The notes below the pieces were generated by a model. The model worked only from the letters and a program-made list of their open reading frames with translations. It searched no databases and was not told the DNA's origin. From assembly GCA_001508005.1 (NCBI GenBank), contig LGEZ01000014.1:1-56649 (forward strand): DNA of 56,649 nt, read 5' to 3'. Numbering within the stretch: the first letter of the stretch is position 1; every line of letters starts with the position of its first letter. The position numbers and the translations under genes were made by a program. The stretch comes from Clostridia bacterium 41_269 (lineage in GTDB: Bacteria; Bacillota; DTU086). Shown here in pieces: positions 1-56,649 of this stretch.

Positions 1-165
1 GTTATGGGCAAAACCGGACCGCCCCAAATTCGACGTCCTGTCTCAGTTGGGGCTGGCGCTCACATCCTATTCGCGCCTCCCGGTTTTGCTTTACGCTTCG
101 CTAAGAGCTGTTAACCAGTGCTCGTTAAGTCGTTTCGCAAACCGCAGCAGAGACTTACTAAGATT
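1..165 (+). repeat. Dispersed structured element, copy A (candidate ncRNA)
   Basis: This stretch matches 47422-47586 without gaps at about 88% identity (19 differences in 163 positions by hand count, 17 of them transitions). It can fold as a three-way junction: P1 pairs 6-17 with 80-91, P2 pairs 21-27 (GCCCCAA) with 47-53 (TTGGGGC), and P3 pairs 55-59 (GGCGC) with 73-77 (GCGCC). Differences between the copies that fall in the stems exchange Watson-Crick for G-U pairs. A Rho-independent terminator follows at 192-218. It may continue before the window. I do not recognise the family; strand is assigned from the downstream terminators. Confidence 0.6.
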
Positions 166-191
166 TACTTAAGAGGGTTTGTCAGCAAGTT

Positions 192-218
192 AAAAAGCCC
201 CATTATCGGGGCTTTTTT
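192..218 (+). terminator. Rho-independent terminator after repeat copy A
   Basis: The stem AAAAAGCCCC / GGGGCTTTTTT has a short loop (ATTATC) and ends in a T run. It closes whatever is transcribed through copy A and separates it from yabP. Confidence 0.85.
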
Positions 219-279
219 AGTTTGTTTAAGTTATAAATTCAAAACATTAAGCATAAGTTTTACAGAAGGGGGAAGGGCT

Positions 280-555
280 ATGGTTGAGAAGGAACACAGC
301 GTGCTGGTTGAACGCAGGGAAAAGCTTACCATAAAGGGCGGGGTCCTTAAGGTCCACAGCTTTGATGATAGTAAAATAATCCTTGAAACCAAGCTTGGTT
401 TTATGGAACTTTCGGGTGAGGATATTCATATTGAAGAGCTGAACCTTGAAGAGGGAGATCTGTCTGCAAAGGGTAGATTTGACGGACTAAAATACTTGGA
501 AGAAAGGAGCTTAAAGGAGAAAGGTAAGGGCATTTTAAGCAAAATTTTAAAATGA
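280..555 (+). CDS. yabP: Sporulation protein YabP
   Basis: This 91-residue protein of the YabP/YqfC family is a small spore-cortex-related protein, usually encoded next to YabQ in Firmicutes. The central part contains the family pattern of a short beta-rich domain (LTIKGGVLKVHSFDD, then ILETKLGFMELSGEDIHIEEL). I chose the ATG at 280 because it follows a purine-rich AGAAGGGGGAAGGG stretch. A longer reading from 118 would run back through the terminator at 192-218 and the repeat, so it is unlikely. yabQ begins 20 bases after the stop, so the two are probably cotranscribed. Confidence 0.88.
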   Translation: MVEKEHSVLVERREKLTIKGGVLKVHSFDDSKIILETKLGFMELSGEDIHIEELNLEEGDLSAKGRFDGLKYLEERSLKEKGKGILSKILK

Positions 556-574
556 GCCCCAGGAGTGTAATTAT

Positions 575-982
575 ATGATATCAGTGGGGGAGCAGTTTTT
601 TTATTTTTTTACGACCATAATAACGGGAGTTATGATAGGCATATTATTTGATATCTATAGAGAAGTGGGCCGTGTATTTAAGAATCACAGAACAAAAATC
701 CTGTACGATCTCTTTGATCTGCTTTTTTGGCTGGCTGCCGCAGGAGTATCCTTTATGTTCCTGCTTTTTTCCGGCTATGGAGAAGTTCGAGCTTATGGCT
801 TTTTGGGAATGGGGCTGGGGCTTTTTTTATATATGTCCCATTTGACAAAGTATGGAAAGAAGCTTATAAGGTTTATTCTTGCTATTCTGCTGAAAGTGCT
901 GTTTCTTTTGGGGGCTGTCCTTAGGATTCCATTTATTTTTATTCAAAAGATTCTTTTTTTCCCGCAGGCCTCCTTAGCTTAG
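575..982 (+). CDS. yabQ: Spore cortex biosynthesis protein YabQ
   Basis: The 135-residue integral membrane protein has four hydrophobic segments, roughly residues 8-25, 47-65, 72-88 and 104-127. YabQ is a sporulation membrane protein needed for cortex formation in Bacillus. The charged stretch DIYREVGRVFK between the first two membrane segments is typical of the family. The ATG at 575 follows AGGAGTG at a normal distance. It sits directly behind yabP, as in many spore formers. Confidence 0.85.
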   Translation: MISVGEQFFYFFTTIITGVMIGILFDIYREVGRVFKNHRTKILYDLFDLLFWLAAAGVSFMFLLFSGYGEVRAYGFLGMGLGLFLYMSHLTKYGKKLIRFILAILLKVLFLLGAVLRIPFIFIQKILFFPQASLA

Positions 983-1144
983 GAATAATTAAATTTTTAA
1001 ACCTGCTTTCAGGTCTGTTTAAAAAAGGTGATAAAAAATAGGTCTTATTGCCCATTTTTTAGCATTTGTAAAAATAACTGGATGAACAAAGGAGGATTTT
1101 TTTATTCGTTAAAGAAGAAGTAGTGTACAAAGAATGTACAAAAG

Positions 1145-1177
1145 TTATCCACAATTTGTGGATATATTGTGGATAAC
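1145..1177. promoter_or_regulatory. Cluster of three DnaA boxes
   Basis: TTATCCACA at 1145-1153 is a perfect DnaA box. TGTGGATAA at 1169-1177 is a perfect box on the other strand, and TGTGGATAT at 1158-1166 is a one-mismatch box. All three lie within 33 bases. The outer two form an 11-bp inverted repeat (1144-1154 with 1167-1177). The cluster ends 13 bases before the start of the next gene, so it lies in that gene's promoter or leader. Confidence 0.75.
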
Positions 1178-1189
1178 GGAGTGGGAATT

Positions 1190-1423
1190 GTGAATATAGA
1201 AATCCGGGGAGTGGAAAAGCTAAGCTTTAGAGAACGCCAGGTAGTAGCATTAAAGGAGATGGGCAAATCCAATGAAGAAGTGGCCAGGATATTAAATCTT
1301 AAACCCAGCACCGTTGCTACCTTATATAACCGTGCTCGGAGCAAAGGATACCAAGTGGTAATTGTCCTCCCGGGTGAAACCCTTGGAATTTTTGATAGTT
1401 TTGAGGGAGATGGAGGCGAATAG
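1190..1423 (+). CDS. Small HTH protein (sigma-70 region 4/LuxR-like)
   Basis: This 77-residue protein is little more than one helix-turn-helix. The segment LSFRERQVVALKEMGKSNEE, followed by VARILNLKPSTVATLYNRAR, matches the pattern of sigma region 4 or LuxR C-terminal DNA-binding domains (four helices, with a recognition helix around STVATLYNRAR). I chose GTG at 1190 because GGAG lies 6-9 bases upstream; the reading from TTG at 1169 lies inside the DnaA-box cluster. Its stop overlaps the ribosome binding region of divIC. The target is unknown. DnaA control is suggested by the upstream cluster but not shown. Confidence 0.7.
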   Translation: MNIEIRGVEKLSFRERQVVALKEMGKSNEEVARILNLKPSTVATLYNRARSKGYQVVIVLPGETLGIFDSFEGDGGE

Positions 1424-1425
1424 AG

Positions 1426-1794
1426 GTGGAAAGATCATCTTTCCACAGAATCCCCAAATGGGATCTATACGATTTTTCCGATCCCATAGAGGAAGTGGGG
1501 AGAAAAAAGAAGAGGAAGATAAAGCTTAAACCTAAAAAAATACTTATCCTAGCTGCTGTTGTATGTGTGCTGTTTAATGTGCTGCAGCTTCATTATACGA
1601 TTTGGAGCTTAAATAAACAGATTGAAGAAGGTATAGAAGTAAAAAAGGAACTTTTAGCTGAGCAGAAGAAACTTAAAGAAGAGATTGAGAAGGTAAAAAG
1701 TCCTGAATATGTGGAAAAATTGGCCAGGGAACAGCTTGGTTTGGTTAAACCCGGTGAAAGTTTGGTAATAACAAAAACCGAAAAAAATAATTAA
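1426..1794 (+). CDS. divIC: Septum formation initiator DivIC/FtsL family
   Basis: The 122-residue bitopic membrane protein has a basic cytoplasmic head (KKKRKIKLKPKK), one membrane segment at about residues 39-56 and an extracytoplasmic coiled coil (EEGIEVKKELLAEQKKLKEE). It ends with the DivIC-type tail SPEYVEKLAREQLGLVKPGE. DivIC acts in the divisome with FtsL and DivIB. The start is GTG at 1426, behind GGAGG. The gene is immediately downstream of the small HTH gene. The yabP-yabQ-x-divIC order agrees with the usual Firmicutes neighbourhood. Confidence 0.88.
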   Translation: MERSSFHRIPKWDLYDFSDPIEEVGRKKKRKIKLKPKKILILAAVVCVLFNVLQLHYTIWSLNKQIEEGIEVKKELLAEQKKLKEEIEKVKSPEYVEKLAREQLGLVKPGESLVITKTEKNN

Positions 1795-1815
1795 AAAAGA
1801 ATAAATAAAACAATT

Positions 1816-1866
1816 CTCCTTTTTAAGTTTATATAAACAGCTTTTTAAAAAAAGGAGTTTTTTTGT
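1816..1866 (+). terminator. Terminator after divIC
   Basis: The stem CTCCTTTTTAA / TTAAAAAAAGGAG has an 18-base loop and is followed by GTTTTTTT. It ends the yabP-to-divIC transcription unit before the separate promoter of the S1 gene. Confidence 0.7.
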
Positions 1867-1879
1867 TTTAACGAATCAA

Positions 1880-1909
1880 TTGACAATAAACCATGCTGTT
1901 TATTATAAT
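1880..1909 (+). promoter_or_regulatory. Consensus sigma-A promoter for the S1-domain gene
   Basis: TTGACA at 1880-1885 and TATAAT at 1904-1909 are both perfect hexamers with 18 bases between them. Transcription would begin near 1916, about 43 bases before the chosen ATG. Confidence 0.8.
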
Positions 1910-1958
1910 AGCTTTAGTTTTTAATAGTTTTTTACTATTTGGGAGGAATTATTTTAGT

Positions 1959-2354
1959 ATGTCATTGGCTGTAGGCAGTATAGTGGAAGGAGTAGTTACG
2001 GGGATTACTAAGTTTGGTGCATTTGTTGAGCTGCCGGGGGGAATAACAGGGCTTATTCACATCTCTGAAGTTGCTGACACCTATGTAAAGGATGTCAGCG
2101 ATTACCTAAAGATGCAGCAGCAGGTAAAGGCTAAGGTAATTAGAATTGGAGAAGACGGCAAAGTGGCTCTATCCATTAAACAGCTCAACAGCGACAATAA
2201 GAAAAATGAGGGAAGCAGGTCCAAACGCAAAAACAGTAATATGTCTTTCGAGGATAAGCTGGCAAAATTTTTAAAGGAGAGCGACGAGAAACAGCAAGCT
2301 TTAAGGCGCAATCAGGAATCCAGAAGGCGCAGTCGTACTCGAAGGGCGTATTAA
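1959..2354 (+). CDS. yabR: S1 RNA-binding domain protein (YabR type)
   Basis: The 131-residue protein consists of one S1/OB-fold RNA-binding domain (about residues 1-72: VGSIVEGVVTGITKFGAFVE, then GLIHISEVADTYVKDV and KVIRIGEDGKVALSIKQL). A highly charged, probably disordered tail follows, ending in an Arg/Ser-rich stretch. YabR-like proteins are ribosome- or RNA-associated. The ATG at 1959 follows GGGAGGAATT. An upstream in-frame start at 1893 would lie inside the promoter, so I discarded it. Confidence 0.85.
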   Translation: MSLAVGSIVEGVVTGITKFGAFVELPGGITGLIHISEVADTYVKDVSDYLKMQQQVKAKVIRIGEDGKVALSIKQLNSDNKKNEGSRSKRKNSNMSFEDKLAKFLKESDEKQQALRRNQESRRRSRTRRAY

Positions 2355-2358
2355 AAAG

Positions 2359-2390
2359 CATCCTCACAGCGAGGATGTTTTTTTATTTTT
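2359..2390. terminator. Terminator between the S1 gene and the L,D-transpeptidase
   Basis: The stem CATCCTC / GAGGATG has a 5-base loop and is followed by a long T run. The genes converge here, so it may serve mainly the + strand. Confidence 0.8.
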
Positions 2391-3315
2391 AATTTATATC
2401 AATCCCAAGGGCTTTATAAGTTGGTTCATCTACAACTCCTGTGCATTCAAGACCGTTTTTTGCCTGGAACAAATTTAATGCAAGCTGTGTTAAGGCACCG
2501 AAGCGCCCGTCTGCAAACCCCATGAGATAACCCTTTTCTTTTAAGTGCAGCTGTACTTGGACCACATCGGGACCCACTGCACCCCTCTTCATTTCTTTGC
2601 GAAAACCTTTTCCTGGCGGCATAATAGGTTCCCCTACAATTTTTACTGGGGTTCCTAAAGAGATCCATGGATAAATGGTTTCCACATGTTCATTGAACAT
2701 TCGTATACATCCGTGAGAAGCTGCGGTTCCGATGGAGTATGGTTTGTTGGTCCCGTGGATGCCGTATATTCCCCACGGCACATTAAGCCCCATCCATCGG
2801 GTTCCAAAACCTCCCCCCCAATTGCCCCCTTTATGAATTATTTTCCATTCTCCCACAGGGGTGGGGGTGCTGCTTTTACCTACGGCACATGGGAAAGTTT
2901 TAAAAGGCTTTCCATCGCTTAAAATGGTCAGTGTTTTCTTATTGGTATTGATTAAAATGCTTACCTTTCCCGGAGGCTTATTTGCAGAAGTGTTTTCTGC
3001 GGATACCGGAGGGGCTTCTTCTCCTTTGGCTAGGGCATCCCACGTTTCGGCATCCACCCTGCCGTTAGGAGTAAGATAAGCTTTTTTCTGAAATTCTTTA
3101 ACTGCTTCATAGGTTTTAGGGTCGAAAACCCCATCGATTTTTCCATTGTAAAATCCCAGTATTTTTAAGCGCTGCTGAAGTTCAGCAACATCGCTTCCTG
3201 TAATGTTTGGCTGTTTTAAATAAAGGATGCGATTTTCATTGATACAGCTGCAGTAAGGCTTTATTTCTGCATAGAAGGATTGGGTGGAGATAAAAAATAC
3301 ATATGAAAATGTCAA
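2389..3315 (-). CDS. L,D-transpeptidase (YkuD) with two peptidoglycan-binding domains
   Basis: This predicted cell-wall enzyme makes 3-3 cross-links or attaches proteins. Order of domains: PG_binding_1 near the N-terminus (DVAELQQRLKILGFYNGKID), a central YkuD domain with the catalytic HGT...SHGCIRM signature, and a second PG_binding_1 at the C-terminus (DVVQVQLHLKEKGYLMGFAD). The open frame has only a weak TTG start at 3315. Upstream, in another frame, an ATG at 3364 with a GGAAAAG site opens a signal peptide; removing one A from the nine-A run at 3314-3322 joins the two and gives a normal hydrophobic leader ending near SFYA. The real gene therefore probably spans 2389-3364 with a one-base slip. 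Confidence 0.85.
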   Translation of the reverse strand: MTFSYVFFISTQSFYAEIKPYCSCINENRILYLKQPNITGSDVAELQQRLKILGFYNGKIDGVFDPKTYEAVKEFQKKAYLTPNGRVDAETWDALAKGEEAPPVSAENTSANKPPGKVSILINTNKKTLTILSDGKPFKTFPCAVGKSSTPTPVGEWKIIHKGGNWGGGFGTRWMGLNVPWGIYGIHGTNKPYSIGTAASHGCIRMFNEHVETIYPWISLGTPVKIVGEPIMPPGKGFRKEMKRGAVGPDVVQVQLHLKEKGYLMGFADGRFGALTQLALNLFQAKNGLECTGVVDEPTYKALGIDIN

Positions 3316-3538
3316 AAAAAAATGTTATGAATAGTATTTTGCGGTTCAATTTTATTGGCCCCATTCTTTTCTTTTCCTGATTTTTTGAAATTTTTTGCCC
3401 AGTTTTTATGTTGCCAGGTTGGGAGGCTGCTTATTCCCGATTTTTTATGAAAAAGTAAAGGTTAAAATTTCCACAATATTAAAGTATGTTTTGGTGCAAA
3501 ATTTTTAGAGAAAGTTTTTTGAAAAATTGGAGGATACG

Positions 3539-3979
3539 ATGAGTGAAACATTGCTTGCTGTGATTTTAGCTGTTGTTTCTGGTATTTCAATGGCTGTGCA
3601 GGGTTCTTTAAATTCAGTTTTGGGAAAATATGTAGGAAAAGTTGAAGCAACACTTTTTGTGCACATAATAGGATCCATAGCTATAGGAGCAGTACTGCTT
3701 TTAGGTTTTGGGAAAGGAAATTTGGGAAATTTTGTCAATGCTCCTTGGTATTCTTTTCTTGGTGGTTTAATAAGCATTTTAATAATTTACGGAGTAATTT
3801 CCAGTATTCCTAAAGTTGGAGTTGCCCTTGCTACCACAGCTATAATTATTGGTCAGGTTTCTACAGCTCTTTTAATCGATCATTTTGGGCTTTTCGGTTT
3901 AGAAAAAATTTCCTTTACATGGATGAAGCTTGTGGGATTGATACTCCTTGCAGCGGGGGCAAGGTTGATGCTGGGGTGA
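3539..3979 (+). CDS. DMT-superfamily transporter, DUF606/YdcZ type
   Basis: The 146-residue protein is almost entirely hydrophobic, with about five membrane segments. The start is characteristic of the YdcZ half-size family (LAVILAVVSGISMAVQGSLN). Such proteins act as dimers or pairs of half-transporters; the substrate is unknown. I chose ATG 3539 because GGAGG lies five bases upstream; the TTG at 3527 overlaps that site. It is divergent from the L,D-transpeptidase and stands alone before the tRNA cluster. Confidence 0.75.
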   Translation: MSETLLAVILAVVSGISMAVQGSLNSVLGKYVGKVEATLFVHIIGSIAIGAVLLLGFGKGNLGNFVNAPWYSFLGGLISILIIYGVISSIPKVGVALATTAIIIGQVSTALLIDHFGLFGLEKISFTWMKLVGLILLAAGARLMLG

Positions 3980-4001
3980 TATATAAAGTTATAATCACCC
4001 C

Positions 4002-4029
4002 TTGACATTTAAGCTTTAATTCGTATAAT
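4002..4029 (+). promoter_or_regulatory. Consensus promoter of the tRNA operon
   Basis: TTGACA at 4002-4007 and TATAAT at 4024-4029 are perfect hexamers with a 16-base spacer. They lie about 45 bases before the first tRNA, as expected for a strong stable-RNA promoter. Confidence 0.85.
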
Positions 4030-4073
4030 GTATATTGCGTATGTAGTGAAGAGAATATTTTTGGGGTTTCTGT

Positions 4074-4149
4074 TGCGGGGTGGAGCAGCTGGAAGCTCGT
4101 CGGGCTCATAACCCGGAGGTCGTTGGTTCGAATCCAACCCCCGCAACCA
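4074..4149 (+). tRNA. Initiator tRNA-fMet (CAT)
   Basis: A full cloverleaf of 76 bases includes encoded CCA. The anticodon loop CTCATAA is flanked by GGG and CCC, the three G-C pairs typical of initiator tRNA. The acceptor is TGCGGGG / CCCCGCA, so positions 1 and 72 can form a weak U-A pair rather than the C-A mismatch of E. coli initiator tRNA. Confidence 0.93.
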
Positions 4150-4155
4150 TTATGT

Positions 4156-4232
4156 GGCGGTGTAGCTCAGGTGGTTAGAGCATACGGTTCATACCCGTAG
4201 TGTCGTAGGTTCGAGTCCTACCACCGCTACCA
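4156..4232 (+). tRNA. Elongator tRNA-Met (CAT)
   Basis: This is a 77-base cloverleaf with encoded CCA. The anticodon stem-loop TACGG-TTCATAC-CCGTA and the start GGCGGTGTAGCTCAG match elongator tRNA-Met of Firmicutes. The acceptor GGCGGTG / CACCGCT closes with a G-U pair. A tRNA-Ile2 (CAT with lysidine) is less likely from the acceptor and anticodon stem. Confidence 0.9.
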
Positions 4233-4237
4233 CTTTC

Positions 4238-4312
4238 GGCCCGTTGGTCAAGTGGTTAAGACACCGGCCTTTCACGCCGGTAACAGGGGTTCGAATCCCC
4301 TACGGGTCACCA
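4238..4312 (+). tRNA. tRNA-Glu (TTC)
   Basis: This is a 75-base cloverleaf with encoded CCA. The anticodon stem-loop is CCGGC-CTTTCAC-GCCGG and the acceptor GGCCCGT / ACGGGTC. It is the last tRNA of the three-gene operon and is followed at once by a terminator. Confidence 0.93.
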
Positions 4313-4317
4313 TTATA

Positions 4318-4352
4318 GGGCTCTGTTCTTAAAAACAGAGCCCTAATTTTTT
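4318..4352 (+). terminator. Terminator of the tRNA operon
   Basis: The stem GGGCTCTGTT / AACAGAGCCC has a short loop and is followed by TAATTTTTTG. Confidence 0.9.
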
Positions 4353-4456
4353 GTTTCCAACTTAAAAAAATTTTTATTAAGTTTAACTTTTTACTTTAGG
4401 GGTTTTTGTTTTAGTTGCAAAGGAAAGCTTAAAAAGGCTTTATCCAATTTTTTCTT

Positions 4457-4523
4457 TTGTCGAAAAAAACCATGCCCTACTCCCCTGAACCTGACAAATT
4501 ATATTGGGTCTCTGTACTATAAT
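4457..4523 (+). promoter_or_regulatory. Spo0A-controlled promoter of spoIIE
   Basis: TTGTCGAA at 4457-4464 contains the 0A-box core TGTCGAA. Downstream, CTGACA at 4491-4496 and TATAAT at 4518-4523 are separated by 21 bases, too far for ordinary sigma-A use. The B. subtilis spoIIE and spoIIG promoters have the same peculiarity and need Spo0A~P. CTGACAAA also reads as a second, reverse 0A-like box overlapping the -35. Confidence 0.7.
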
Positions 4524-4548
4524 TGGGTAATCAAAAGGGGGTAGGTGC

Positions 4549-6972
4549 ATGAAAATGTACAACGGCATTGACATTTATCCTTACAACAAGAAATATTCCC
4601 TTAAAAAAAGCCGAAGGGCTTTTGAAGGTATTTGGAAAAAATTTATGGACATTTTAGCCCGAGAGGCTGACATTGAGGGAATTCTGCTGATTTTTATGGG
4701 CTTTTTCCTTTCTCGAGCTTCAATTCTTCATGAACTTTTTCCCTTTGGACCGGCATTTTTTACTGCCGCGTCCTTTCATCGAAGGGGTCTTATTCTGCCT
4801 TTTATTATTTCCTCATCTTTGGGTTGCATTTCTGTTTTATCGGGACTGCAGCTCTGGCAGCTTACCACCGTCCTCTTTGTACTTTTTATCCTTTTTCACT
4901 GGGTAGATTATTGGAATTTCTGGGGTATATATACTCTTCCTGTGGTAGTATTTTTGGTTACTGCTGTTGTTAAAAGTCAGTTTCTTTTATTAAATGGGGG
5001 TTTTTATCTTGATGGACTGCTGTTGGCGGTGTTTGAAGGGCTTTTTGCTGCGGGCTTAACCCATGCCTATTATGGAGCTTTATCTTCCATCAGAAGGGTA
5101 TTAAAAGAAAAGTCTTATTTATCTGGAGAAGAAATGGTCTGCACCATGATTCTTGCAGCATCCCTTCTGGGAAGTTTTGAGGAATTTAAACTGGGTACTT
5201 TGGATGCAGCAGGGATTATGGGGGGCTTTATGGTTTTATGCGCAGGCTTAATAGGAGGAATCGGCTTAGGAGTAGTCTCGGGAGTAATAACAGGGTTGGT
5301 TCCCATTCTTACCGCAGCTGCGTCTCCCAGCGTGGTGGGCCTGTATGCTTTTTCTGGGCTGGCAGCAGGTCTCTTAAGATACTGGGGTAAATTGGGTGCT
5401 GCTGCAGGATTTATTTTTGCGCATTTTATTCTTCTTATGTACTTTGTGGGCGAGAGCACCATTTCATCTTTGCTGTGGGAAATGGTAATTGCAGTGCTGC
5501 TCTTTCTTATTGTTCCCAGAAGTTGGATGGAGAGCATAAAAGAAGTGGTGCCCCACAGCAGCGGTTATGAAAGAAATGCCGTTAAAACCGAAATGTTTCT
5601 TCAAAAATTAAGGGATTTGGGGCAGATCTTTCATGAATTGGGCAGAGCCTTTGAAAGAGCCGATTTTGAAGAGCTTTCAAAGGACAGCTGCAGTGAAAAT
5701 GCACAGTTGATGCTTAAAATTATTGCATCCAATGTCTGTCAGGGTTGTACGCTGTATAAAACCTGCTGGGAGCGTGATATTTATAAAACCTATGGGGAAA
5801 TTCTAAGGATCTTCTCAGTTTTTGAAGAAGAAGGAAAGTTAGACAGCTATAGAGGATTCCTTTCCCGCAGGTGTGGAAGGTTTACAGAGTTAAAAGCCAC
5901 TGTGAGCTGTATTCTTGAAGTATGCCGGGTAAACAGCTACTGGCGTAAGAAGCTTAAAGAAAGCAGGGGGCTTGTGGCTTCTCAGCTTTACGGTGTTTCT
6001 AAAATTATCAGCGCTTTGATTTCCCAGGCAGAAATTAATAATAAAAGGGAAGAGAATATAGAAAGCCATCTTATAAAAACCTTTGCAAGAAGCGGAATAG
6101 AAGTAAAAGATGCTGCGGTTTACAGGCTTCCCAGAGGATTTAAATGTGAGCTCATCAAAGAATCCTGCCGGGGAAGTATGGAATGCACCGGGCATCTGCT
6201 GCTGATGTGTGAAGAGGCTCTGGGATGCAGGCTTTCTCCTGTCCGCAGAGACTGTGCCTTAAAAGACAACCATGGAGACTGTGAAGTTGTTTTTGCTCCT
6301 AAAAAACAGTATGATGTGGAGCTGGGTATGGCCCAGGAGGCTAAAGGGGGAAGTATTGTATCAGGGGACAGTATTGACTGCGTTCATTTGGACAACGGTA
6401 AGGTAGCGCTGATTTTGAGCGACGGAATGGGTTCGGGGGCAAGGGCAGGGCAGGAAAGCGGTGCCACTGTTGCCCTGCTTAAGAGGCTTTTGGAAACGGG
6501 ATTTGATCAGGAGCTTGCGTTAAAAACGGTTAATGCTGCCCTCGCTCTGCGCTCTCCAGAGGAAGCCTTTTCCACCGTGGATTTGGCTACGATTGATTTA
6601 TATTCGGGGCAGGCTGATTTCTTAAAGATAGCAGCCGCTCCTACTTTGATAAAAAGAAGAAACGGTGTGGAAATTATCACATCAAGCTCCCTGCCCATTG
6701 GAATTTTAGATACCGTTGATTTTGATCTTAAGAGTTTAAGTTTGGAGCCCGGTGATATTGTGGTAATGATTTCTGATGGCTTTTTGGAAGTAAATAAAAA
6801 GTCTTTGAAGAAAGAATCCTGGCTGGTCAAGGAGCTGAAAAAGTTAAATACAGCTGAACCTAAGAGTGTGGCAGATGCCCTTCTGGCTAAAGCAAAGGAA
6901 ATGGCAGATGGGAGCTTACCAGACGATGCAGCAGTTGTGGCTGTTCGTCTGATTCCCCAATACCGTGATTAG
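4549..6972 (+). CDS. spoIIE: Stage II sporulation protein E (PP2C phosphatase)
   Basis: SpoIIE dephosphorylates SpoIIAA-P in the forespore, which releases sigma-F, and interacts with FtsZ at the polar septum. The 807-residue length is normal. About ten membrane segments fill residues ~45-320, then a central region with clustered Cys (VCQGCTLYKTCW), then a PP2C domain. Its metal and active-site motifs are visible: LILSDGMGSG near residue 623, MISDGFLE near 740 and PDDAAVVAV near 790. ATG 4549 follows AAAAGGGGGTAGG; a second ATG lies at 4555. The promoter region carries a Spo0A box. Confidence 0.95.
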   Translation: MKMYNGIDIYPYNKKYSLKKSRRAFEGIWKKFMDILAREADIEGILLIFMGFFLSRASILHELFPFGPAFFTAASFHRRGLILPFIISSSLGCISVLSGLQLWQLTTVLFVLFILFHWVDYWNFWGIYTLPVVVFLVTAVVKSQFLLLNGGFYLDGLLLAVFEGLFAAGLTHAYYGALSSIRRVLKEKSYLSGEEMVCTMILAASLLGSFEEFKLGTLDAAGIMGGFMVLCAGLIGGIGLGVVSGVITGLVPILTAAASPSVVGLYAFSGLAAGLLRYWGKLGAAAGFIFAHFILLMYFVGESTISSLLWEMVIAVLLFLIVPRSWMESIKEVVPHSSGYERNAVKTEMFLQKLRDLGQIFHELGRAFERADFEELSKDSCSENAQLMLKIIASNVCQGCTLYKTCWERDIYKTYGEILRIFSVFEEEGKLDSYRGFLSRRCGRFTELKATVSCILEVCRVNSYWRKKLKESRGLVASQLYGVSKIISALISQAEINNKREENIESHLIKTFARSGIEVKDAAVYRLPRGFKCELIKESCRGSMECTGHLLLMCEEALGCRLSPVRRDCALKDNHGDCEVVFAPKKQYDVELGMAQEAKGGSIVSGDSIDCVHLDNGKVALILSDGMGSGARAGQESGATVALLKRLLETGFDQELALKTVNAALALRSPEEAFSTVDLATIDLYSGQADFLKIAAAPTLIKRRNGVEIITSSSLPIGILDTVDFDLKSLSLEPGDIVVMISDGFLEVNKKSLKKESWLVKELKKLNTAEPKSVADALLAKAKEMADGSLPDDAAVVAVRLIPQYRD

Positions 6973-6988
6973 CTTTTTTAACACTTTT

Positions 6989-7008
6989 GGGCCTTAAGGC
7001 CCTTTTTT
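6989..7008 (+). terminator. Terminator after spoIIE
   Basis: GGGCC-TTAA-GGCCC is followed by six T residues. Confidence 0.85.
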
Positions 7009-7093
7009 GCTGTATAATGATTTTAGACGCGGGATAAAACTATAATGCTTTTCCCACAGCCGAAGCCTTTAACACGGCTCTGATTTCAGGCAG

Positions 7094-8251
7094 GTGGATA
7101 AGTTGATCGAAAAAGTAAAGAAAACCATAGAGAAATTTAAACTCTTAAATAAAGGGGAAAAGGTCCTTTTGGGGGTTTCTGGAGGTGCTGATTCCATTGC
7201 CCTTACCCATGTAATGCACCGCCTTAAAGGGGAATACGATATAAGCCTTCACATTGCCCATCTTAATCACATGCTGCGGGGTGAGGAAGCGGAAAGAGAT
7301 GCCCAATTTGTATCTGCTTTTGCCGAAAAAATGGGCATAGACTGCACCGTTGGATATGCTGATGTAGCTCTGCTTGCAGAGAGGGAGAAGCTTTCCCTGG
7401 AGGAGGCTGCCAGAAAGGCCAGATATGAATTTTTGACTGGGACGGCAGAAAAAATAGGAGCGTCAAAAATTGCTGTGGGGCACCATGCCGATGACAGAGC
7501 CGAGACCCTTCTTCTCCACCTGCTTCGGGGCACAGGGCCTGAAGGGCTTGAAGGGATTAGGCCCAAATATAAAAATATCATAAGGCCCCTTATTAAGGTT
7601 ACCCGTGAAGAAATTGAGATATACTGTTCAGAACACAACCTTTCCTTTGTATGGGATTCCACCAATGAAGAGGTCATATTTACGCGGAATAAAATCAGGC
7701 ATCAGCTGTTGCCCATGCTGAAGGATTATAATCCAAACATTATCGAAGCTTTAAACAGGACTGCAGAAATCCTATTGTTTGAAAACGAATATATGGACGT
7801 AGAAACCCGTAAAGTTTTTAAGGAAGCAGTGATTTCTGAAAAGGACGGACAGAAGTTAAAACTCCGCCTAGAAAAGTTTTTACCTCTTCATACTGCTCTG
7901 CAGAGAAGGCTCATAAGGTACTGCTATACTTTGATCACGGGGATTGAAGAGGGGCTGGAATATAAACATGTGGAAAGGGTAAGGGAGTTTATTTTTGAAG
8001 GTTCCACCGGTAAAAAAATTGATCTGCCTGGTGGTGCCGCTGCTTATAAAACATATGGTTCGGTTGTATTTTTTAAGGAAAATTTTGATTTGAATAGGGA
8101 AGGAGTAAAATACCACAGGAAAATAGCGGTTCCTGGAACCACAGTGATACCAGAAGCCGGTGCCGTGATAAAAACAGAAATATTATCTGCAGAAGAAGTG
8201 GGAAATGAATATTTTTTTTTCACCTCCAGAAAGGGCATTTATGGATTATAA
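7094..8251 (+). CDS. tilS: tRNA(Ile)-lysidine synthase, N-terminal part (frameshifted)
   Basis: TilS converts cytidine-34 of tRNA-Ile(CAT) to lysidine using ATP and lysine. The PP-loop SGGADS lies near residue 30; GHHADDRAETLLLHLLRG and FTRNKIRHQLLP are also typical. The frame continues to 8251, but the last ~12 residues are out of register. The missing C-terminal domain continues in the next frame at about 8222-8504. Removing one T from the nine-T run at 8212-8220 restores one protein of about 470 residues. The start may be GTG 7094 or, with a better site (AGGTGG), TTG 7103. ftsH follows; hpt, often between them, is absent. Confidence 0.9.
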   Translation: MDKLIEKVKKTIEKFKLLNKGEKVLLGVSGGADSIALTHVMHRLKGEYDISLHIAHLNHMLRGEEAERDAQFVSAFAEKMGIDCTVGYADVALLAEREKLSLEEAARKARYEFLTGTAEKIGASKIAVGHHADDRAETLLLHLLRGTGPEGLEGIRPKYKNIIRPLIKVTREEIEIYCSEHNLSFVWDSTNEEVIFTRNKIRHQLLPMLKDYNPNIIEALNRTAEILLFENEYMDVETRKVFKEAVISEKDGQKLKLRLEKFLPLHTALQRRLIRYCYTLITGIEEGLEYKHVERVREFIFEGSTGKKIDLPGGAAAYKTYGSVVFFKENFDLNREGVKYHRKIAVPGTTVIPEAGAVIKTEILSAEEVGNEYFFFTSRKGIYGL

Positions 8252-8504
8252 TAAAATTGAGCTGCCCCTCACTGCGCGTTCCAGGACAGATGGAGACAGC
8301 TATAATCCCTTGGGGTTAAAGGGGAATAAAAAAATCAAAGAAATTCTTATTGATGCCAAGGTTCCACGGGAAAAAAGGGAAAAGATCCCCGTCGTGCTGG
8401 ATCAAAAAGGTATTGTATGGCTTGCTGGATTTAGAATTGCCGAGAGGGTTAAAATAACGGATAATACGGAGAAGATCCTACGTATTGATTATAAAGCAGA
8501 TTAA
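8205..8504 (+). CDS. tilS: TilS C-terminal domain in the +1 frame
   Basis: The segment ELPLTARSRTDGDSYNPLGL followed by KKIKEILIDAKVPREKREKI and WLAGFRIAERVKIT is the characteristic TilS C-terminal tRNA-binding domain. It has no credible start or ribosome binding site of its own: the nominal ATG at 8205 lies inside the upstream frame. It is the separated tail of the gene at 7094, split at the T9 run 8212-8220. Confidence 0.85.
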   Translation: MNIFFSPPERAFMDYNKIELPLTARSRTDGDSYNPLGLKGNKKIKEILIDAKVPREKREKIPVVLDQKGIVWLAGFRIAERVKITDNTEKILRIDYKAD

Positions 8505-8530
8505 ATAGGAGTAATGAACATATGTTATAT

Positions 8531-8559
8531 TTGAGTTTTGCTTTTTATTATGATAAAAT
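8531..8559 (+). promoter_or_regulatory. Probable sigma-A promoter for ftsH
   Basis: TTGAGT at 8531-8536 and TAAAAT at 8554-8559 have a 17-base spacer. They lie just after the tilS tail and before the hairpin at 8570-8595. Confidence 0.5.
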
Positions 8560-8569
8560 GTTTATTCAT

Positions 8570-8595
8570 AAAATGCACTAATTTCAGTGCATTTT
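8570..8595. promoter_or_regulatory. 10-bp inverted repeat in the ftsH leader
   Basis: AAAATGCACT and AGTGCATTTT are perfect complements around a 6-base loop. It would fall at the very start of the ftsH transcript. It could be a weak terminator or attenuator (only four T follow) or an operator. Confidence 0.5.
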
Positions 8596-8653
8596 ACAGT
8601 GGATTTTGGCATTATAGGAAAGCACCTGCGTTTTTTTGAAAGGAGGGAAATTT

Positions 8654-10642
8654 TTGCATAATAGAATTCTCAAGAATCTTGCCATATATCTGCTTATAGT
8701 TTTTATAGCCGTTTCCATCGTAAGGTGGGCTACTCCCACAGAAAGTGAAGTGGAAGAAATAAATTATACCACTTTTATGGAAAAGGTAGAGGACGGTCAG
8801 GTTAGCGAAGTGTCCATGGTAAGCGATAATAACATCTACAGAGTAGTGGGTCAGTATAAAAATGGTAAGGAATTTACCCTTGAAGCTCCTGTGGAGCCGG
8901 GGTTAATAGAAACCCTAAGGGCCAAGGGAGTGGTGGTAGACATTAAGTCTCCTCCAGAACCTCCCTGGTGGACCAATCTTTTAGGTACTTTTCTGCCCAT
9001 ACTTCTCCTTGTGGGACTTGTGCTTTTTATGATGCAGCAGACCCAAGGCGGAGGCAGCAGAGTTATGCAGTTTGGAAAAAGCCGGGCACGGCTGCATACC
9101 GGCGATAGAAGAAAGGTGACCTTTGCTGATGTTGCCGGTGCCGATGAGGTAAAAGAAGAGCTTCAGGAGATTGTGGAGTATCTTAAAAACCCCAAAAAAT
9201 TCAGTGAGCTGGGAGCCCGCATTCCCAAGGGTGTGCTGCTTTACGGTCCTCCTGGAACAGGTAAAACCTTGGTAGCTAGAGCCGTTGCTGGCGAAGCAGA
9301 TGTGCCCTTTTTCAGCATAAGCGGTTCTGATTTTGTAGAAATGTTTGTTGGTGTAGGAGCTTCCAGGGTTAGGGACCTTTTTGATCAGGCTAAAAGAAAC
9401 GCTCCCTGTATTGTATTTATTGATGAAATTGATGCGGTAGGTAGGCAGCGTGGTGCAGGTCTGGGAGGTGGCCACGACGAAAGGGAGCAGACTTTAAACC
9501 AGCTCCTCGTGGAGATGGATGGTTTTGAACCCAATGAAGGCATAATTATAATCGCAGCCACAAACCGACCGGATATTTTGGATCCTGCACTGCTGCGTCC
9601 GGGACGCTTTGACCGTCAGATAACCATGGATGTTCCCGATATCCAGGGGAGAGAAGAGATTCTTAAGGTTCACATGAAAGGAAAGCCTTTGGCTCCTGAC
9701 GTGGACATAAATGTTCTGGCACGGCGTACTCCTGGGTTTACCGGAGCCGATCTGGCAAATCTGGTCAATGAAGCGGCCCTTCTATCCGCTAGAAGGGGCC
9801 AGAAAATGATTACCATGGATGCCCTTGAGGAGAGCATTGAAAGGGTTATTGCGGGTCCGGAGAAGAAATCCAGGGTTATGAGCGAATTTGAAAAGAGGCT
9901 GGTTTCTTACCATGAGGCAGGCCATGCCCTGGTGGGCCATCTTTTACCCCATACGGATCCTCTGCATAAGGTGTCCATTATTCCCAGGGGGCGTGCTGGT
10001 GGATATACCCTTCTTCTACCCCGGGAGGATAGGAGGTATATGACCAAATCTCAGATTTTGGACCAGGTGACCATGCTCCTGGGAGGAAGGGTTGCTGAAG
10101 AGCTTATTTTGAAAGAGATCAGCACCGGTGCTCAAAATGACCTGGAAAGGGCAACGGAATTGGTAAGAAAAATGATTACGGAATACGGTATGTCTGAAGA
10201 ATTGGGTCCCCTGACCTTCGGAACCAGACACGAACAGGTATTTTTGGGAAGGGATATTGCCCGGGAGCGCAACTATTCGGAAGCTGTAGCATTTTCCATT
10301 GATAAGGAAGCAAGGAGAATAATAGAGGAGTGCTATGCTAGGGCTAAAGAGCTTATACAAAATAATGTTGACAAACTGCATTTAATTGCAGAAACTCTAA
10401 TGGAAAAGGAAACCTTAGAAGCAGAAGAGTTTACTGCCCTGCTTGAAGGAGCTAAAAAGCACTCCAAAGCTCCTGAAGAAGGAGAAAAAACCCTTGAAGC
10501 TTCTACTGATAAGAAAGATGCCGAGGATAAAGGGGAAAGTGCTGCAAGTAGCTCATTGAATCCGCACCCCGCAGGCTTTTCTGTCAGCAGCAGCAAACCC
10601 TTTATAATGTTAAACTATAACTACTGTCACGATATGGTTTAA
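8654..10642 (+). CDS. ftsH: ATP-dependent zinc metalloprotease FtsH
   Basis: This is a membrane-anchored AAA+ protease that degrades membrane and regulatory proteins. Residues: membrane segment ~6-24, extracytoplasmic domain, second membrane segment ~112-130 ([20 protein letters not shown]), Walker A GPPGTGKT near 197, Walker B IVFIDEID near 254, a second-region-of-homology Arg pair (LLRPGRFDR), and the zinc site HEAGH near 419. I chose TTG 8654 because AGGAGGG lies seven bases upstream; the in-frame TTG at 8636 precedes that site. The protein is 662 residues. Its stop overlaps the ndk ribosome-binding region. Confidence 0.97.
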
Positions 10643-10655
10643 GGAGGCGGTGTCT

Positions 10656-11105
10656 TTGGAAAGAACCTTTGTAATGATTAAGCCCGACGGGGTGCAGAGA
10701 AACCTTATCGGGAAAATCATTTCGCGTTTTGAGGAAAAGGGGTTGAAAATAGCGGCTCTTAAACTGATGAAGCTGGATGAAAACACAGCAAGGGAGCATT
10801 ATAAGGAGCACGTAAACAAACCCTTTTTCCCCGGGCTTTTGGAGTATATAACTTCTGGACCTGTGGTGGCAATGGTTCTGGAAGGTAAAAATGCGGTAGA
10901 TGAAGTAAGAAAGATGATGGGTAAGACCAATCCCCAGGAAGCCCTTCCGGGAACCATAAGGGGAGATTTTGGTCTGGAAATCGGCCGCAATGTCATCCAT
11001 GGTGCGGATTCTAAGGAAAGCGCTGAGAGAGAAATTTCCCTATACTTCACCAGTGATGAAATTTTAAGCTATGATAAAGATGTGGATGTCTGGTTGTATG
11101 AATAG
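10656..11105 (+). CDS. ndk: Nucleoside diphosphate kinase
   Basis: Ndk transfers the gamma-phosphate between nucleoside triphosphates and diphosphates through a phospho-histidine. The N-terminus ([18 protein letters not shown]) and the active-site segment [16 protein letters not shown] are intact. With TTG 10656 the product is 149 residues, the normal bacterial length, and GGAGG lies eight bases before; GTG 10650 is in frame but too close to the site. ndk follows ftsH by 13 bases and ends in a terminator. Confidence 0.95.
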
Positions 11106-11160
11106 TACCTTTTCGTAATTAATTTCGTAATTAATTTAGTCCTTTATTTACTGTAAATGA

Positions 11161-11191
11161 AAAGTACCTGCCCTGTGCAGGTACTTTTTTA
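11161..11191 (+). terminator. Terminator after ndk
   Basis: AAAAGTACCTG / CAGGTACTTTTTT has a short loop and a T run. Confidence 0.9.
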
Positions 11192-11256
11192 AAAATTGGA
11201 AAATATTTTTCCTTACCCTCATATCTTTAATAAAAAGGGAAAAATGGGGGTAAAAT

Positions 11257-11610
11257 TTGTTGGACTTTGAAATGAGATATAATCTTATCCTTTCAACTGA
11301 TGATGTACGGGTAGCCAGCTATATTGCTAAGGGATTGGTAGATATTTGGGGAAAAGAAAAAATATGGGCTAGGGGAATTGTTCGTGAAGCCCTTGAGGCT
11401 CAGGAAGCCAGGATTTTGACAGGGATTAGGGATGTAGAAGGAGTTCCTCCCCTAAAGGTGCTGGAATATGTCAGGGCGGTGGGGATGAGGTTTAATGTGG
11501 ATGTTGTTGCAGCTGAGATTGTAGGAGATGTTTCTTTAAGGGCAGTTCTGTCAGCAGCGGAGCAGGCCCTTATGGTTGAAAAGATAAGGCCCAGTCAAAT
11601 TCGAATGTAA
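11257..11610 (+). CDS. Formiminotransferase (FTCD)-like single-domain protein
   Basis: The 117-residue protein resembles the C-terminal subdomain of glutamate formiminotransferase: RYNLILSTDDVRVASYIAKG, then PLKVLEYVRAVGMRFNVDVV and AAEIVGDVSLRAVLSAAEQA follow the family pattern (…NTDD…A..IA…, PL..V.E.VR…, EIVG…AL..AAE). The N-terminal catalytic subdomain is missing, so an enzyme role is doubtful; folate binding or regulation is possible. It heads the folP-folB-folK cluster, which supports a folate link. The start is TTG 11257 or 11260 behind GGGGGT. The family call is from memory of the pattern. Confidence 0.5.
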   Translation: MLDFEMRYNLILSTDDVRVASYIAKGLVDIWGKEKIWARGIVREALEAQEARILTGIRDVEGVPPLKVLEYVRAVGMRFNVDVVAAEIVGDVSLRAVLSAAEQALMVEKIRPSQIRM

Positions 11611-11623
11611 AGAGGAGATGCAG

Positions 11624-12820
11624 GTGCGCTACGATATTTTCCCTGTTAACGTAGATACCCCAGGTGCTGTGGAAAAGATTATGAAGGAAATAGGAGTATG
11701 GCCTGAGGGTATTTCCATAATGGCTCCCAAAGGGAAATTTTTTACTTTAAAAGTGGGACCATTAAAACCCCAGGCAGCTCACATATTAAAGCAGGAAATG
11801 CTTTCAAAAGGAGGAGAAGCTGCTTTAAAAGGCAGTATTCTCTGCGGTGATGATTCTACCTACGCCCTGCTTATGGGAACATGGTCCCAGTTTCAGAAGG
11901 TGATTCCCAAGCTTAAACAGCAGCCCTTTGGCTTAAAAGATCTGGGAGAAGAACTGGAAACTGCTTTGGAATATCTATTGGACACAAGAAAAGTATGGAA
12001 AATTTCCTGCAGGGAAAAAGAACTTGTGGTGGGCAGAAAAACCCTTATAATGGGCATATTAAATGTTACTCCAGATTCCTTTTCCGACGGCGGCCTCTAT
12101 AATAATCCTGAGGCTGCTTTAAAAAGGGCGCTGGAAATGGAGGAGCAGGGGGCTGACATTATTGATGTAGGAGCTGAATCCACCCGCCCTGGCTTTGACC
12201 CTGTACCCGAGGAAGAAGAAATTTCAAGGCTCATGCCTGTTTTGAAAAAGCTGGTGGGCAGGGTTAAGGTTCCCATTTCTGTTGATACGTACAAAAGCAG
12301 GGTTGCCCGTCTTGCCCTTGAATTGGGAGCAGATATTATAAATGATGTTTCTGGACTTTCAGATCCCCACATGGCAGAAACAGCAGCAGAATATAATGCG
12401 CCCGTAATTATTATGCACAGTGTCCCGGAAAATACGGAAAATATTCTTGAGGGTGTAATAAGGACCTTAAGGAAGAAAAAGGAGCTTGCTGAGGAAAAGG
12501 GAATAAAAAGGGAAAGTATAATTCTTGATCCAGGAATAGGTTTTGCCAAGGATACCCGCCAGAATCTGGAGTTGATAAATGGGCTTGATGCTCTGAAGGT
12601 GCTGGGTCAGCCCATTCTCCTTGGGGTGTCCAGGAAATCGGTAATAGGAAATGTGCTGAAACTCCCTCCAGGGGAGCGGCTGGAAGGTACTGCAGCTGCA
12701 GTAACTGTGGGAATTGTTCGGGGAGCGGATATTGTGAGGGTACATGATGTAAAGGAAATGGTTCGGGTGGTCCGAATGACCGATGCCCTTTTGGGAAAAG
12801 GTGAAGGAGATGGATGGTAG
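11624..12820 (+). CDS. folP: Dihydropteroate synthase with N-terminal extension
   Basis: FolP joins p-aminobenzoate to hydroxymethyl-dihydropterin diphosphate. The TIM-barrel motifs are complete: GILNVTPDSFSDGG near residue 145, DVGAESTRPG, SVDTYKS, NDVSG, LDPGIGFAKD, GVSRKS and RVHDV. About 135 residues precede the first motif, far more than in Bacillus FolP; similar long forms occur in Clostridia. I prefer GTG 11624 because GAGGAG then has normal spacing; ATG 11618 is nearly on top of that site. folB overlaps the 3' end. Confidence 0.94.
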   Translation: MRYDIFPVNVDTPGAVEKIMKEIGVWPEGISIMAPKGKFFTLKVGPLKPQAAHILKQEMLSKGGEAALKGSILCGDDSTYALLMGTWSQFQKVIPKLKQQPFGLKDLGEELETALEYLLDTRKVWKISCREKELVVGRKTLIMGILNVTPDSFSDGGLYNNPEAALKRALEMEEQGADIIDVGAESTRPGFDPVPEEEEISRLMPVLKKLVGRVKVPISVDTYKSRVARLALELGADIINDVSGLSDPHMAETAAEYNAPVIIMHSVPENTENILEGVIRTLRKKKELAEEKGIKRESIILDPGIGFAKDTRQNLELINGLDALKVLGQPILLGVSRKSVIGNVLKLPPGERLEGTAAAVTVGIVRGADIVRVHDVKEMVRVVRMTDALLGKGEGDGW

Positions 12821-13184
12821 GATCACCCTTAAAGGGATAAAGCTGTATGGCTTTCACGGTATTCTGCCCCACGAAAGGAAAAAGGGACAGGTTTTTGAAA
12901 TTGATGTGGAAGTTGATTTAATCTGGGATAAGGGGATTTTTAGGGACACTTTAGAGAATACTGTGGACTATTCCCAGATATATGGGGCTGTTGTGGAGGT
13001 TTTTAATTCGAAAAGGTATAATCTTATTGAAGCCCTTGCCTGCACTTTAGCGGAAAGGATAATTAGGGATTTCCCCGTGAAGAAAGTAGAGGTGAGGGTT
13101 CGCAAGCCCAATGCTCCTGTGGGAGGGCAGATTGATTTTGCTGAAGTAAGTGCTGTTATGTATGGGGACTTAAGGGATAGTTAA
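12810..13184 (+). CDS. folB: Dihydroneopterin aldolase
   Basis: FolB cleaves dihydroneopterin to hydroxymethyl-dihydropterin and glycolaldehyde. The 124-residue protein shows the family start ITLKGIKLYGFHGILPHERK, the YNLIEALA helix with the conserved Glu, and the VRVRKPNAPV end motif. ATG 12810 lies inside the last codons of folP (11-base overlap), which points to translational coupling; a longer reading from 12783 lacks a binding site. Confidence 0.93.
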   Translation: MDGRITLKGIKLYGFHGILPHERKKGQVFEIDVEVDLIWDKGIFRDTLENTVDYSQIYGAVVEVFNSKRYNLIEALACTLAERIIRDFPVKKVEVRVRKPNAPVGGQIDFAEVSAVMYGDLRDS

Positions 13185-13218
13185 TATTAAGGCAGCACAG
13201 GATGGGGATGAAATACCA

Positions 13219-13722
13219 ATGGTGCACGAGGTTTTTTTGGGTCTTGGTACAAACCTTGGATGCAGGGAAAAAAATCTCAGGGATGCCCTAAATAAAGTCA
13301 GGAACCATGAAAAAATTTTTTTAGAAAGAACATCGTCCATTTACGAAACCCGACCGGTGGGCGGTCCCCAAGGACAGCCCTGGTTTCTTAATATGGTGGT
13401 TCAAGTTAAAACTTATCTTAAACCCCATGATCTGTTAAGGGAGCTTAAGGCCATTGAGAAGGAAATGGGTAGAAAGCCCGGGGTGCGCTTTGGACCCAGG
13501 GAAATAGATCTGGACATCCTTCTTTTTGACAGTGTAACTATTAAAACTGATCAGCTGGAGATTCCCCATCCAAGGCTCAAAGAGAGGGCTTTCGTGCTAG
13601 TTCCCCTTCTTGAAATTTGTCCCGCTGCCAGGCTTCCCGACGGTACCCTTCTTAAGGGTGTTCTTGAAAAGCTTAATCCTTCTTTGGAAGATGTTGTTTT
13701 TTATAAGGGCTCTCCGATATAA
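13219..13722 (+). CDS. folK: HPPK: hydroxymethyl-dihydropterin pyrophosphokinase
   Basis: FolK transfers pyrophosphate from ATP to hydroxymethyl-dihydropterin, directly before FolP in the pathway. The motifs FLGLGTNLG, RPVGGPQGQPWFLNMVV, GRKPGVRFGPREIDLDILLF and IPHPRLKERAFVLVPL are complete, including the two Asp of the metal site. It is the last gene of the folP-folB-folK group; the next operon has its own RNA leader. Confidence 0.94.
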   Translation: MVHEVFLGLGTNLGCREKNLRDALNKVRNHEKIFLERTSSIYETRPVGGPQGQPWFLNMVVQVKTYLKPHDLLRELKAIEKEMGRKPGVRFGPREIDLDILLFDSVTIKTDQLEIPHPRLKERAFVLVPLLEICPAARLPDGTLLKGVLEKLNPSLEDVVFYKGSPI

Positions 13723-13749
13723 AAGTGGGATGTAATATCTTCTGCTTTA

Positions 13750-13780
13750 TCCGCTTGGATCCTGTGAGGACCGAGACGGA
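13750..13780 (+). ncRNA. Candidate pan-motif RNA (leader of the pantothenate operon)
   Basis: One hairpin has stem segments TCCG, CTTGG and TCCT pairing with AGGA, CCGAG and CGGA around a GTG loop. A single bulged A interrupts each side, at 13759 and 13776. Two conserved bulged adenosines in a stem upstream of pan genes is the hallmark of the pan motif, a presumed cis-regulatory RNA described from comparative genomics. The downstream genes include panC and panD, and a terminator follows at 13798. I inferred this fold by hand. Confidence 0.65.
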
Positions 13781-13797
13781 AGTGGTGATGCTGGTAT

Positions 13798-13835
13798 GCC
13801 TTCCGTACCCTTTGGTCCGGAAGGCTTATTTTTTA
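13798..13835 (+). terminator. Intrinsic terminator in the pan leader (probable attenuator)
   Basis: GCCTTCCG / CGGAAGGC has an inner ACC/GGT pair and is followed by TTATTTTTTA. It lies between the pan-type hairpin and the first gene, so read-through would control the operon. Confidence 0.75.
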
Positions 13836-13849
13836 CTGGGGGGTTTTTT

Positions 13850-14758
13850 ATGCGCATGGGATTTATAGGAGCAGGGGTCGTGGGTACTGCCATGGGAAAG
13901 ATCCTTAAGGGAAAGGGATTTGAAATAGTGGGCTACTGCAGCAGGTCTCAAAAGTCTGCAGAAAGGGCTGCAGAGGTTACCGGCTCCAGGTGGTTTAAGG
14001 ATCCGGCAGATCTGGCATCAAGGTGTCAACTGCTGTTTATAACCACCCCTGATTCCGCCATCAGGGAAACTGCAGAAAAATTGGCAAAAAAGGGTGCTTT
14101 TTTTAAGGGCCAGGTGGTGGCTCATATGAGCGGCTCCCTTAAGGCTGATGTTCTTTCGCCGGCCCGGGATTTCGGTGCTTTTGTGCTGTCCATACATCCC
14201 ATTCAGTCCTGTGCGGATGTGGAACAGGGCATAAAAAATCTTTCCAGATCTGTTTTCAGCCTTGAGGGGGATAGGGAAGGAATTGAAGTGGGTAGAAGGA
14301 TTGTTGAAGCATTAGGGGGCAGGTATTTTATTTTGAGCGGAGAGGACAAAGCCCTTTATCATGCTGCTTTATGTATGGTTTCCAATTATCTTGTAGCACT
14401 ATTTTCCATAGGATCTCAAATCCTTTTGGCTGCAGAAATGGATAAAACTCTATTTGCGGAAGCCATTCTACCTTTAATGGAGGGAACCCTTGAAAATTTG
14501 AGGCATCTTAAACCTTCCGCAGCTTTAACGGGACCCATTGCTCGGGGAGATGCTGAAACGGTGGAAGCTCATTTAAGGGCATTGAAGGCTAAAGTGCCCC
14601 AATATCTTGAAGTGTATCGGCTTTTGGGTCTGGAAGCTTTAAAGCTTTCCCGAGAAAAGGGGAATATCAGTCCGGAAAGGATAAATGTCATCAGTAATCT
14701 TTTGAAGGAAAAATCAAAGGATGAACGCATCAAAGAGGGGGGAGGAGGATTAGGATGA
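13850..14758 (+). CDS. Rossmann-like/DUF2520 oxidoreductase
   Basis: The 302-residue protein begins with an NAD(P)-binding GFIGAGVVGTAMG fold and has the DUF2520 C-terminal helical domain (GEDKALYHAALCMVSNYLVA, then LTGPIARGDAETVEAHLRAL). It resembles ketopantoate and pyrroline-5-carboxylate reductases. It is the first gene of a pan operon and overlaps panC by four bases. A role as an alternative ketopantoate reductase is a reasonable inference, because no panE is visible here. ATG 13850 follows a G-rich stretch; the frame from 13796 lies inside the terminator. Confidence 0.8.
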   Translation: MRMGFIGAGVVGTAMGKILKGKGFEIVGYCSRSQKSAERAAEVTGSRWFKDPADLASRCQLLFITTPDSAIRETAEKLAKKGAFFKGQVVAHMSGSLKADVLSPARDFGAFVLSIHPIQSCADVEQGIKNLSRSVFSLEGDREGIEVGRRIVEALGGRYFILSGEDKALYHAALCMVSNYLVALFSIGSQILLAAEMDKTLFAEAILPLMEGTLENLRHLKPSAALTGPIARGDAETVEAHLRALKAKVPQYLEVYRLLGLEALKLSREKGNISPERINVISNLLKEKSKDERIKEGGGGLG

Positions 14759-15621
14759 TTGTGATAACCAGTGCTGTGGAGATGCAGAATCTCTGCAGAA
14801 GGCTCAAAATGCAGGGCAGGACCATTGGATTGGTTCCCACCATGGGTTACCTTCATGAAGGGCATTTAAGCTTGATGCGAAGGTCTGTAGAAGAGAATGA
14901 CTTTACCGTTGCCAGCATATTTGTGAATCCCACCCAGTTTGGTGAAAATGAGGACTACGATACCTATCCCAGAGATCTGGAAAGAGACAAGAAGCTGGCT
15001 GAAGAAGTGGGGGTGGATGCTGTTTTTGCCCCATCGGTGGAGGAAATGTATCCTTCGGGGTACTGTACCTATGTGGAAGTTTTGGGGCTTACAGAAGTAA
15101 TGTGCGGTGCTTCCAGACCAGGGCACTTTAGGGGCGTAACCACGGTGGTTTCAAAGCTGTTCAACATAACACAGCCCGACCGGGCATATTTTGGTCAGAA
15201 GGATGCCCAGCAGGCCCTTGTGATACGCAGAATGATAAGAGATCTTAATTTTCCTATAGAGATAGTTATTATGCCCATTGTAAGGGAAAGGGACGGACTG
15301 GCAATGAGTTCCCGCAACACGTATTTGAATGATGAGGAGAGAAAGGCAGCCCTTGTGGTTCCTAAAAGCCTCCAGAAGGGAAAGGAACTTCTCCTGTCAG
15401 GAGAAAAAAAGGCAGAGAGGATCATTTATGCTATTAAAAAGATAATCGAAGCTGAGCCCCTTGCCAAAATAGATTATGTTACCGTAAGGGACATAGAAAC
15501 CCTTAGGGAGGTTGAAACTATTAGCGGTCCCGTTCTTGTTGCTGTGGCGGTTTGGATAGGAAAAACCCGGCTTATCGATAACTTTGTTTGGGGGGATCAT
15601 CCGTGCTTCGAGAAATGCTGA
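14755..15621 (+). CDS. panC: Pantothenate synthetase
   Basis: PanC condenses pantoate and beta-alanine with ATP. The 288-residue protein has the nucleotidyl-transferase motif [13 protein letters not shown] near residue 30, [27 protein letters not shown] near 145 and the KMSKS-like [11 protein letters not shown] 14755 follows GGAGG, in an ATGA overlap with the DUF2520 gene. panD begins inside its 3' end. Confidence 0.96.
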
Positions 15622-15956
15622 GGAGTAAAATCCATCGGGTAAAGGTAACGGAAATAAATCTCAACTACGTAGGAAGTATTACCATAGATCGAAAGCTCCT
15701 TGAAGCAGCTTCCATTCTGCCCTATGAAAAGGTCCAGGTAGTAAACATAAATAACGGAAGCCGTTTTGAAACTTATGTTATGGAAGGGGAAAGGGAAGGG
15801 GAAATTTGCGTCAACGGAGCTGCTGCCCGTTTAGCTCAACCAGGTGATCTGCTGATCATTATGGCATACGGCTTCTTTACCGATGAAGAAGCAAAAAATT
15901 GGCATCCTCGGCTGGTGCTTGTGGATGACTATAACAGGATTGTGAAACAGTCTTGA
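15603..15956 (+). CDS. panD: Aspartate 1-decarboxylase
   Basis: PanD makes beta-alanine for PanC and becomes active by self-cleavage between Gly and Ser in [10 protein letters not shown] to form a pyruvoyl group. The 117-residue product has that site, plus [16 protein letters not shown] and [20 protein letters not shown] chose GTG 15603, eight bases after GGGGGG, because it gives the family N-terminus [12 protein letters not shown]. It overlaps panC by 19 bases. Confidence 0.94.
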
Positions 15957-15969
15957 TCTTTTTTATGAT

Positions 15970-16332
15970 TTAGTTTGTTTGTTCATCTTCGGATAAGAGC
16001 CTAAAACGGTCTCCAATATTTATAGGGATTCTTTTTGCAGTTCCCGCAGGAAGCTCAAGTACAGCTTTGCTTTCCGGCACAATTTTGCTGATTTTCCAAG
16101 GTTTCATGGATTCTATTATGTGAAGGACTTCGCAGTTTTCAGAAAGGAAAATGACGTCTATATCGTAGCTCATAAAAAAAGTATGAACAGCGTTGCAAGG
16201 CTCAATCCACAAACCGCGGTTTTCCTTCAGTGGCGGACTGAAGAGGAGGCCCTTTGCCCTTTTTAAAAAGCTTTTTGCCACCGAGACTTTTTCTGCAACT
16301 GTTTTGCCATTGGCCAGATTTGTTACTTTCAC
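15970..16332 (-). CDS. DUF192 family protein
   Basis: The 120-residue protein has the DUF192 pattern: AKSFLKRAKGLLFSPPL, then GLWIEPCNAVHTFFMSYDID and FLSENCEVLHIIESMKPWKI, then VLELPAGTAKRIPINIGDRF. The function of the family is not established. No signal peptide is present, unlike many family members. Start GTG at 16332, with AAGG upstream. It is convergent with panD; 13 bases separate them. Confidence 0.8.
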   Translation of the reverse strand: MKVTNLANGKTVAEKVSVAKSFLKRAKGLLFSPPLKENRGLWIEPCNAVHTFFMSYDIDVIFLSENCEVLHIIESMKPWKISKIVPESKAVLELPAGTAKRIPINIGDRFRLLSEDEQTN

Positions 16333-16532
16333 TGCCTTTTACTCTCTCTCTATTTATATATTTTCTTTATGCTACCTAAATTCGCTGTGTTTACTGGCTT
16401 ATCCTTTGTTAAAATTAATATAAAATTAATAAATAATAAAATGTAAAAACATTTTCGGGTTGTTGGCAAGGTTGCGTTTAAATGCGGCTAAAGAACTTTA
16501 TTTATATCTTATGTTTAGGAGCGGATGCTTGT

Positions 16533-17501
16533 TTGAAGGAGAAAATTCTTGCTTTGCTTCGGGAAGATGATAGGGATTATGTTTCCGGAGAGGAAATAAG
16601 CAAAAGGCTTGGAATATCAAGGACAGCGGTGTGGAAACACATTAATGAGTTAAGGCGAAGGGGTTATGATATAGAAGCTTCTACAAAGAGAGGCTACAGA
16701 ATCCTTTCTTCTCCAGATGTCTTGTATCCCTGGGAAATCCGTCCCTTCCTAAGAACTAAAATTTTTGGGAAAAAGCTGGTGCACTTTATGGAGTTAGATT
16801 CCACAAACACTGAAGCAAAGGAGCTGGCAGAAAAGGGTGCCCGGGAAGGGACTGTGGTTGTTGCCGAGGAACAGCTGAAGGGTAGGGGCAGGTTGGGCAG
16901 AAACTGGCATTCTCCCAAAGGAGGAATTTGGCTATCTATTATTTTAAAGCCTAAAATACAGCCCCACCGAGCCATGGGCACAACTCTTCTCTGTGCTGCA
17001 GCGGTTTGTGAGGCAGTAATGAAAGTTACCAGCCTTAGGGTTTCCATAAAGTGGCCCAATGATCTGCTCATTGAAGGCAGAAAGGTGTGCGGAATTTTGA
17101 CTGAAATGAAGGCAGAAACAGATTTGGTGCAATACATTATTCAGGGTGTGGGCTTAAATGCGAATGTGGATGAAGAAGATCTAAGGGAAGTTTCAGAAAC
17201 GGCCACATCCCTTAAGATTATGCTCGGCCGTCCTGTTGACCGGAAGATACTTTTGGCGGAAATTCTATATTCTATGGAGACCATGTATGATGCATATCTT
17301 CGCGGGGACTTTGGTGAAGTTTTGAAAAAGTGGAAAAAGTGGAACTGCACCTTGGGAAGGCATCTGACCCTTAAACAGGGGGATAGGGAATATTACGGCT
17401 TGGCTGTGGATGTAACCCCTGAGGGAGGCCTTATTTTGGAAGATTCTTCAGGTAAAAGGAGAACTTTTTATTCCGGAGAGGTTACCGTTAAAAAGAAGTA
17501 A
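16533..17501 (+). CDS. birA: Biotin-[acetyl-CoA-carboxylase] ligase/biotin operon repressor
   Basis: The 322-residue bifunctional type has an N-terminal winged HTH (ISKRLGISRTAVWKHINELR) followed by the ligase domain with DSTNTEAKELA, the biotinyl-AMP loop GRGRLGRNWHSP near residue 116, KWPNDLL near 172 and a C-terminal SH3-like domain. It loads biotin and probably represses biotin genes. TTG 16533 follows AGGAG; a longer ATG frame from 16482 has no site. coaX follows by 16 bases. Confidence 0.93.
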   Translation: MKEKILALLREDDRDYVSGEEISKRLGISRTAVWKHINELRRRGYDIEASTKRGYRILSSPDVLYPWEIRPFLRTKIFGKKLVHFMELDSTNTEAKELAEKGAREGTVVVAEEQLKGRGRLGRNWHSPKGGIWLSIILKPKIQPHRAMGTTLLCAAAVCEAVMKVTSLRVSIKWPNDLLIEGRKVCGILTEMKAETDLVQYIIQGVGLNANVDEEDLREVSETATSLKIMLGRPVDRKILLAEILYSMETMYDAYLRGDFGEVLKKWKKWNCTLGRHLTLKQGDREYYGLAVDVTPEGGLILEDSSGKRRTFYSGEVTVKKK

Positions 17502-17517
17502 AGCGGAGGGGGTAAGA

Positions 17518-18285
17518 TTGCTGTTCGTTGCGGATATAGGCAATACTAACATTGTGATAGGAGTTTTTAATGGGAAAGGTAAGCTCTTGAGTTCCTGGCG
17601 CATAAGGACAGATGAGGAGAAACCCGCTGACGAGTATGAGGTCTTAATAAGAAATTTTTTTTGTTTTAAGGAAATTGATTTAAAAGGGATTTCCGGTGCT
17701 GCTGTTTCTTCGGTGGTTCCCACCTTAACGGGGACATTTGAAGCTCTCATGAAGTCCTTATTTAAAGTAGAACCCCTTATATTGGGACCAGGGGTAAAAA
17801 CCGGAATGCCTATTAAGACGGATAATCCCCGGGAAGTGGGAGCGGACAGAATAGCCAACAGCGTTGCTGCCTATGAGCTGTACGGCGGGCCCGTTATCGT
17901 AGCGGATTTTGGAACGGCTACCACCTTTGATGTGGTTTCTGAGAAAGGCGAGTATCTTGGGGGCACCATTTCCCCAGGGGTTTATATATCTATGGAAGCT
18001 CTTTCTCGCAGAGCTGCAAAGCTTCCTTGGGTGGATTTTAGAAAGCCTGACAGAGTTATAGGAAAAAATACCATAAGCAGCATGCAGTCAGGAATCATGT
18101 GTTCTGTTATTGGATGTATAAACTACACTGTTGCTGCCATCAGAAAAGAATTAGGAATGCCTGCCCAGGTGGTGGCAACGGGAGGGTTAGCCCATATGGT
18201 GGGCAGGTACACGGAGAGTATAGATTATATTGATCCTGATCTTACCCTTAAGGGGCTGAGAATTATATACAGCCGCAACAAATAA
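17518..18285 (+). CDS. coaX: Type III pantothenate kinase
   Basis: CoaX phosphorylates pantothenate, the first step towards CoA, and needs a monovalent cation. The 255-residue protein has the ASKHA motifs DIGNTNIVIG at the N-terminus, GADRIAN near residue 109, ADFGTATTFD near 130 and GGTISPGV. TTG 17518 follows GGAGGGGG. The gene logically extends the upstream panC-panD block, and birA-coaX is a common Firmicutes pair. Confidence 0.95.
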   Translation: MLFVADIGNTNIVIGVFNGKGKLLSSWRIRTDEEKPADEYEVLIRNFFCFKEIDLKGISGAAVSSVVPTLTGTFEALMKSLFKVEPLILGPGVKTGMPIKTDNPREVGADRIANSVAAYELYGGPVIVADFGTATTFDVVSEKGEYLGGTISPGVYISMEALSRRAAKLPWVDFRKPDRVIGKNTISSMQSGIMCSVIGCINYTVAAIRKELGMPAQVVATGGLAHMVGRYTESIDYIDPDLTLKGLRIIYSRNK

Positions 18286-18298
18286 TGGAGGCATGGAA

Positions 18299-19264
18299 AT
18301 GAAAATAGGAAACATTGTACTTAAGAATCCTGTATTTTCAGCTCCCATGGCAGGGGTAAGCGATAAAGCCTTCCGCATTATAGCCCGGGAGTTTGACTGC
18401 GGCCTAACATATACCGAAATGGTAAGTGCCAAGGGGCTCTGCTATAAAAACAAAAAGACCTTTGAGCTTATAGATCTATCCCAAGAATCTGGTCCCGTGG
18501 GCATCCAGATATTTGGTTCCGATCCTTCTTCCATGGCAGAAGGAGCAAAAGCAGCAGAAGAAGCGGGGGCTGCACTTATTGATATTAATATGGGATGTCC
18601 CACACCCAAGATAGTAAAAAATGGGGACGGAGCGGCTTTAATGAAAAATGTGGATCTGGCAGTAAAAATAGCCGAAGCTGTGGTGAATGCAGTGAAAATT
18701 CCTGTAACAGTTAAGATGAGGAAGGGCTGGGATGAAACGATGGTTAATGCAGTGGAGCTGGCAAAGTGCTTGGAGCAAGTAGGGGTAGCGGCTGTTACGA
18801 TTCACGGGCGCACAAGGGATCAGTTTTATTCCGGTAAGGCAGATTGGAACATTATTAGGGAAGTAAAAAACTCTGTAAACATACCTGTTATAGGAAACGG
18901 CGATATTTGGACCCCTCAGGATGCCTGCAAGATGATGGACTTTACCGGATGTGACGCAGTAATGATTGGTAGGGGATCCAGGGGAAACCCCTGGATTTTT
19001 AAACGTACTGCGGTTTATCTGGCTTATGGAGAACTGCTTCCTGAACCTACGTACCTTGAAAGATTGGAAATTGCAGAACGTCATCTGGAACTTGCTGTGA
19101 TGTTTAAAGGGGAAAAAAGAGCCCTGCTGGAAATGCGGAAGCATTTGGCGTGGTACACAAAGGGGCTGCCCAAAGCAGCACAGATTAGAGAAAAGATCAA
19201 TAGAATACAGGATATTAATGATTTAAGGGAGTTCCTAAGGGATATAAAGAGAGAAATGAACTGA
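18299..19264 (+). CDS. dusB: tRNA-dihydrouridine synthase B
   Basis: DusB is an FMN enzyme that reduces uridine in the tRNA D-loop. The 321-residue protein shows APMAGVSD, NMGCPTPKIVKNGDG with the catalytic Cys near residue 98, KMRKGW, TIHGRTRDQFYSGKADW, VIGNGDIWT and IGRGSRGNPW. ATG 18299 lies seven bases after GGAGG; ATG 18293 is too close. It follows coaX by 13 bases, as in many Firmicutes. Confidence 0.94.
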   Translation: MKIGNIVLKNPVFSAPMAGVSDKAFRIIAREFDCGLTYTEMVSAKGLCYKNKKTFELIDLSQESGPVGIQIFGSDPSSMAEGAKAAEEAGAALIDINMGCPTPKIVKNGDGAALMKNVDLAVKIAEAVVNAVKIPVTVKMRKGWDETMVNAVELAKCLEQVGVAAVTIHGRTRDQFYSGKADWNIIREVKNSVNIPVIGNGDIWTPQDACKMMDFTGCDAVMIGRGSRGNPWIFKRTAVYLAYGELLPEPTYLERLEIAERHLELAVMFKGEKRALLEMRKHLAWYTKGLPKAAQIREKINRIQDINDLREFLRDIKREMN

Positions 19265-19377
19265 AACAATTTCCTAGGAGCTCTTTTTTATGCCCTAAAA
19301 ATTAAATTAAATTGAATAAAAAAGGCAGTTTCTGCTAAAATTAATTGTAGACATTTTTGTGCACAAGGTTTAATATT

Positions 19378-19908
19378 ATGAAAATAATTCGCATCGGCAG
19401 CAAGCTGATAAGTGTGGATAAAATCTATAGAGCCGTTGATAAAATTCTTCAGCTGCGCTCCTCAGGCCTTTCCCAGCAGGAAGTGGGAGAAAGGATGAAG
19501 GTGGATAGGGCTTTTATTTCCAGATTGGAAAGTTTGGGAGAAATCCGCAAGGGTAAGCGTATAGCTGTTATCGGCTTTCCTATAGAAAACAAGGAAGAGC
19601 TGGAAAAAGCTTTAGCAGCTAAGGGGGTTGAATACACGCTGATTATGACCGATGAGGAGCGCTGGCGGTTTGTGCAGGAGTCAAGCGGAATGGAACTTTT
19701 CAACAAAGTAATGGATATTATTACAGAATTAAGAAGCTATGACGTTGTGATTGTCCTTGGGTCCAACTACAGAATAAAGCTGTGCGAAGCTCTTCTTGAT
19801 AAAGAAGTGATTGGTATTGAAATAGGAAAGTCTCCCATTAAGGGAGATAGATATGTTCCCGTTGAGGAAGTAGAAAAGCTTATTGACAGAGTAATGCTGG
19901 AAAATTGA
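19378..19908 (+). CDS. HTH (Xre-type) regulator-like protein
   Basis: The 176-residue protein has an N-terminal helix-turn-helix (LSQQEVGERMKVDRAFISRL) and a C-terminal alpha/beta domain (RIAVIGFPIENKEELEKALA, VVIVLGSNYRIKLCEALLDK) that looks like a nucleotide- or ligand-binding fold. ATG 19378 is better supported than the TTG 13 codons' worth upstream. It sits four bases before the next gene, so the three genes 19378-22031 are probably one operon and this may be its regulator. Confidence 0.65.
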   Translation: MKIIRIGSKLISVDKIYRAVDKILQLRSSGLSQQEVGERMKVDRAFISRLESLGEIRKGKRIAVIGFPIENKEELEKALAAKGVEYTLIMTDEERWRFVQESSGMELFNKVMDIITELRSYDVVIVLGSNYRIKLCEALLDKEVIGIEIGKSPIKGDRYVPVEEVEKLIDRVMLEN

Positions 19909-19912
19909 TGGG

Positions 19913-20947
19913 ATGATGAGTGACGAAAGGGAACGTCAATACCAGCTGAGGGAGGCCTTAGGAATGAAGAGAATAGTCAGCATAAGTTTGGGTTCTTCTG
20001 ACAGGGACCATAAAGTGGAAACTGAAATTTTTGGAGAAAAGGTTCAGATAGAAAGAATTGGAACCGACGGAGACTTGGCAAAGGCAATATCCCTTTTAAG
20101 GGAACTGGACGGCACCGTTGATGCCTTTGGAATAGGGGGTATTGACCTTTATATTTATGTGGGGAAAAAGAGGTATATCTTAAGGGACGGAAAAAAAATG
20201 GCTTCGGCTGTTAAAAAAACTCCCATTGTGGACGGCAGCGGTCTCAAAAATACATTGGAGAGAAGGGTTGTGGATTATCTCCAAAGGGAAGAAATTGTTT
20301 CCTTTGAAGGTAAAAGGGTTTTGATGGTATGTGCGGCGGACCGCTATGGAATGGCAGAGGAAATGATAAAAAATGGGGCTCAATTGATCATTGGAGACCT
20401 CATGTTTGGTTTGGGAATACCCATCCCCCTTTATTCCCTTGACACTTTGGATAGATTAGCCCGCTTTGTTGCTCCATTGGTCAGCCTTCTGCCTTCTAAA
20501 TTTATATATCCTTCAGGAAACAAAAAAGAGAAGAAGCCCAGCAGAAGGGTAGCAAAGTATTATTATGAAGCAGAGATAATTGCTGGAGATTTTCACTATA
20601 TAAAACGCCACATGCCTGAAAACCTTGAAGGAAAAATAATAATTACCAATACCGTTACCCAGAAAGATGTGGAAACATTAAGGGATAGAGGAGCTGCAAA
20701 ACTTATAACTACAACCCCTGAATTCAACGGCCGATCCTTCGGAACCAATGTGATGGAAGCTCTGCTGGTAGCTTTTTTAGAAAAGCCTCAGGACGAAATT
20801 ACACCCCAAGATTATTCCCAAATGATTGAGAAAATGGGCTTTAACCCCAGGATCCTGGATTTTAAAGCTGAAGATTTCTCAAAAAAAGATAAAGCAAATG
20901 TGGAAAAATTAGAGGGGGAATCCGAAAGGAGGCTCATTTATGGCTGA
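19913..20947 (+). CDS. Quinate 5-dehydrogenase-like protein
   Basis: The 344-residue protein matches a family usually annotated as quinate 5-dehydrogenase in Firmicutes; the function has little direct support. Features: MKRIVSISLGSSDRDHKVET at the N-terminus, AFGIGGIDLYIYVGKKRY, then LMVCAADRYGMAEEMIKNGA and a C-terminal TTTPEFNGRSFGTNVMEALL. It overlaps the next gene by eight bases, so the two products probably work together. ATG 19913 or 19916 could be the start. Confidence 0.6.
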   Translation: MMSDERERQYQLREALGMKRIVSISLGSSDRDHKVETEIFGEKVQIERIGTDGDLAKAISLLRELDGTVDAFGIGGIDLYIYVGKKRYILRDGKKMASAVKKTPIVDGSGLKNTLERRVVDYLQREEIVSFEGKRVLMVCAADRYGMAEEMIKNGAQLIIGDLMFGLGIPIPLYSLDTLDRLARFVAPLVSLLPSKFIYPSGNKKEKKPSRRVAKYYYEAEIIAGDFHYIKRHMPENLEGKIIITNTVTQKDVETLRDRGAAKLITTTPEFNGRSFGTNVMEALLVAFLEKPQDEITPQDYSQMIEKMGFNPRILDFKAEDFSKKDKANVEKLEGESERRLIYG

Positions 20948-22031
20948 TTTTGCCTTTATAATTCATCCGCTGGATGTTAATGATATCCTCCGCAAATTTC
21001 ATTTTGCCAAAAAGGTTCCTGGGAAAATAATAGAAGGAAGCTTCCGCTTTTCACCGCCTTTTAAACTGGCTTCCGTAAGCGGAATACGTTCTGCTGCAAC
21101 GGGAAAAGAAATTTCCGGGGTTTTTGTTGTATGCCCCTTAACTACAAGGCAGATGCTTTATTTTCCGGAGCAGTATGTGCTGCGGAGGATAATAAAAGCT
21201 GGAAGGTTGGGAGAAAAATATGGTGCCAAAATTGTGGGTTTAGGAGCAATGACTTCCGTGGTGGCTGATGCTGGGATAACAGTGGCCGAAAATCTAAATA
21301 TTGCTGTTACCACAGGAAACAGCTATACTGTAGCCACTGCCATTGAGGGGACAAAAAAGGCAGCGGAAATCATGGGCATTGATATATCAGAGGAAGAGGT
21401 TGTGGTTGTGGGGGCAACGGGTTCCATTGGGGCTGTATGCGCAAGGCTTATGGCAAGGGAATGCAAATATCTTACTCTTATTGCCAGAAACAGAGAAAAA
21501 CTTGACCGTCTTTCCAGAATAATAATGCATGAAACAGGGCTGGCAGTCTCTGTGACCAATGACCTTGAAAGGGCCCTGAAACGAGCGAAGGTTGTTATAA
21601 CCGTCACTTCATCAGCAGAGGCGATTATACAGCCTGAGCATCTTGCTCCGGGAGCGGTGGTCTGCGATGTGGCTAGACCCAGGGATGTAGCCCGTCAGGT
21701 TGCAGAAAAGAGAAAAGATGTGTTGGTTATTGAAGGGGGATTGGTGCAGATCCCCGGAGATATAAAAACAGACCTGAATATCGGATATCCTAAAAATGTT
21801 ACCCTTGCCTGCATGGCGGAGACCATGATCCTTGCCCTGGAGGGCAGATATGAAAACTTCACTTTGGGAAGAGACATAACCATAGATCAGGTGGATGAGA
21901 TCAAAAGGCTGGGAGATAAGCACGGTTTTAAACTTGCAGGCTTCAGGAGTTTTGAAAGGTCCCTAACGGAGGAAGAGATTTTTTCCGTTAAGAAGAATGC
22001 CGAAGAGGCTAAGAAGCATATGGCCCTTTAG
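20940..22031 (+). CDS. Rossmann dehydrogenase resembling cyanobacterial acyl-ACP reductase
   Basis: Proteins of this type are often labelled shikimate dehydrogenase. The segments VTTGNSYT near residue 123, VVGATGSIGAVCARLMA near 157, LIARNREKL near 180, EGGLV near 265 and LACMAETMILALEGRYENFT near 289 follow cyanobacterial acyl-ACP reductase (AAR), which makes fatty aldehydes. Cys291, in LACMAE, aligns with the proposed catalytic Cys of AAR. There is no visible shikimate-binding motif. The alignment is from memory. It is translationally coupled to the upstream gene. Confidence 0.6.
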   Translation: MADFAFIIHPLDVNDILRKFHFAKKVPGKIIEGSFRFSPPFKLASVSGIRSAATGKEISGVFVVCPLTTRQMLYFPEQYVLRRIIKAGRLGEKYGAKIVGLGAMTSVVADAGITVAENLNIAVTTGNSYTVATAIEGTKKAAEIMGIDISEEEVVVVGATGSIGAVCARLMARECKYLTLIARNREKLDRLSRIIMHETGLAVSVTNDLERALKRAKVVITVTSSAEAIIQPEHLAPGAVVCDVARPRDVARQVAEKRKDVLVIEGGLVQIPGDIKTDLNIGYPKNVTLACMAETMILALEGRYENFTLGRDITIDQVDEIKRLGDKHGFKLAGFRSFERSLTEEEIFSVKKNAEEAKKHMAL

Positions 22032-22338
22032 TTATTTGAAGTGACTGTGCAGGAAAATCCTAAAAAAAATCTGTCTGAAAAAAGGAATTTGAAGGGCAGT
22101 ATAGAATAGTTTACAGGCATATAGGGGTATAAACCAGTTTATTAGGAGAGCGCTTCATGAAGGAGCGCATTCATAAAATATTAATTTAAATGCTGTTTTC
22201 ATAATTGGTTATCCTTTTTATGTTGTGATTAGTGGAGACCATGAAGGTCCCCGATGCCTTTAGAAAAAAGGCGGGGACCTTATTTTTTGTAGAAAAAAAG
22301 CAGATGGTGCTTAAAAATAAAAGGGAGTGAATAGAGAA
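22032..22338 (+). other. 307-base intergenic leader of the ABC importer
   Basis: No gene is visible. The stretch holds an inverted repeat around GAGCGCTTCATGAAGGAGCGC (22148-22169 region) and the terminator at 22244-22289. I looked for cobalamin and other common riboswitch cores and found none, but a terminator just before a metal/cofactor transporter suggests attenuation. Confidence 0.4.
22244..22289 (+). terminator. Terminator or attenuator upstream of the ABC importer
   Basis: AAGGTCCCC pairs with GGGGACCTT, an inner GCCTT/AAGGC stem stabilises it, and ATTTTTTG follows. It either ends the upstream operon, 213 bases after its stop, or attenuates the ABC genes. Confidence 0.75.
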
Positions 22339-23469
22339 ATGGACTTTAGGTTTAAAAAGACAGCGGCGGCTGCGGTGCTTGTTCTGCTTTTTGCTGCTTT
22401 GATAGGAGGCTGCGGTTCTGCTGGCTCAGAAAAGGGTGCAGCAGAACAGAATGGTGATAGGGCTGTAATAACAGATATGCTTGGCCGGAAGGTGGAGGTT
22501 TCTATTCCTGCTGAAAGATTAGCTGCCATTGGTCCCGGTGCCCTCAGACTGGTCTGCTACGCTGGAGGAGCGGAAAAGGTTGTGGGCATTGAAAATTTCG
22601 AAAAACAGCGTTCTGCTGGGAGACCATACATTTTAGCCTATCCTGAACTTAAAAACCTCCCAACCATTGGGCAGGGAGGTCCAGATTCTGCTCCCGATGT
22701 GGAAAAACTTGCAGCGGTGAAGCCCGATGTGATTTTTGCCGCATATCTGCTGGATAAATCCAGAGCTGATGAGCTGCAGGCTAAAACGGGTATACCTGTG
22801 GTTGTTCTTTCCTATGGAGAAAAGGTTCCCTTTGATGAGGATATATATGAATCCCTAAAGCTGATCGGCCGGGTTATTGGAAGCGAAAAGAGGGCAGAAG
22901 AGGTTGTGAAATATCTTAAGAAGTGCCGGGAGGACTTAATAGAAAGGACCAGGGGTATTCCAGAGGATGAAAAGCCCAGGGTTTATGTGGGTGCTTTGGG
23001 CATGAAGGGTTTTCACGGCATTGAGAGCACAGCTGCAGAATACGGTCCCTTTGATGCCGTGGGTGTAGTAAATGTGGTGGATGAAACGGGCAGCAGTGGA
23101 AGTATTATGATAGAGAAGGAAAAGCTTTTATCCTGGGATCCTGACATAATCTTTATTGATGAAGGCGGACTGCACTTAGTTAGAGATGACTATAGAAAAA
23201 ATAAGAAGTTTTATCAGTCCCTTAAAGCTTTTAATAATGGAAGGGTTTACGGGCAGATCCCCTTCAATTACTATGCCGCCAACATTGATACCGCAGTGGC
23301 AGATGCCTATTTTGTGGGAAAGGTTGTTTTTCCTGAACAGTTCAAAGATGTTGACCCAATAAAAAAAGCCGATGAGATATACAGCTTTATGCTGGGGAAA
23401 CCCCTATATGATCAGATGGCAGGGGATTTTGGAGGCTTTAAAAAAATCACCTTCAGCGATCTTGAATAA
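22339..23469 (+). CDS. Iron-complex/corrinoid ABC transporter substrate-binding lipoprotein
   Basis: This class III (FecB/BtuF-type) binding protein has a signal peptide with lipobox LIGGC near residues 21-25. The PBP domain begins at VITDMLGRKVEV, continues through AAVKPDVIFAA and ends with helices of the FepB fold. The substrate is probably a ferric siderophore, haem or corrinoid; the sequence does not decide. ATG 22339 gives a compact signal peptide; GTG 22327 is in frame but only two bases after AGGGAG. Permease and ATPase genes follow. Confidence 0.85.
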   Translation: MDFRFKKTAAAAVLVLLFAALIGGCGSAGSEKGAAEQNGDRAVITDMLGRKVEVSIPAERLAAIGPGALRLVCYAGGAEKVVGIENFEKQRSAGRPYILAYPELKNLPTIGQGGPDSAPDVEKLAAVKPDVIFAAYLLDKSRADELQAKTGIPVVVLSYGEKVPFDEDIYESLKLIGRVIGSEKRAEEVVKYLKKCREDLIERTRGIPEDEKPRVYVGALGMKGFHGIESTAAEYGPFDAVGVVNVVDETGSSGSIMIEKEKLLSWDPDIIFIDEGGLHLVRDDYRKNKKFYQSLKAFNNGRVYGQIPFNYYAANIDTAVADAYFVGKVVFPEQFKDVDPIKKADEIYSFMLGKPLYDQMAGDFGGFKKITFSDLE

Positions 23470-23488
23470 ATAATTGGAGTGGTAAACA

Positions 23489-24562
23489 ATGGATCAGGGA
23501 ACAGCAGAAAATATTTACCATGGGTACCTTAAATATACAGGCAGAAAGATTCTTATAATACTTCTTACCTTTCTTTTAAGTGTTGTCCTCGGTGTTTATG
23601 CCGTTAATGCAGGGTCAGCAGACCTTTCCCCGGCACAGGTTCTTTTAACGCTGCTGGGAGAAGGGGACGAGCGCCTAAATGTCATTATCTGGAATATAAG
23701 GTTGCCCCGCATAGCAGCGGCTTTTATTGCTGGAATAGGCCTTTCTGTAGCGGGATGTGTTATGCAGAATCTTCTGCAGAATCCCCTGGCTTCTCCTTCC
23801 ACCCTGGGGGTTTCCCAGGGTGCAGCTTTCGGGGCTGCAGTGGCAATTATTGCTTTGGGAGCAGGAAGCCTGCAGAGCACAAGCGCCGATGCGGTTGTTA
23901 TCAACAGCCCCTATCTTGTTTCTGCCGCAGCCTTTATGGGGGCCATGCTTACCACCATAACGGTGCTTATGCTGGCCCGTCTTAGAGGGGTAACCCCTGA
24001 AGCTATGATCTTGGCTGGTGTTGCCGTGGGGTCCCTTTTTTCTGCCGCCACCGTAGTTCTTCAGTATTTTGCCAGTGATGTGCAGGTGGCATCCCTGGTG
24101 TTTTGGACCTTTGGAGACATCGGCAGGGCATCCTGGGGAGAAATTAAAATAATGGCTTTCGTGGTGGGAATCTTTTTCCTGTATTTTATGGCGAACCGCT
24201 GGAACTATAATGCCGTTGACGGCGGTGAGGAGACAGCAAAGAGCTTGGGAGTCAATGTTGAAAGAATAAGAATACTGGGGATGTTTGGGGCTTCACTGAT
24301 TACAGCGGTTATAGTTTCCTTTTTGGGAATAATCAGCTTCATTGGGCTTTTAGGACCTCAGATAATGCGGAGGCTTTTGGGCGGTGATCACCGTTTTCTG
24401 ATACCTGCTTCTGCGGTTATGGGGGGATTTCTGCTTCTAGCCTCCGACACCATTGCCCGCACTATAATAGCTCCTGTGGTTCTGCCTGTGGGAGCCGTTA
24501 CTTCATTTATGGGAGCACCCCTTTTTCTATACCTTTTAACAAGGGGGAACAGCAGAAGATGA
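23489..24562 (+). CDS. FecCD/BtuC-type ABC permease
   Basis: The 357-residue membrane protein has about ten membrane segments. Family motifs are IRLPRIAAAFIAGIGLSVAG, QNLLQNPLASPSTLGVSQGA and FIGLLGPQIMRRLLGGDHRF, the last near the cytoplasmic coupling region. It would form the homodimeric channel with the ATPase encoded next; the genes overlap by four bases (ATGA). Start ATG 23489 behind GGAGTGG. Confidence 0.92.
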   Translation: MDQGTAENIYHGYLKYTGRKILIILLTFLLSVVLGVYAVNAGSADLSPAQVLLTLLGEGDERLNVIIWNIRLPRIAAAFIAGIGLSVAGCVMQNLLQNPLASPSTLGVSQGAAFGAAVAIIALGAGSLQSTSADAVVINSPYLVSAAAFMGAMLTTITVLMLARLRGVTPEAMILAGVAVGSLFSAATVVLQYFASDVQVASLVFWTFGDIGRASWGEIKIMAFVVGIFFLYFMANRWNYNAVDGGEETAKSLGVNVERIRILGMFGASLITAVIVSFLGIISFIGLLGPQIMRRLLGGDHRFLIPASAVMGGFLLLASDTIARTIIAPVVLPVGAVTSFMGAPLFLYLLTRGNSRR

Positions 24563-25311
24563 TCCTTTCGGTGGATGGTATTGAATTCAGCTACAACGGA
24601 CGACCTGTTTTAAGGGATATTAAATTCAGCGTCAACAGAGGAGAGGTTCTTTCCATACTGGGAAACAATGGAGCTGGGAAAACTACCCTTTTAAGGTGCA
24701 TAAATAGGATTCTTAAACCCAAAAGGGGAACGGTTTTGATCGACGGGAATGATCTTTTCTCCTTAAGCTCCCGGGAAATTGCCCGCAGGGTGGGTTATGC
24801 AGCCCAAAGGCATGAAGGGGGAAGGATTACCGTTTTTGATGCTGTGCTTTTGGGCAGAAAACCTCACATAGGGTGGGAGGCTTCGGAAAAAGATCTGGAG
24901 ATCGTTCGGGAAGTTTTGGCCTCCCTCAGTCTGGAGGATCTTTCCCTGCGCTATCTTGATGAATTGAGCGGAGGAGAGCTGCAGAGGGTAATTATTGCAA
25001 GGGCCCTGGCCCAGGAGCCCAGGGTGCTGCTGCTGGATGAGCCCACCAGCAGCCTGGATTTAAAAAACCAGTACGAAGTGATGAAAATAGTAAAGGATGC
25101 CGCAGAGGAGCGCAGAATTGCAGTGGTTCTGGTAATGCACGATTTAAATCTGGCCCTGCGCTTTGCGGACAGGTTTTTGTTTTTGAAGGATGGAACCATA
25201 TATGACTGCGGCGGCTTGGAGGTTATGACACCTGAAAACATTTCTGCTGTTTACGGCATTTCAGTGGCTGTGGAAAAGCTGGGGGATATACCGGTTGTGG
25301 TGCCGCTGTAG
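24559..25311 (+). CDS. FecE/BtuD-type ABC ATPase
   Basis: The 250-residue protein has Walker A GNNGAGKTT near residue 35, signature ELSGGELQRV near 136, Walker B VLLLDEPTSSLD near 157 and the switch His in VLVMHDLNLAL. It energises the importer encoded by the three-gene operon 22339-25311. Start ATG 24559 overlaps the permease stop. Confidence 0.93.
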   Translation: MILSVDGIEFSYNGRPVLRDIKFSVNRGEVLSILGNNGAGKTTLLRCINRILKPKRGTVLIDGNDLFSLSSREIARRVGYAAQRHEGGRITVFDAVLLGRKPHIGWEASEKDLEIVREVLASLSLEDLSLRYLDELSGGELQRVIIARALAQEPRVLLLDEPTSSLDLKNQYEVMKIVKDAAEERRIAVVLVMHDLNLALRFADRFLFLKDGTIYDCGGLEVMTPENISAVYGISVAVEKLGDIPVVVPL

Positions 25312-25387
25312 CAGTCTGGGACTGATATTTGCATTCCTCTTTTTTTTAAATAGTTTTTAATATAAAATTAATTATTGACGATAACAC

Positions 25388-25404
25388 AACAGCTGTCAGC
25401 TGTT
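25388..25404. promoter_or_regulatory. 17-bp palindrome in the gap before greA
   Basis: AACAGCTG and CAGCTGTT flank a single T, giving a perfect palindrome in an otherwise empty stretch. It could be an operator; no partner is known. Confidence 0.35.
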
Positions 25405-25510
25405 AAAGTTGGCAGTTTTCTGTTTTGGGACTTTTTAAAGAACGGACAGTATTTAGCATTTTAAGCTTAATCTGGTAAATTTTGCCCCTCAGCCAAATTT
25501 ATGGTTAGTC

Positions 25511-25539
25511 TTGACAACGGCTTTTTAGGTTTATATAAT
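25511..25539 (+). promoter_or_regulatory. Perfect consensus promoter upstream of greA
   Basis: TTGACA at 25511-25516, a 17-base spacer and TATAAT at 25534-25539 make an ideal sigma-A promoter. It lies about 170 bases before greA, so the transcript has a long leader. The gap 25312-25712 holds no gene. Confidence 0.85.
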
Positions 25540-25592
25540 GGCTTTTAAGTTTATGGGAAAGAAGCCCTAAGCAGAGATTTTATGTTTTTTAG

Positions 25593-25622
25593 TGCCCCTT
25601 ATTTTTTTATAGGGCTTTTTAT
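25593..25622 (+). terminator. Hairpin with T run in the greA leader
   Basis: GCCCCTTA / TATAGGGC is followed by TTTTTATT. An alternative pairing uses AAGCCCT at 25562-25568 with AGGGCTT at 25611-25617. Either form would stop many transcripts from the strong promoter about 75 bases after initiation. Confidence 0.6.
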
Positions 25623-25712
25623 TGTGCATGTAATTTTTAACTGTGTGTATTTTTAGTGGTTTTTGTTCATAATATTTTGGCGATCAATTCAGTTTATTAA
25701 GGAGAGAAAAGT

Positions 25713-26189
25713 ATAGCAGAAAAGCAGATTATATTGACACCTGCGGGGTTAAAGAAGCTTGAGGAAGAACTCAACTATTTAAGAACTGTTAAAAGAAGGG
25801 AAATTGCCGATAGAATAAAACAGGCTATAGAGTTTGGAGATATCAGCGAAAACTCTGAGTATGATGAAGCTAAAAAAGAGCAGGCTTTTATTGAAGGACG
25901 TATTTTAACCCTTGAAAAGCAGCTGAGAAATGCAGAAGTTATAGATTTAGATCAAGTGAGGACCGATGAAGTTTCCCTGGGTTCAAAGGTGGTTTTGGAA
26001 GATATGGAGCTGGGGGAAATAGTGGAGTATGAAATAGTGGGATCAATGGAGGCGAATCCCAGCGAAAACCGTATTTCCAATGAATCTCCTGTGGGAAAAG
26101 CTATTTTAGGGAAAAAAGTGGGCTCTGTGGTAGATGTACAGGTGCCTGAAGGTGTAATTAAATATAAAATATTAGGTATTCAAAAATAA
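25713..26189 (+). CDS. greA: Transcription elongation factor GreA (apparent ATA start)
   Basis: GreA stimulates RNA cleavage by backtracked RNA polymerase. The coiled coil ([20 protein letters not shown], with the tip [16 protein letters not shown]) and the C-terminal FKBP-like domain ([34 protein letters not shown]) are intact. The usual N-terminus, here (I/M)[12 protein letters not shown], begins with ATA at 25713, nine bases after AGGAG, and gives the normal 158 residues. The first standard start, TTG 25734, lies far from the site and removes seven conserved residues. Confidence 0.92.
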
Positions 26190-26216
26190 CTGCTGTAAAA
26201 ACTTTTTAAAATATAA

Positions 26217-27710
<1,494 letters not shown>

Positions 27711-27730
27711 AAAGGCTGGTTAAAAAAAAT

Positions 27731-27778
27731 AAAAGAGGGGAGAAGGGACTAGCTCTGGTATCCCTTTTCCCCTTTTAG
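27731..27778. terminator. Terminator between lysS and the coat genes
   Basis: A long stem pairs AGAGGGGAGAAGGGA with TCCCTTTTCCCCTTTT. It serves lysS and probably also the convergent coat-protein gene. Confidence 0.8.
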
Positions 27779-27781
27779 TTT

Positions 27782-28078
27782 CTAAAATCTTAGACCTGGG
27801 GCTGAATAATACTGCTGTGCAGCAGCCTGACTTTGTTCTACGAAACTTCTTATGCGGTTTACTTCCTGTTGATCTGCAGATCCTGCAGGAAGATACCATC
27901 CTTCCCTAATGGCCAGATTTGCTAGATTTTCCTGGCGCTGTTCCACAGCACTTCTCATCTGGATCAGTGTTTGTTTGAGCTGTGGATTGGTGCATTCTGA
28001 AGCAGCCTTAGTAAGTTCGGTGGCAAAAACTTTGTACATTTCCAGTGCATCGTTTGCCATATCCTTATCTGTAAGCAT
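27782..28078 (-). CDS. CotF-family spore coat protein
   Basis: The 98-residue protein is helical and belongs to the CotF/ferritin-like coat family: DMANDALEMYKVFATELTKA, then CTNPQLKQTLIQMRSAVEQ and a Gln/Ala-rich tail (SFVEQSQAAAQQYYSAPG). Such proteins are found in the spore coat of Bacillus and Clostridia. ATG 28078 follows GGAGG. It follows a smaller, similar gene by 14 bases. Confidence 0.82.
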   Translation of the reverse strand: MLTDKDMANDALEMYKVFATELTKAASECTNPQLKQTLIQMRSAVEQRQENLANLAIREGWYLPAGSADQQEVNRIRSFVEQSQAAAQQYYSAPGLRF

Positions 28079-28092
28079 TGTACTTTCCTCCT

Positions 28093-28278
28093 TTAGTGCA
28101 GGAATTGTTTTAGTTTTTCTACATTAGATTTAGCTTCCTGAGCCCCTTTTTGAAAAAAGTCTTTAAGCTGGGGATGGTTGCATGCTTCAGCGTATGCACT
28201 GCATTTTGAGCTGCATACCATTTCGTTAAAAATTAAGTGCCTGAGATTCTGCAATTCCAGCTGATTGATATGCTGCAA
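28093..28278 (-). CDS. Small coat-related protein (CotF-like fragment)
   Basis: The 61-residue protein repeats the CotF half-pattern: LQNLRHLIFNEMVCSSKCSA, then CNHPQLKDFFQKGAQEAKSN. Compare TNPQLKQTLIQM in the next gene. TTG 28278 lies nine bases after GGAGG. It is probably the first gene of a two-gene coat operon. Confidence 0.65.
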   Translation of the reverse strand: MQHINQLELQNLRHLIFNEMVCSSKCSAYAEACNHPQLKDFFQKGAQEAKSNVEKLKQFLH

Positions 28279-28358
28279 AATCCAAAACCTCCTCTAATAA
28301 GATTTTGTTTTCTCACTTATTATTTCCACACTGAAGGGAATTTATTAAAAATGAGTCC

Positions 28359-28387
28359 AAAAAGGCTTCTCCTTTAACAGAGAAGCC
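28359..28387 (-). terminator. Terminator of the peroxiredoxin gene
   Basis: GGCTTCTC / GAGAAGCC on the minus strand is followed by TTTTTGG. Confidence 0.8.
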
Positions 28388-28425
28388 AAGATGTTTCAAT
28401 ATGCCTTTAGTTATATAAGATTTGT

Positions 28426-29088
28426 CTAAATTTTCTTGGTGCAGAGATACCAGTCAATGCATTCCAAATCTTTTTGCTTCATTCTTTCTTCTGCTGCTTC
28501 TTGGGTTGTAGGAGCAGGTACAATGACTCTATCTCCAGGCCGCCAGTTAGCAGGAGTTGCAACACCATGCTTGTCCACAGTTTGTAAGGAATCAATAAGC
28601 CTCAAAATTTCATCCATATTTCTTCCTGTAGAGAGAGGATAATAGATAATGGCTCTGACGATTTGATTAGGGTCAATTACAAAAACGCATCTCACAGCAG
28701 AGGTACTGCTTTGTTTTGGATGGATCATGCCGAATTTTTTAGCTACTTCCATACTAAGATCTGCAATAATGGGGAAAGGAACCTTTTTACCAAATTTCTC
28801 TTCAATATTTCTTACCCAAGCAATGTGAGAATGAACGCTGTCAATGCTCAGTCCCAGCAGCTTGACTCCTCTTTTTTCCAGCTCTTCGTAAATGTCTGTG
28901 AACGCTACAAATTCTGTTGTGCAGACTGGGGTAAAATCTGCGGGATGGGAAAATAGTATCAACCATGAACCCTTGTAGTCCTTTAAGCTGATTTTCCCAT
29001 GGGTGGTAACCGCTTCAAAATCGGGGGCCTTTTCTCCTATCATGGGAATGCGGGGCATATCCTGAGTCTCAATGTTGATATTTTCCAT
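28426..29088 (-). CDS. Peroxiredoxin (Prx6/1-Cys type)
   Basis: The 220-residue peroxidase reduces H2O2 and organic peroxides. The active site [10 protein letters not shown] has the peroxidatic Cys56; the long C-terminal domain ([14 protein letters not shown]) is typical of the Prx6 class. A further Cys near the end (LECIDWYLC) could resolve. ATG 29088 follows GGAGG. A Fur/PerR-like box lies at 29142-29154 in its promoter, consistent with peroxide control. Confidence 0.93.
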
Positions 29089-29141
29089 TTAAAAAAAACC
29101 TCCTTCTTTTTAATGCTTTTTGGTATTCCAGTATACAAAAA

Positions 29142-29154
29142 GAAAATGATTTTC
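29142..29154. promoter_or_regulatory. Fur/PerR-type box upstream of peroxiredoxin
   Basis: GAAAAT-G-ATTTTC is a perfect 6-1-6 inverted repeat, the core of Fur-family boxes. It overlaps where the -35 would be for a minus-strand -10 (TATACT) about 17 bases closer to the gene. Confidence 0.55.
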
Positions 29155-29296
29155 ATTACTAATATATTAACAGAAATTTACTTTAAACAAAAATTAAGAA
29201 ATGTTTGCTAAATTGCTTTAGACAAAAACTTCTATGGTAGGTCCCTTTTTTCTCGTTTTTCCTTACTTTTTTGCCTATTTTGAAAAACATAATAAA

Positions 29297-29312
29297 AATA
29301 ATAATTATTATT
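29297..29312. promoter_or_regulatory. 16-bp AT-only palindrome
   Basis: AATAATAATTATTATT is a perfect palindrome in the 339-base gap between the peroxiredoxin and HEPN genes. It resembles a PerR/Zur-type site, but low complexity makes chance possible. Nothing else is seen in that gap beyond the two sites listed. Confidence 0.3.
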
Positions 29313-29427
29313 AAAAAGTATTTTTATTTTTTAAAAAAAATGGTATTATTGAGTTAAGAAAAATGTTTCTTCTGTTTCACATCCCGGAGGGAGACATTTT
29401 ATAAAAAATTTGAGGAGGGTTATATTT

Positions 29428-29838
29428 TTGAAAATTTCTTTAGCTGAAAAGGATGTATATGCCCGTTGGATTAGCAGTGCAGAAGATATGCTGAAAATGG
29501 CTGAAAATGACAGAAAAGAAGGTTTTTATGTCTGGAGCTATTATAAGTCTAGAAGGGCTGCAGAATATGCATTAAAGGGTCTGCTTAGGGGAATGGGTAT
29601 ATTGGGTTTCAATGAGCCATATCTCCTTCAGCTTATCACAAGGGTTGGACAGGAAGGAATAGAATTTTCTGAAGAAGTAAAAGAATGTGCAAAAAACCTT
29701 GATAAAAATTACATTATTCCTGAGGATGGCAAGCATTTTGAGAGCAAAGATGATCAATTTATCGATGCGGAAACAGCAGAACAAGCCGTTTCATGGGCAG
29801 GAGAAATAGTTGGCTTCATTAAAGAAGCCTGCTGTTAA
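29428..29838 (+). CDS. HEPN-domain protein
   Basis: The 136-residue helical protein has the HEPN pattern: ARWISSAEDMLKMAEND, then SYYKSRRAAEYALKGLLRGM and AEQAVSWAGEIVGFIKE. The RNase signature R-x4-6-H of toxic HEPN proteins is not seen; SRRAAEYALK matches the non-catalytic type. No MNT nucleotidyltransferase partner is adjacent. TTG 29428 follows GAGGAGG by nine bases. Confidence 0.75.
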   Translation: MKISLAEKDVYARWISSAEDMLKMAENDRKEGFYVWSYYKSRRAAEYALKGLLRGMGILGFNEPYLLQLITRVGQEGIEFSEEVKECAKNLDKNYIIPEDGKHFESKDDQFIDAETAEQAVSWAGEIVGFIKEACC

Positions 29839-30005
29839 GCTTTATTGAGACAATGAAGCCTTCCGGTTTTTACTGGAAGGCTCTTTTTATTTTTTCACTA
29901 AAATAAAGATAAAAAAATAAAGTTATAAAAGGAGGACAAAAAGGTTTATTATAAAATTAATCTTCTATTAAGGGAAAATTATACATGCATGCGGTGTATT
30001 AAGAT

Positions 30006-30926
30006 ATGGAAGAGAAAATGAAAGGAATGTCCCTAAAAAGAAAAGTTTTTGCAATTTTTATAGCAGCCTTGTTATTGCTGACTCTGATTTTTTTCGTTGG
30101 TGCGGATTTGTTTATAGATGAAATAATACTAAAAGTGGAGAAGGCCCATATAAAGGTGGATGCAGAAAGGGTTTACAGCTTTGTGGAAAGGGAAACGGAA
30201 ACCCTTGAAATGTACGCTGAAGATTGGGCTGTTTGGGATGATACTTACAACTTTGTAGTAAATGGTAATGAAAATTATATAAGAAGCAATCTATTGTACA
30301 ATACTTTTAAAATTTTAAGCGTAAATTATATTTTAATTTTGGACAGAAGTGGAAACGTGATTTTCAGCCGGGGATATAATCTGAAGAATGGTAGGGAAAT
30401 TGGAGTGCCAGAAGAGCTGGTACGTTTTGCTGCACAGTCTGGAGATAGAGGATTAAAGGGGATAGTAAAAACTTCTGATAATATTACAGTTGCAGCGGTT
30501 GAACCGGTGCTGAAGAGTGACGGAAGTGGACCAAGTGTAGGGGTTTTTGTTTTGGGCAGAATTTTTGATGAAGGGTATATAAAAAATATTTCTGATACTT
30601 TAGGCATAAAAATTTCGAAGGCTGAAACAGAAAATAGAATAACAGAACTTAAGGAAGCATTATATTTAAAAAATGGACAGCCCCTTTGGATTAAAACTAT
30701 TTCTCCCAAAAAAAGTGAGGGATATTTTGCCTTAAAGGATGTTTTGGGGAATGATGCCCTTTTGCTGAAAATGGATTTTATCAGACATGCTAACATAGCT
30801 TTTCTTTCATTAAGAAGATTTTTTGTTGCATTTTTGATATTTTCCATATCAGCATACTGCATTTCAACACTTCTGTGGTTTGAAGGGCTTTTCTTTCACG
30901 CCTTTTACGCTTATCTCTGCTATTAA
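30006..30926 (+). CDS. CHASE4 sensor half of a c-di-GMP enzyme (frameshifted)
   Basis: Residues 1-40 hold a membrane segment (FAIFIAALLLLTLIFFVGAD), followed by an extracytoplasmic CHASE4 domain (YAEDWAVWDDTYNFV, ILILDRSGNVIFSRGYN) and a second membrane segment near 265-290. The frame then goes wrong: the last ~15 residues are noise, and the natural continuation (FTPFTLISAIKSIDRSF) lies in the +1 frame at 30880. Removing one base in the T-rich run near 30889-30896 joins them. It would sense an external signal and pass it to the PAS-GGDEF-HD-GYP half. Confidence 0.8.
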   Translation: MEEKMKGMSLKRKVFAIFIAALLLLTLIFFVGADLFIDEIILKVEKAHIKVDAERVYSFVERETETLEMYAEDWAVWDDTYNFVVNGNENYIRSNLLYNTFKILSVNYILILDRSGNVIFSRGYNLKNGREIGVPEELVRFAAQSGDRGLKGIVKTSDNITVAAVEPVLKSDGSGPSVGVFVLGRIFDEGYIKNISDTLGIKISKAETENRITELKEALYLKNGQPLWIKTISPKKSEGYFALKDVLGNDALLLKMDFIRHANIAFLSLRRFFVAFLIFSISAYCISTLLWFEGLFFHAFYAYLCY

Positions 30927-32862
30927 AAGTATAGACAGGTCTTTCCTTAACAGTTATTACATTCCAGAATTTAAAGAGAAGGATGAACTGTCTGTTCTTT
31001 CAAATGAAGTTAAAAATCTTTTAGAAAGGCTTGAAACCTATCAGCGGGAAATTGAAGATAAAGAAAGAAAATACAGCACTGTGGTTGAAAATTCAGCAGA
31101 AGCAATTTTTGTAACCCAGAACAAAATAATTCGGTATGCAAACCCAGCGGCATCAAAGCTTCTTGGGGTAGCTAAAGAGGAACTTATTTCTAGATCATTG
31201 GAAGATTTTGTTTTTGCAGATGATTTGGAAAAAAAGAAGAAGCATGTTGTAGACCTAATTAATAAAGGTAAAAAAGTAATATATGGGTTTGATTTTAGAT
31301 TAAAGGCTGCAGACGGCAGCATTAAATGGGTTGAAGGAAGCTTGGTGCTGATTGATTGGGATGGTTCGGATGCTGTGCTTTACTTTTTGAATGATGTTAC
31401 TTACAGAAAAATTATGGAAGAAGAATATCAAAGGCTTTTGGATGAAAAGAACCTTGTTTTAGATGGCATTGAAGAGCTGGTGCTTTTTATAGACAGGGAT
31501 ATGCGTATCATAACTGCCAACAAAAAAGCCTGTGAAGTAGCGGGCAGAAGCAGAGAGGAAATTTTTGGAGGGAAATGCTATGAGCTGATTCCCAAAGGAA
31601 AAGAAATATGTAAAAGCTGCCCCGTTCTTGAAGCCATTTGGACTAAAAAGGTAGCAGCGGGGGAAATTTACAGCGCTGATGGTAGAATATGGAGTGCCAA
31701 AGCTACCCCTGTAAAGGACAAAAATGGAAAGGTTACAGGAGCTGTGGAAGTCCTATTGGATATCACAGACAAAAAGAAATATGAAGAGCGCCTTAAGCAT
31801 ATGAGTATGTATGATTCTCTAACAGGGTTATACAACAGAGCTTATTTTGAGGAGGAAATTAACCGTCTTTCTTTAATGAAAGGGAAATTTCCTGCAGCCA
31901 TATTGATTGCTGATATGGATGGATTGAAAGAAATAAATGATTCCATGGGGCATTCTAAGGGAGACGAAATGCTGAAAATTTGTGCAGATTTACTAAAGGG
32001 AGTTTTACGCAGTTCTGATGTTCTGGCACGTATAGGTGGTGATGAGTTTGCTGCTGTACTTCCCGGTGTTGATGAAGAGAAAGCCCAAAAAATTGTCCAA
32101 AGAGTCTATGATGCTGTGGATCGATACAATGAAAAGCATCAGGAAATTCCTCTAAGCATATCAGTGGGAATAGCCGTACAGGAAAGGGAAAATGAGCCTC
32201 TTGAGGAAACGTTCAAAAAAGCAGATGATTTAATGTATCAAAACAAGCTCCTTAAACAATCAAGCAGCCGCAGCCATGTTGTAAGGGCTCTCCTTGCAGC
32301 CTTAAAGGAAAAAGATTTCATTTCGGCAGGGCATGCTAAAAGGCTGGAAGAATACTGTGTTAAGATGGGGCAGAAAATGGGACTTTCTTTTGAGAAAATA
32401 GCTGATCTTTCCCTTTTGGCCCAGGTACATGATTTAGGGAAGGTTGTCATTCCTGATGAAATTTTGTTTAAGAAGGGTCCATTAAGTGAAGAAGAATGGG
32501 AAATTATGCGCCAGCACCCCGTAAGGGGTTCGCGGATTGCCCTTTCATCACCGGATCTCGCAGGAATTGCAGATTTAATTTTAAAGCATCATGAAAGGTG
32601 GGATGGAAAGGGATACCCTTTGGGGTTGAAAGGGGAAGACATTCCCATTGAATGCCGTATCCTTGCTGTGGCTGATGCCTTTGATGCGATGACTAATGAT
32701 CGTCCGTACAGGAGAGCGATGAAGAAGGAAGAAGCCCTTAAGGAAATAAAAAATGAGGCAGGAAAGCAGTTTGACCCCCAAGTTGTGGAAGTTTTTCTGT
32801 CAATGTTTACAGGAAAAGATGATAAAGAGGTAATAAATTTAAACGAAAAAAGGGCAAATTAA
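30880..32862 (+). CDS. PAS-PAS-GGDEF-HD-GYP half of a c-di-GMP enzyme (frameshifted)
   Basis: This half begins in a different frame from the CHASE4 part and has no start of its own. Order: linker helix, PAS 1 (YSTVVENSAEAIF), PAS 2 (LVLFIDRDMRIITANKKACE, with CKSCP that could bind a cofactor), GGDEF cyclase (LARIGGDEFAAVLPG) and HD-GYP phosphodiesterase (VHDLGKVVIPDEIL, HHERWDGKGYP, RILAVADAFDAMT). Both catalytic signatures are intact, so the joined protein (~950 residues) could make and degrade c-di-GMP. A bidirectional terminator follows. Confidence 0.9.
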   Translation: MKGFSFTPFTLISAIKSIDRSFLNSYYIPEFKEKDELSVLSNEVKNLLERLETYQREIEDKERKYSTVVENSAEAIFVTQNKIIRYANPAASKLLGVAKEELISRSLEDFVFADDLEKKKKHVVDLINKGKKVIYGFDFRLKAADGSIKWVEGSLVLIDWDGSDAVLYFLNDVTYRKIMEEEYQRLLDEKNLVLDGIEELVLFIDRDMRIITANKKACEVAGRSREEIFGGKCYELIPKGKEICKSCPVLEAIWTKKVAAGEIYSADGRIWSAKATPVKDKNGKVTGAVEVLLDITDKKKYEERLKHMSMYDSLTGLYNRAYFEEEINRLSLMKGKFPAAILIADMDGLKEINDSMGHSKGDEMLKICADLLKGVLRSSDVLARIGGDEFAAVLPGVDEEKAQKIVQRVYDAVDRYNEKHQEIPLSISVGIAVQERENEPLEETFKKADDLMYQNKLLKQSSSRSHVVRALLAALKEKDFISAGHAKRLEEYCVKMGQKMGLSFEKIADLSLLAQVHDLGKVVIPDEILFKKGPLSEEEWEIMRQHPVRGSRIALSSPDLAGIADLILKHHERWDGKGYPLGLKGEDIPIECRILAVADAFDAMTNDRPYRRAMKKEEALKEIKNEAGKQFDPQVVEVFLSMFTGKDDKEVINLNEKRAN

Positions 32863-32885
32863 AGCCTCCCTCAGAAGGGAGGCTT
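32862..32885. terminator. Bidirectional terminator
   Basis: AAGCCTCCCT / AGGGAGGCTT has a 4-base loop. It lies between the convergent c-di-GMP enzyme and the ferritin-like gene. Confidence 0.75.
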
Positions 32886-32893
32886 CTGTGCTT

Positions 32894-33205
32894 TTAAGAA
32901 TTTTTCAGTTCTTCTGCAATTTTTTCTACTTCTTCAAATCCCTGCTTGTAGAATTCTTCTTCTTTAGGATCAAGATGATATAAAAGCTTTAGAAACTCAC
33001 CTGCGTGAACCTTCTCTTCGTCAGCTATATCCAGAAGTACGGCCTTTGCAAATTCATCATCGATGGAGTCAGCAAGCTGAGCATAGAGCTGTATGGCCTC
33101 ATATTCTGCTGCAATCATAAACCTTATCGCTCTGATAAGTTCATCTTTGGTCAGCTTACACTCGAACTTGTTCCCTGCAAAGGAATTACCAAAATCAGGC
33201 ATCAC
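32894..33205 (-). CDS. Ferritin-like/rubrerythrin-type protein (encapsulated-ferritin style)
   Basis: The 103-residue helical protein has a di-iron pattern: E in IAAEYEAIQLYAQLAD and ExxH in IADEEKVHAGEFLKLLYHLD. The short form and the end GFEEVEKIAEEL resemble encapsulated ferritins and small archaeal/clostridial rubrerythrins. No encapsulin gene is in the window. GTG 33205 or ATG 33202, behind GGAGG. It follows the flavodiiron gene in the same direction, which fits an oxygen/iron defence unit. Confidence 0.75.
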   Translation of the reverse strand: MMPDFGNSFAGNKFECKLTKDELIRAIRFMIAAEYEAIQLYAQLADSIDDEFAKAVLLDIADEEKVHAGEFLKLLYHLDPKEEEFYKQGFEEVEKIAEELKNS

Positions 33206-33275
33206 TAAGCCTCCTCTTAAATATATATTTCATTATGTTCAATATATTTTAAACAGCATCCAATTTAAATACTTT

Positions 33276-34472
33276 TTAAATACTTTTTAAAAAGTTTTTT
33301 CCAAAATTGATGCAATTTTCCAACGCTTTTTCATCAGGCTTCCACAATTCTCTTATACCATCATTGACTAATTCGAAGCCGGCTGCTTTAAGGGCTTCAC
33401 TTACCAGCTTAACAGATTCACCGCTCCAGCCATAGGCACCGAAAGCTGCAGCCTTTTTACCCCTTCCCAGTTTTAGGCACCTAACTTCTTCCAGTAGCCC
33501 TGCTACTTCGGATAGCATGCCGTTGTAGAACGTTGAAGAACCTACCAGCACTGCTTTTGATTTGAAGATTTCCGTAATCACGTCATTTTTATCGGAAACA
33601 CCTATGTTGTAAAGTTTTACTGTTATGGAAGGATCTTCTTCTGCTATTCCCTGGGCTATGGCTTCAGCCATTATTTTTGTAGCATCCCACATGGTCCCGT
33701 AGACAATTGTAATCTGATTTTCAGCATAATTCTTTGCCCACTTTAAATAAGTTTCCACTATCTGAGCGGGATTGTCCCTCCAAATAACGCCATGGGCAGG
33801 ACATATCATTTCAATGGGAAGGTTGAGGTCTAGTACTTCTTTAATTTTTCTTTCTACCATGGGGCTGAAGGGGGCGACGATGTTGGCATAGTATTTGATG
33901 GCTTCTTGATACAATTCATCTTCATCTACCAGATCGTTAAATGCTGGCTGCGCTGCATAATGCTGACCAAATGCATCGCTGCTGAATAGAATCTTTTCTC
34001 CTGTTAAATAGCAAAACATGGTGTCCGGCCAATGAAGCATGGGAGCTTCAATAAATATTATTTCCTGGGAACCAATTGAGAGCTTGTCTCCAGTTTTTAC
34101 GGTTACGAAGTTCCAATTTTTGTGATACTGGCTTTTTATAAACTTGGCGCCGTTTGTGGTGCAGTAGATGGGAGTGTCAGGGATTTCTTTCATCAATTGG
34201 GGAAGGGCTCCGCTGTGATCTATTTCGCTGTGTAGAGAAATGATATAGTCGATCTTGTTGAGATCGATTTCCTTTTTTAAATTTTCCACAAATTCTTCAG
34301 CGAAAGGTGCCCAGCTCGTATCTATTAAGACAGTTTTTTCATCGCGGATTAGATAAGCATTGTAGGAAGAACCCCTGTGGGTTGAGAGCTCTTCACCGTG
34401 AAAAGTTCTTAGCTCCCAATCCACTTTTCCTACCCAGTCAACAATGCCTTTAATTTTGTATCCCAAGTCCAT
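33276..34472 (-). CDS. fprA: Flavodiiron protein FprA (A-type flavoprotein)
   Basis: FprA reduces O2 to water, or NO, with electrons from rubredoxin or F420. The 398-residue protein has a metallo-beta-lactamase domain with the di-iron motif LHSEIDHSGALP near residue 82 and CPAHGVIWRDNP, followed by a flavodoxin domain (IVYGTMWDATKIMAEAIAQG, GSSTFYNGM, AFGAYGWSGES). ATG 34472. The downstream ferritin-like gene follows by 71 bases. Confidence 0.95.
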   Translation of the reverse strand: MDLGYKIKGIVDWVGKVDWELRTFHGEELSTHRGSSYNAYLIRDEKTVLIDTSWAPFAEEFVENLKKEIDLNKIDYIISLHSEIDHSGALPQLMKEIPDTPIYCTTNGAKFIKSQYHKNWNFVTVKTGDKLSIGSQEIIFIEAPMLHWPDTMFCYLTGEKILFSSDAFGQHYAAQPAFNDLVDEDELYQEAIKYYANIVAPFSPMVERKIKEVLDLNLPIEMICPAHGVIWRDNPAQIVETYLKWAKNYAENQITIVYGTMWDATKIMAEAIAQGIAEEDPSITVKLYNIGVSDKNDVITEIFKSKAVLVGSSTFYNGMLSEVAGLLEEVRCLKLGRGKKAAAFGAYGWSGESVKLVSEALKAAGFELVNDGIRELWKPDEKALENCINFGKNFLKSI

Positions 34473-34670
34473 ACCCCTTTCTATTTAATTTTTTTAAACC
34501 TTTCTATTTAATTTTTTTAAATTATAACATAAACATTTATTTTTTAAGTCAATGGGATTACTTAATTTTGCTTTATTAAAGCAAATTTGAACTTTTTTAA
34601 GCTAAAGAAGGAGAAAAAACATTAAATGTAGAAATTTCCACAACATAAAAAAAATTGGGGAGGCTATAGA

Positions 34671-35429
34671 ATGAGGAGAAAGAAGTTTCTTTTTGCAGCT
34701 TTAGCGGCTGTAATTATTGTTATTTTATGTGCGGGTACTTTAAGTGCATCCACAGGTGTAACCAACTTAAAGACAGTATTTAAAAACATAAAAATTATAG
34801 CTGACGGCATGGAAGTTGCCAGCACCGATGCCGAACCCTTTATGGTGGGGAATAGGGTTTTTGTCCCCCTTCGTACAATTAGCGAAGCCTTAGGGGCTAA
34901 AGTTCATTGGGACAGCGCCACCAGCAAAGTTATAATCAACAGCGATACCTCAGAAGTTGAAGCGCTTCAGCAGCAGCTTATTGAAAAGCAGCAGAGAATC
35001 AACGAGCTGGAGAATCAGGTATCTCAGCTCAATGCTCGTATAGCAGATTTGGAGGCTCAATTACAGAAAAAAGAAAATGAGGAAACAAGCGACCTTTCCG
35101 ATCTGGAAGATGAGTTAATAGATGAATTTGATGAACTGGAAGGCGTAGTAATTGATGACATTTCCTTAGACGGCGATGAAGAAAATTTAGAAGTGGAAAT
35201 TGAAGTGGATCTGGGAAAATATGATGATGAATGGGCAGAGCTCAGTGATAGAGATATAGAAGACTGGATTGAAGATTTGGTTCAGTATATTCATGATGAG
35301 CTGGATGAGGACTGCTATGTTGAAGGAACCATCATCGATGTGGACAGCGATGACGACCTTGTGAAGTTTGAAAAAGATGGAGAAGATGGAGACCTTGAAG
35401 TAGGTTTTTATGATGAAGACTATCGTTAA
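34671..35429 (+). CDS. Secreted protein with copper-amine-oxidase N-terminal domain and acidic tail
   Basis: The 252-residue protein has a signal peptide (FAALAAVIIVILCAGTLSAS), one CuAO_N domain (AEPFMVGNRVFVPLRTISEA, GAKVHWDSATSKVIINSD), a coiled coil (LQQQLIEKQQRINELENQVS) and a strongly acidic C-terminal domain rich in Asp/Glu. CuAO_N domains in Firmicutes are wall-associated and not enzymes. ATG 34671 follows GGGGAGG. It may bind cations. Confidence 0.75.
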   Translation: MRRKKFLFAALAAVIIVILCAGTLSASTGVTNLKTVFKNIKIIADGMEVASTDAEPFMVGNRVFVPLRTISEALGAKVHWDSATSKVIINSDTSEVEALQQQLIEKQQRINELENQVSQLNARIADLEAQLQKKENEETSDLSDLEDELIDEFDELEGVVIDDISLDGDEENLEVEIEVDLGKYDDEWAELSDRDIEDWIEDLVQYIHDELDEDCYVEGTIIDVDSDDDLVKFEKDGEDGDLEVGFYDEDYR

Positions 35430-35447
35430 TATTTAAGTTGAAAATGG

Positions 35448-35473
35448 AGGTCGCTGTTTAAGCGGCCTTTTTT
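35448..35473 (+). terminator. Terminator after the CuAO-domain gene
   Basis: GGTCGC / GCGGCC with a 7-base loop is followed by TTTTTTG. Confidence 0.8.
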
Positions 35474-35580
35474 GTTTAAAATTTGTTTAAAAATCACATT
35501 TCATTGTGATGGACAGCACAGAAATAAAGGAAAACATTTTTTATAATGAACGCAGTAGAAAAAAAAGGGAGGAACAGGAA

Positions 35581-36396
35581 ATGGTTAAAAGGAAGATCGT
35601 GCACATAGATGAAGAAAAATGCAACGGCTGCGGTCTCTGCATACCCTCATGTGAAGAAGGAGCCCTCAAAATAATTAACGGAAAGGCGAAGCTTGTTGAT
35701 GATAGGTACTGTGATGGATTGGGTTCCTGCATAGGCAGCTGTCCCAGAGGGGCTATAACAATAATTGAAAGGGAAGCAGAGGATTTTGTGGACTTAAGGG
35801 AAGAAGAAAAAAATCAAAAAGAAGAAGAAGTAAATGGCTGCTGCGGACATGAAGCTGAGGCTGATCATGAAAGCTTTAAAAAGTATGGTTCCTTTTCAGG
35901 CTGCCCTTCCAGCAGACCTATTAACCTGGACAGCGGCGATGCCGTTGATACTTCGGGTGTGGTTGTGGAAACGGGAGATGTGACCGTAAACATAAAGCCC
36001 CAGCTTAAAAATTGGCCTGTACAGATGTTTCTCATTAATCCAGAAGCGGATTATCTTAAAAATGCTGATCTTCTTTTAGCGGCAGACTGTGTGCCGGCAG
36101 TTCTACCTCTTTTCTATTTGGAAATGCTCAAGGGGAAAGTTTTAATAATGAGCTGTCCTAAACAGGAGGATCAGGCATTTTACACAGATAAATTAACTGA
36201 AATAATAAGAAAGAATTCTACAAAAAGCATCACCATAGCATATATGGAGGTTGCCTGCTGCAGAACCCTTCTTATGTCGGCCCTCAAAGCAGTGGAACGG
36301 TCAGGATTGGATGTACCTGTTTATGCGTTTAAAGTTGGAATGAATGGGAGAAGCATCCGTCAGCGCATAGCTTATCCAGGAAGAAAGGGAGCTTAA
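35581..36396 (+). CDS. 2[4Fe-4S] ferredoxin-domain protein
   Basis: The 271-residue protein has two cluster motifs (CNGCGLCIPSC near residue 13 and CDGLGSCIGSCPRG near 43), then an acidic linker with GCCGHE, then a C-terminal domain with paired Cys (AADCVPAVLP, IMSCPKQEDQ, EVACCRTLL). Homologues are annotated as iron-sulfur proteins of unknown redox partner. ATG 35581 follows GGAGGAACAGG; a longer frame from 35506 has no site. It is convergent with the PBP1A gene. Confidence 0.85.
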   Translation: MVKRKIVHIDEEKCNGCGLCIPSCEEGALKIINGKAKLVDDRYCDGLGSCIGSCPRGAITIIEREAEDFVDLREEEKNQKEEEVNGCCGHEAEADHESFKKYGSFSGCPSSRPINLDSGDAVDTSGVVVETGDVTVNIKPQLKNWPVQMFLINPEADYLKNADLLLAADCVPAVLPLFYLEMLKGKVLIMSCPKQEDQAFYTDKLTEIIRKNSTKSITIAYMEVACCRTLLMSALKAVERSGLDVPVYAFKVGMNGRSIRQRIAYPGRKGA

Positions 36397-36410
36397 ATTT
36401 AAGCTCCCTT
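36385..36410. terminator. Bidirectional hairpin between ferredoxin and PBP1A genes
   Basis: AAGGGAGCTTA / TAAGCTCCCTT is a perfect 11-bp stem with loop AATT, overlapping the ferredoxin stop codon. Confidence 0.7.
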
Positions 36411-36419
36411 AATTAGTTT

Positions 36420-39131
36420 CTAGTTTTTCGGAACTGTAACTTCTATGCGGTTTGAGGGGGATTTTAAATTGGAATAAACGTCCACAGCTACTACCCTGTA
36501 TAAATAGGTATTGCCTGGTTTTACATAAACATCCGTCCATATGTTTTTGGATGTTATGGCGATTTCAAATCTTATGGGATAAAGGGGTGTCCACCTTTCT
36601 ATGGAATAAAGTATGGTTCCCGAATGATCGGGCACTTTCCACTGGAGGCGCACCACTGGTTTTCCTCCTTCTCCCTTTGAAACATAACCCTTCAATATGG
36701 GAGTGGGAGGTACGGTTCCTGGATTTTGGTTTCCCGTATCCAGCTTAAGCTGATGATCTGATATGGGGCAGTACTCCCTGGGCTCTTTGCCTGCAGGGAA
36801 GCTCATCTTCTCTATATATTTTGATGGACAGCCTCCTTGGTATCCTTCCACAGGAATATTTGCAAGATAGTATCTTCCTTTATGTCTGGGATCCGTACAT
36901 ACGTTAACGGTTATATAGCTCTCAGTAGTGGTGTGCAGGGAACAAACTTCCCTTGGTGCTTCGAGGGCTGCATCCAAAGGCTTTATTTTTCCAGATACAG
37001 AAGGCCGTTTAAGAAATACTTTTTTTAAGGTTTTGGGGCAGAACTGTGAAGCCAGAAGCCCGCTTTCGGCACATATTTCCTTTTCTACCCATACGTCAGA
37101 AATTTCCTTGGGGACTTTATCCTTTCTAAAAAGCTCCTTTACGATGTACTTTTGAGGTGTAAGCCTGCTGGGCAGCTTTCCTGATTTTTTATCCACAAAA
37201 ACCTCAACTATTCCATGGGGACGAACAAAGTCCCCAGATTTTATGCCTCTGTGAGCTTCATCCATTACTTCTTTCCAGATGCTGAAGCAGAGATTTTTGT
37301 AATCATGCTTTAAATACTGTTTAGAAGATAACTGGTCGAATCCCAACCACACAGCACCCAGCAGCCTGGGAGTGTATCCGATGAACCACTGGTCCTGGTA
37401 GCCTTTTAAACCCGAAAATTCTTTAATATTTGGGAGAGGAGCCAGACCATCTATTGCTGCTGCAGTATTGCCGTTTACAGATAAAGCCGATCTCCCATGA
37501 GCTGTATTAAGGGCAGTTTTAAGCATATCTGTAAGAAGGTATGCTGTCTGAGAACTCATTACCCTTTTCTTTACAGGATTGACCTTAATAATAACTTTCC
37601 CCTGGTAATCGGTTATTTTTGTAATGGTGTGGGGTTCGATCATAAATCCGCCGTTGGCAATGGAGCTGTAAGCGGCAGCAAGTTCCATTAAATTTGTGTC
37701 CCTGTTTGTTTCTCCAAGGGCAGCTTTTAAGTCTGCTTCCCTTTGGGACAGCTCGAGACCCAGCTTTTCTGCAAAGTCTATTCCCCTTTCCACGCCAATC
37801 TCATTTAGTATCTTAACTGCAGGAACATTAAGGGAAAGGCTTAGTGCTTCCCTCATGGTAATTAAACCCCTGTATCTTCCGTCTTTATTTCTGGCAATAA
37901 AGATGTTTCCGTCTGGTGCTTTGTATGCAGCAGGGACGTCATCTACTACAAATGCTGGGGAATATCCTAGTTCGAGAGCTGGGGCGTATACGACTAATGG
38001 GGTCAAAATGGATCCAGGTTTTCTTTCAGCCTCAAAGGCTCTGTTGAAGCCGTTTCTGCTGCTGTAGTTCCTTCCTCCTACCAGCCCCCTTATTTCTCCT
38101 GTCTGATGGTCCAGCACTACCACTGCGCTTTCAGCAGTGCTGCCTGAAGCCCCCTTGGGGAAATCTTCCCTTTGGCTTAAAATGTTTTGAATTTTTTCCT
38201 GAACGGAAGGATCGAGGGTGGTATATATCCTCAATCCTTTGCGGTAAAGTTCTGTCTGATCCATACCGGCATCTTTTAAAAGTTTCTGGGCTTCCTGGAC
38301 TACAGCATCCACAAAATAAGGATATTTGTAGGTTTTGTTTTCATTATGATGGGCAAGTTTAATGGGTTCCCTGTCTGCTTTTTCTGCTTCTTCACGGGTT
38401 ATGTACCCTTCTTCTACCATGGAGTTTAAAACTATTTTTCTGCGTTTTTCTGCTGCTTCTCTGCTGACAAAGGGAGAATAAATATCAGGATTGTTGGCTG
38501 TACCGGCAATCAGAGCACACTCTCCTAAAGTGAGTTCCTTTACATCCTTATCGAAATAAGTCTGAGCTGCTGCCTGGACTCCATATGCACCGTGCCCAAA
38601 ATAAATTTGGTTGAGATAAGCCTCCAGTATTTTTTCCTTTGAAAACTTCTGCTCCATTTTTAAAGCGAGATATGCTTCTTTGATTTTTTCCCTGTAATCT
38701 TTTTGGGTTTCCCCCGGATAAAAAATATTTTCCACCAGCTGCATGGTAATGGTGCTTCCGCCCTGAACGATTTTTCCTTCCTTTAAGTTGGCCATAAAAG
38801 CCCTTAGTATGGCCTTTGGATCAATTCCTTTATGCTTAAAAAAATCCCTGTCTTCCACTGCTATAAAAGCATTTTTAAGATCTTCAGGAACATCCTTAAG
38901 TTTCACAGGTATGCATTTTTGCATGCCGTGGAGATCCGTTATCCTATTTCCGTCTTTATCGTATATGAAAGTAGTAAGAATTCCAGGCTTTAGACTGTCT
39001 TCTGAAATCTCAGGTATATCCTTTAAAACATTGGCAAAAAACGCAGCAGCTGCAAAAATAATCAACACCCCGGTTATTATTAAGGGGGTGAAGTATTTTC
39101 TCAAATTGATAAAGTCTTTTTTGCTGTCCAT
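36420..39131 (-). CDS. Class A penicillin-binding protein with degenerate transpeptidase site
   Basis: The 903-residue protein has a membrane anchor (residues ~16-36), a glycosyltransferase domain (EDRDFFKHKGIDPKAILRAF near 93, GGSTITMQLVENIF, KEAYLALKMEQKFSKEKILE) and a transpeptidase-fold domain, then an FN3-like C-terminus. The transpeptidase site is broken: the SxxK position near residue 373 reads SILT instead of the usual S-x-x-K, and the KTG triad expected near 560 is absent (VNGNTAAAIDGLAPLPN). SLN is retained. The glycosyltransferase looks active, so it may polymerise glycan without cross-linking. Confidence 0.9.
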   Translation of the reverse strand: MDSKKDFINLRKYFTPLIITGVLIIFAAAAFFANVLKDIPEISEDSLKPGILTTFIYDKDGNRITDLHGMQKCIPVKLKDVPEDLKNAFIAVEDRDFFKHKGIDPKAILRAFMANLKEGKIVQGGSTITMQLVENIFYPGETQKDYREKIKEAYLALKMEQKFSKEKILEAYLNQIYFGHGAYGVQAAAQTYFDKDVKELTLGECALIAGTANNPDIYSPFVSREAAEKRRKIVLNSMVEEGYITREEAEKADREPIKLAHHNENKTYKYPYFVDAVVQEAQKLLKDAGMDQTELYRKGLRIYTTLDPSVQEKIQNILSQREDFPKGASGSTAESAVVVLDHQTGEIRGLVGGRNYSSRNGFNRAFEAERKPGSILTPLVVYAPALELGYSPAFVVDDVPAAYKAPDGNIFIARNKDGRYRGLITMREALSLSLNVPAVKILNEIGVERGIDFAEKLGLELSQREADLKAALGETNRDTNLMELAAAYSSIANGGFMIEPHTITKITDYQGKVIIKVNPVKKRVMSSQTAYLLTDMLKTALNTAHGRSALSVNGNTAAAIDGLAPLPNIKEFSGLKGYQDQWFIGYTPRLLGAVWLGFDQLSSKQYLKHDYKNLCFSIWKEVMDEAHRGIKSGDFVRPHGIVEVFVDKKSGKLPSRLTPQKYIVKELFRKDKVPKEISDVWVEKEICAESGLLASQFCPKTLKKVFLKRPSVSGKIKPLDAALEAPREVCSLHTTTESYITVNVCTDPRHKGRYYLANIPVEGYQGGCPSKYIEKMSFPAGKEPREYCPISDHQLKLDTGNQNPGTVPPTPILKGYVSKGEGGKPVVRLQWKVPDHSGTILYSIERWTPLYPIRFEIAITSKNIWTDVYVKPGNTYLYRVVAVDVYSNLKSPSNRIEVTVPKN

Positions 39132-39510
39132 AAAAACTGCCCCCTGTTTTTTATAAAGGGTGCTGTAAAAATATTATAATAACTAAAATTATACTGTGTT
39201 CTACAAATTCCTTTAAACTGGAACATTTTATTTTGAAGTTATAAACAGAAATGGAGAGTTTTATTAAAACACAAAAAAGCGGTAATAACAAAATTATAAT
39301 TTATAAAGAATTAAAAACAAGGGGAAAAGATTTTTGAAATTTTAAATTTTAGCAAAATTTGATTTTTTGAAATCTTTTTATAGAATATAATTAAGGAACT
39401 ATATAAGGGCGATAGGGCTGCACCTACTTTTTAGTACGCTGTTGCTGAAGCTCATGCCGCGTGGGTTTAAAAGCTGTAACAATTAAGCACAAGAGAAAGG
39501 AGGGGTTTTG
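39132..39510. other. 379-base divergent intergenic region
   Basis: No gene is visible. It is AT-rich, with TATAAT-like sequences on both strands (for example 39386-39391 on +), so it should hold divergent promoters. The stretch 39410-39480 is less AT-rich and could fold, but I could not assign it to an RNA family. Confidence 0.4.
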
Positions 39511-40857
39511 ATGAACCTGGCGGAAACTGTCTTGGGCAGGAGCTTCCTGCAGCAGGGAATAAAATATTTGGTGCATGCTCCTAAAAAAAGCTTTCCATTG
39601 ATGCTTTCCTGGGCAGAAAAAATTGCTGAAGAAGAACACCACAAGAATGCCATTAAAGGGATACGAAAAGTACTGTCTGATAAGGAATCAAACTGGTATA
39701 AACTTGCTGAAAGGCTTCTTACTGAAGTTGATCCCAATGTAAAAGAAAGGATAGCTGTGAATTTTTTTGTAAATGCCACACTGCTGGGAGTACCCAAGCA
39801 AAAAGAGATGGAAAAAGAGCTTGGAGCAGCAGTTCCCTGGGCCATACTGATGGATCCCACAGGGAGATGTAACTTGAACTGCACGGGCTGCTGGGCGGGA
39901 AAATATCAGCAGTCCCAGGAATTGGAATTTGAGCTTATGGATAGAATCTGCAGTGAAGCTGAGGAGCTAGGAATATACTTCATAGTGCTGTCTGGGGGAG
40001 AACCCCTTATTAGAAAAGATGATATCGTCCGTTTGGCGCAGAAACATCCTGATCAGGTATTCCACATTTTTACCAATGGAACGCTGATCGATGAAAACTT
40101 TGCTTTGGAAATGAAGGAAGCGGGGAACATAATTGTTGCCTTAAGCATTGATGGGCTTGAGGAAAAAACAGATGAGAGGCGCGGGAAAGGTGTATTCCAG
40201 AAGCTTATGAGGGCAATGGACATCTTACGGGATAAAGGATGCATTTACGGCATATCCACGACCTACACGCGTAGGAATACCGAAGAGCTGGGCAGCGATG
40301 AATTTATCGACCTGATGGTTGAGAAGGGTGCTTATTTTGCCTGGTACTTTACATATGTTCCGGTGGGAAAAGATGAAGATCTGAATTACATGGCCACACC
40401 GGAACAGAGGAAGTATATGTATGAAAGGGTTAACTATTTCCGCAGAACAAAGCCCATATTCGTAGTGGATTTTTGGAATGATGGAGAATATTCGTGCGGA
40501 TGCATAGCTGGAGGACGCCGCTATTTCCATATCAATGCAGCGGGAGATGTGGAACCATGCGCCTTTATCCACTATTCAACCTGTAATATTAGGGACATAA
40601 GCCTAAAAGAAGCCTTAAAAAATCCGCTGTTTAGGGAATACCAGAAACGGATGCCCTTCAGCAGAAATCTGCTGCGTCCCTGTCCTCTCATTGATAATCC
40701 TGAAATGCTTAAGGAAATGGTTCTTGCTTCTGGAGCCAGGTCAACCCATATGTATGAAGAGGAAAGTGTGGAAGTTATTGCGGAAAAGCTGGGCGGTTAT
40801 GCTTCTGAATGGGGAAGCATTGCCGACGAAATTATGATGAACATGAAATGTTCCTAA
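39511..40857 (+). CDS. Radical SAM/SPASM-domain protein
   Basis: The 448-residue protein has the radical SAM cluster motif CNLNCTGCW near residue 120, GGEPLIRKDDI for SAM binding, and a SPASM-type C-terminal Cys set (YSCGCIAGGRRYFHINAAGD, EPCAFIHYSTCN, RPCPLID). An N-terminal ~110-residue helical region precedes the core. The substrate is unknown; no small peptide precursor is visible next to it. ATG 39511 follows AAAGGAGGGG. Confidence 0.88.
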   Translation: MNLAETVLGRSFLQQGIKYLVHAPKKSFPLMLSWAEKIAEEEHHKNAIKGIRKVLSDKESNWYKLAERLLTEVDPNVKERIAVNFFVNATLLGVPKQKEMEKELGAAVPWAILMDPTGRCNLNCTGCWAGKYQQSQELEFELMDRICSEAEELGIYFIVLSGGEPLIRKDDIVRLAQKHPDQVFHIFTNGTLIDENFALEMKEAGNIIVALSIDGLEEKTDERRGKGVFQKLMRAMDILRDKGCIYGISTTYTRRNTEELGSDEFIDLMVEKGAYFAWYFTYVPVGKDEDLNYMATPEQRKYMYERVNYFRRTKPIFVVDFWNDGEYSCGCIAGGRRYFHINAAGDVEPCAFIHYSTCNIRDISLKEALKNPLFREYQKRMPFSRNLLRPCPLIDNPEMLKEMVLASGARSTHMYEEESVEVIAEKLGGYASEWGSIADEIMMNMKCS

Positions 40858-40861
40858 AAAA

Positions 40862-40895
40862 AGCCCTGCGCTTTATAAACGCAGGGCTCTTTTAT
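40862..40895. terminator. Bidirectional terminator
   Basis: AGCCCTGCG / CGCAGGGCT with a 9-base loop is flanked by A and T runs, between the radical SAM gene and tenA. Confidence 0.85.
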
Positions 40896-40896
40896 G

Positions 40897-41565
40897 TTAG
40901 ACAGGCCATCTTTCCAGTTTGTAAGCCATTTCCCAGAAAAGATATTCATAACGGCTGCTGGTAATGAATATATCCAGCAGAAATTCCCTTTTTTGGGGCG
41001 GACACTGCTCTGCTTCTCGATCCATCAATTCAATGCACCAACGGCAGAATTCTTCAAACTCCTGGGAGGAATACATTTCTATCCAATCTCTGTAGGGATT
41101 TCTTTCCGATGTATCTCCATGCTCCTTTAGATATGTTCCAATTTCCCAAAATCCCCATTCACATGGAAGAAGCACTGCCATAAGCTCTGCAAGATCTCCA
41201 CTGTAAGAATGGACCACCAAGAAATCGGTGTATGCCTGAGTGGTGGGAGCTGGGGTTTCACTTTCCAGCTCTTCTTCGGATATTCCGAATTTTGCTGCAT
41301 ATTTACGGTGCAGATTCATTTCAACATTAAGGGTTCCATCAAGGAGCTTAGCAAAGGTGCCCATAGTTGCTAAATCTTTGGCTTTAGCAGCGCCCAGGGC
41401 AAATACTCTGGAAAAATCCTTTAAATAAACGTAATCCTGCTTAACCCAGTATTTGAATTTTTCCATATCCAAACTTCCATCGCCTATCCCCTTTACGAAA
41501 GGATGGTTGAGGCATGCGTCCCATATAGGGGCAGCTTTTTTCCGGGCTTCTTCCGTAAATTTCAA
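40897..41565 (-). CDS. tenA: TenA-family thiaminase II/aminopyrimidine aminohydrolase
   Basis: TenA salvages thiamine breakdown products. The 222-residue helical protein shows HPFVKGIGDGSLDMEKFKYW, QDYVYLKDFSRVFALGAAKA, the catalytic LLPCEWGFWEIG with Cys near residue 134 and a C-terminal SSRYEYLFWEMAY with the second catalytic Glu region. I chose TTG 41565 because GGGAGG lies eight bases upstream; the ORF extends to 41586 but that includes the site. No TPP riboswitch is seen. Confidence 0.9.
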   Translation of the reverse strand: MKFTEEARKKAAPIWDACLNHPFVKGIGDGSLDMEKFKYWVKQDYVYLKDFSRVFALGAAKAKDLATMGTFAKLLDGTLNVEMNLHRKYAAKFGISEEELESETPAPTTQAYTDFLVVHSYSGDLAELMAVLLPCEWGFWEIGTYLKEHGDTSERNPYRDWIEMYSSQEFEEFCRWCIELMDREAEQCPPQKREFLLDIFITSSRYEYLFWEMAYKLERWPV

Positions 41566-41776
41566 AAATGAAGCACCTCCCATCAAAAATACAAAGTCTC
41601 ATATTATTTCCATATTTAAACAGAAACAGGGGATTTTCCTTTTTACTGCAAAAAAAAGAATATAATAAACCTATGGTTATGCTGAAAAAAAAATGGGATT
41701 AGGGGAGGGGGATTTTATAAGGATTTTTATCAAAGGAGCATTCTTAGAATTTTTCAAATGGAATATATGGGGTTAG

Positions 41777-42214
41777 TTAGTGGGTTTCTCCGTGTTCCAA
41801 TCCTTCTGGGAAAAGATCTTCAAAATTGTGGGTAAATTCTATAAGTTTTGTAGCCATATATATCTTTGCGTTACATCTTAAAGCGAGGGCAATGGCATCG
41901 CTGGGTCTAGCATCTATTATTTTTTCCTGATTTTGATGAATTAAATGGATTTGGGCAATATATGTGCTGTCTGGAGTAATGTCGCTGATTACTACCTTGT
42001 CAATGGTGCTGTCCGTTGCTTTGCACCATGAGATAAAAAGGTCATGAGTAAGGGGCCGAGGAAACTTTTCATTTTTAAGCCTCAAAGCTATTGCCTGGGC
42101 TTCAAAAAGTCCAATCCATATGGGAAGGGCTATTTTCTGTTCCTTATCTGTTAGTACCACCACATGCTGATTATTCTCGTCCAGGCAGACCATTTTAACC
42201 TCAAGTTCCAGCAT
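41777..42214 (-). CDS. Bifunctional nuclease (DUF151) family protein
   Basis: The 145-residue protein matches DUF151: LTDKEQKIALPIWIGLFEAQ, RPLTHDLFISWCKATDSTID, and DARPSDAIALALRCNAKIYM. Related proteins have RNase/DNase activity in Arabidopsis; the bacterial role is unclear. ATG 42214 follows GGAGG. It is separated from the FtsZ-like gene by 213 bases. Confidence 0.88.
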   Translation of the reverse strand: MLELEVKMVCLDENNQHVVVLTDKEQKIALPIWIGLFEAQAIALRLKNEKFPRPLTHDLFISWCKATDSTIDKVVISDITPDSTYIAQIHLIHQNQEKIIDARPSDAIALALRCNAKIYMATKLIEFTHNFEDLFPEGLEHGETH

Positions 42215-42427
42215 TTATTTATCCTCCTTTTTAAGAGAACCTGCCCTTTTTAGCTTATTCTCCTTAAATCTTTGTTCTAGAACGTTAGGATTAAAGCATT
42301 TTTTATTTTTCTTATTTAGAGTCTACATGATTTTTTGCTGCCCGTAAATAATAATATCTAATTATATTCAGGGAATCCTAAGGATTTATGGAAAGGATAA
42401 ACAACAGCCTTTAAAGCTTTAACGTTT

Positions 42428-43417
42428 TTATTCCCTGGTACCCGCTATCACTGTTACGTTAACTTCTCCTCCCATGTCTCTATTTAAAATTGTATCTGCA
42501 AAAAATATTTTTGCTTCCTCGCTGAAGGCTTTCTTTGCCATTTTCAGGAGTAAGTTGACGTCCAGAAGCCATGATTCCTTTCCCCTTGTAACGTTTAAAA
42601 TAATGTAATCAGCTTCTCTGCTCTGTTTTTCTGTGAGGCAGTGAATAATTGCTGCTTTAGCTGCTTCTATAGTTTTTCTTTTACCGGAAGCGCTGCCTGT
42701 TCCAATGAAAGCGGTGCTGCCCTTTTTGAGAAAATCCTTCAACTCAGTAGAACAGGGATTTCCGCTGAAGGATCTTACCTCAGTAAAAGCTATGCTGCTT
42801 CTTCCGCTGTTTATTTCCCCACAGGTCAACGTAGTTATAAGAGCCTGAATGCCTCTGATGAGCATTTCATCGCCTAAGCGGAATATATCAGCGGGAACGG
42901 CGGTCCTGCCCATTTTTTCCTGAAGAACATCATTCTGTACCATAATTAAGGTGTGCACCCTTTCCTTAAGCACTGCAACCCTCTTTTCCGCCATTATTAA
43001 CCTGTCTTTTAGACCAAAAGTAAGGGGCTTTGTTACAGCACCTATGGTAACGGCATTTACTTCCACTGCTGCTTCTGCCACTATGGGTGCTAAGGAGCTT
43101 CCCACACTTCCCCCCAGCGCAGCTACAATTATTACAACGTCAGACCCTTTTAACATTTTTAAAAAATAATCTCTATTGTTTCTGGCTGCTTCCTCCATAA
43201 TTTGGCTTATTTCAATGGGTGATCCGCTGTTTTGAGACATGGTAAGCTTCTGATGTGCCCTGCACAGGCTTAAAAAATGGTAATTTGTATCTAAATTAAT
43301 ATATTGGGGACCTTTAATGCCCTGGGAAATCATTTGATTGATAACCAGGTTTCCCCCGCTGCCAATGCCTACAATTTTAATGTTTGTTTTTCTGCTCGAT
43401 GCTTTATAGCCAAACAT
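42428..43417 (-). CDS. Divergent FtsZ/tubulin-like protein
   Basis: The 329-residue protein keeps the FtsZ fold order: IKIVGIGSGGNLVINQMISQ, DVVIIVAALGGSVGSSLAPI, VTIGAVTKPLTF, and GEVNVTVIAGT at the end. But the tubulin signature GGGTGTG reads GGSVGSS near residue 103, and the T7-loop motif NLDFAD, which supplies the catalytic Asp, reads NSGRSSIAF near 204. It stops right after the core, without the linker and C-terminal peptide that bind FtsA/SepF. It is therefore a paralogue, probably unable to hydrolyse GTP, and not the division FtsZ. ATG 43417. Confidence 0.8.
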   Translation of the reverse strand: MFGYKASSRKTNIKIVGIGSGGNLVINQMISQGIKGPQYINLDTNYHFLSLCRAHQKLTMSQNSGSPIEISQIMEEAARNNRDYFLKMLKGSDVVIIVAALGGSVGSSLAPIVAEAAVEVNAVTIGAVTKPLTFGLKDRLIMAEKRVAVLKERVHTLIMVQNDVLQEKMGRTAVPADIFRLGDEMLIRGIQALITTLTCGEINSGRSSIAFTEVRSFSGNPCSTELKDFLKKGSTAFIGTGSASGKRKTIEAAKAAIIHCLTEKQSREADYIILNVTRGKESWLLDVNLLLKMAKKAFSEEAKIFFADTILNRDMGGEVNVTVIAGTRE

Positions 43418-43772
43418 ACAAAACCTCCAGCATCCGATTCCAAAATTTAATTACATAGGCGTTACAATACTGTGGACTGAGATCTGCAGGTATATATTCT
43501 ATCATACCAAAAATCTACAATCTATACCGCTGCAACATGGTGCGTTTAGGCTGCGTTAAGGACTTTAAAACCTTTTTTGAAGAATTATATAAAAAGGGTT
43601 TTTTATTAAAAAAGCAGCATTAATGCCAATGGTCGATGTGTAAATGGATTTTTGCAACGGAAGTATTGGAATATTGAATCATTTTTAAGACTGACCCCTT
43701 GGGGGTCGATTTTTTGTTTTTCACAAATGAGGTTTTAAAATGGTCTCAACAAGTTTGAAGGAGGTGAAAAAA
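43418..43772. other. 355-base divergent intergenic region
   Basis: No gene is visible. It separates the FtsZ-like gene (minus) from the DUF1659 cassette (plus) and contains a terminator at 43693-43716. Several T/A runs are present but no clear operator. Confidence 0.4.
43693..43716 (+). terminator. Terminator-like hairpin before the DUF1659 cassette
   Basis: GACCCC-TTG-GGGGTC is followed by GATTTTTTG. Because no gene precedes it on the plus strand, it may end a small transcript or attenuate the cassette. Confidence 0.6.
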
Positions 43773-44000
43773 ATGGCTGTTAGTGCAGTACCCCAAGGTT
43801 CAAGGTTGAGCCTTATCCTGCAGGTGGGTACCGATGAAACGGGAAATCCCGTTTACCGTACCAGGTCCTACTCAGGGGTAAAGCCCCAGGCAACCGATCA
43901 GGATGTTTATGATGTTGCTCAAATGATTGTAGACCTTCAGCAGTACCCCGTTGCAGAAATTTTAAGAGTCAACGATGTTGAACTCAGCGAAGCTTTCTAG
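43773..44000 (+). CDS. DUF1659 family protein
   Basis: The 75-residue protein matches DUF1659: RLSLILQVGTDETGNPVYRT, then YSGVKPQATDQDVYDVAQMI and LRVNDVELSEAF. The function is unknown; the family usually sits next to DUF2922 and YvrJ genes in spore-forming Clostridia. ATG 43773 follows GGAGGTG by seven bases. Confidence 0.85.
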   Translation: MAVSAVPQGSRLSLILQVGTDETGNPVYRTRSYSGVKPQATDQDVYDVAQMIVDLQQYPVAEILRVNDVELSEAF

Positions 44001-44041
44001 TAAAGACGCATTCAAAAACAACTTAGAAGGAGGTGAGAAAA

Positions 44042-44260
44042 ATAGCTGCTAGGCTTCAGCTTACTTTCAGAACAGCAGGGGGAAGCAGGAGAACCATTTC
44101 CATTGAAGATCCCAAGACCAATTTAACGGATGTAGAAGTGCAGGCTGCCATGGATACCATCATAGCTAAAAACATTTTTGGGACCAGCGATGGCGATCTT
44201 GTGGGTGTGGTTTCGGCACAAATTGTTACCACTGAGGTTCAGGAATTCAATGTCATGTAA
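44042..44260 (+). CDS. DUF2922 family protein (apparent ATA start)
   Basis: The 72-residue protein matches DUF2922: ARLQLTFRTAGGSRRTISIE, DPKTNLTDVEVQAAMDTIIA, KNIFGTSDGDLVG. The only start at proper distance from AAGGAGGTG is ATA at 44042 (ATA GCT GCT AGG); the upstream gene has the same layout with ATG GCT. The GTG at 44033 is part of the ribosome binding site itself. The function is unknown. Confidence 0.8.
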   Translation: MAARLQLTFRTAGGSRRTISIEDPKTNLTDVEVQAAMDTIIAKNIFGTSDGDLVGVVSAQIVTTEVQEFNVM

Positions 44261-44358
44261 ATAATCTTTGGGGCGGCGGGCTTGATGCCGGCCGCCCTTC
44301 ATTAATAAATCATTAATAAATACATTAATAAATACAAAGAAACAAGGAGGTGTTTGTT

Positions 44359-44505
44359 TTGGAAAACCTGTGGCTGCAGGTGGGTAACTACGGTTTTCCC
44401 ATGGTAGTGGCTGTCTATCTTTTAGTTCGCGTGGAAAAAAAGCTTGATGAACTTACAGTGGCCATTGCGAGACTGGGGGAGGTGATTAATCGTGAATTAT
44501 CCTAG
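44359..44505 (+). CDS. YvrJ-family small membrane protein
   Basis: The 48-residue protein starts at TTG 44359, behind AAGGAGGTG. It has one membrane segment (VGNYGFPMVVAVYLLVRVEK) and a charged tail (KLDELTVAIARLGEVINREL). YvrJ proteins are small holin-like peptides of unknown role. The gene overlaps the amidase start by 14 bases, which supports coupling. Confidence 0.8.
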   Translation: MENLWLQVGNYGFPMVVAVYLLVRVEKKLDELTVAIARLGEVINRELS

Positions 44506-45019
44506 AAGCTACATCATACTGCACCATACGGGAGCAGAGGAAAAAGACGCCCAGCAGGTGCGTAAAAACCATCTAAGCAGGGGATGGAGGGACGTTGGCT
44601 ACAACTATATAATCGAGAGGGACGGCACCGTTGTAAAAGGAAGATCCCTTGAACTGCCCGGTGCCCACTGTGCTGCTTCAGGAATGAACCATAAGTCTGT
44701 GGGGATTGCCTTAATTGGAAATTTTGAAGTTCGAAGCCCCACGGAGCAGCAGATAAAAGCTCTCATTTCCCTTCTAAAAAAACTAAAAAAAGAATTGAAC
44801 TTTCCAGAAAAGAACATCCTGCCCCACAAAAATGTCCCTGGAGCAAAAACTCTCTGTCCTGGAAAGAATTTTCCCTTTTCCCGGCTTTTAGAAAGCCTAA
44901 AAGGAACAGAGAGATTGTGGAAAGTTCAGTGTGGTGCCTTCAGCTCCCGAAAAAAAGCGGAGGAATTTGCTGAAAAGCTTAAAAAAATGGGAATTAGCTG
45001 TTTTGTGGTGGAACCGTAA
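44492..45019 (+). CDS. N-acetylmuramoyl-L-alanine amidase with SPOR domain
   Basis: The 175-residue enzyme has an Amidase_2 domain: zinc His in YIILHHTGAEEKD, GYNYIIERDGTVVKGR, H in ELPGAHCAASGMNHKSVGIA, and LCPGKNFPF. A SPOR domain follows (WKVQCGAFSSRKKAEEFAEK). No signal peptide is seen; with the YvrJ protein, a holin/endolysin-like pairing is conceivable. GTG 44492 behind GGGGGAGG. Confidence 0.88.
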   Translation: MNYPRSYIILHHTGAEEKDAQQVRKNHLSRGWRDVGYNYIIERDGTVVKGRSLELPGAHCAASGMNHKSVGIALIGNFEVRSPTEQQIKALISLLKKLKKELNFPEKNILPHKNVPGAKTLCPGKNFPFSRLLESLKGTERLWKVQCGAFSSRKKAEEFAEKLKKMGISCFVVEP

Positions 45020-45029
45020 AAAGTCTTGC

Positions 45030-45057
45030 TTGACATCGAACATATGTTCCCTATAAT
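45030..45057 (+). promoter_or_regulatory. LexA (SOS) operator inside a consensus promoter
   Basis: TTGACA at 45030-45035 and TATAAT at 45052-45057 are perfect, with a 16-base spacer. CGAACATATGTTCC at 45037-45050 fits the Firmicutes LexA consensus CGAACRNRYGTTYC at all positions and fills the spacer, so bound LexA would block RNA polymerase. Confidence 0.88.
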
Positions 45058-45085
45058 AGAGATAGAATTGGAAAGGGGTGGTTAA

Positions 45086-45721
45086 ATGCCGAAGAAAATA
45101 GACCTGAGCGGGATATGGCGCAGTGTAGCAGGTTTTTACCCATATTACGATGAAAATGGCGGCAACTGTACCCGGATTCTCCTGGATGACGGCAGGGAAA
45201 TTTCATATGTGAGAAAAACCAAAAGCATTCTAAAGGGGCTTGCTGAAATTTTTGCTGTGGACCTCATATCTCTGCGGCGGCGATATGGAAGCATAGTGGG
45301 AAAGAAAAACTGCATACCCCTTCCCCTCCATGGGGAGTTTATAGTAGTTCCCCTAAAAGTGCGCAGGACCCTTTCCAAAGATCAGGGGGCTTTGGGATAT
45401 GTAGTCCTGAATAAGGTGGTGGATTGCATAGAGGAAGGAGAAGGAGAAGCTAGATGCAGCCTAAAGCTTGTAGGGGGAACTTTTTTTCCATGTATGGAGA
45501 AAATTATCACCGTAAAAAACAGACTTAGGGACGCACAATTTATTAAGGAAGAGTATTACCGATTTTTCAGCTCCTGCAGTTTGAAAAATGGGTCCGATGA
45601 AAGCCAAAGGGGTATTCTTTCCCCAGGAGGATTGGTAGTTTATCACCTTCACTGCTGTTCGAAGGATTACCCGCTTGTTAGAGTTGAACAGGATCTGGTA
45701 AAAGATTGGAAGAAAGAATAG
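45086..45721 (+). CDS. SOS-controlled protein of unknown function, distantly ComK-like
   Basis: I do not recognise this 211-residue protein with confidence. It is basic, has ten Cys and no membrane segment. The region DLISLRRRYGSIVGKKNCIP, then EFIVVPLKVRRTLSKDQGA and GYVVL follows the ComK layout (…S..FFGSSYAGRK… …IFLFPTLS… CGWIS) only loosely. ATG 45086 follows GGAAAGGGG. A LexA box overlaps its promoter, so it should be induced by DNA damage. A competence-like regulator is one hypothesis; a DNA-damage checkpoint protein is another. Confidence 0.5.
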   Translation: MPKKIDLSGIWRSVAGFYPYYDENGGNCTRILLDDGREISYVRKTKSILKGLAEIFAVDLISLRRRYGSIVGKKNCIPLPLHGEFIVVPLKVRRTLSKDQGALGYVVLNKVVDCIEEGEGEARCSLKLVGGTFFPCMEKIITVKNRLRDAQFIKEEYYRFFSSCSLKNGSDESQRGILSPGGLVVYHLHCCSKDYPLVRVEQDLVKDWKKE

Positions 45722-45817
45722 GGTTCAAAAATTTTTACTTTTTTTATAATTGATTTCCATAAATTTGGTGCTGTAAAATTTGAGCAGGGAAGGCTGCATA
45801 TAAGGAGGAGAAAGGCT

Positions 45818-47338
45818 GTGTTAAAAATTATGTACAGCAATGCAGTTAAAAAAGCTGCTGCCGCTTCAGTACTGGCTCTGCTTTTTATTTTTATAATCTG
45901 CCCCTTTGCGGAAGCAGCCGATTCTTACGATCTTCTTCAGGAAGTGCGGAATATAATCCGCGAATATTACTATCAGCCTGTAAATGAAAGGATTTTATAC
46001 AGCAGTGATGATGTGGAGCAGTTAGTGGAGTTTCTAGGAGATCCCTACACCAAGTATTTTTCTCCTGAAGAGTATCAGGAATTTATGGAGGATACCAATA
46101 GTTCTTACGGCGGCGTGGGGATGGAACTGGGCATAAAGGACGGAGCACTGGTAATAATTAGTGTTTTTAAAGGAAGCCCAGCAGAGGCTGCCGGACTTAA
46201 GCCCGGAGATATTATAACTGCCGTGAACGGCAAAAGCATCTATGGAGAAAGTCTTGACAGCGTTGTGAGTATGGTAAGGGGTGAACCGGGAACCAGGGTT
46301 ACCCTTACTGTTGTTAGGGGAGAAAAAAGCTTTGACGTTACATTGACCCGCAAAATTATTGAACTGGAAACGGTGGAATATGGACTTTTGGACAGCGGAG
46401 TGGGATATATCAGGATCACCACCTTTTCTTCCGATGTGGGAGAGAAAACTGAAAAGGCATTGAATGAACTTAAAGCCAGGGGCGCCAGAGGTATAATTCT
46501 TGACCTAAGAAACAATCCAGGGGGTTATCTTTCCTCAGCCCTGGAAGTTGCCGACCTTTTTCTTCCTCGGGGTAAAACCATAATGTTTGTAAAAAACAGC
46601 AGAGAAATTATAAGGCTTGCTGCAGAAAGGCCATTAATTAACACCTTACCTCTTGTGGTCCTTGTGGATCACGGCAGTGCAAGTGCTTCAGAAATTGTGG
46701 CTGCTGCTGTTAAAGAAAATAATGCTGGTATTTTAGTGGGCACCACTACATTTGGGAAAGGGACTGTACAGACCATAATTCCCTTGGACAGCGAAGCTGG
46801 GGCAGCCATTAAGATAACTACTGCTGAATACCTTTCCCCATTGGGTAGAAAGATAAACGGTATAGGAGTAGTCCCCCACTATGAGATTTGGGATCCTGAT
46901 CTTCAGCTTAAAGCGGCAGAGGCCATACTGCTTGGTCATGCACAGAGCGTGGGCAGCTATGGAGGAAGGCTCATAGTTGTGCCCGATGACGGTGCTGCAT
47001 ACTTTAACGGAAAGCTTGTGGCTTCTGGGGAAAGGATTTTTATTTATAAAGGAAACCTTATGGTGCAGGCACGGCTGATTGCCGAAGCCTTTGGAGGAAG
47101 CATGGTTTGGAATCCTCAGAAAAAGGAAGCTGTTCTGAGCCTTGGAGGGCAGAAAATTTATATGGATCTTAAGAAAGGGACTGTAAAGATTGATGGGAAA
47201 GAGGTTAAACTGACGGCAGCACCGAGGATAGTAAATGGAAGGGTTTATATACCCCTCCGTTTATTGTCAAACGTCCGTGGGTTTTCAGTTTATTGGGATG
47301 CCGGCAGCCGAAGGGGTATAATATCACGGCAGCAGTAG
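45818..47338 (+). CDS. C-terminal processing protease (S41) with CuAO_N domain
   Basis: The 506-residue protein has a signal peptide ending near FAEAAD (residue ~30), a PDZ domain (residues ~90-170: GVGMELGIKDGALVIISVFK, SPAEAAGLKPGDIITAVNG), the S41 core with catalytic Ser in HGSASASEIVA near 285 and Lys in TFGKGTVQ near 313, and a C-terminal CuAO_N domain (VNGRVYIPLRLLSNVRGF). GTG 45818 follows GGAGG. The repeat copy B follows directly. Confidence 0.9.
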   Translation: MLKIMYSNAVKKAAAASVLALLFIFIICPFAEAADSYDLLQEVRNIIREYYYQPVNERILYSSDDVEQLVEFLGDPYTKYFSPEEYQEFMEDTNSSYGGVGMELGIKDGALVIISVFKGSPAEAAGLKPGDIITAVNGKSIYGESLDSVVSMVRGEPGTRVTLTVVRGEKSFDVTLTRKIIELETVEYGLLDSGVGYIRITTFSSDVGEKTEKALNELKARGARGIILDLRNNPGGYLSSALEVADLFLPRGKTIMFVKNSREIIRLAAERPLINTLPLVVLVDHGSASASEIVAAAVKENNAGILVGTTTFGKGTVQTIIPLDSEAGAAIKITTAEYLSPLGRKINGIGVVPHYEIWDPDLQLKAAEAILLGHAQSVGSYGGRLIVVPDDGAAYFNGKLVASGERIFIYKGNLMVQARLIAEAFGGSMVWNPQKKEAVLSLGGQKIYMDLKKGTVKIDGKEVKLTAAPRIVNGRVYIPLRLLSNVRGFSVYWDAGSRRGIISRQQ

Positions 47339-47421
47339 ATCCTTTTGAAGAAATTTGTGGGCAATATCTCTTCTGCAGTTTTCTCACTCCAGAACTCACA
47401 CTGGACATCCCTAAGCAAAGG

Positions 47422-47586
47422 GTTAGGGGCAAAGCCGGACCGCTCCAAATTCGACATCCCATCTCAGTTGGGGCTGGCGCTTACCTCCTATTCGCGCCTT
47501 CCGGTTTTGCCTTACGCTTTGCCAAGAGCTGCTAGCCAGCGCTCGTTAAGTCGTTTCGCAAACTGCAGCAGAGACCTGCTAAGGTT
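47422..47586 (+). repeat. Dispersed structured element, copy B (candidate ncRNA)
   Basis: This copy aligns gap-free with positions 1-165. The P1, P2 and P3 stems are kept: in P1 the A-U at position 13 becomes G-U and the G-U at position 7 becomes G-C; in P2 the C-G at position 23 becomes U-G. It lies 83 bases after the S41 protease gene and is followed by a terminator at 47611. Short open frames over it are not credible. Confidence 0.6.
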
Positions 47587-47610
47587 ATAAAAAGAGTTGT
47601 CTTCAGTTTG

Positions 47611-47645
47611 GGCAGCAGTAAATCTGCTGCCTTTATTTTTTATTT
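47611..47645 (+). terminator. Terminator after repeat copy B
   Basis: GGCAGCAG-TAAAT-CTGCTGCC is followed by a long T-rich tract. It ends either the protease transcript or the candidate ncRNA. Confidence 0.85.
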
Positions 47646-47672
47646 TTTTATATATTTTTATATAAGTTTTTC

Positions 47673-47734
47673 TGGATAGTTTATCCAAAGGGTGCTATAA
47701 TTTTTTTAGCAAAAAAATGACCAAGCGGTCATTT
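47673..47734 (+). promoter_or_regulatory. Promoter and TetR-type operator of the export operon
   Basis: TATAAT at 47696-47701 is the -10. A perfect inverted repeat AAATGACC-AAGC-GGTCATTT lies at 47715-47734, just after the expected start, and TGGATA-GTT-TATCCA at 47673-47687 covers the -35. TGACC-N4-GGTCA is a common TetR-family operator, and a TetR gene ends this operon. Confidence 0.75.
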
Positions 47735-47762
47735 GTTTTTAAAGCGGGTGGGAGGTGGGTTT

Positions 47763-48842
47763 ATGGATGCATTTTCTACAATTAAACTTAAAAAGCTGGC
47801 AGTGGTTGTTTTGGCTGCGGCTTTGCTTTTTGGAGGGTATTATATCTTTAATAACTATTTTTATGAAAATGAACAGGCTCAAGCAAAGGATAAAAACAAG
47901 CTGACCGCTGTGGGAACTGTTGAAGCAGTTTCTGCCAATGCTTCATTTAAAATGGCAGGAAGAATTGAAAAGATGTATGTAAAAGAAGGAGACAGGGTGG
48001 AAAAAGGGCAAATTTTAGCGGTTCTTGACAACAGTGAGATCAGGGCTAAAATTGCCCAGGCTGAAGGAGCCTATGAAGCGGCGCTGGGACAGGTGGAGGC
48101 TGCCCAAAAAGCGGTTGCAGCTGCAGAAAGTCAGGTGGAGGCTAAAATTGCCCAGCTCAAAGCTAAAGTAGCCCAAGCAGAGGTGGGTCTTTCTGATGCT
48201 AAGCAGAAGCATGAAAGGGCAAAACAGCTCCATGATGGTGGAGTCATATCCGATGCCCAGTATGACGAAGCAGTAAATAACTTGAAGGTTGCAGAAAGCA
48301 CTCTAAAAGAGGCACAGGCGGCACTGCAGGAAGCTACTGCTGCAAAGAAAAACATTGAAGTGGCAAAGGCAAACTACGAAGCTGCCCTGGGACAAAGCAG
48401 GCAGGCAGAAGGAGCCATCCAGGAAGCAAAGGCTTATCTCAACAATACATATTTAAGGGCTCCCATGTCAGGGTATATTACCGATAAATTTTTGGAAGAA
48501 GGGGAGCTCGTAAACGCCGGAACCCCTGTATTTGAAATTTCGGATCTAAAAAATACCTACGTAAAGGTATTTGTAAGTGAAGATAAAATAGGAAGAGTAT
48601 TCTTGAACCAGGAAGCGGAAATAACTGTGGATGCTTTTCCCGATAGAGTATTTAAAGGGAAGGTTACATGGATAAGCAGTGCTGGAGAATTTGCTGTAAA
48701 AAAAGCTGTTAGCGAAATGGACAGCCACGACATTCGGAGCTTTGAAGTGAAGATAGAGGTTCCCAATCCTGACCTGGAATTAAAAGTGGGAATGACTGCA
48801 GAAGTTAAATTTATAGAAAAGAAAGAAGGTTGCAGGAAGTGA
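47763..48842 (+). CDS. HlyD-family membrane fusion/efflux adaptor
   Basis: The 359-residue protein has an N-terminal membrane anchor (LAVVVLAAALLFGGYYIF), a biotinyl-lipoyl half (GRIEKMYVKEGDRVEKGQIL), a long Ala-rich coiled-coil hairpin (residues ~95-225), the second lipoyl half (LRAPMSGYITDKFLEEGELV) and a beta-barrel. In this gene context it links ABC-2 permeases to substrate export. ATG 47763 follows GGGAGG. The operator upstream suggests TetR control. Confidence 0.92.
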   Translation: MDAFSTIKLKKLAVVVLAAALLFGGYYIFNNYFYENEQAQAKDKNKLTAVGTVEAVSANASFKMAGRIEKMYVKEGDRVEKGQILAVLDNSEIRAKIAQAEGAYEAALGQVEAAQKAVAAAESQVEAKIAQLKAKVAQAEVGLSDAKQKHERAKQLHDGGVISDAQYDEAVNNLKVAESTLKEAQAALQEATAAKKNIEVAKANYEAALGQSRQAEGAIQEAKAYLNNTYLRAPMSGYITDKFLEEGELVNAGTPVFEISDLKNTYVKVFVSEDKIGRVFLNQEAEITVDAFPDRVFKGKVTWISSAGEFAVKKAVSEMDSHDIRSFEVKIEVPNPDLELKVGMTAEVKFIEKKEGCRK

Positions 48843-49555
48843 CCAAAGAACAGCTAGTGGTTAAAGTGGAGAATCTGGTGCAGAGGATTGGAAAGAAAGA
48901 GGTTCTTAAGGGAATATCCTTTGAGGCTGCGCCTGGTGAATTCTATGGAATTTTCGGCTATGGGGGTTCAGGAAAAACGTCCCTTCTTCATATTATCGGG
49001 GGCATAGAAAAGTTCACCAGGGGAACAGTGGAGGTGCTGGGCTTTAATGTAAGAAAAACTGAAAGGTTTAAAAAATATATAGGCATAGTGACCCAGAAGC
49101 CGAGCCTCTTTAGGGATCTTCGGGCAGGGGAAAATATAGAGTTCATCGGATCTTTAAAGGGTGCAGATATGAAGGGAGCAGCGGACCTTGTGGATAGGCT
49201 GGGCTTAAAGGATCATCTTAAGGAGCCCACTGCAGCACTGGATGCTGGTCTTTACAAGAGGCTTTCCTTGGCCTGTGCCCTTTTGGGTCCGCCTAAGCTT
49301 CTCCTTCTTGATGAACCATTTTCAGGAATAGAACCGGAATCCCAAAAGCTCATGCTTAAAGAAATAAAGGATTTTGTGGACGGTGGAGGTACCTGCATTG
49401 CCTGCTTCAGCAGTATTGAAGCCTGCGGTGCCGTAAGTTCCTGTGTATGGCTTGAAAACGGTATTCTTACTCCCATGAACCCTTCAGGTCTTCGGCAGAA
49501 ATGGGAAGAAGAGATCAGAAATCTTTATGAAAAAAGGGATGGGGAAAATGCTTAG
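48830..49555 (+). CDS. ABC-2 exporter ATPase with degenerate signature motif
   Basis: The 241-residue ATPase has Walker A GYGGSGKTS (unusual; normally GPNGAGKT) and Walker B LLLLDEPFSGIEPE. The ABC signature LSGG is missing; the position reads LDAGLYKRLSLACALL. It may work with reduced activity or in a heterodimer, but no second ATPase is present in the operon. TTG 48830 or GTG 48839 could start it; it overlaps the HlyD stop and the next gene. Confidence 0.88.
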   Translation: MQEVTKEQLVVKVENLVQRIGKKEVLKGISFEAAPGEFYGIFGYGGSGKTSLLHIIGGIEKFTRGTVEVLGFNVRKTERFKKYIGIVTQKPSLFRDLRAGENIEFIGSLKGADMKGAADLVDRLGLKDHLKEPTAALDAGLYKRLSLACALLGPPKLLLLDEPFSGIEPESQKLMLKEIKDFVDGGGTCIACFSSIEACGAVSSCVWLENGILTPMNPSGLRQKWEEEIRNLYEKRDGENA

Positions 49556-50690
49556 GAAAGTCTTTGCTGTGGCGGCAAGGGAATTTCAGCTCATATGGAG
49601 GGACAATGCTTTAAGAAGAATATTATTTTTTGTTTCAATCCTGTCCCTGCTTCTTTTCTTTGCAGTTTACAACGCCCAGGTGCTCAGGGGAATCCCCACA
49701 GCTGTTCTGGATCTCGATGGTTCACCCCAGAGCCGCGAAATGCAGCAGAGCATTGAAAACTGCGAAGATCTGAAAGTGGTGCTGTATCCCACGAGCTATA
49801 AGGAACTGTGCAGTATTATTGAAAAGGGAGAAGCGGTGGTAGGCATAGTGATCCCTGAGAACTTCGGCAGGGATGTTACCGCAGGAAAGGGTTCAAAAAT
49901 ACTGAGCGTCATAGACGGAAGCAACCTCATATATGCAAACAATGCTGTATCAGCGGTTCTTACCGTGGCTCGAACTCACAGCGCTGAGTTGGGGGTTAAA
50001 ACACTGATTTCTAAAGGTGTACACTACAGCAGAGCTCAATATGCCCTAATGGGCATTACCTTCAGGGATGAACCCTGGTTTAACCCAACCTTAAACTACG
50101 CCTTTTTTGTGGTTTTGGCTATGGCTTTAAATATCTGGCAGCAGTGCTGCACCATAACGTCAACCTACAATATAATCGGTGAAATGGGGGCTGAAAGCTG
50201 GCTTCAGATAAAAGCTCTGGGTGTATCAAAATTTCTTTTCTTTTTCAGCAAATCTTTAGCCCACATAGCGGGGTTTATGCTGGCAGTAATCCCCCTCTAC
50301 ATCACAGCCTTTGGAATGTATAAGGTACCCCTTGAATGCAGTCCTGCCCAGCTGATGCTGTTTACCTTTGTTTTTGCAGTATCAGTTCACAGTTTGGGAA
50401 CGCTGATTTCTGCCCTTTGCAGTGATTCTGTTAACGCTGTGAGAATCGGGATGGTAATTGCGCTGCCTTCGTTTATTCTTTCTGGTTATACCTGGCCTTT
50501 AGAAGCCATGCCTGTTTTTGTGCAGAAGGCTGCAAAGTTTTTCCCCCAGACATGGTTCTTCCAGGGTTTCAGCCTTCTGGTTTTCAAAGATCCAGGATGG
50601 GAAGCCCTAAAGCCCTATATCCTTATTCTCGTGGGCATGTCGTGCATCTTTTACCTGCTGTCTACAGCGGTGGTAGCGGTCCGTAGCTGA
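49527..50690 (+). CDS. ABC-2 type permease (first)
   Basis: The YhhJ-like protein has one N-terminal membrane segment, a large extracytoplasmic domain (TAVLDLDGSPQSREMQQSIE, VGIVIPENFGRDV, VIDGSNLIYANNAVSAVL) and five C-terminal membrane segments with the family motif LPSFILSGYTWPLEAMP. Starts at ATG 49527, 49539 or 49548 are possible; the first overlaps the ATPase gene. Confidence 0.88.
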   Translation: MKKGMGKMLRKVFAVAAREFQLIWRDNALRRILFFVSILSLLLFFAVYNAQVLRGIPTAVLDLDGSPQSREMQQSIENCEDLKVVLYPTSYKELCSIIEKGEAVVGIVIPENFGRDVTAGKGSKILSVIDGSNLIYANNAVSAVLTVARTHSAELGVKTLISKGVHYSRAQYALMGITFRDEPWFNPTLNYAFFVVLAMALNIWQQCCTITSTYNIIGEMGAESWLQIKALGVSKFLFFFSKSLAHIAGFMLAVIPLYITAFGMYKVPLECSPAQLMLFTFVFAVSVHSLGTLISALCSDSVNAVRIGMVIALPSFILSGYTWPLEAMPVFVQKAAKFFPQTWFFQGFSLLVFKDPGWEALKPYILILVGMSCIFYLLSTAVVAVRS

Positions 50691-50742
50691 TTTAAAAGCT
50701 TGCTTAAAGAACGGTAAACAGTTTTAGGGATGGTGAACAGTT

Positions 50743-51945
50743 TTGCGGCAGATACTGAACATTGCTTTTTATGAGGTGCTTTACATATTCAGAAATAGGG
50801 TGCTGACCCTTATGGTTTTGGTGGTGCCACTTTTTTATGCTGCTGTTATGGGTACAGCCTATGTAGAAGGAATTTTTGACAGCATACCCATAGGCATCGT
50901 TGACCTAGACCATTCGCAGCTCAGCCGTGAGCTGGTGGATGATTTTAAAAACTGCCCCCAGTTCAGCGTTAGAGAAGGAGTAGAAAACTACCGAGTACTT
51001 GAAAGAGAAGTGAGGGAAGGTAGGTTAAAAGCCGGTGTGGTTATTCCTGAAAACTTTGAAAATGATGTTATAAACAGCAGGGGAACAGAGGTGCTGGTAG
51101 CCTACGATGCGTCTAACCTTATCTCTGCATACAACATCAGAAAAAATGCCCTTCAGGTGATCAACACCCTAAATGCCCGCTGTGCTGCTTCATACCTTGC
51201 GGGAAAAGGAATGACAGAAGGAGAAATCAAAAGCACCCTGGATGCGGTGAGCTATGAATATCAGGTCTGGTATAATCCCACTTTAAATTACGCTGTTTTC
51301 ATTTTCCCCGGCATTATAATGATGGTCATTCACCAGATAGGAATGTACAGTGTTGCACTTTCGGTAACCAGAGAGAAAAATTACAACTCCTGGGTGCAGT
51401 TTGTTTCATCCCCTGTGCCGTCGTGGAAAATATATTTGGGCAAATCCCTGCCCTACTTTATTTCAAACTTTTTTAATTACGGACTTCTTCTGTGGTTTGC
51501 CTCCGAATTTATAAACATAAAAATAAAGGGTAGTACTTACATTCTGGTACTTCTGGGCTTTTTGTACGTTGCTACGATAACTTCTATAGGATTCTTCATT
51601 TCCGTTCACTCAAAAAACACCCTTCAGGTTACACGGTATATGCTTCTGCTGTCAGTACCTCTGTTTATGATTTCCGGATTTACGTGGCCAAAGGCCTATA
51701 TGTCTCACTGGGTGAGTGCTGCTGCTGATGCTGTGCCCTACACTTGGATGGCAGAAGGCATCAGGCTTGCAGCAATAAAGGGTCTGGGATTGGAATATTT
51801 AAGAAAAACCATTAAAGTTCTTTCTTTGATGGCCGTTGTTTCTGTATTCCTTGGAGCAGTTTTTTCCAAAAGAGAAAAACCAAAAGAGAGGATAAGATTT
51901 GGGTTTAATGGAGACAGCTATTTTCCCAAAATTGAAAAGGTTTAA
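50743..51945 (+). CDS. ABC-2 type permease (second)
   Basis: A paralogue of the preceding gene with the same topology and motifs: GIVDLDHSQLSRELVDDFKN, AGVVIPENFENDV, YDASNLISAYNIR, and SVPLFMISGFTWPKAYMSHW. The two permeases probably form a heterodimer with the HlyD adaptor, as in YbhSR- or YhhJ-type exporters. TTG 50743, with AGGGATGG ten bases upstream. 52 bases separate it from the first permease. Confidence 0.88.
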   Translation: MRQILNIAFYEVLYIFRNRVLTLMVLVVPLFYAAVMGTAYVEGIFDSIPIGIVDLDHSQLSRELVDDFKNCPQFSVREGVENYRVLEREVREGRLKAGVVIPENFENDVINSRGTEVLVAYDASNLISAYNIRKNALQVINTLNARCAASYLAGKGMTEGEIKSTLDAVSYEYQVWYNPTLNYAVFIFPGIIMMVIHQIGMYSVALSVTREKNYNSWVQFVSSPVPSWKIYLGKSLPYFISNFFNYGLLLWFASEFINIKIKGSTYILVLLGFLYVATITSIGFFISVHSKNTLQVTRYMLLLSVPLFMISGFTWPKAYMSHWVSAAADAVPYTWMAEGIRLAAIKGLGLEYLRKTIKVLSLMAVVSVFLGAVFSKREKPKERIRFGFNGDSYFPKIEKV

Positions 51946-51991
51946 TATAATTAATCCTACATGGGTATTCTGCAGTTCAGGGTGATAATTT

Positions 51992-52603
51992 ATGGATGTT
52001 GAGGAAAAGAAAAGGGATAAAAGGGAGCGGCTTTTAAAAGCAGGAGCCGATCTATTTGCACAAAAAGGGTATCATTCTGCGACCGTTGAGGAAATAACCC
52101 GCAGGGCTGATGTGGCAAAGGGCACCTTTTACCTTTACTTCAAGGACAAAACAGATCTGATGAACAGCATACTTAAATGGCTTTCAAAAAGACATGAAGA
52201 GAGTGCGGAAAAATTAAATTCCATTAAATGTCCCAAAGAAAGAATAAGAAAGTACATAGAAAATGAAATTAGATTTTATGAGGAAAACGCTTCCTTTGCC
52301 AGACTTAACATAAATGTGCTGGGTATGGTGGACTCTTCTTTTCTTGATTGGTACATGAATATACAGAAAAGGCACGTGAGCTTTCTTAAAAGCGCAGTTG
52401 AAGAAGGGTGCAGGAAAGGAATTTTTGACGTTGAGGATCCCTTTAGGACTGCGGTGTTTCTGCGGGGAGCGGTTTTTATGTTTTTGGCATACAGAGTCTT
52501 TAACTTGGACACAAGCAACCCGGCAGATGAAGCAGAATTTATAATGAACCTATTTTTAAAGGGAGTAGAAAAAGGCGATAAAAAATTAATAGATGACCAT
52601 TAA
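51992..52603 (+). CDS. TetR-family transcriptional regulator
   Basis: The 203-residue protein has the TetR N-terminal HTH (RERLLKAGADLFAQKGYHSA, TVEEITRRADVAKGTFYLYF) and a helical ligand domain. It ends the export operon and probably represses it through the TGACC-N4-GGTCA operator at 47715-47734. ATG 51992 follows AGGGTGAT. The inducing drug or lipid is unknown. Confidence 0.9.
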   Translation: MDVEEKKRDKRERLLKAGADLFAQKGYHSATVEEITRRADVAKGTFYLYFKDKTDLMNSILKWLSKRHEESAEKLNSIKCPKERIRKYIENEIRFYEENASFARLNINVLGMVDSSFLDWYMNIQKRHVSFLKSAVEEGCRKGIFDVEDPFRTAVFLRGAVFMFLAYRVFNLDTSNPADEAEFIMNLFLKGVEKGDKKLIDDH

Positions 52604-52767
52604 TTAAGGGATCTATGGAGATAGGAGGCTCCTATAGTAAGCGGCGCCTATATAATTTTTTAAAGATTGGAGCGGAAAGTTAAGAGACGGAAGCTTTTAT
52701 TTCCAAAGGTCTTAGAGAAACTGTTTAATTCCTGATTCCTTTGGGATCTGGGAACTTTTTTATTTAG

Positions 52768-53206
52768 AGATCTGACAAGGCAGAAGCTGCATCTGCTGTT
52801 GCTCGTTTAATTGAAAAGGAAAAAGTTTCTGCAATTATCGGTTCGTGGGGTTCATCTTTTTCCATTGCTGCAGGTAATATTATAAAGGAAGAGCAGGTGC
52901 CGGCAGTGGGCGTTTCATGTTCTAACCTTCTGGTTATTCGGGATTCTTTGATCCCTCAGTAACCTTTACACCTGAATCCAAGAAATTCCTTGAAGCTTAC
53001 GAAAAAGAGTATCCCGATAAGGAACCTGCTGCTGTTACCCCACTGGGGTACGGTGCATACATCTTGATACTTGATGCCGTTAAGAGGGCAAACTCTGCTG
53101 ATCCAAAAGCTATCTGTGATGCTTTAGCAGAGACAAAGAATTTCATTGGAGCAGCTGGAGTTATCACCCTGGATGAAAACGGTGATGCCATTAAGGATGC
53201 AGTCTA
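52768..53206 (+). pseudogene. Remnant of a branched-chain amino-acid ABC binding protein (LivJ-like)
   Basis: Translated pieces read SDKAEAASAVARLIEKEKVS, then AIIGSWGSSFSIAAGNIIKE and, after a deletion and frame change near 52935, FDPSVTFTPESKKFLEAYEK through LGYGAYILILDAVKRANSAD to ENGDAIKDAV. These are parts of the family's N- and C-terminal halves. The start, the middle and an intact frame are missing. Its presence next to the CRISPR leader suggests past rearrangement. Confidence 0.7.
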
Positions 53207-53459
53207 ATTTTGCCTCTGCTGCATTAAGGTTTCCTAAATATAGAACTGAGGAAAAAAAGAATGAGGAAAAAAGGTTCATACGCTTATCGAACTTGAGAAA
53301 CAATAAAGAAGAAATAAAAAAGATCTGGCATGTGTATACGAACTTTTCCCCAGGCTAAAGGAGCGCTCGTGGCAGCTAGCAGGACTTTGTCTGGAGGAGA
53401 GCAGTAGATGCTTGCAGTGGGAAGGGCGCTCGTGTCCTGCCCTAAAGTTCTGGATTATA
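53207..53459. other. Gene-free stretch between pseudogene and CRISPR leader
   Basis: No gene is supported. A nine-base direct repeat GCGCTCGTG occurs at about 53364 and 53428, and GCAGGAC (53380 region) is complementary to GTCCTGC (53434 region), so the stretch could fold. Nothing identifies it. Confidence 0.35.
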
Positions 53460-53652
53460 AAAAATGTCGTCGACCTCCAGTAGTGCAAAAACCCCTGGGG
53501 ATCGACGACATTTTTATGTTAAATACCGTTGACCGTAAAAGGCTTTAGCCCCAAAGCTTTTGAGGAATTTTGAAGATTAAAAATAAAAAGTTGATTGAAA
53601 AAAACGCATGATGTATAATTTTGTCAGACGTTGATTCATGCACCCAAAACGG
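53460..53652 (+). promoter_or_regulatory. CRISPR leader with hairpin and promoter
   Basis: A 14-bp inverted repeat (53460-53473 with 53502-53515, core TGTCGTCGA / TCGACGACA) opens the leader. A promoter TTGATT (53591-53596), 17 bases, TATAAT (53614-53619) would start transcription about 27 bases before the first repeat. The leader is AT-rich and lies on the side where repeats are uniform. Confidence 0.75.
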
Positions 53653-56649
53653 GTTTTCAGCCTACCTACGAGGGATTGAAACTGCTGTACTGGAGAAAGG
53701 AAGAACTATGGTACTACAGTTTTCAGCCTACCTACGAGGGATTGAAACATAGTGAAGGGGACTTAATTGCCATAGGTAAATACCCGTTTTCAGCCTACCT
53801 ACGAGGGATTGAAACAGTGCATTCGGTTTAATCAAGGTGGAAGGAGACAAGTTTTCAGCCTACCTACGAGGGATTGAAACAGGACCTGATGACCCAGTTT
53901 CACGTTGAGAAGAAAGCGTTTTCAGCCTACCTACGAGGGATTGAAACTTCTCGGCATTTTCGCTATCTACCCAGGCGCACATTGTTTTCAGCCTACCTAC
54001 GAGGGATTGAAACGATGTATGGGGATAGTTTAAATGCCATAAGAGGGCTTGTTTTCAGCCTACCTACGAGGGATTGAAACCTGCATAGACTACATTTACT
54101 CTTTTCGTAACCTCGGGTTTTCAGCCTACCTACGAGGGATTGAAACATACCAGCGATGAGAATATGGCAGTAGCCGCCTTTTTGTTTTCAGCCTACCTAC
54201 GAGGGATTGAAACGTGAAGCAGCCGTAGACATGGCAAGGGCAAAGAAAGTTTTCAGCCTACCTACGAGGGATTGAAACCCGTACCCGTGTCACCTATTAC
54301 CACATCCGCAATCGTGTTTTCAGCCTACCTACGAGGGATTGAAACGTGTGTTTGAAAGCAAGCATCAAAAAACGCAGGACCGTTTTCAGCCTACCTACGA
54401 GGGATTGAAACAACCTCCCAAACTGCCGGTTGGTTTCTCCTGCCCAGGTTTTCAGCCTACCTACGAGGGATTGAAACTAGCAAAAAGAGAAAATGAGGAG
54501 GGTGTAAAAACCGTTTTCAGCCTACCTACGAGGGATTGAAACTTAAACGAACCCCCTTTCAGACGCATTTTCTGCTTCGTTTTCAGCCTACCTACGAGGG
54601 ATTGAAACATCTTCCGGCAGGTCAGAACGCCGTTCTGATGATTGAGTTTTCAGCCTACCTACGAGGGATTGAAACTGTTGTTAATGCTCACCCAAATAAC
54701 CTCCTAAAAGGGTTTTCAGCCTACCTACGAGGGATTGAAACCGACTTACCCAGAGCAGTATTAGAAAGCGAAATCCCTCGTTTTCAGCCTACCTATGAGG
54801 AATTGAAACCAAAAGACATATTCTGTAGCAGTGTATATTGCCTCCGTTTTCAGCCTACCTATGAGGAATTGAAACGGTACAGCATAACCGTGCTGTCTTT
54901 TCCGCCGCTCCAGTTTTCAGCCTACCTATGAGGAATTGAAACAGAAGTGGGTGACGATAATAATGACAATTGTTTGCGGTTTTCAGCCTACCTATGAGGA
55001 ATTGAAACAGTATCAACGGATACGGGGTTTCCGCGGGAAATTTAGTTTTCAGCCTACCTATGAGGAATTGAAACTATCCCAAAGCGTCATGCCTTTATTG
55101 CTGTTCCTCAGTTTTCAGCCTACCTATGAGGAATTGAAACCTGGGAGTGCAGTAATACTGCACTCTTTCGGCTTTGGTTTTCAGCCTACCTATGAGGAAT
55201 TGAAACTTCTATAGCACAAGTCAGGGAATGTGAGTTATCTAGTTTTCAGCCTACCTATGAGGAATTGAAACTTCGATTGTTCTAAAATAGCCTTTGTCTA
55301 TATATTCGTTTTCAGCCTACCTATGAGGAATTGAAACGTTGAAGAGGCTTTACAGAGATTAAATCCTAATAGGGTTTTCAGCCTACCTATGAGGAATTGA
55401 AACTTGCCTTGTTTTGAATACCTATAAAATGCTGCATTGTTTTCAGCCTACCTATGAGGAATTGAAACAGGAAGGGGAGGCAATATACACTGCTACAGAA
55501 TATGGTTTTCAGCCTACCTATGAGGAATTGAAACATCATAGCTTCGCCTATTTTTTCAAGGCCTAATACCGTTTTCAGCCTACCTATGAGGAATTGAAAC
55601 ACAGCCAAACCCTCAGCCATTTGCTGACCGATTTTGTTTTCAGCCTACCTATGAGGAATTGAAACACAAAACATTAGGACTTTTATGCGCAGCAAGGCCC
55701 CGTTTTCAGCCTACCTATGAGGAATTGAAACCTGTTAGTACAAACATAGTTAATACGGCAAAAACAGTTTTCAGCCTACCTATGAGGAATTGAAACACTA
55801 GTACTTACATACTAGGGCAAACCACCTGCCCGTTTTCAGCCTACCTATGAGGAATTGAAACATAAAGTTAGTCATTTTGTTTACCTCCTTTAAAGTTCGT
55901 TTTCAGCCTACCTATGGGGAATTGAAACGCATATAAGAATACCAAAAGCGGACAAAATTTACTCGTTTTCAGCCTACCTATGAGGAATTGAAACACGACC
56001 TTGACAAAATCACCGCAGGCTGGCAGAATGGTTTTCAGCCTACCTATGAGGAATTGAAACTTCATAAAATAGGTGACAAAGCCGAAAGAGTGCAGTAGTT
56101 TTCAGCCTACCTATGAGGAATTGAAACCTCCATAGTGACCAGATGTTATATTGCTTAATATTACGTTTTCAGCCTACCCATGAGGAATTGAAACAATATC
56201 TGCTAGCAGAAAATGAGGCATTCAAAAAAGCAGTTTTCAGCCTACCTATGAGGAATTGAAACTTATTCGCCCTGTTATCAAAATAAAAGACTATGCAAGT
56301 TTTCAGCCTACCTATGAGGAATTGAAACTCTCGATAACTTCGGTCAAAAATTTACACTTCCCCGTTTTCAGCCTACCTATGAGGAATTGAAACACGGTGA
56401 AGGCCGCCGGCAAGAACGAAAAGACCACGTTTTCAGCCTACCTATGAGGAATTGAAACTATTCGGCCAATACCTGATAGGTAGTCCCATAAGCCGTTTTC
56501 AGCCTACCTATGAGGAATTGAAACTTTTCTGCGGGTTTGGTATCAACGATTATTTCCTTCGTTTTCAGCCTACCTATGAGGAATTGAAACCTTCCAGCAG
56601 TTTTTCATAAATAGAGAGGACCCTTTCGTTTTCAGCCTACCTATGAGGA
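53653..56649 (+). CRISPR. CRISPR array, 46 repeats, two repeat variants, open at the window end
   Basis: Repeats are 30 bases, start with GTTTTCAGCCTACCTA and end with ATTGAAAC, as in type I-B/III arrays. I counted 45 complete repeats and one cut at 56649, with 45 spacers of 35-38 bases. The first 17 (53653-54741) have C17 and G22; from repeat 18 (54780) on all have T17 and A22. Single-base variants occur at repeat 35 (55899, A19 to G) and repeat 39 (56165, T15 to C). Leader on the left. No cas genes are in the window. Confidence 0.97.

Follow-up and report, generated by a model that had tools for sequence, protein, structure and literature searches.

A probable IS1182-mobilised MITE that duplicates terminator hairpins and carries a TwoAYGGAY tip in Clostridia bacterium 41_269

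The repeat copies and their surroundings

The window considered here, i.e., the whole 56,649-nucleotide stretch of DNA analysed (contig C17 of Clostridia bacterium 41_269, whose genome is designated G000), holds two copies of a repeat. As described in the initial annotation, positions 1-165 and 47422-47586 align without gaps, here at 88.5% identity, with 17 of the 19 differences being transitions. The features assigned to the two copies and their flanks, together with the basis of each assignment, are as follows.

1-191, plus strand: MITE copy 1, left end lost at the contig start (repeat search, alignment of copies)
6-91, minus strand: three-way-junction tip of copy 1, RF01731 core (P1 6-17/80-91; hairpins 21-53 and 55-77)
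36-38, minus strand: GGA of one hairpin loop, a CsrA-like motif (invariant in 27 sequences)
65-67, minus strand: GGA of the second hairpin loop (spaced 29 nt from the GGA at 36-38)
192-218, plus strand: right-hand copy of the target terminator hairpin, GCCCCATTATCGGGGC and a T-tract (sequence; matching hairpin at locus L019)
47328-47338, plus strand: decayed left copy of the target terminator, GGCAGCAGTAG (single complete terminator and no element at this site in G001)
~47351-47610, plus strand: MITE copy 2, both ends present but degenerate (alignment of copies, flank comparison, empty site)
47427-47512, minus strand: three-way-junction tip of copy 2, RF01731 core (26.6 bits on the minus strand; pairs kept)
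47611-47631, plus strand: right-hand copy of the target terminator hairpin, GGCAGCAGTAAATCTGCTGCC, then a T-tract (sequence; empty site in G001)

The contig begins inside copy 1, such that the left end of this copy is missing. The missing part is probably in contig C13 (L019), where the flank holds a GCCCC..GGGGC hairpin similar to the terminator beside copy 1. At the second site, the ORF upstream (45818-47338) ends within the decayed left terminator, which includes its stop codon. Both copies are indeed followed by terminator hairpins, unrelated in sequence (197-212 and 47611-47631, about 25-31 bases on), and all 24 pairs of the P1, P2 and P3 stems drawn earlier are standard in each copy. The stems of the fold first termed covarying are thus kept, although the covariation itself is weak within the two window copies alone, where changes are one-sided, from Watson-Crick to G-U.

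Elsewhere in the window, ORFs at 280-982, to the right of copy 1, resemble the sporulation genes yabP and yabQ. A match to the pan motif at 13700-13783 (33.6 bits, under the 36.2 cut-off), directly 5' of an ORF at 13796, is probably a pantothenate-gene leader. A long CRISPR array of about 45 repeats (Rfam CRISPR-DR2) occupies 53653-56649 on the minus strand, with the repeat variant changing near 54750. Near the terminator, the rimP motif and other weak Rfam hits were dismissed as generic terminator matches far under the cut-off.

Target sites and candidate mobiliser

When all 30 contigs of the genome (1.67 Mb) were searched, 24 copies or fragments of the repeat were revealed, rather than the two originally counted. 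Alignment of the oriented copies showed the full element to be an imperfect palindrome of ~265 bp that begins CAGCTTGTTGACAAAGGGTCTCTGCTGC, finishes GGTTTGTCTACAGTCTG and bears 15-bp terminal inverted repeats, CAGCTTGTTGACAAA / CAGACTGTNGACAAA. The 165 nt initially delimited correspond to the inner part of this element, which extends ~80 bases beyond them on the left and ~25 on the right. Being short, non-coding and multicopy, with terminal inverted repeats and a target duplication, the repeat presents the features by which a MITE is defined. Contigs C24, C6, C13, C15 and C27 likewise terminate in the repeat, as short-read assemblies break at repeats.

The repeat also gave no fewer than 12 matches in each of two further genomes, the sister genome G001 (MAG JAAYIF01, Clostridia bacterium AS09scLD_70) and G002, a member of the same family; the search of G003, of that same family, returned none. 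Shorter relatives were seen as well. In G000, a ~95-bp solo derivative (L100, C30:24923-25016) has both element ends and no tip, while in G002, further short repeats (L115 and L116) start CAGACTGT.GACAAA. Of these, L116 is preceded by a terminator hairpin and is similar to the A-end of the longer G000 IS addressed below. When the TTGACA of the left end was considered as part of a promoter, a good -10 box was not found.

Well-preserved copies present the same terminator hairpin at both flanks, in direct orientation, with the hairpin differing from site to site, as with GGGCCGTAAAAACGGCCC in both flanks of L002 and CTGCTTCTTAGGAAGCAGTTT in both flanks of L012. For 16 copies, the left and right flanks of a given copy scored a mean of 14.1, as compared to 6.3 for mismatched pairs (maximum 11.5), a value reached or exceeded by 11 copies (0/20,000 permutations). 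Because the loops of the flanking hairpins are on average direct rather than inverted repeats (14.1 vs 11.1), an extended palindrome in place of a target duplication was ruled out; L005, the flanks of which score better inverted, is an exception. In the flanks of the oldest copies (L022-L024), no target duplication was seen.

Examination of the sister genome G001 revealed empty sites with a single hairpin corresponding to L007, L008, L012 and window copy 2. In the case of L012, ACTGCTTCTTAGGAAGCAG is present once, while the site of window copy 2 reads GGCAGCAGTAGGGCAGCAGAAATTGCTGCCTTTATTTTTT, the element being absent. As such, the terminator noted after each copy, while truly present, is not part of the element but rather its duplicated insertion target. 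At the L010 terminator (contig C20 in G000; C64:18119-18389 in G001), the element lies in opposite orientations in the two sister species, and hence at least one independent insertion or an inversion must have occurred. The same arrangement was seen in two other families, represented by G120 and G258, where TwoAYGGAY elements with CAG..TGT.GACAAA-type ends lie between duplicated hairpins; here, 10 of 15 flank pairs scored over every mismatched pair (permutation, 0/20,000). Judged from these sequence comparisons, the repeat is almost certainly a mobile element. The second of the two readings offered originally, that of a structured mobile element, is hence borne out by the ends, the target duplications, the empty sites and a likely transposase family.

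In G000, the termini of a longer IS, with the same 15-bp repeat and the ends CAGACTGTCGACAAA, are found at six contig ends. Two of these, C10 and C21, probably flank a single insertion, since each carries the 27-bp palindrome AAAAGCCCGTCTCAATGACGGGCTTTT without a mismatch. No match to NF033551 was found in the G000 bin, where the IS ends fall at contig ends and the interior falls in assembly gaps. An internal copy in C18, considered as an intact IS, proved to be only a remnant, with no transposase gene. Since the interiors of the G000 IS fall in these gaps, the link to the IS1182 family is drawn from ends shared with the relative G008, in which a search for IS1182 transposases identified two complete IS (L129 and L143) with the same terminal repeats as the MITE. 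L129 spans 1536 bp and contains a 484-aa ORF that matches NF033551 (IS1182; 474 bits) and includes DUF772 and DDE domains. Both IS lie between exact palindromic duplications, L129 between AGCAGAAGTGAAATCACTTCTGCT (24 bp) and L143 between AGAGGCTTTTTAAGCCTCT (19 bp). IS1182 copies in G006 and G018 were rejected as matches to the mobiliser, given their different ends. Because complete IS with the same ends encode an IS1182-family transposase between hairpin duplications, the repeat appears to be a MITE of the IS1182 kind, and its mobilisation by such a transposase is considered likely, with good confidence.

The TwoAYGGAY tip

Membership of the tip in an Rfam family was addressed using covariance-model scores and the 43-bit cut-off of RF01731 (TwoAYGGAY). 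The tip matches this family on the minus strand, in contrast to the initial proposal of an undescribed small-RNA family. The window copies score under the cut-off (35.5 bits for copy 1, in a match spanning 1-127 on the minus strand that is cut at the contig start, and 26.6 bits for copy 2) and are included in RF01731 because they are homologous to four higher-scoring G000 copies at or over the cut-off (43.7-53.5 bits). Scores reach 73.6 bits in G001 and 63.0 bits in G002. Across 300 genomes of the phylum, RF01731 was detected in 47 at E <= 0.01 and in 29 above the cut-off; a single genome often has 5 to 9 scored hits. In G246, the TwoAYGGAY repeats L171, L172 and L174 lie beside GAGTCACGGGGACGGTTCT-type sequences, unlike the IS1182-type ends.

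The AYGGAY-type loops of copy 1 read AUAGGAUGU and ACAGGACGU, with the first loop letter being variable, and GGA is found in both tip loops of nearly all copies. Covariation was considered in 27 diverse sequences from 26 genomes, a sample picked by a structure-aware model and to be read with that selection in mind. In both hairpins, pairs vary among GC, CG, AT and TA far above shuffles, with the first variable pair of hairpin A being standard in 27/27 sequences, as compared to 12 expected. GGA is invariant in both loops, and the loop spacing is 28.1±1.1 nt. RNAalifold applied to a plain MAFFT alignment returned only 3 pairs, because stem lengths vary, and pairs were therefore counted anchored on the GGA loops. 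The same two hairpins hold in G000, G001 and G002 copies recovered by a sequence-only search.

Paired ANGGAN loops are the binding motif of CsrA. A csrA gene was found in G000 and, more generally, in 44 of the 47 genomes with TwoAYGGAY, as compared to 169 of the 253 others (Fisher p = 8e-5, not corrected for phylogeny). When only good-quality genomes were considered, csrA was found in 40 of 41 with TwoAYGGAY (p = 6e-5, again not corrected for phylogeny). A CsrA-binding role for the tip is thus plausible and, if only slightly, favoured. That TwoAYGGAY RNAs bind CsrA was already proposed in 2014 (PMC4333381).

The tip could instead be kept for a DNA-level role in transposition, as a hairpin or cruciform that is recognised by the transposase or during replication, in which case the repeat would be a purely selfish palindromic MITE, with no involvement of CsrA. 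Such an element would agree with the well-supported mobility and with the GGA strand often being antisense to the local gene in G000. However, the same tip occurs inside repeats with other terminal sequences in G246, G178 and G031 and is hence not bound to one transposon type, a poor fit with a role linked to one transposase. Moreover, G008 has complete IS1182 copies with the same ends yet no TwoAYGGAY hits, and both the invariant GGA loops and the co-occurrence with csrA would be left unexplained. This explanation is possible, albeit unlikely.

As to the strand involved, non-standard positions in the copies from the sequence-only search consist chiefly of tandem G·A when read on the minus strand (17/34 and 19/34; 22/34 and 20/34), pointing to this strand as the folded RNA. 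Together with the AYGGAY loops, these conserved pairs favour the minus strand over the plus-strand fold drawn initially. A regulatory RNA derived from the 3' untranslated region on the plus strand, with UCC loops pairing with Shine-Dalgarno sequences, would be in line with the fold z of copy 2 (-2.95 for the plus strand vs -1.77 for the minus strand) and with gene orientation in G000: of 15 readable copies, 12 have their upstream (left) gene on the plus strand, and roughly half are faced on the right by a convergent gene. Nonetheless, the tandem G·A of the minus strand would be U·C mismatches on the plus strand in both hairpins, and elements in G258 and G120 lie in either orientation relative to the terminator, rendering a plus-strand RNA improbable. 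Given that, in G000, upstream genes mostly have the plus strand as their sense strand, there may be little transcription of the GGA strand. Finally, a stand-alone small-RNA gene that is fixed in place, ends in its own terminator and underwent a single duplication could account for the structure and adjoining terminators in the window but can be set aside in light of the ~24 copies, the terminal inverted repeats and the target duplications, having already been refuted by the empty sites.

Proposed mechanism and relation to known systems

The findings are probably best explained by an IS1182-mobilised MITE that duplicates terminator hairpins and the tip of which is most likely a two-site CsrA-binding RNA. 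The ~265-bp non-autonomous element would be moved in trans by an IS1182-family DDE transposase via the shared 15-bp terminal inverted repeats, with a palindromic target that is almost always an intrinsic-terminator hairpin. Staggered cutting at either side of this hairpin, a putative step, would yield a complete hairpin at each end of the insert. Since the downstream hairpin would keep its T-tract, the gene would stay terminated, with the element then presumably carried in its 3' untranslated region. The long palindrome would be tipped by the three-way junction, with its two ANGGAN-looped hairpins kept by compensatory change, and the minus-strand tip would most likely offer two CsrA-binding sites, such that the element may serve as a mobile, multi-copy CsrA decoy. 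More tentatively, TwoAYGGAY may be a transposon-borne CsrA decoy module, i.e., a two-site tip on several unrelated palindromic mobile repeats in csrA-containing genomes.

RF01731 is a catalogued RNA of unknown function (PMC2864571). The tip shares with it two AYGGAY-type hairpins on a long stem, on the same strand, with the four G000 copies noted above passing the cut-off. By contrast, the structure is here part of a terminator-targeting mobile repeat, for which no such description was met in the literature found (PMC2864571; PMC4333381). Relative to IS1182-family IS and their MITEs, the repeat has terminal inverted repeats of the same pattern as those of the G008 IS and palindromic targets but differs in having no gene of its own and in bearing a TwoAYGGAY tip. 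IS1272 and TnSha1, of the IS1182 family, enter hairpins, often terminators, with no sequence preference and in either orientation (PMC5678879; PMC4923244), much as the present repeat inserts into hairpins, mostly terminators. Both delete the target, with no duplication in the case of IS1272 (PMC5678879; PMC4923244), whereas no such stem-loop replacement was seen here. Instead, the whole hairpin is doubled, matching the alternative drawn as "pathway b" in PMC5678879. CsrB, RsmY and RsmZ, which titrate CsrA, are stand-alone small-RNA genes reported from Gammaproteobacteria (PMC4333381). The tip, a putative CsrA ligand, resembles these in having paired GGA loops, spaced such that a single CsrA dimer could plausibly bind both, but is part of a repeat rather than a stand-alone gene.

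MITEs as a kind, RF01731 as an RNA family and the CsrA proposal (PMC4333381) are already known. The co-occurrence of csrA with TwoAYGGAY genomes is new, and neither the identity of the MITE with RF01731 nor the duplication of whole terminators was found described in the literature searched. An orphan Rfam family thereby gains a physical identity, as the structured tip of mobile palindromic repeats, together with a concrete CsrA hypothesis. Transposition that duplicates whole intrinsic terminators is the reverse of the hairpin loss caused by IS1272. With two target hairpins in place of one, genes probably remain properly terminated after insertion, which offers a simple route to tolerance of a transposon. 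If the decoy reading is true, spread of the tip into terminators would make dozens of loci potential sources of RNA that titrates CsrA, by which the Csr regulon would be tuned or hijacked.

Follow-up and report, generated by a model that had tools for sequence, protein, structure and literature searches.

Overlapping prespacers are known and have been studied (PMC6282206, PMC5059440). In the primed adaptation of E. coli, overlapping prespacers compete with each other (PMC6282206), in type I-F priming, spacers are captured from both strands near the targeted site (PMC5059440), and in the type I-B system of Haloferax, self-targeting yields spacers near the target with a strand bias (PMC7521656). 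Flipped spacers, in which the same sequence is present in the opposite orientation, have also been described (PMC5059440, citing Shmakov 2014). The two pairs of spacers presented here resemble the experimental type I spacer sets (PMC6282206, PMC5059440) in that spacers were drawn from both strands of a single region in one element, but they differ from them in that the overlaps lie inside one natural array.

The window, i.e., the whole stretch of 56649 nt analysed, is contig C17 of a draft genome (G000; 1.67 Mb in 30 contigs). In the only genome of the same genus that was found (G001), a type I-B operon of the order Cas2-Cas1-Cas4-Cas3-Cas5b-Cas7b-Cas8b-Cas6b was present, with a leader and an array adjoining cas2 and with Cas10/Cmr2 of type III-B further along from the operon. 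It is common for type I-B arrays to be compatible with type III effectors (PMC8482600). The array of G001 (contig C51) is built of a similar 30-nt repeat, with two base differences from the main form in the window, and its leader is homologous to the window leader and carries the same hairpin. In contrast to the G001 array, which adjoins cas2, no cas operon was seen beside the array in the window genome.

A type I-B-like array and its leader

The array in the window consisted of 30-nt direct repeats ending in ATTGAAAC and separated by regular spacers of 34–39 nt, as in type I-B arrays. Contig C29 of the same draft genome terminates in the same repeats (34 of them), and its first spacer is the spacer in which the window ends. 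The array was therefore taken as very probably going on in C29, which gives 77 distinct spacers in total. On that contig, at the far end of the array (L009, 8123–12592), only a lone Cmr3-like gene, a gene for a CARF protein and Csx15 were seen.

Cas1 (PF01867) was not found in the home assembly, which is 95.5% complete, and an assembly gap is possible. The same assembly contained no match to the G001 Cas7b/Csh2 and none to Cas6 (PF10040), the Csh2 and Cas6 queries being weaker tests. Because these type I-B cas genes were not found in the home assembly, the locus would be described as a type I-B-like array rather than as a complete I-B system, and because neither Cas1 nor Csh2 was found there, the adaptation machinery considered below is that of the relative G001.

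The leader is located on the left of the array, so that the newest spacers are on the left as well; spacer 28 is older than spacer 18 and spacer 37 is older than spacer 23. The variant CTACGAGGGATTG was carried by 17 leader-side repeats, which fits growth at the leader end. The switch of the repeat sequence inside this one array was sharp, with all 17 leader-side repeats (53653–54741) differing from the older ones (54780–56649) at the same two positions.

Table 1. Coordinates of the array, its leader and selected spacers in the window.
Feature	Position	Strand	Description
CRISPR leader	53455–53652	+	Homologous to the G001 leader between cas2 and the array of the type I-B locus, 74% over 203 nt
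Leader hairpin	~53467–53510	+	TGTCGTCGACCTCCAG...CTGGGGATCGACGACA; also present close to the leader end in the L031, L037 and L042 arrays
Repeat array	53653 to window end	+	45 complete repeats, 44 complete spacers and a 45th spacer ahead of a final, truncated repeat
Leader-proximal (newest) block	53653–54741	+	17 repeats GTTTTCAGCCTACCTACGAGGGATTGAAAC
Older block	54780–56649	+	Repeats GTTTTCAGCCTACCTATGAGGAATTGAAAC; Rfam CRISPR-DR2 matches
Spacer 2	53749–53785	+	Encodes SEGDLIAIGKY, a motif found in the N-terminal domain of phage tail-collar fibres
Spacer 18	54810–54845	+	CAAAAGACATATTCTGTAGCAGTGTATATTGCCTCC; 54817–54845 is the reverse complement of 55476–55504
Spacer 23	55141–55176	+	55156–55176 is the reverse complement of 56077–56097; contains the palindrome GAGTGCAGTAATACTGCACTC (21 nt)
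Spacer 28	55469–55504	+	AGGAAGGGGAGGCAATATACACTGCTACAGAATATG; with spacer 18 defines the 43-bp site CAAAAGACATATTCTGTAGCAGTGTATATTGCCTCCCCTTCCT
Spacer 37	56061–56097	+	Overlaps spacer 23 by 21 nt on opposite strands; 52-bp site together

The leader hairpin (TGTCGTCGACCTCCA...TGGAGATCGACGACA) lies roughly 100–150 bases before the first repeat and was conserved in five related arrays (the window, L021, L031, L037 and L042). It could possibly be a terminator or a leader signal. The same repeat family was observed in draft genomes labelled Petrimonas, Bacteroidetes and WOR-3 (L028, L032–L035, L038, L040, L041 and L043–L047), for which wide transfer and misbinning are both possible readings. The final spacer base was C in 30 of the 77 spacers (window 53683–56560 and L009; p ~0.003 against 23.5% overall).

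Two pairs of spacers overlapping on opposite strands

The first-pass annotation had reported an overlap of 29 nt between spacers 18 and 28 on opposite strands, and both its coordinates and its seven-base offset proved exact on rechecking. The last 29 nt of each spacer are the exact reverse complement of the other, with 7 nt left over at each 5' end. An all-against-all comparison of the spacers confirmed this pair and revealed another one that had been missed, namely spacers 23 and 37, sharing 21 nt; the earlier account was thus correct but incomplete. The 29-nt and 21-nt exact matches have different end points. Same-strand overlaps between spacers were 11 nt at most, and in the C29 half no spacer overlapped another by more than 12 nt. 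The competition between overlapping prespacers known from E. coli may, by analogy, help to explain the absence of same-strand overlaps here.

Of 200 simulated arrays with matching dinucleotide composition, none contained two spacers with 16 nt in common, and reverse-complement pairs with 14 nt in common numbered one at most; chance therefore cannot explain the shared spacer sequence. The exact 29-nt match, set against these simulations, gives good support to the proposal that spacers 18 and 28 were taken from a single site in opposite orientations. Two spacers from one site, together with a second such pair, are a real event of a known kind.

In both pairs, the 3' ends of the opposite-strand spacers overlap. 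In type I-B systems, the PAM is located on the 5' side of the protospacer, so the PAMs and seeds would fall at the two outer ends of each site (43 bp and 52 bp), outside the shared part in both pairs. The 7-nt offset of spacers 18 and 28 is about the length of a seed. Both pairs belong to the 3'-overlap class, for which the chance is 1/16 if four overlap classes are equally likely, which is too little to build on. It is very unlikely that 3'-overlapping guide pairs were kept by selection because one site is hit on both strands with separate PAMs and seeds; if it were so, no single escape mutation would defeat both guides.

The crRNAs of spacers 18 and 28 could pair with each other, as had been pointed out earlier, and this is physically true. 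The 29-bp RNA duplex was calculated at -51.5 kcal/mol, in comparison with a median of -11.1 kcal/mol among all spacer pairs. Such a strong duplex is a direct result of the opposite-strand geometry, and there was no sign that the pairing matters or that the duplex has a function.

Search for the invader

Several reading frames are open through the 43-bp site, one of them giving EGEAIYTATEYVF. The search for this site by blastn in phages and plasmids gave no true match, only weak phage matches at chance level, and exact and third-position-degenerate patterns gave no true match in IMG/VR. The degenerate pattern used with GTDB genomes found none besides the array itself, and the array was also the only match in its own genome and 60 others when up to three mismatches were allowed. 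Two near-identical IMG/VR contigs (L048 and L049) share an exact 18-mer with the site and were rejected, only 23 of the 43 bases being matched. Their reading frame IYTATE agrees with the site, which is suggestive at best, one such match being about what is estimated for chance.

For the 52-bp site, the exact 21-mer and one degenerate frame were used in IMG/VR, and relatives and phages were also searched; nothing was found. No match was obtained with the degenerate pattern of spacer 36. With the natural array as the query, the stronger plasmid matches looked like other CRISPR arrays. The strand asymmetry of trinucleotides inside the spacers gave no clear PAM signal, and no invader was common to this array and 309 spacers of similar arrays.

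The motif encoded by spacer 2 was found unchanged in an IMG/VR contig of a contractile-tailed phage (L023), in a protein matching Pfam Phage_tail_fib, and the gene adjoining this fibre gene resembles those of phage baseplate J proteins. Since the tail-collar fibre motif is common to spacer 2 and the phage contig, phages are plausible targets of this array. Spacer 19, read in reverse, encodes WSGGKDSTVMLY, which resembles the PP-loop of a PAPS-reductase-like protein.

Probable repeated sampling of one site and the alternatives

For random sampling, the number of spacer pairs that should share 21 nt or more, whichever the strand, was calculated as n(n - 1)/2 x 31/L, where n is the number of 36-nt spacers and L is the pool length. 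For a pool of 40 kb, 2.27 overlaps are expected among 77 spacers and 0.73 among the 44 window spacers, with two observed. The probability of two or more overlaps among the 44 window spacers was 0.17 for 40 kb and 0.05 for 80 kb. The maximum-likelihood pool was 45 kb (95% 13–375 kb) for 77 spacers and 15 kb (4–121 kb) for 44. As the random sampling of 40 kb already predicts about 2.3 overlaps for 77 spacers, a special hot spot is not needed, and the hot spot or primed adaptation suggested earlier from spacers 18 and 28 was not established by these counts. Both are possible.

Similar arrays were used as a base rate, and plasmid arrays, mostly with few or dissimilar repeats, were left out of it. 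Among the 309 spacers (304 distinct) of similar-repeat arrays, 5557 within-array pairs contained no partial overlap, only exact duplicates. The difference between none of 5557 pairs and two of 2926 pairs in this array was not significant (p ~0.12, calculated by hand). Because both pairs sit among the 44 newer spacers and no partial overlap was found within the similar arrays, a mild hot spot or the repeated sampling of one region is possible. A comparison between arrays of a single WOR-3 draft genome (L035 with L044) gave one match of about 20 nt on opposite strands, with different flanks.

Taken together, spacers 18 and 28, as well as 23 and 37, probably represent separate type I-B captures that took place at different times, each pair coming from a single site of one invader or of close relatives, with no special hot spot needed. 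Cas1, Cas2 and Cas4 would have captured the spacers of a pair independently, spacer 28 before spacer 18 and spacer 37 before spacer 23, each protospacer having its own PAM and its own seed outside the shared part. Overlaps of this kind would be expected if the source genome is small and a long array draws on it repeatedly.

A less likely explanation, though one to be taken seriously, is primed adaptation. In this case, an escape mutant of the same invader would have kept a partial match to crRNA 28 (and 37), and the effector together with Cas3 would have led to new spacers, among them 18 (and 23), being taken up nearby from both strands. In its favour, the newer spacer lies on the strand opposite to the older one in both pairs, and there are precedents for spacers arising close to the target, namely priming in type I-F (PMC5059440) and self-targeting in the type I-B system of Haloferax (PMC7521656). 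However, random resampling already yields about this many overlaps, and priming should leave several spacers grouped close together, a pattern that would be visible only on the invader sequence. Moreover, the shared 29 nt are identical, so an escape mutation would be confined to the seven outer bases or the PAM of spacer 28, unless it was reversed later.

It is rather improbable that the sequence itself makes these sites acquisition hot spots, for example through a palindrome or a tendency to break that would lead to their repeated capture. The 21-nt palindrome in the 52-bp site would suit such a hot spot, and two overlaps in 44 spacers are somewhat above the number expected for 40 kb, but no third spacer was found at either site and neither spacer 18 nor spacer 28 carries a palindrome of this type. 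Hairpin spacers were also not significantly enriched, with six observed against 3.3 expected and 68 of 500 simulations reaching six.

The insertion of one captured fragment twice in opposite orientations is documented for type I systems (PMC5059440) and would give the same sequence in both directions, but it is hardly credible here: flipping with slipping keeps nearly the whole fragment, whereas the ends differ by 7 nt in one pair and 15–16 nt in the other, which indicates different fragments, and the pair members are 10 and 14 spacers apart. An assembly or binning artefact, although the draft genome is in 30 contigs and the array is broken across two, has a negligible probability, since the exact matches stop at the spacer/repeat borders, their ends differ and the flanking repeats all keep one direction, which argues strongly against an inverted mis-assembly, as a mis-join would bring the repeats along.

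Separate captures from one site thus being the preferred explanation, the array took spacers from the same invader site on two separate occasions and from opposite strands, and it did so twice over. This is otherwise ordinary in kind and does not change the current understanding. The overlaps inside an array work like a capture–recapture count, and two among 77 spacers correspond to a pool of about 45 kb and few distinct invaders, which suggests that much of the array samples a few phage-sized genomes.
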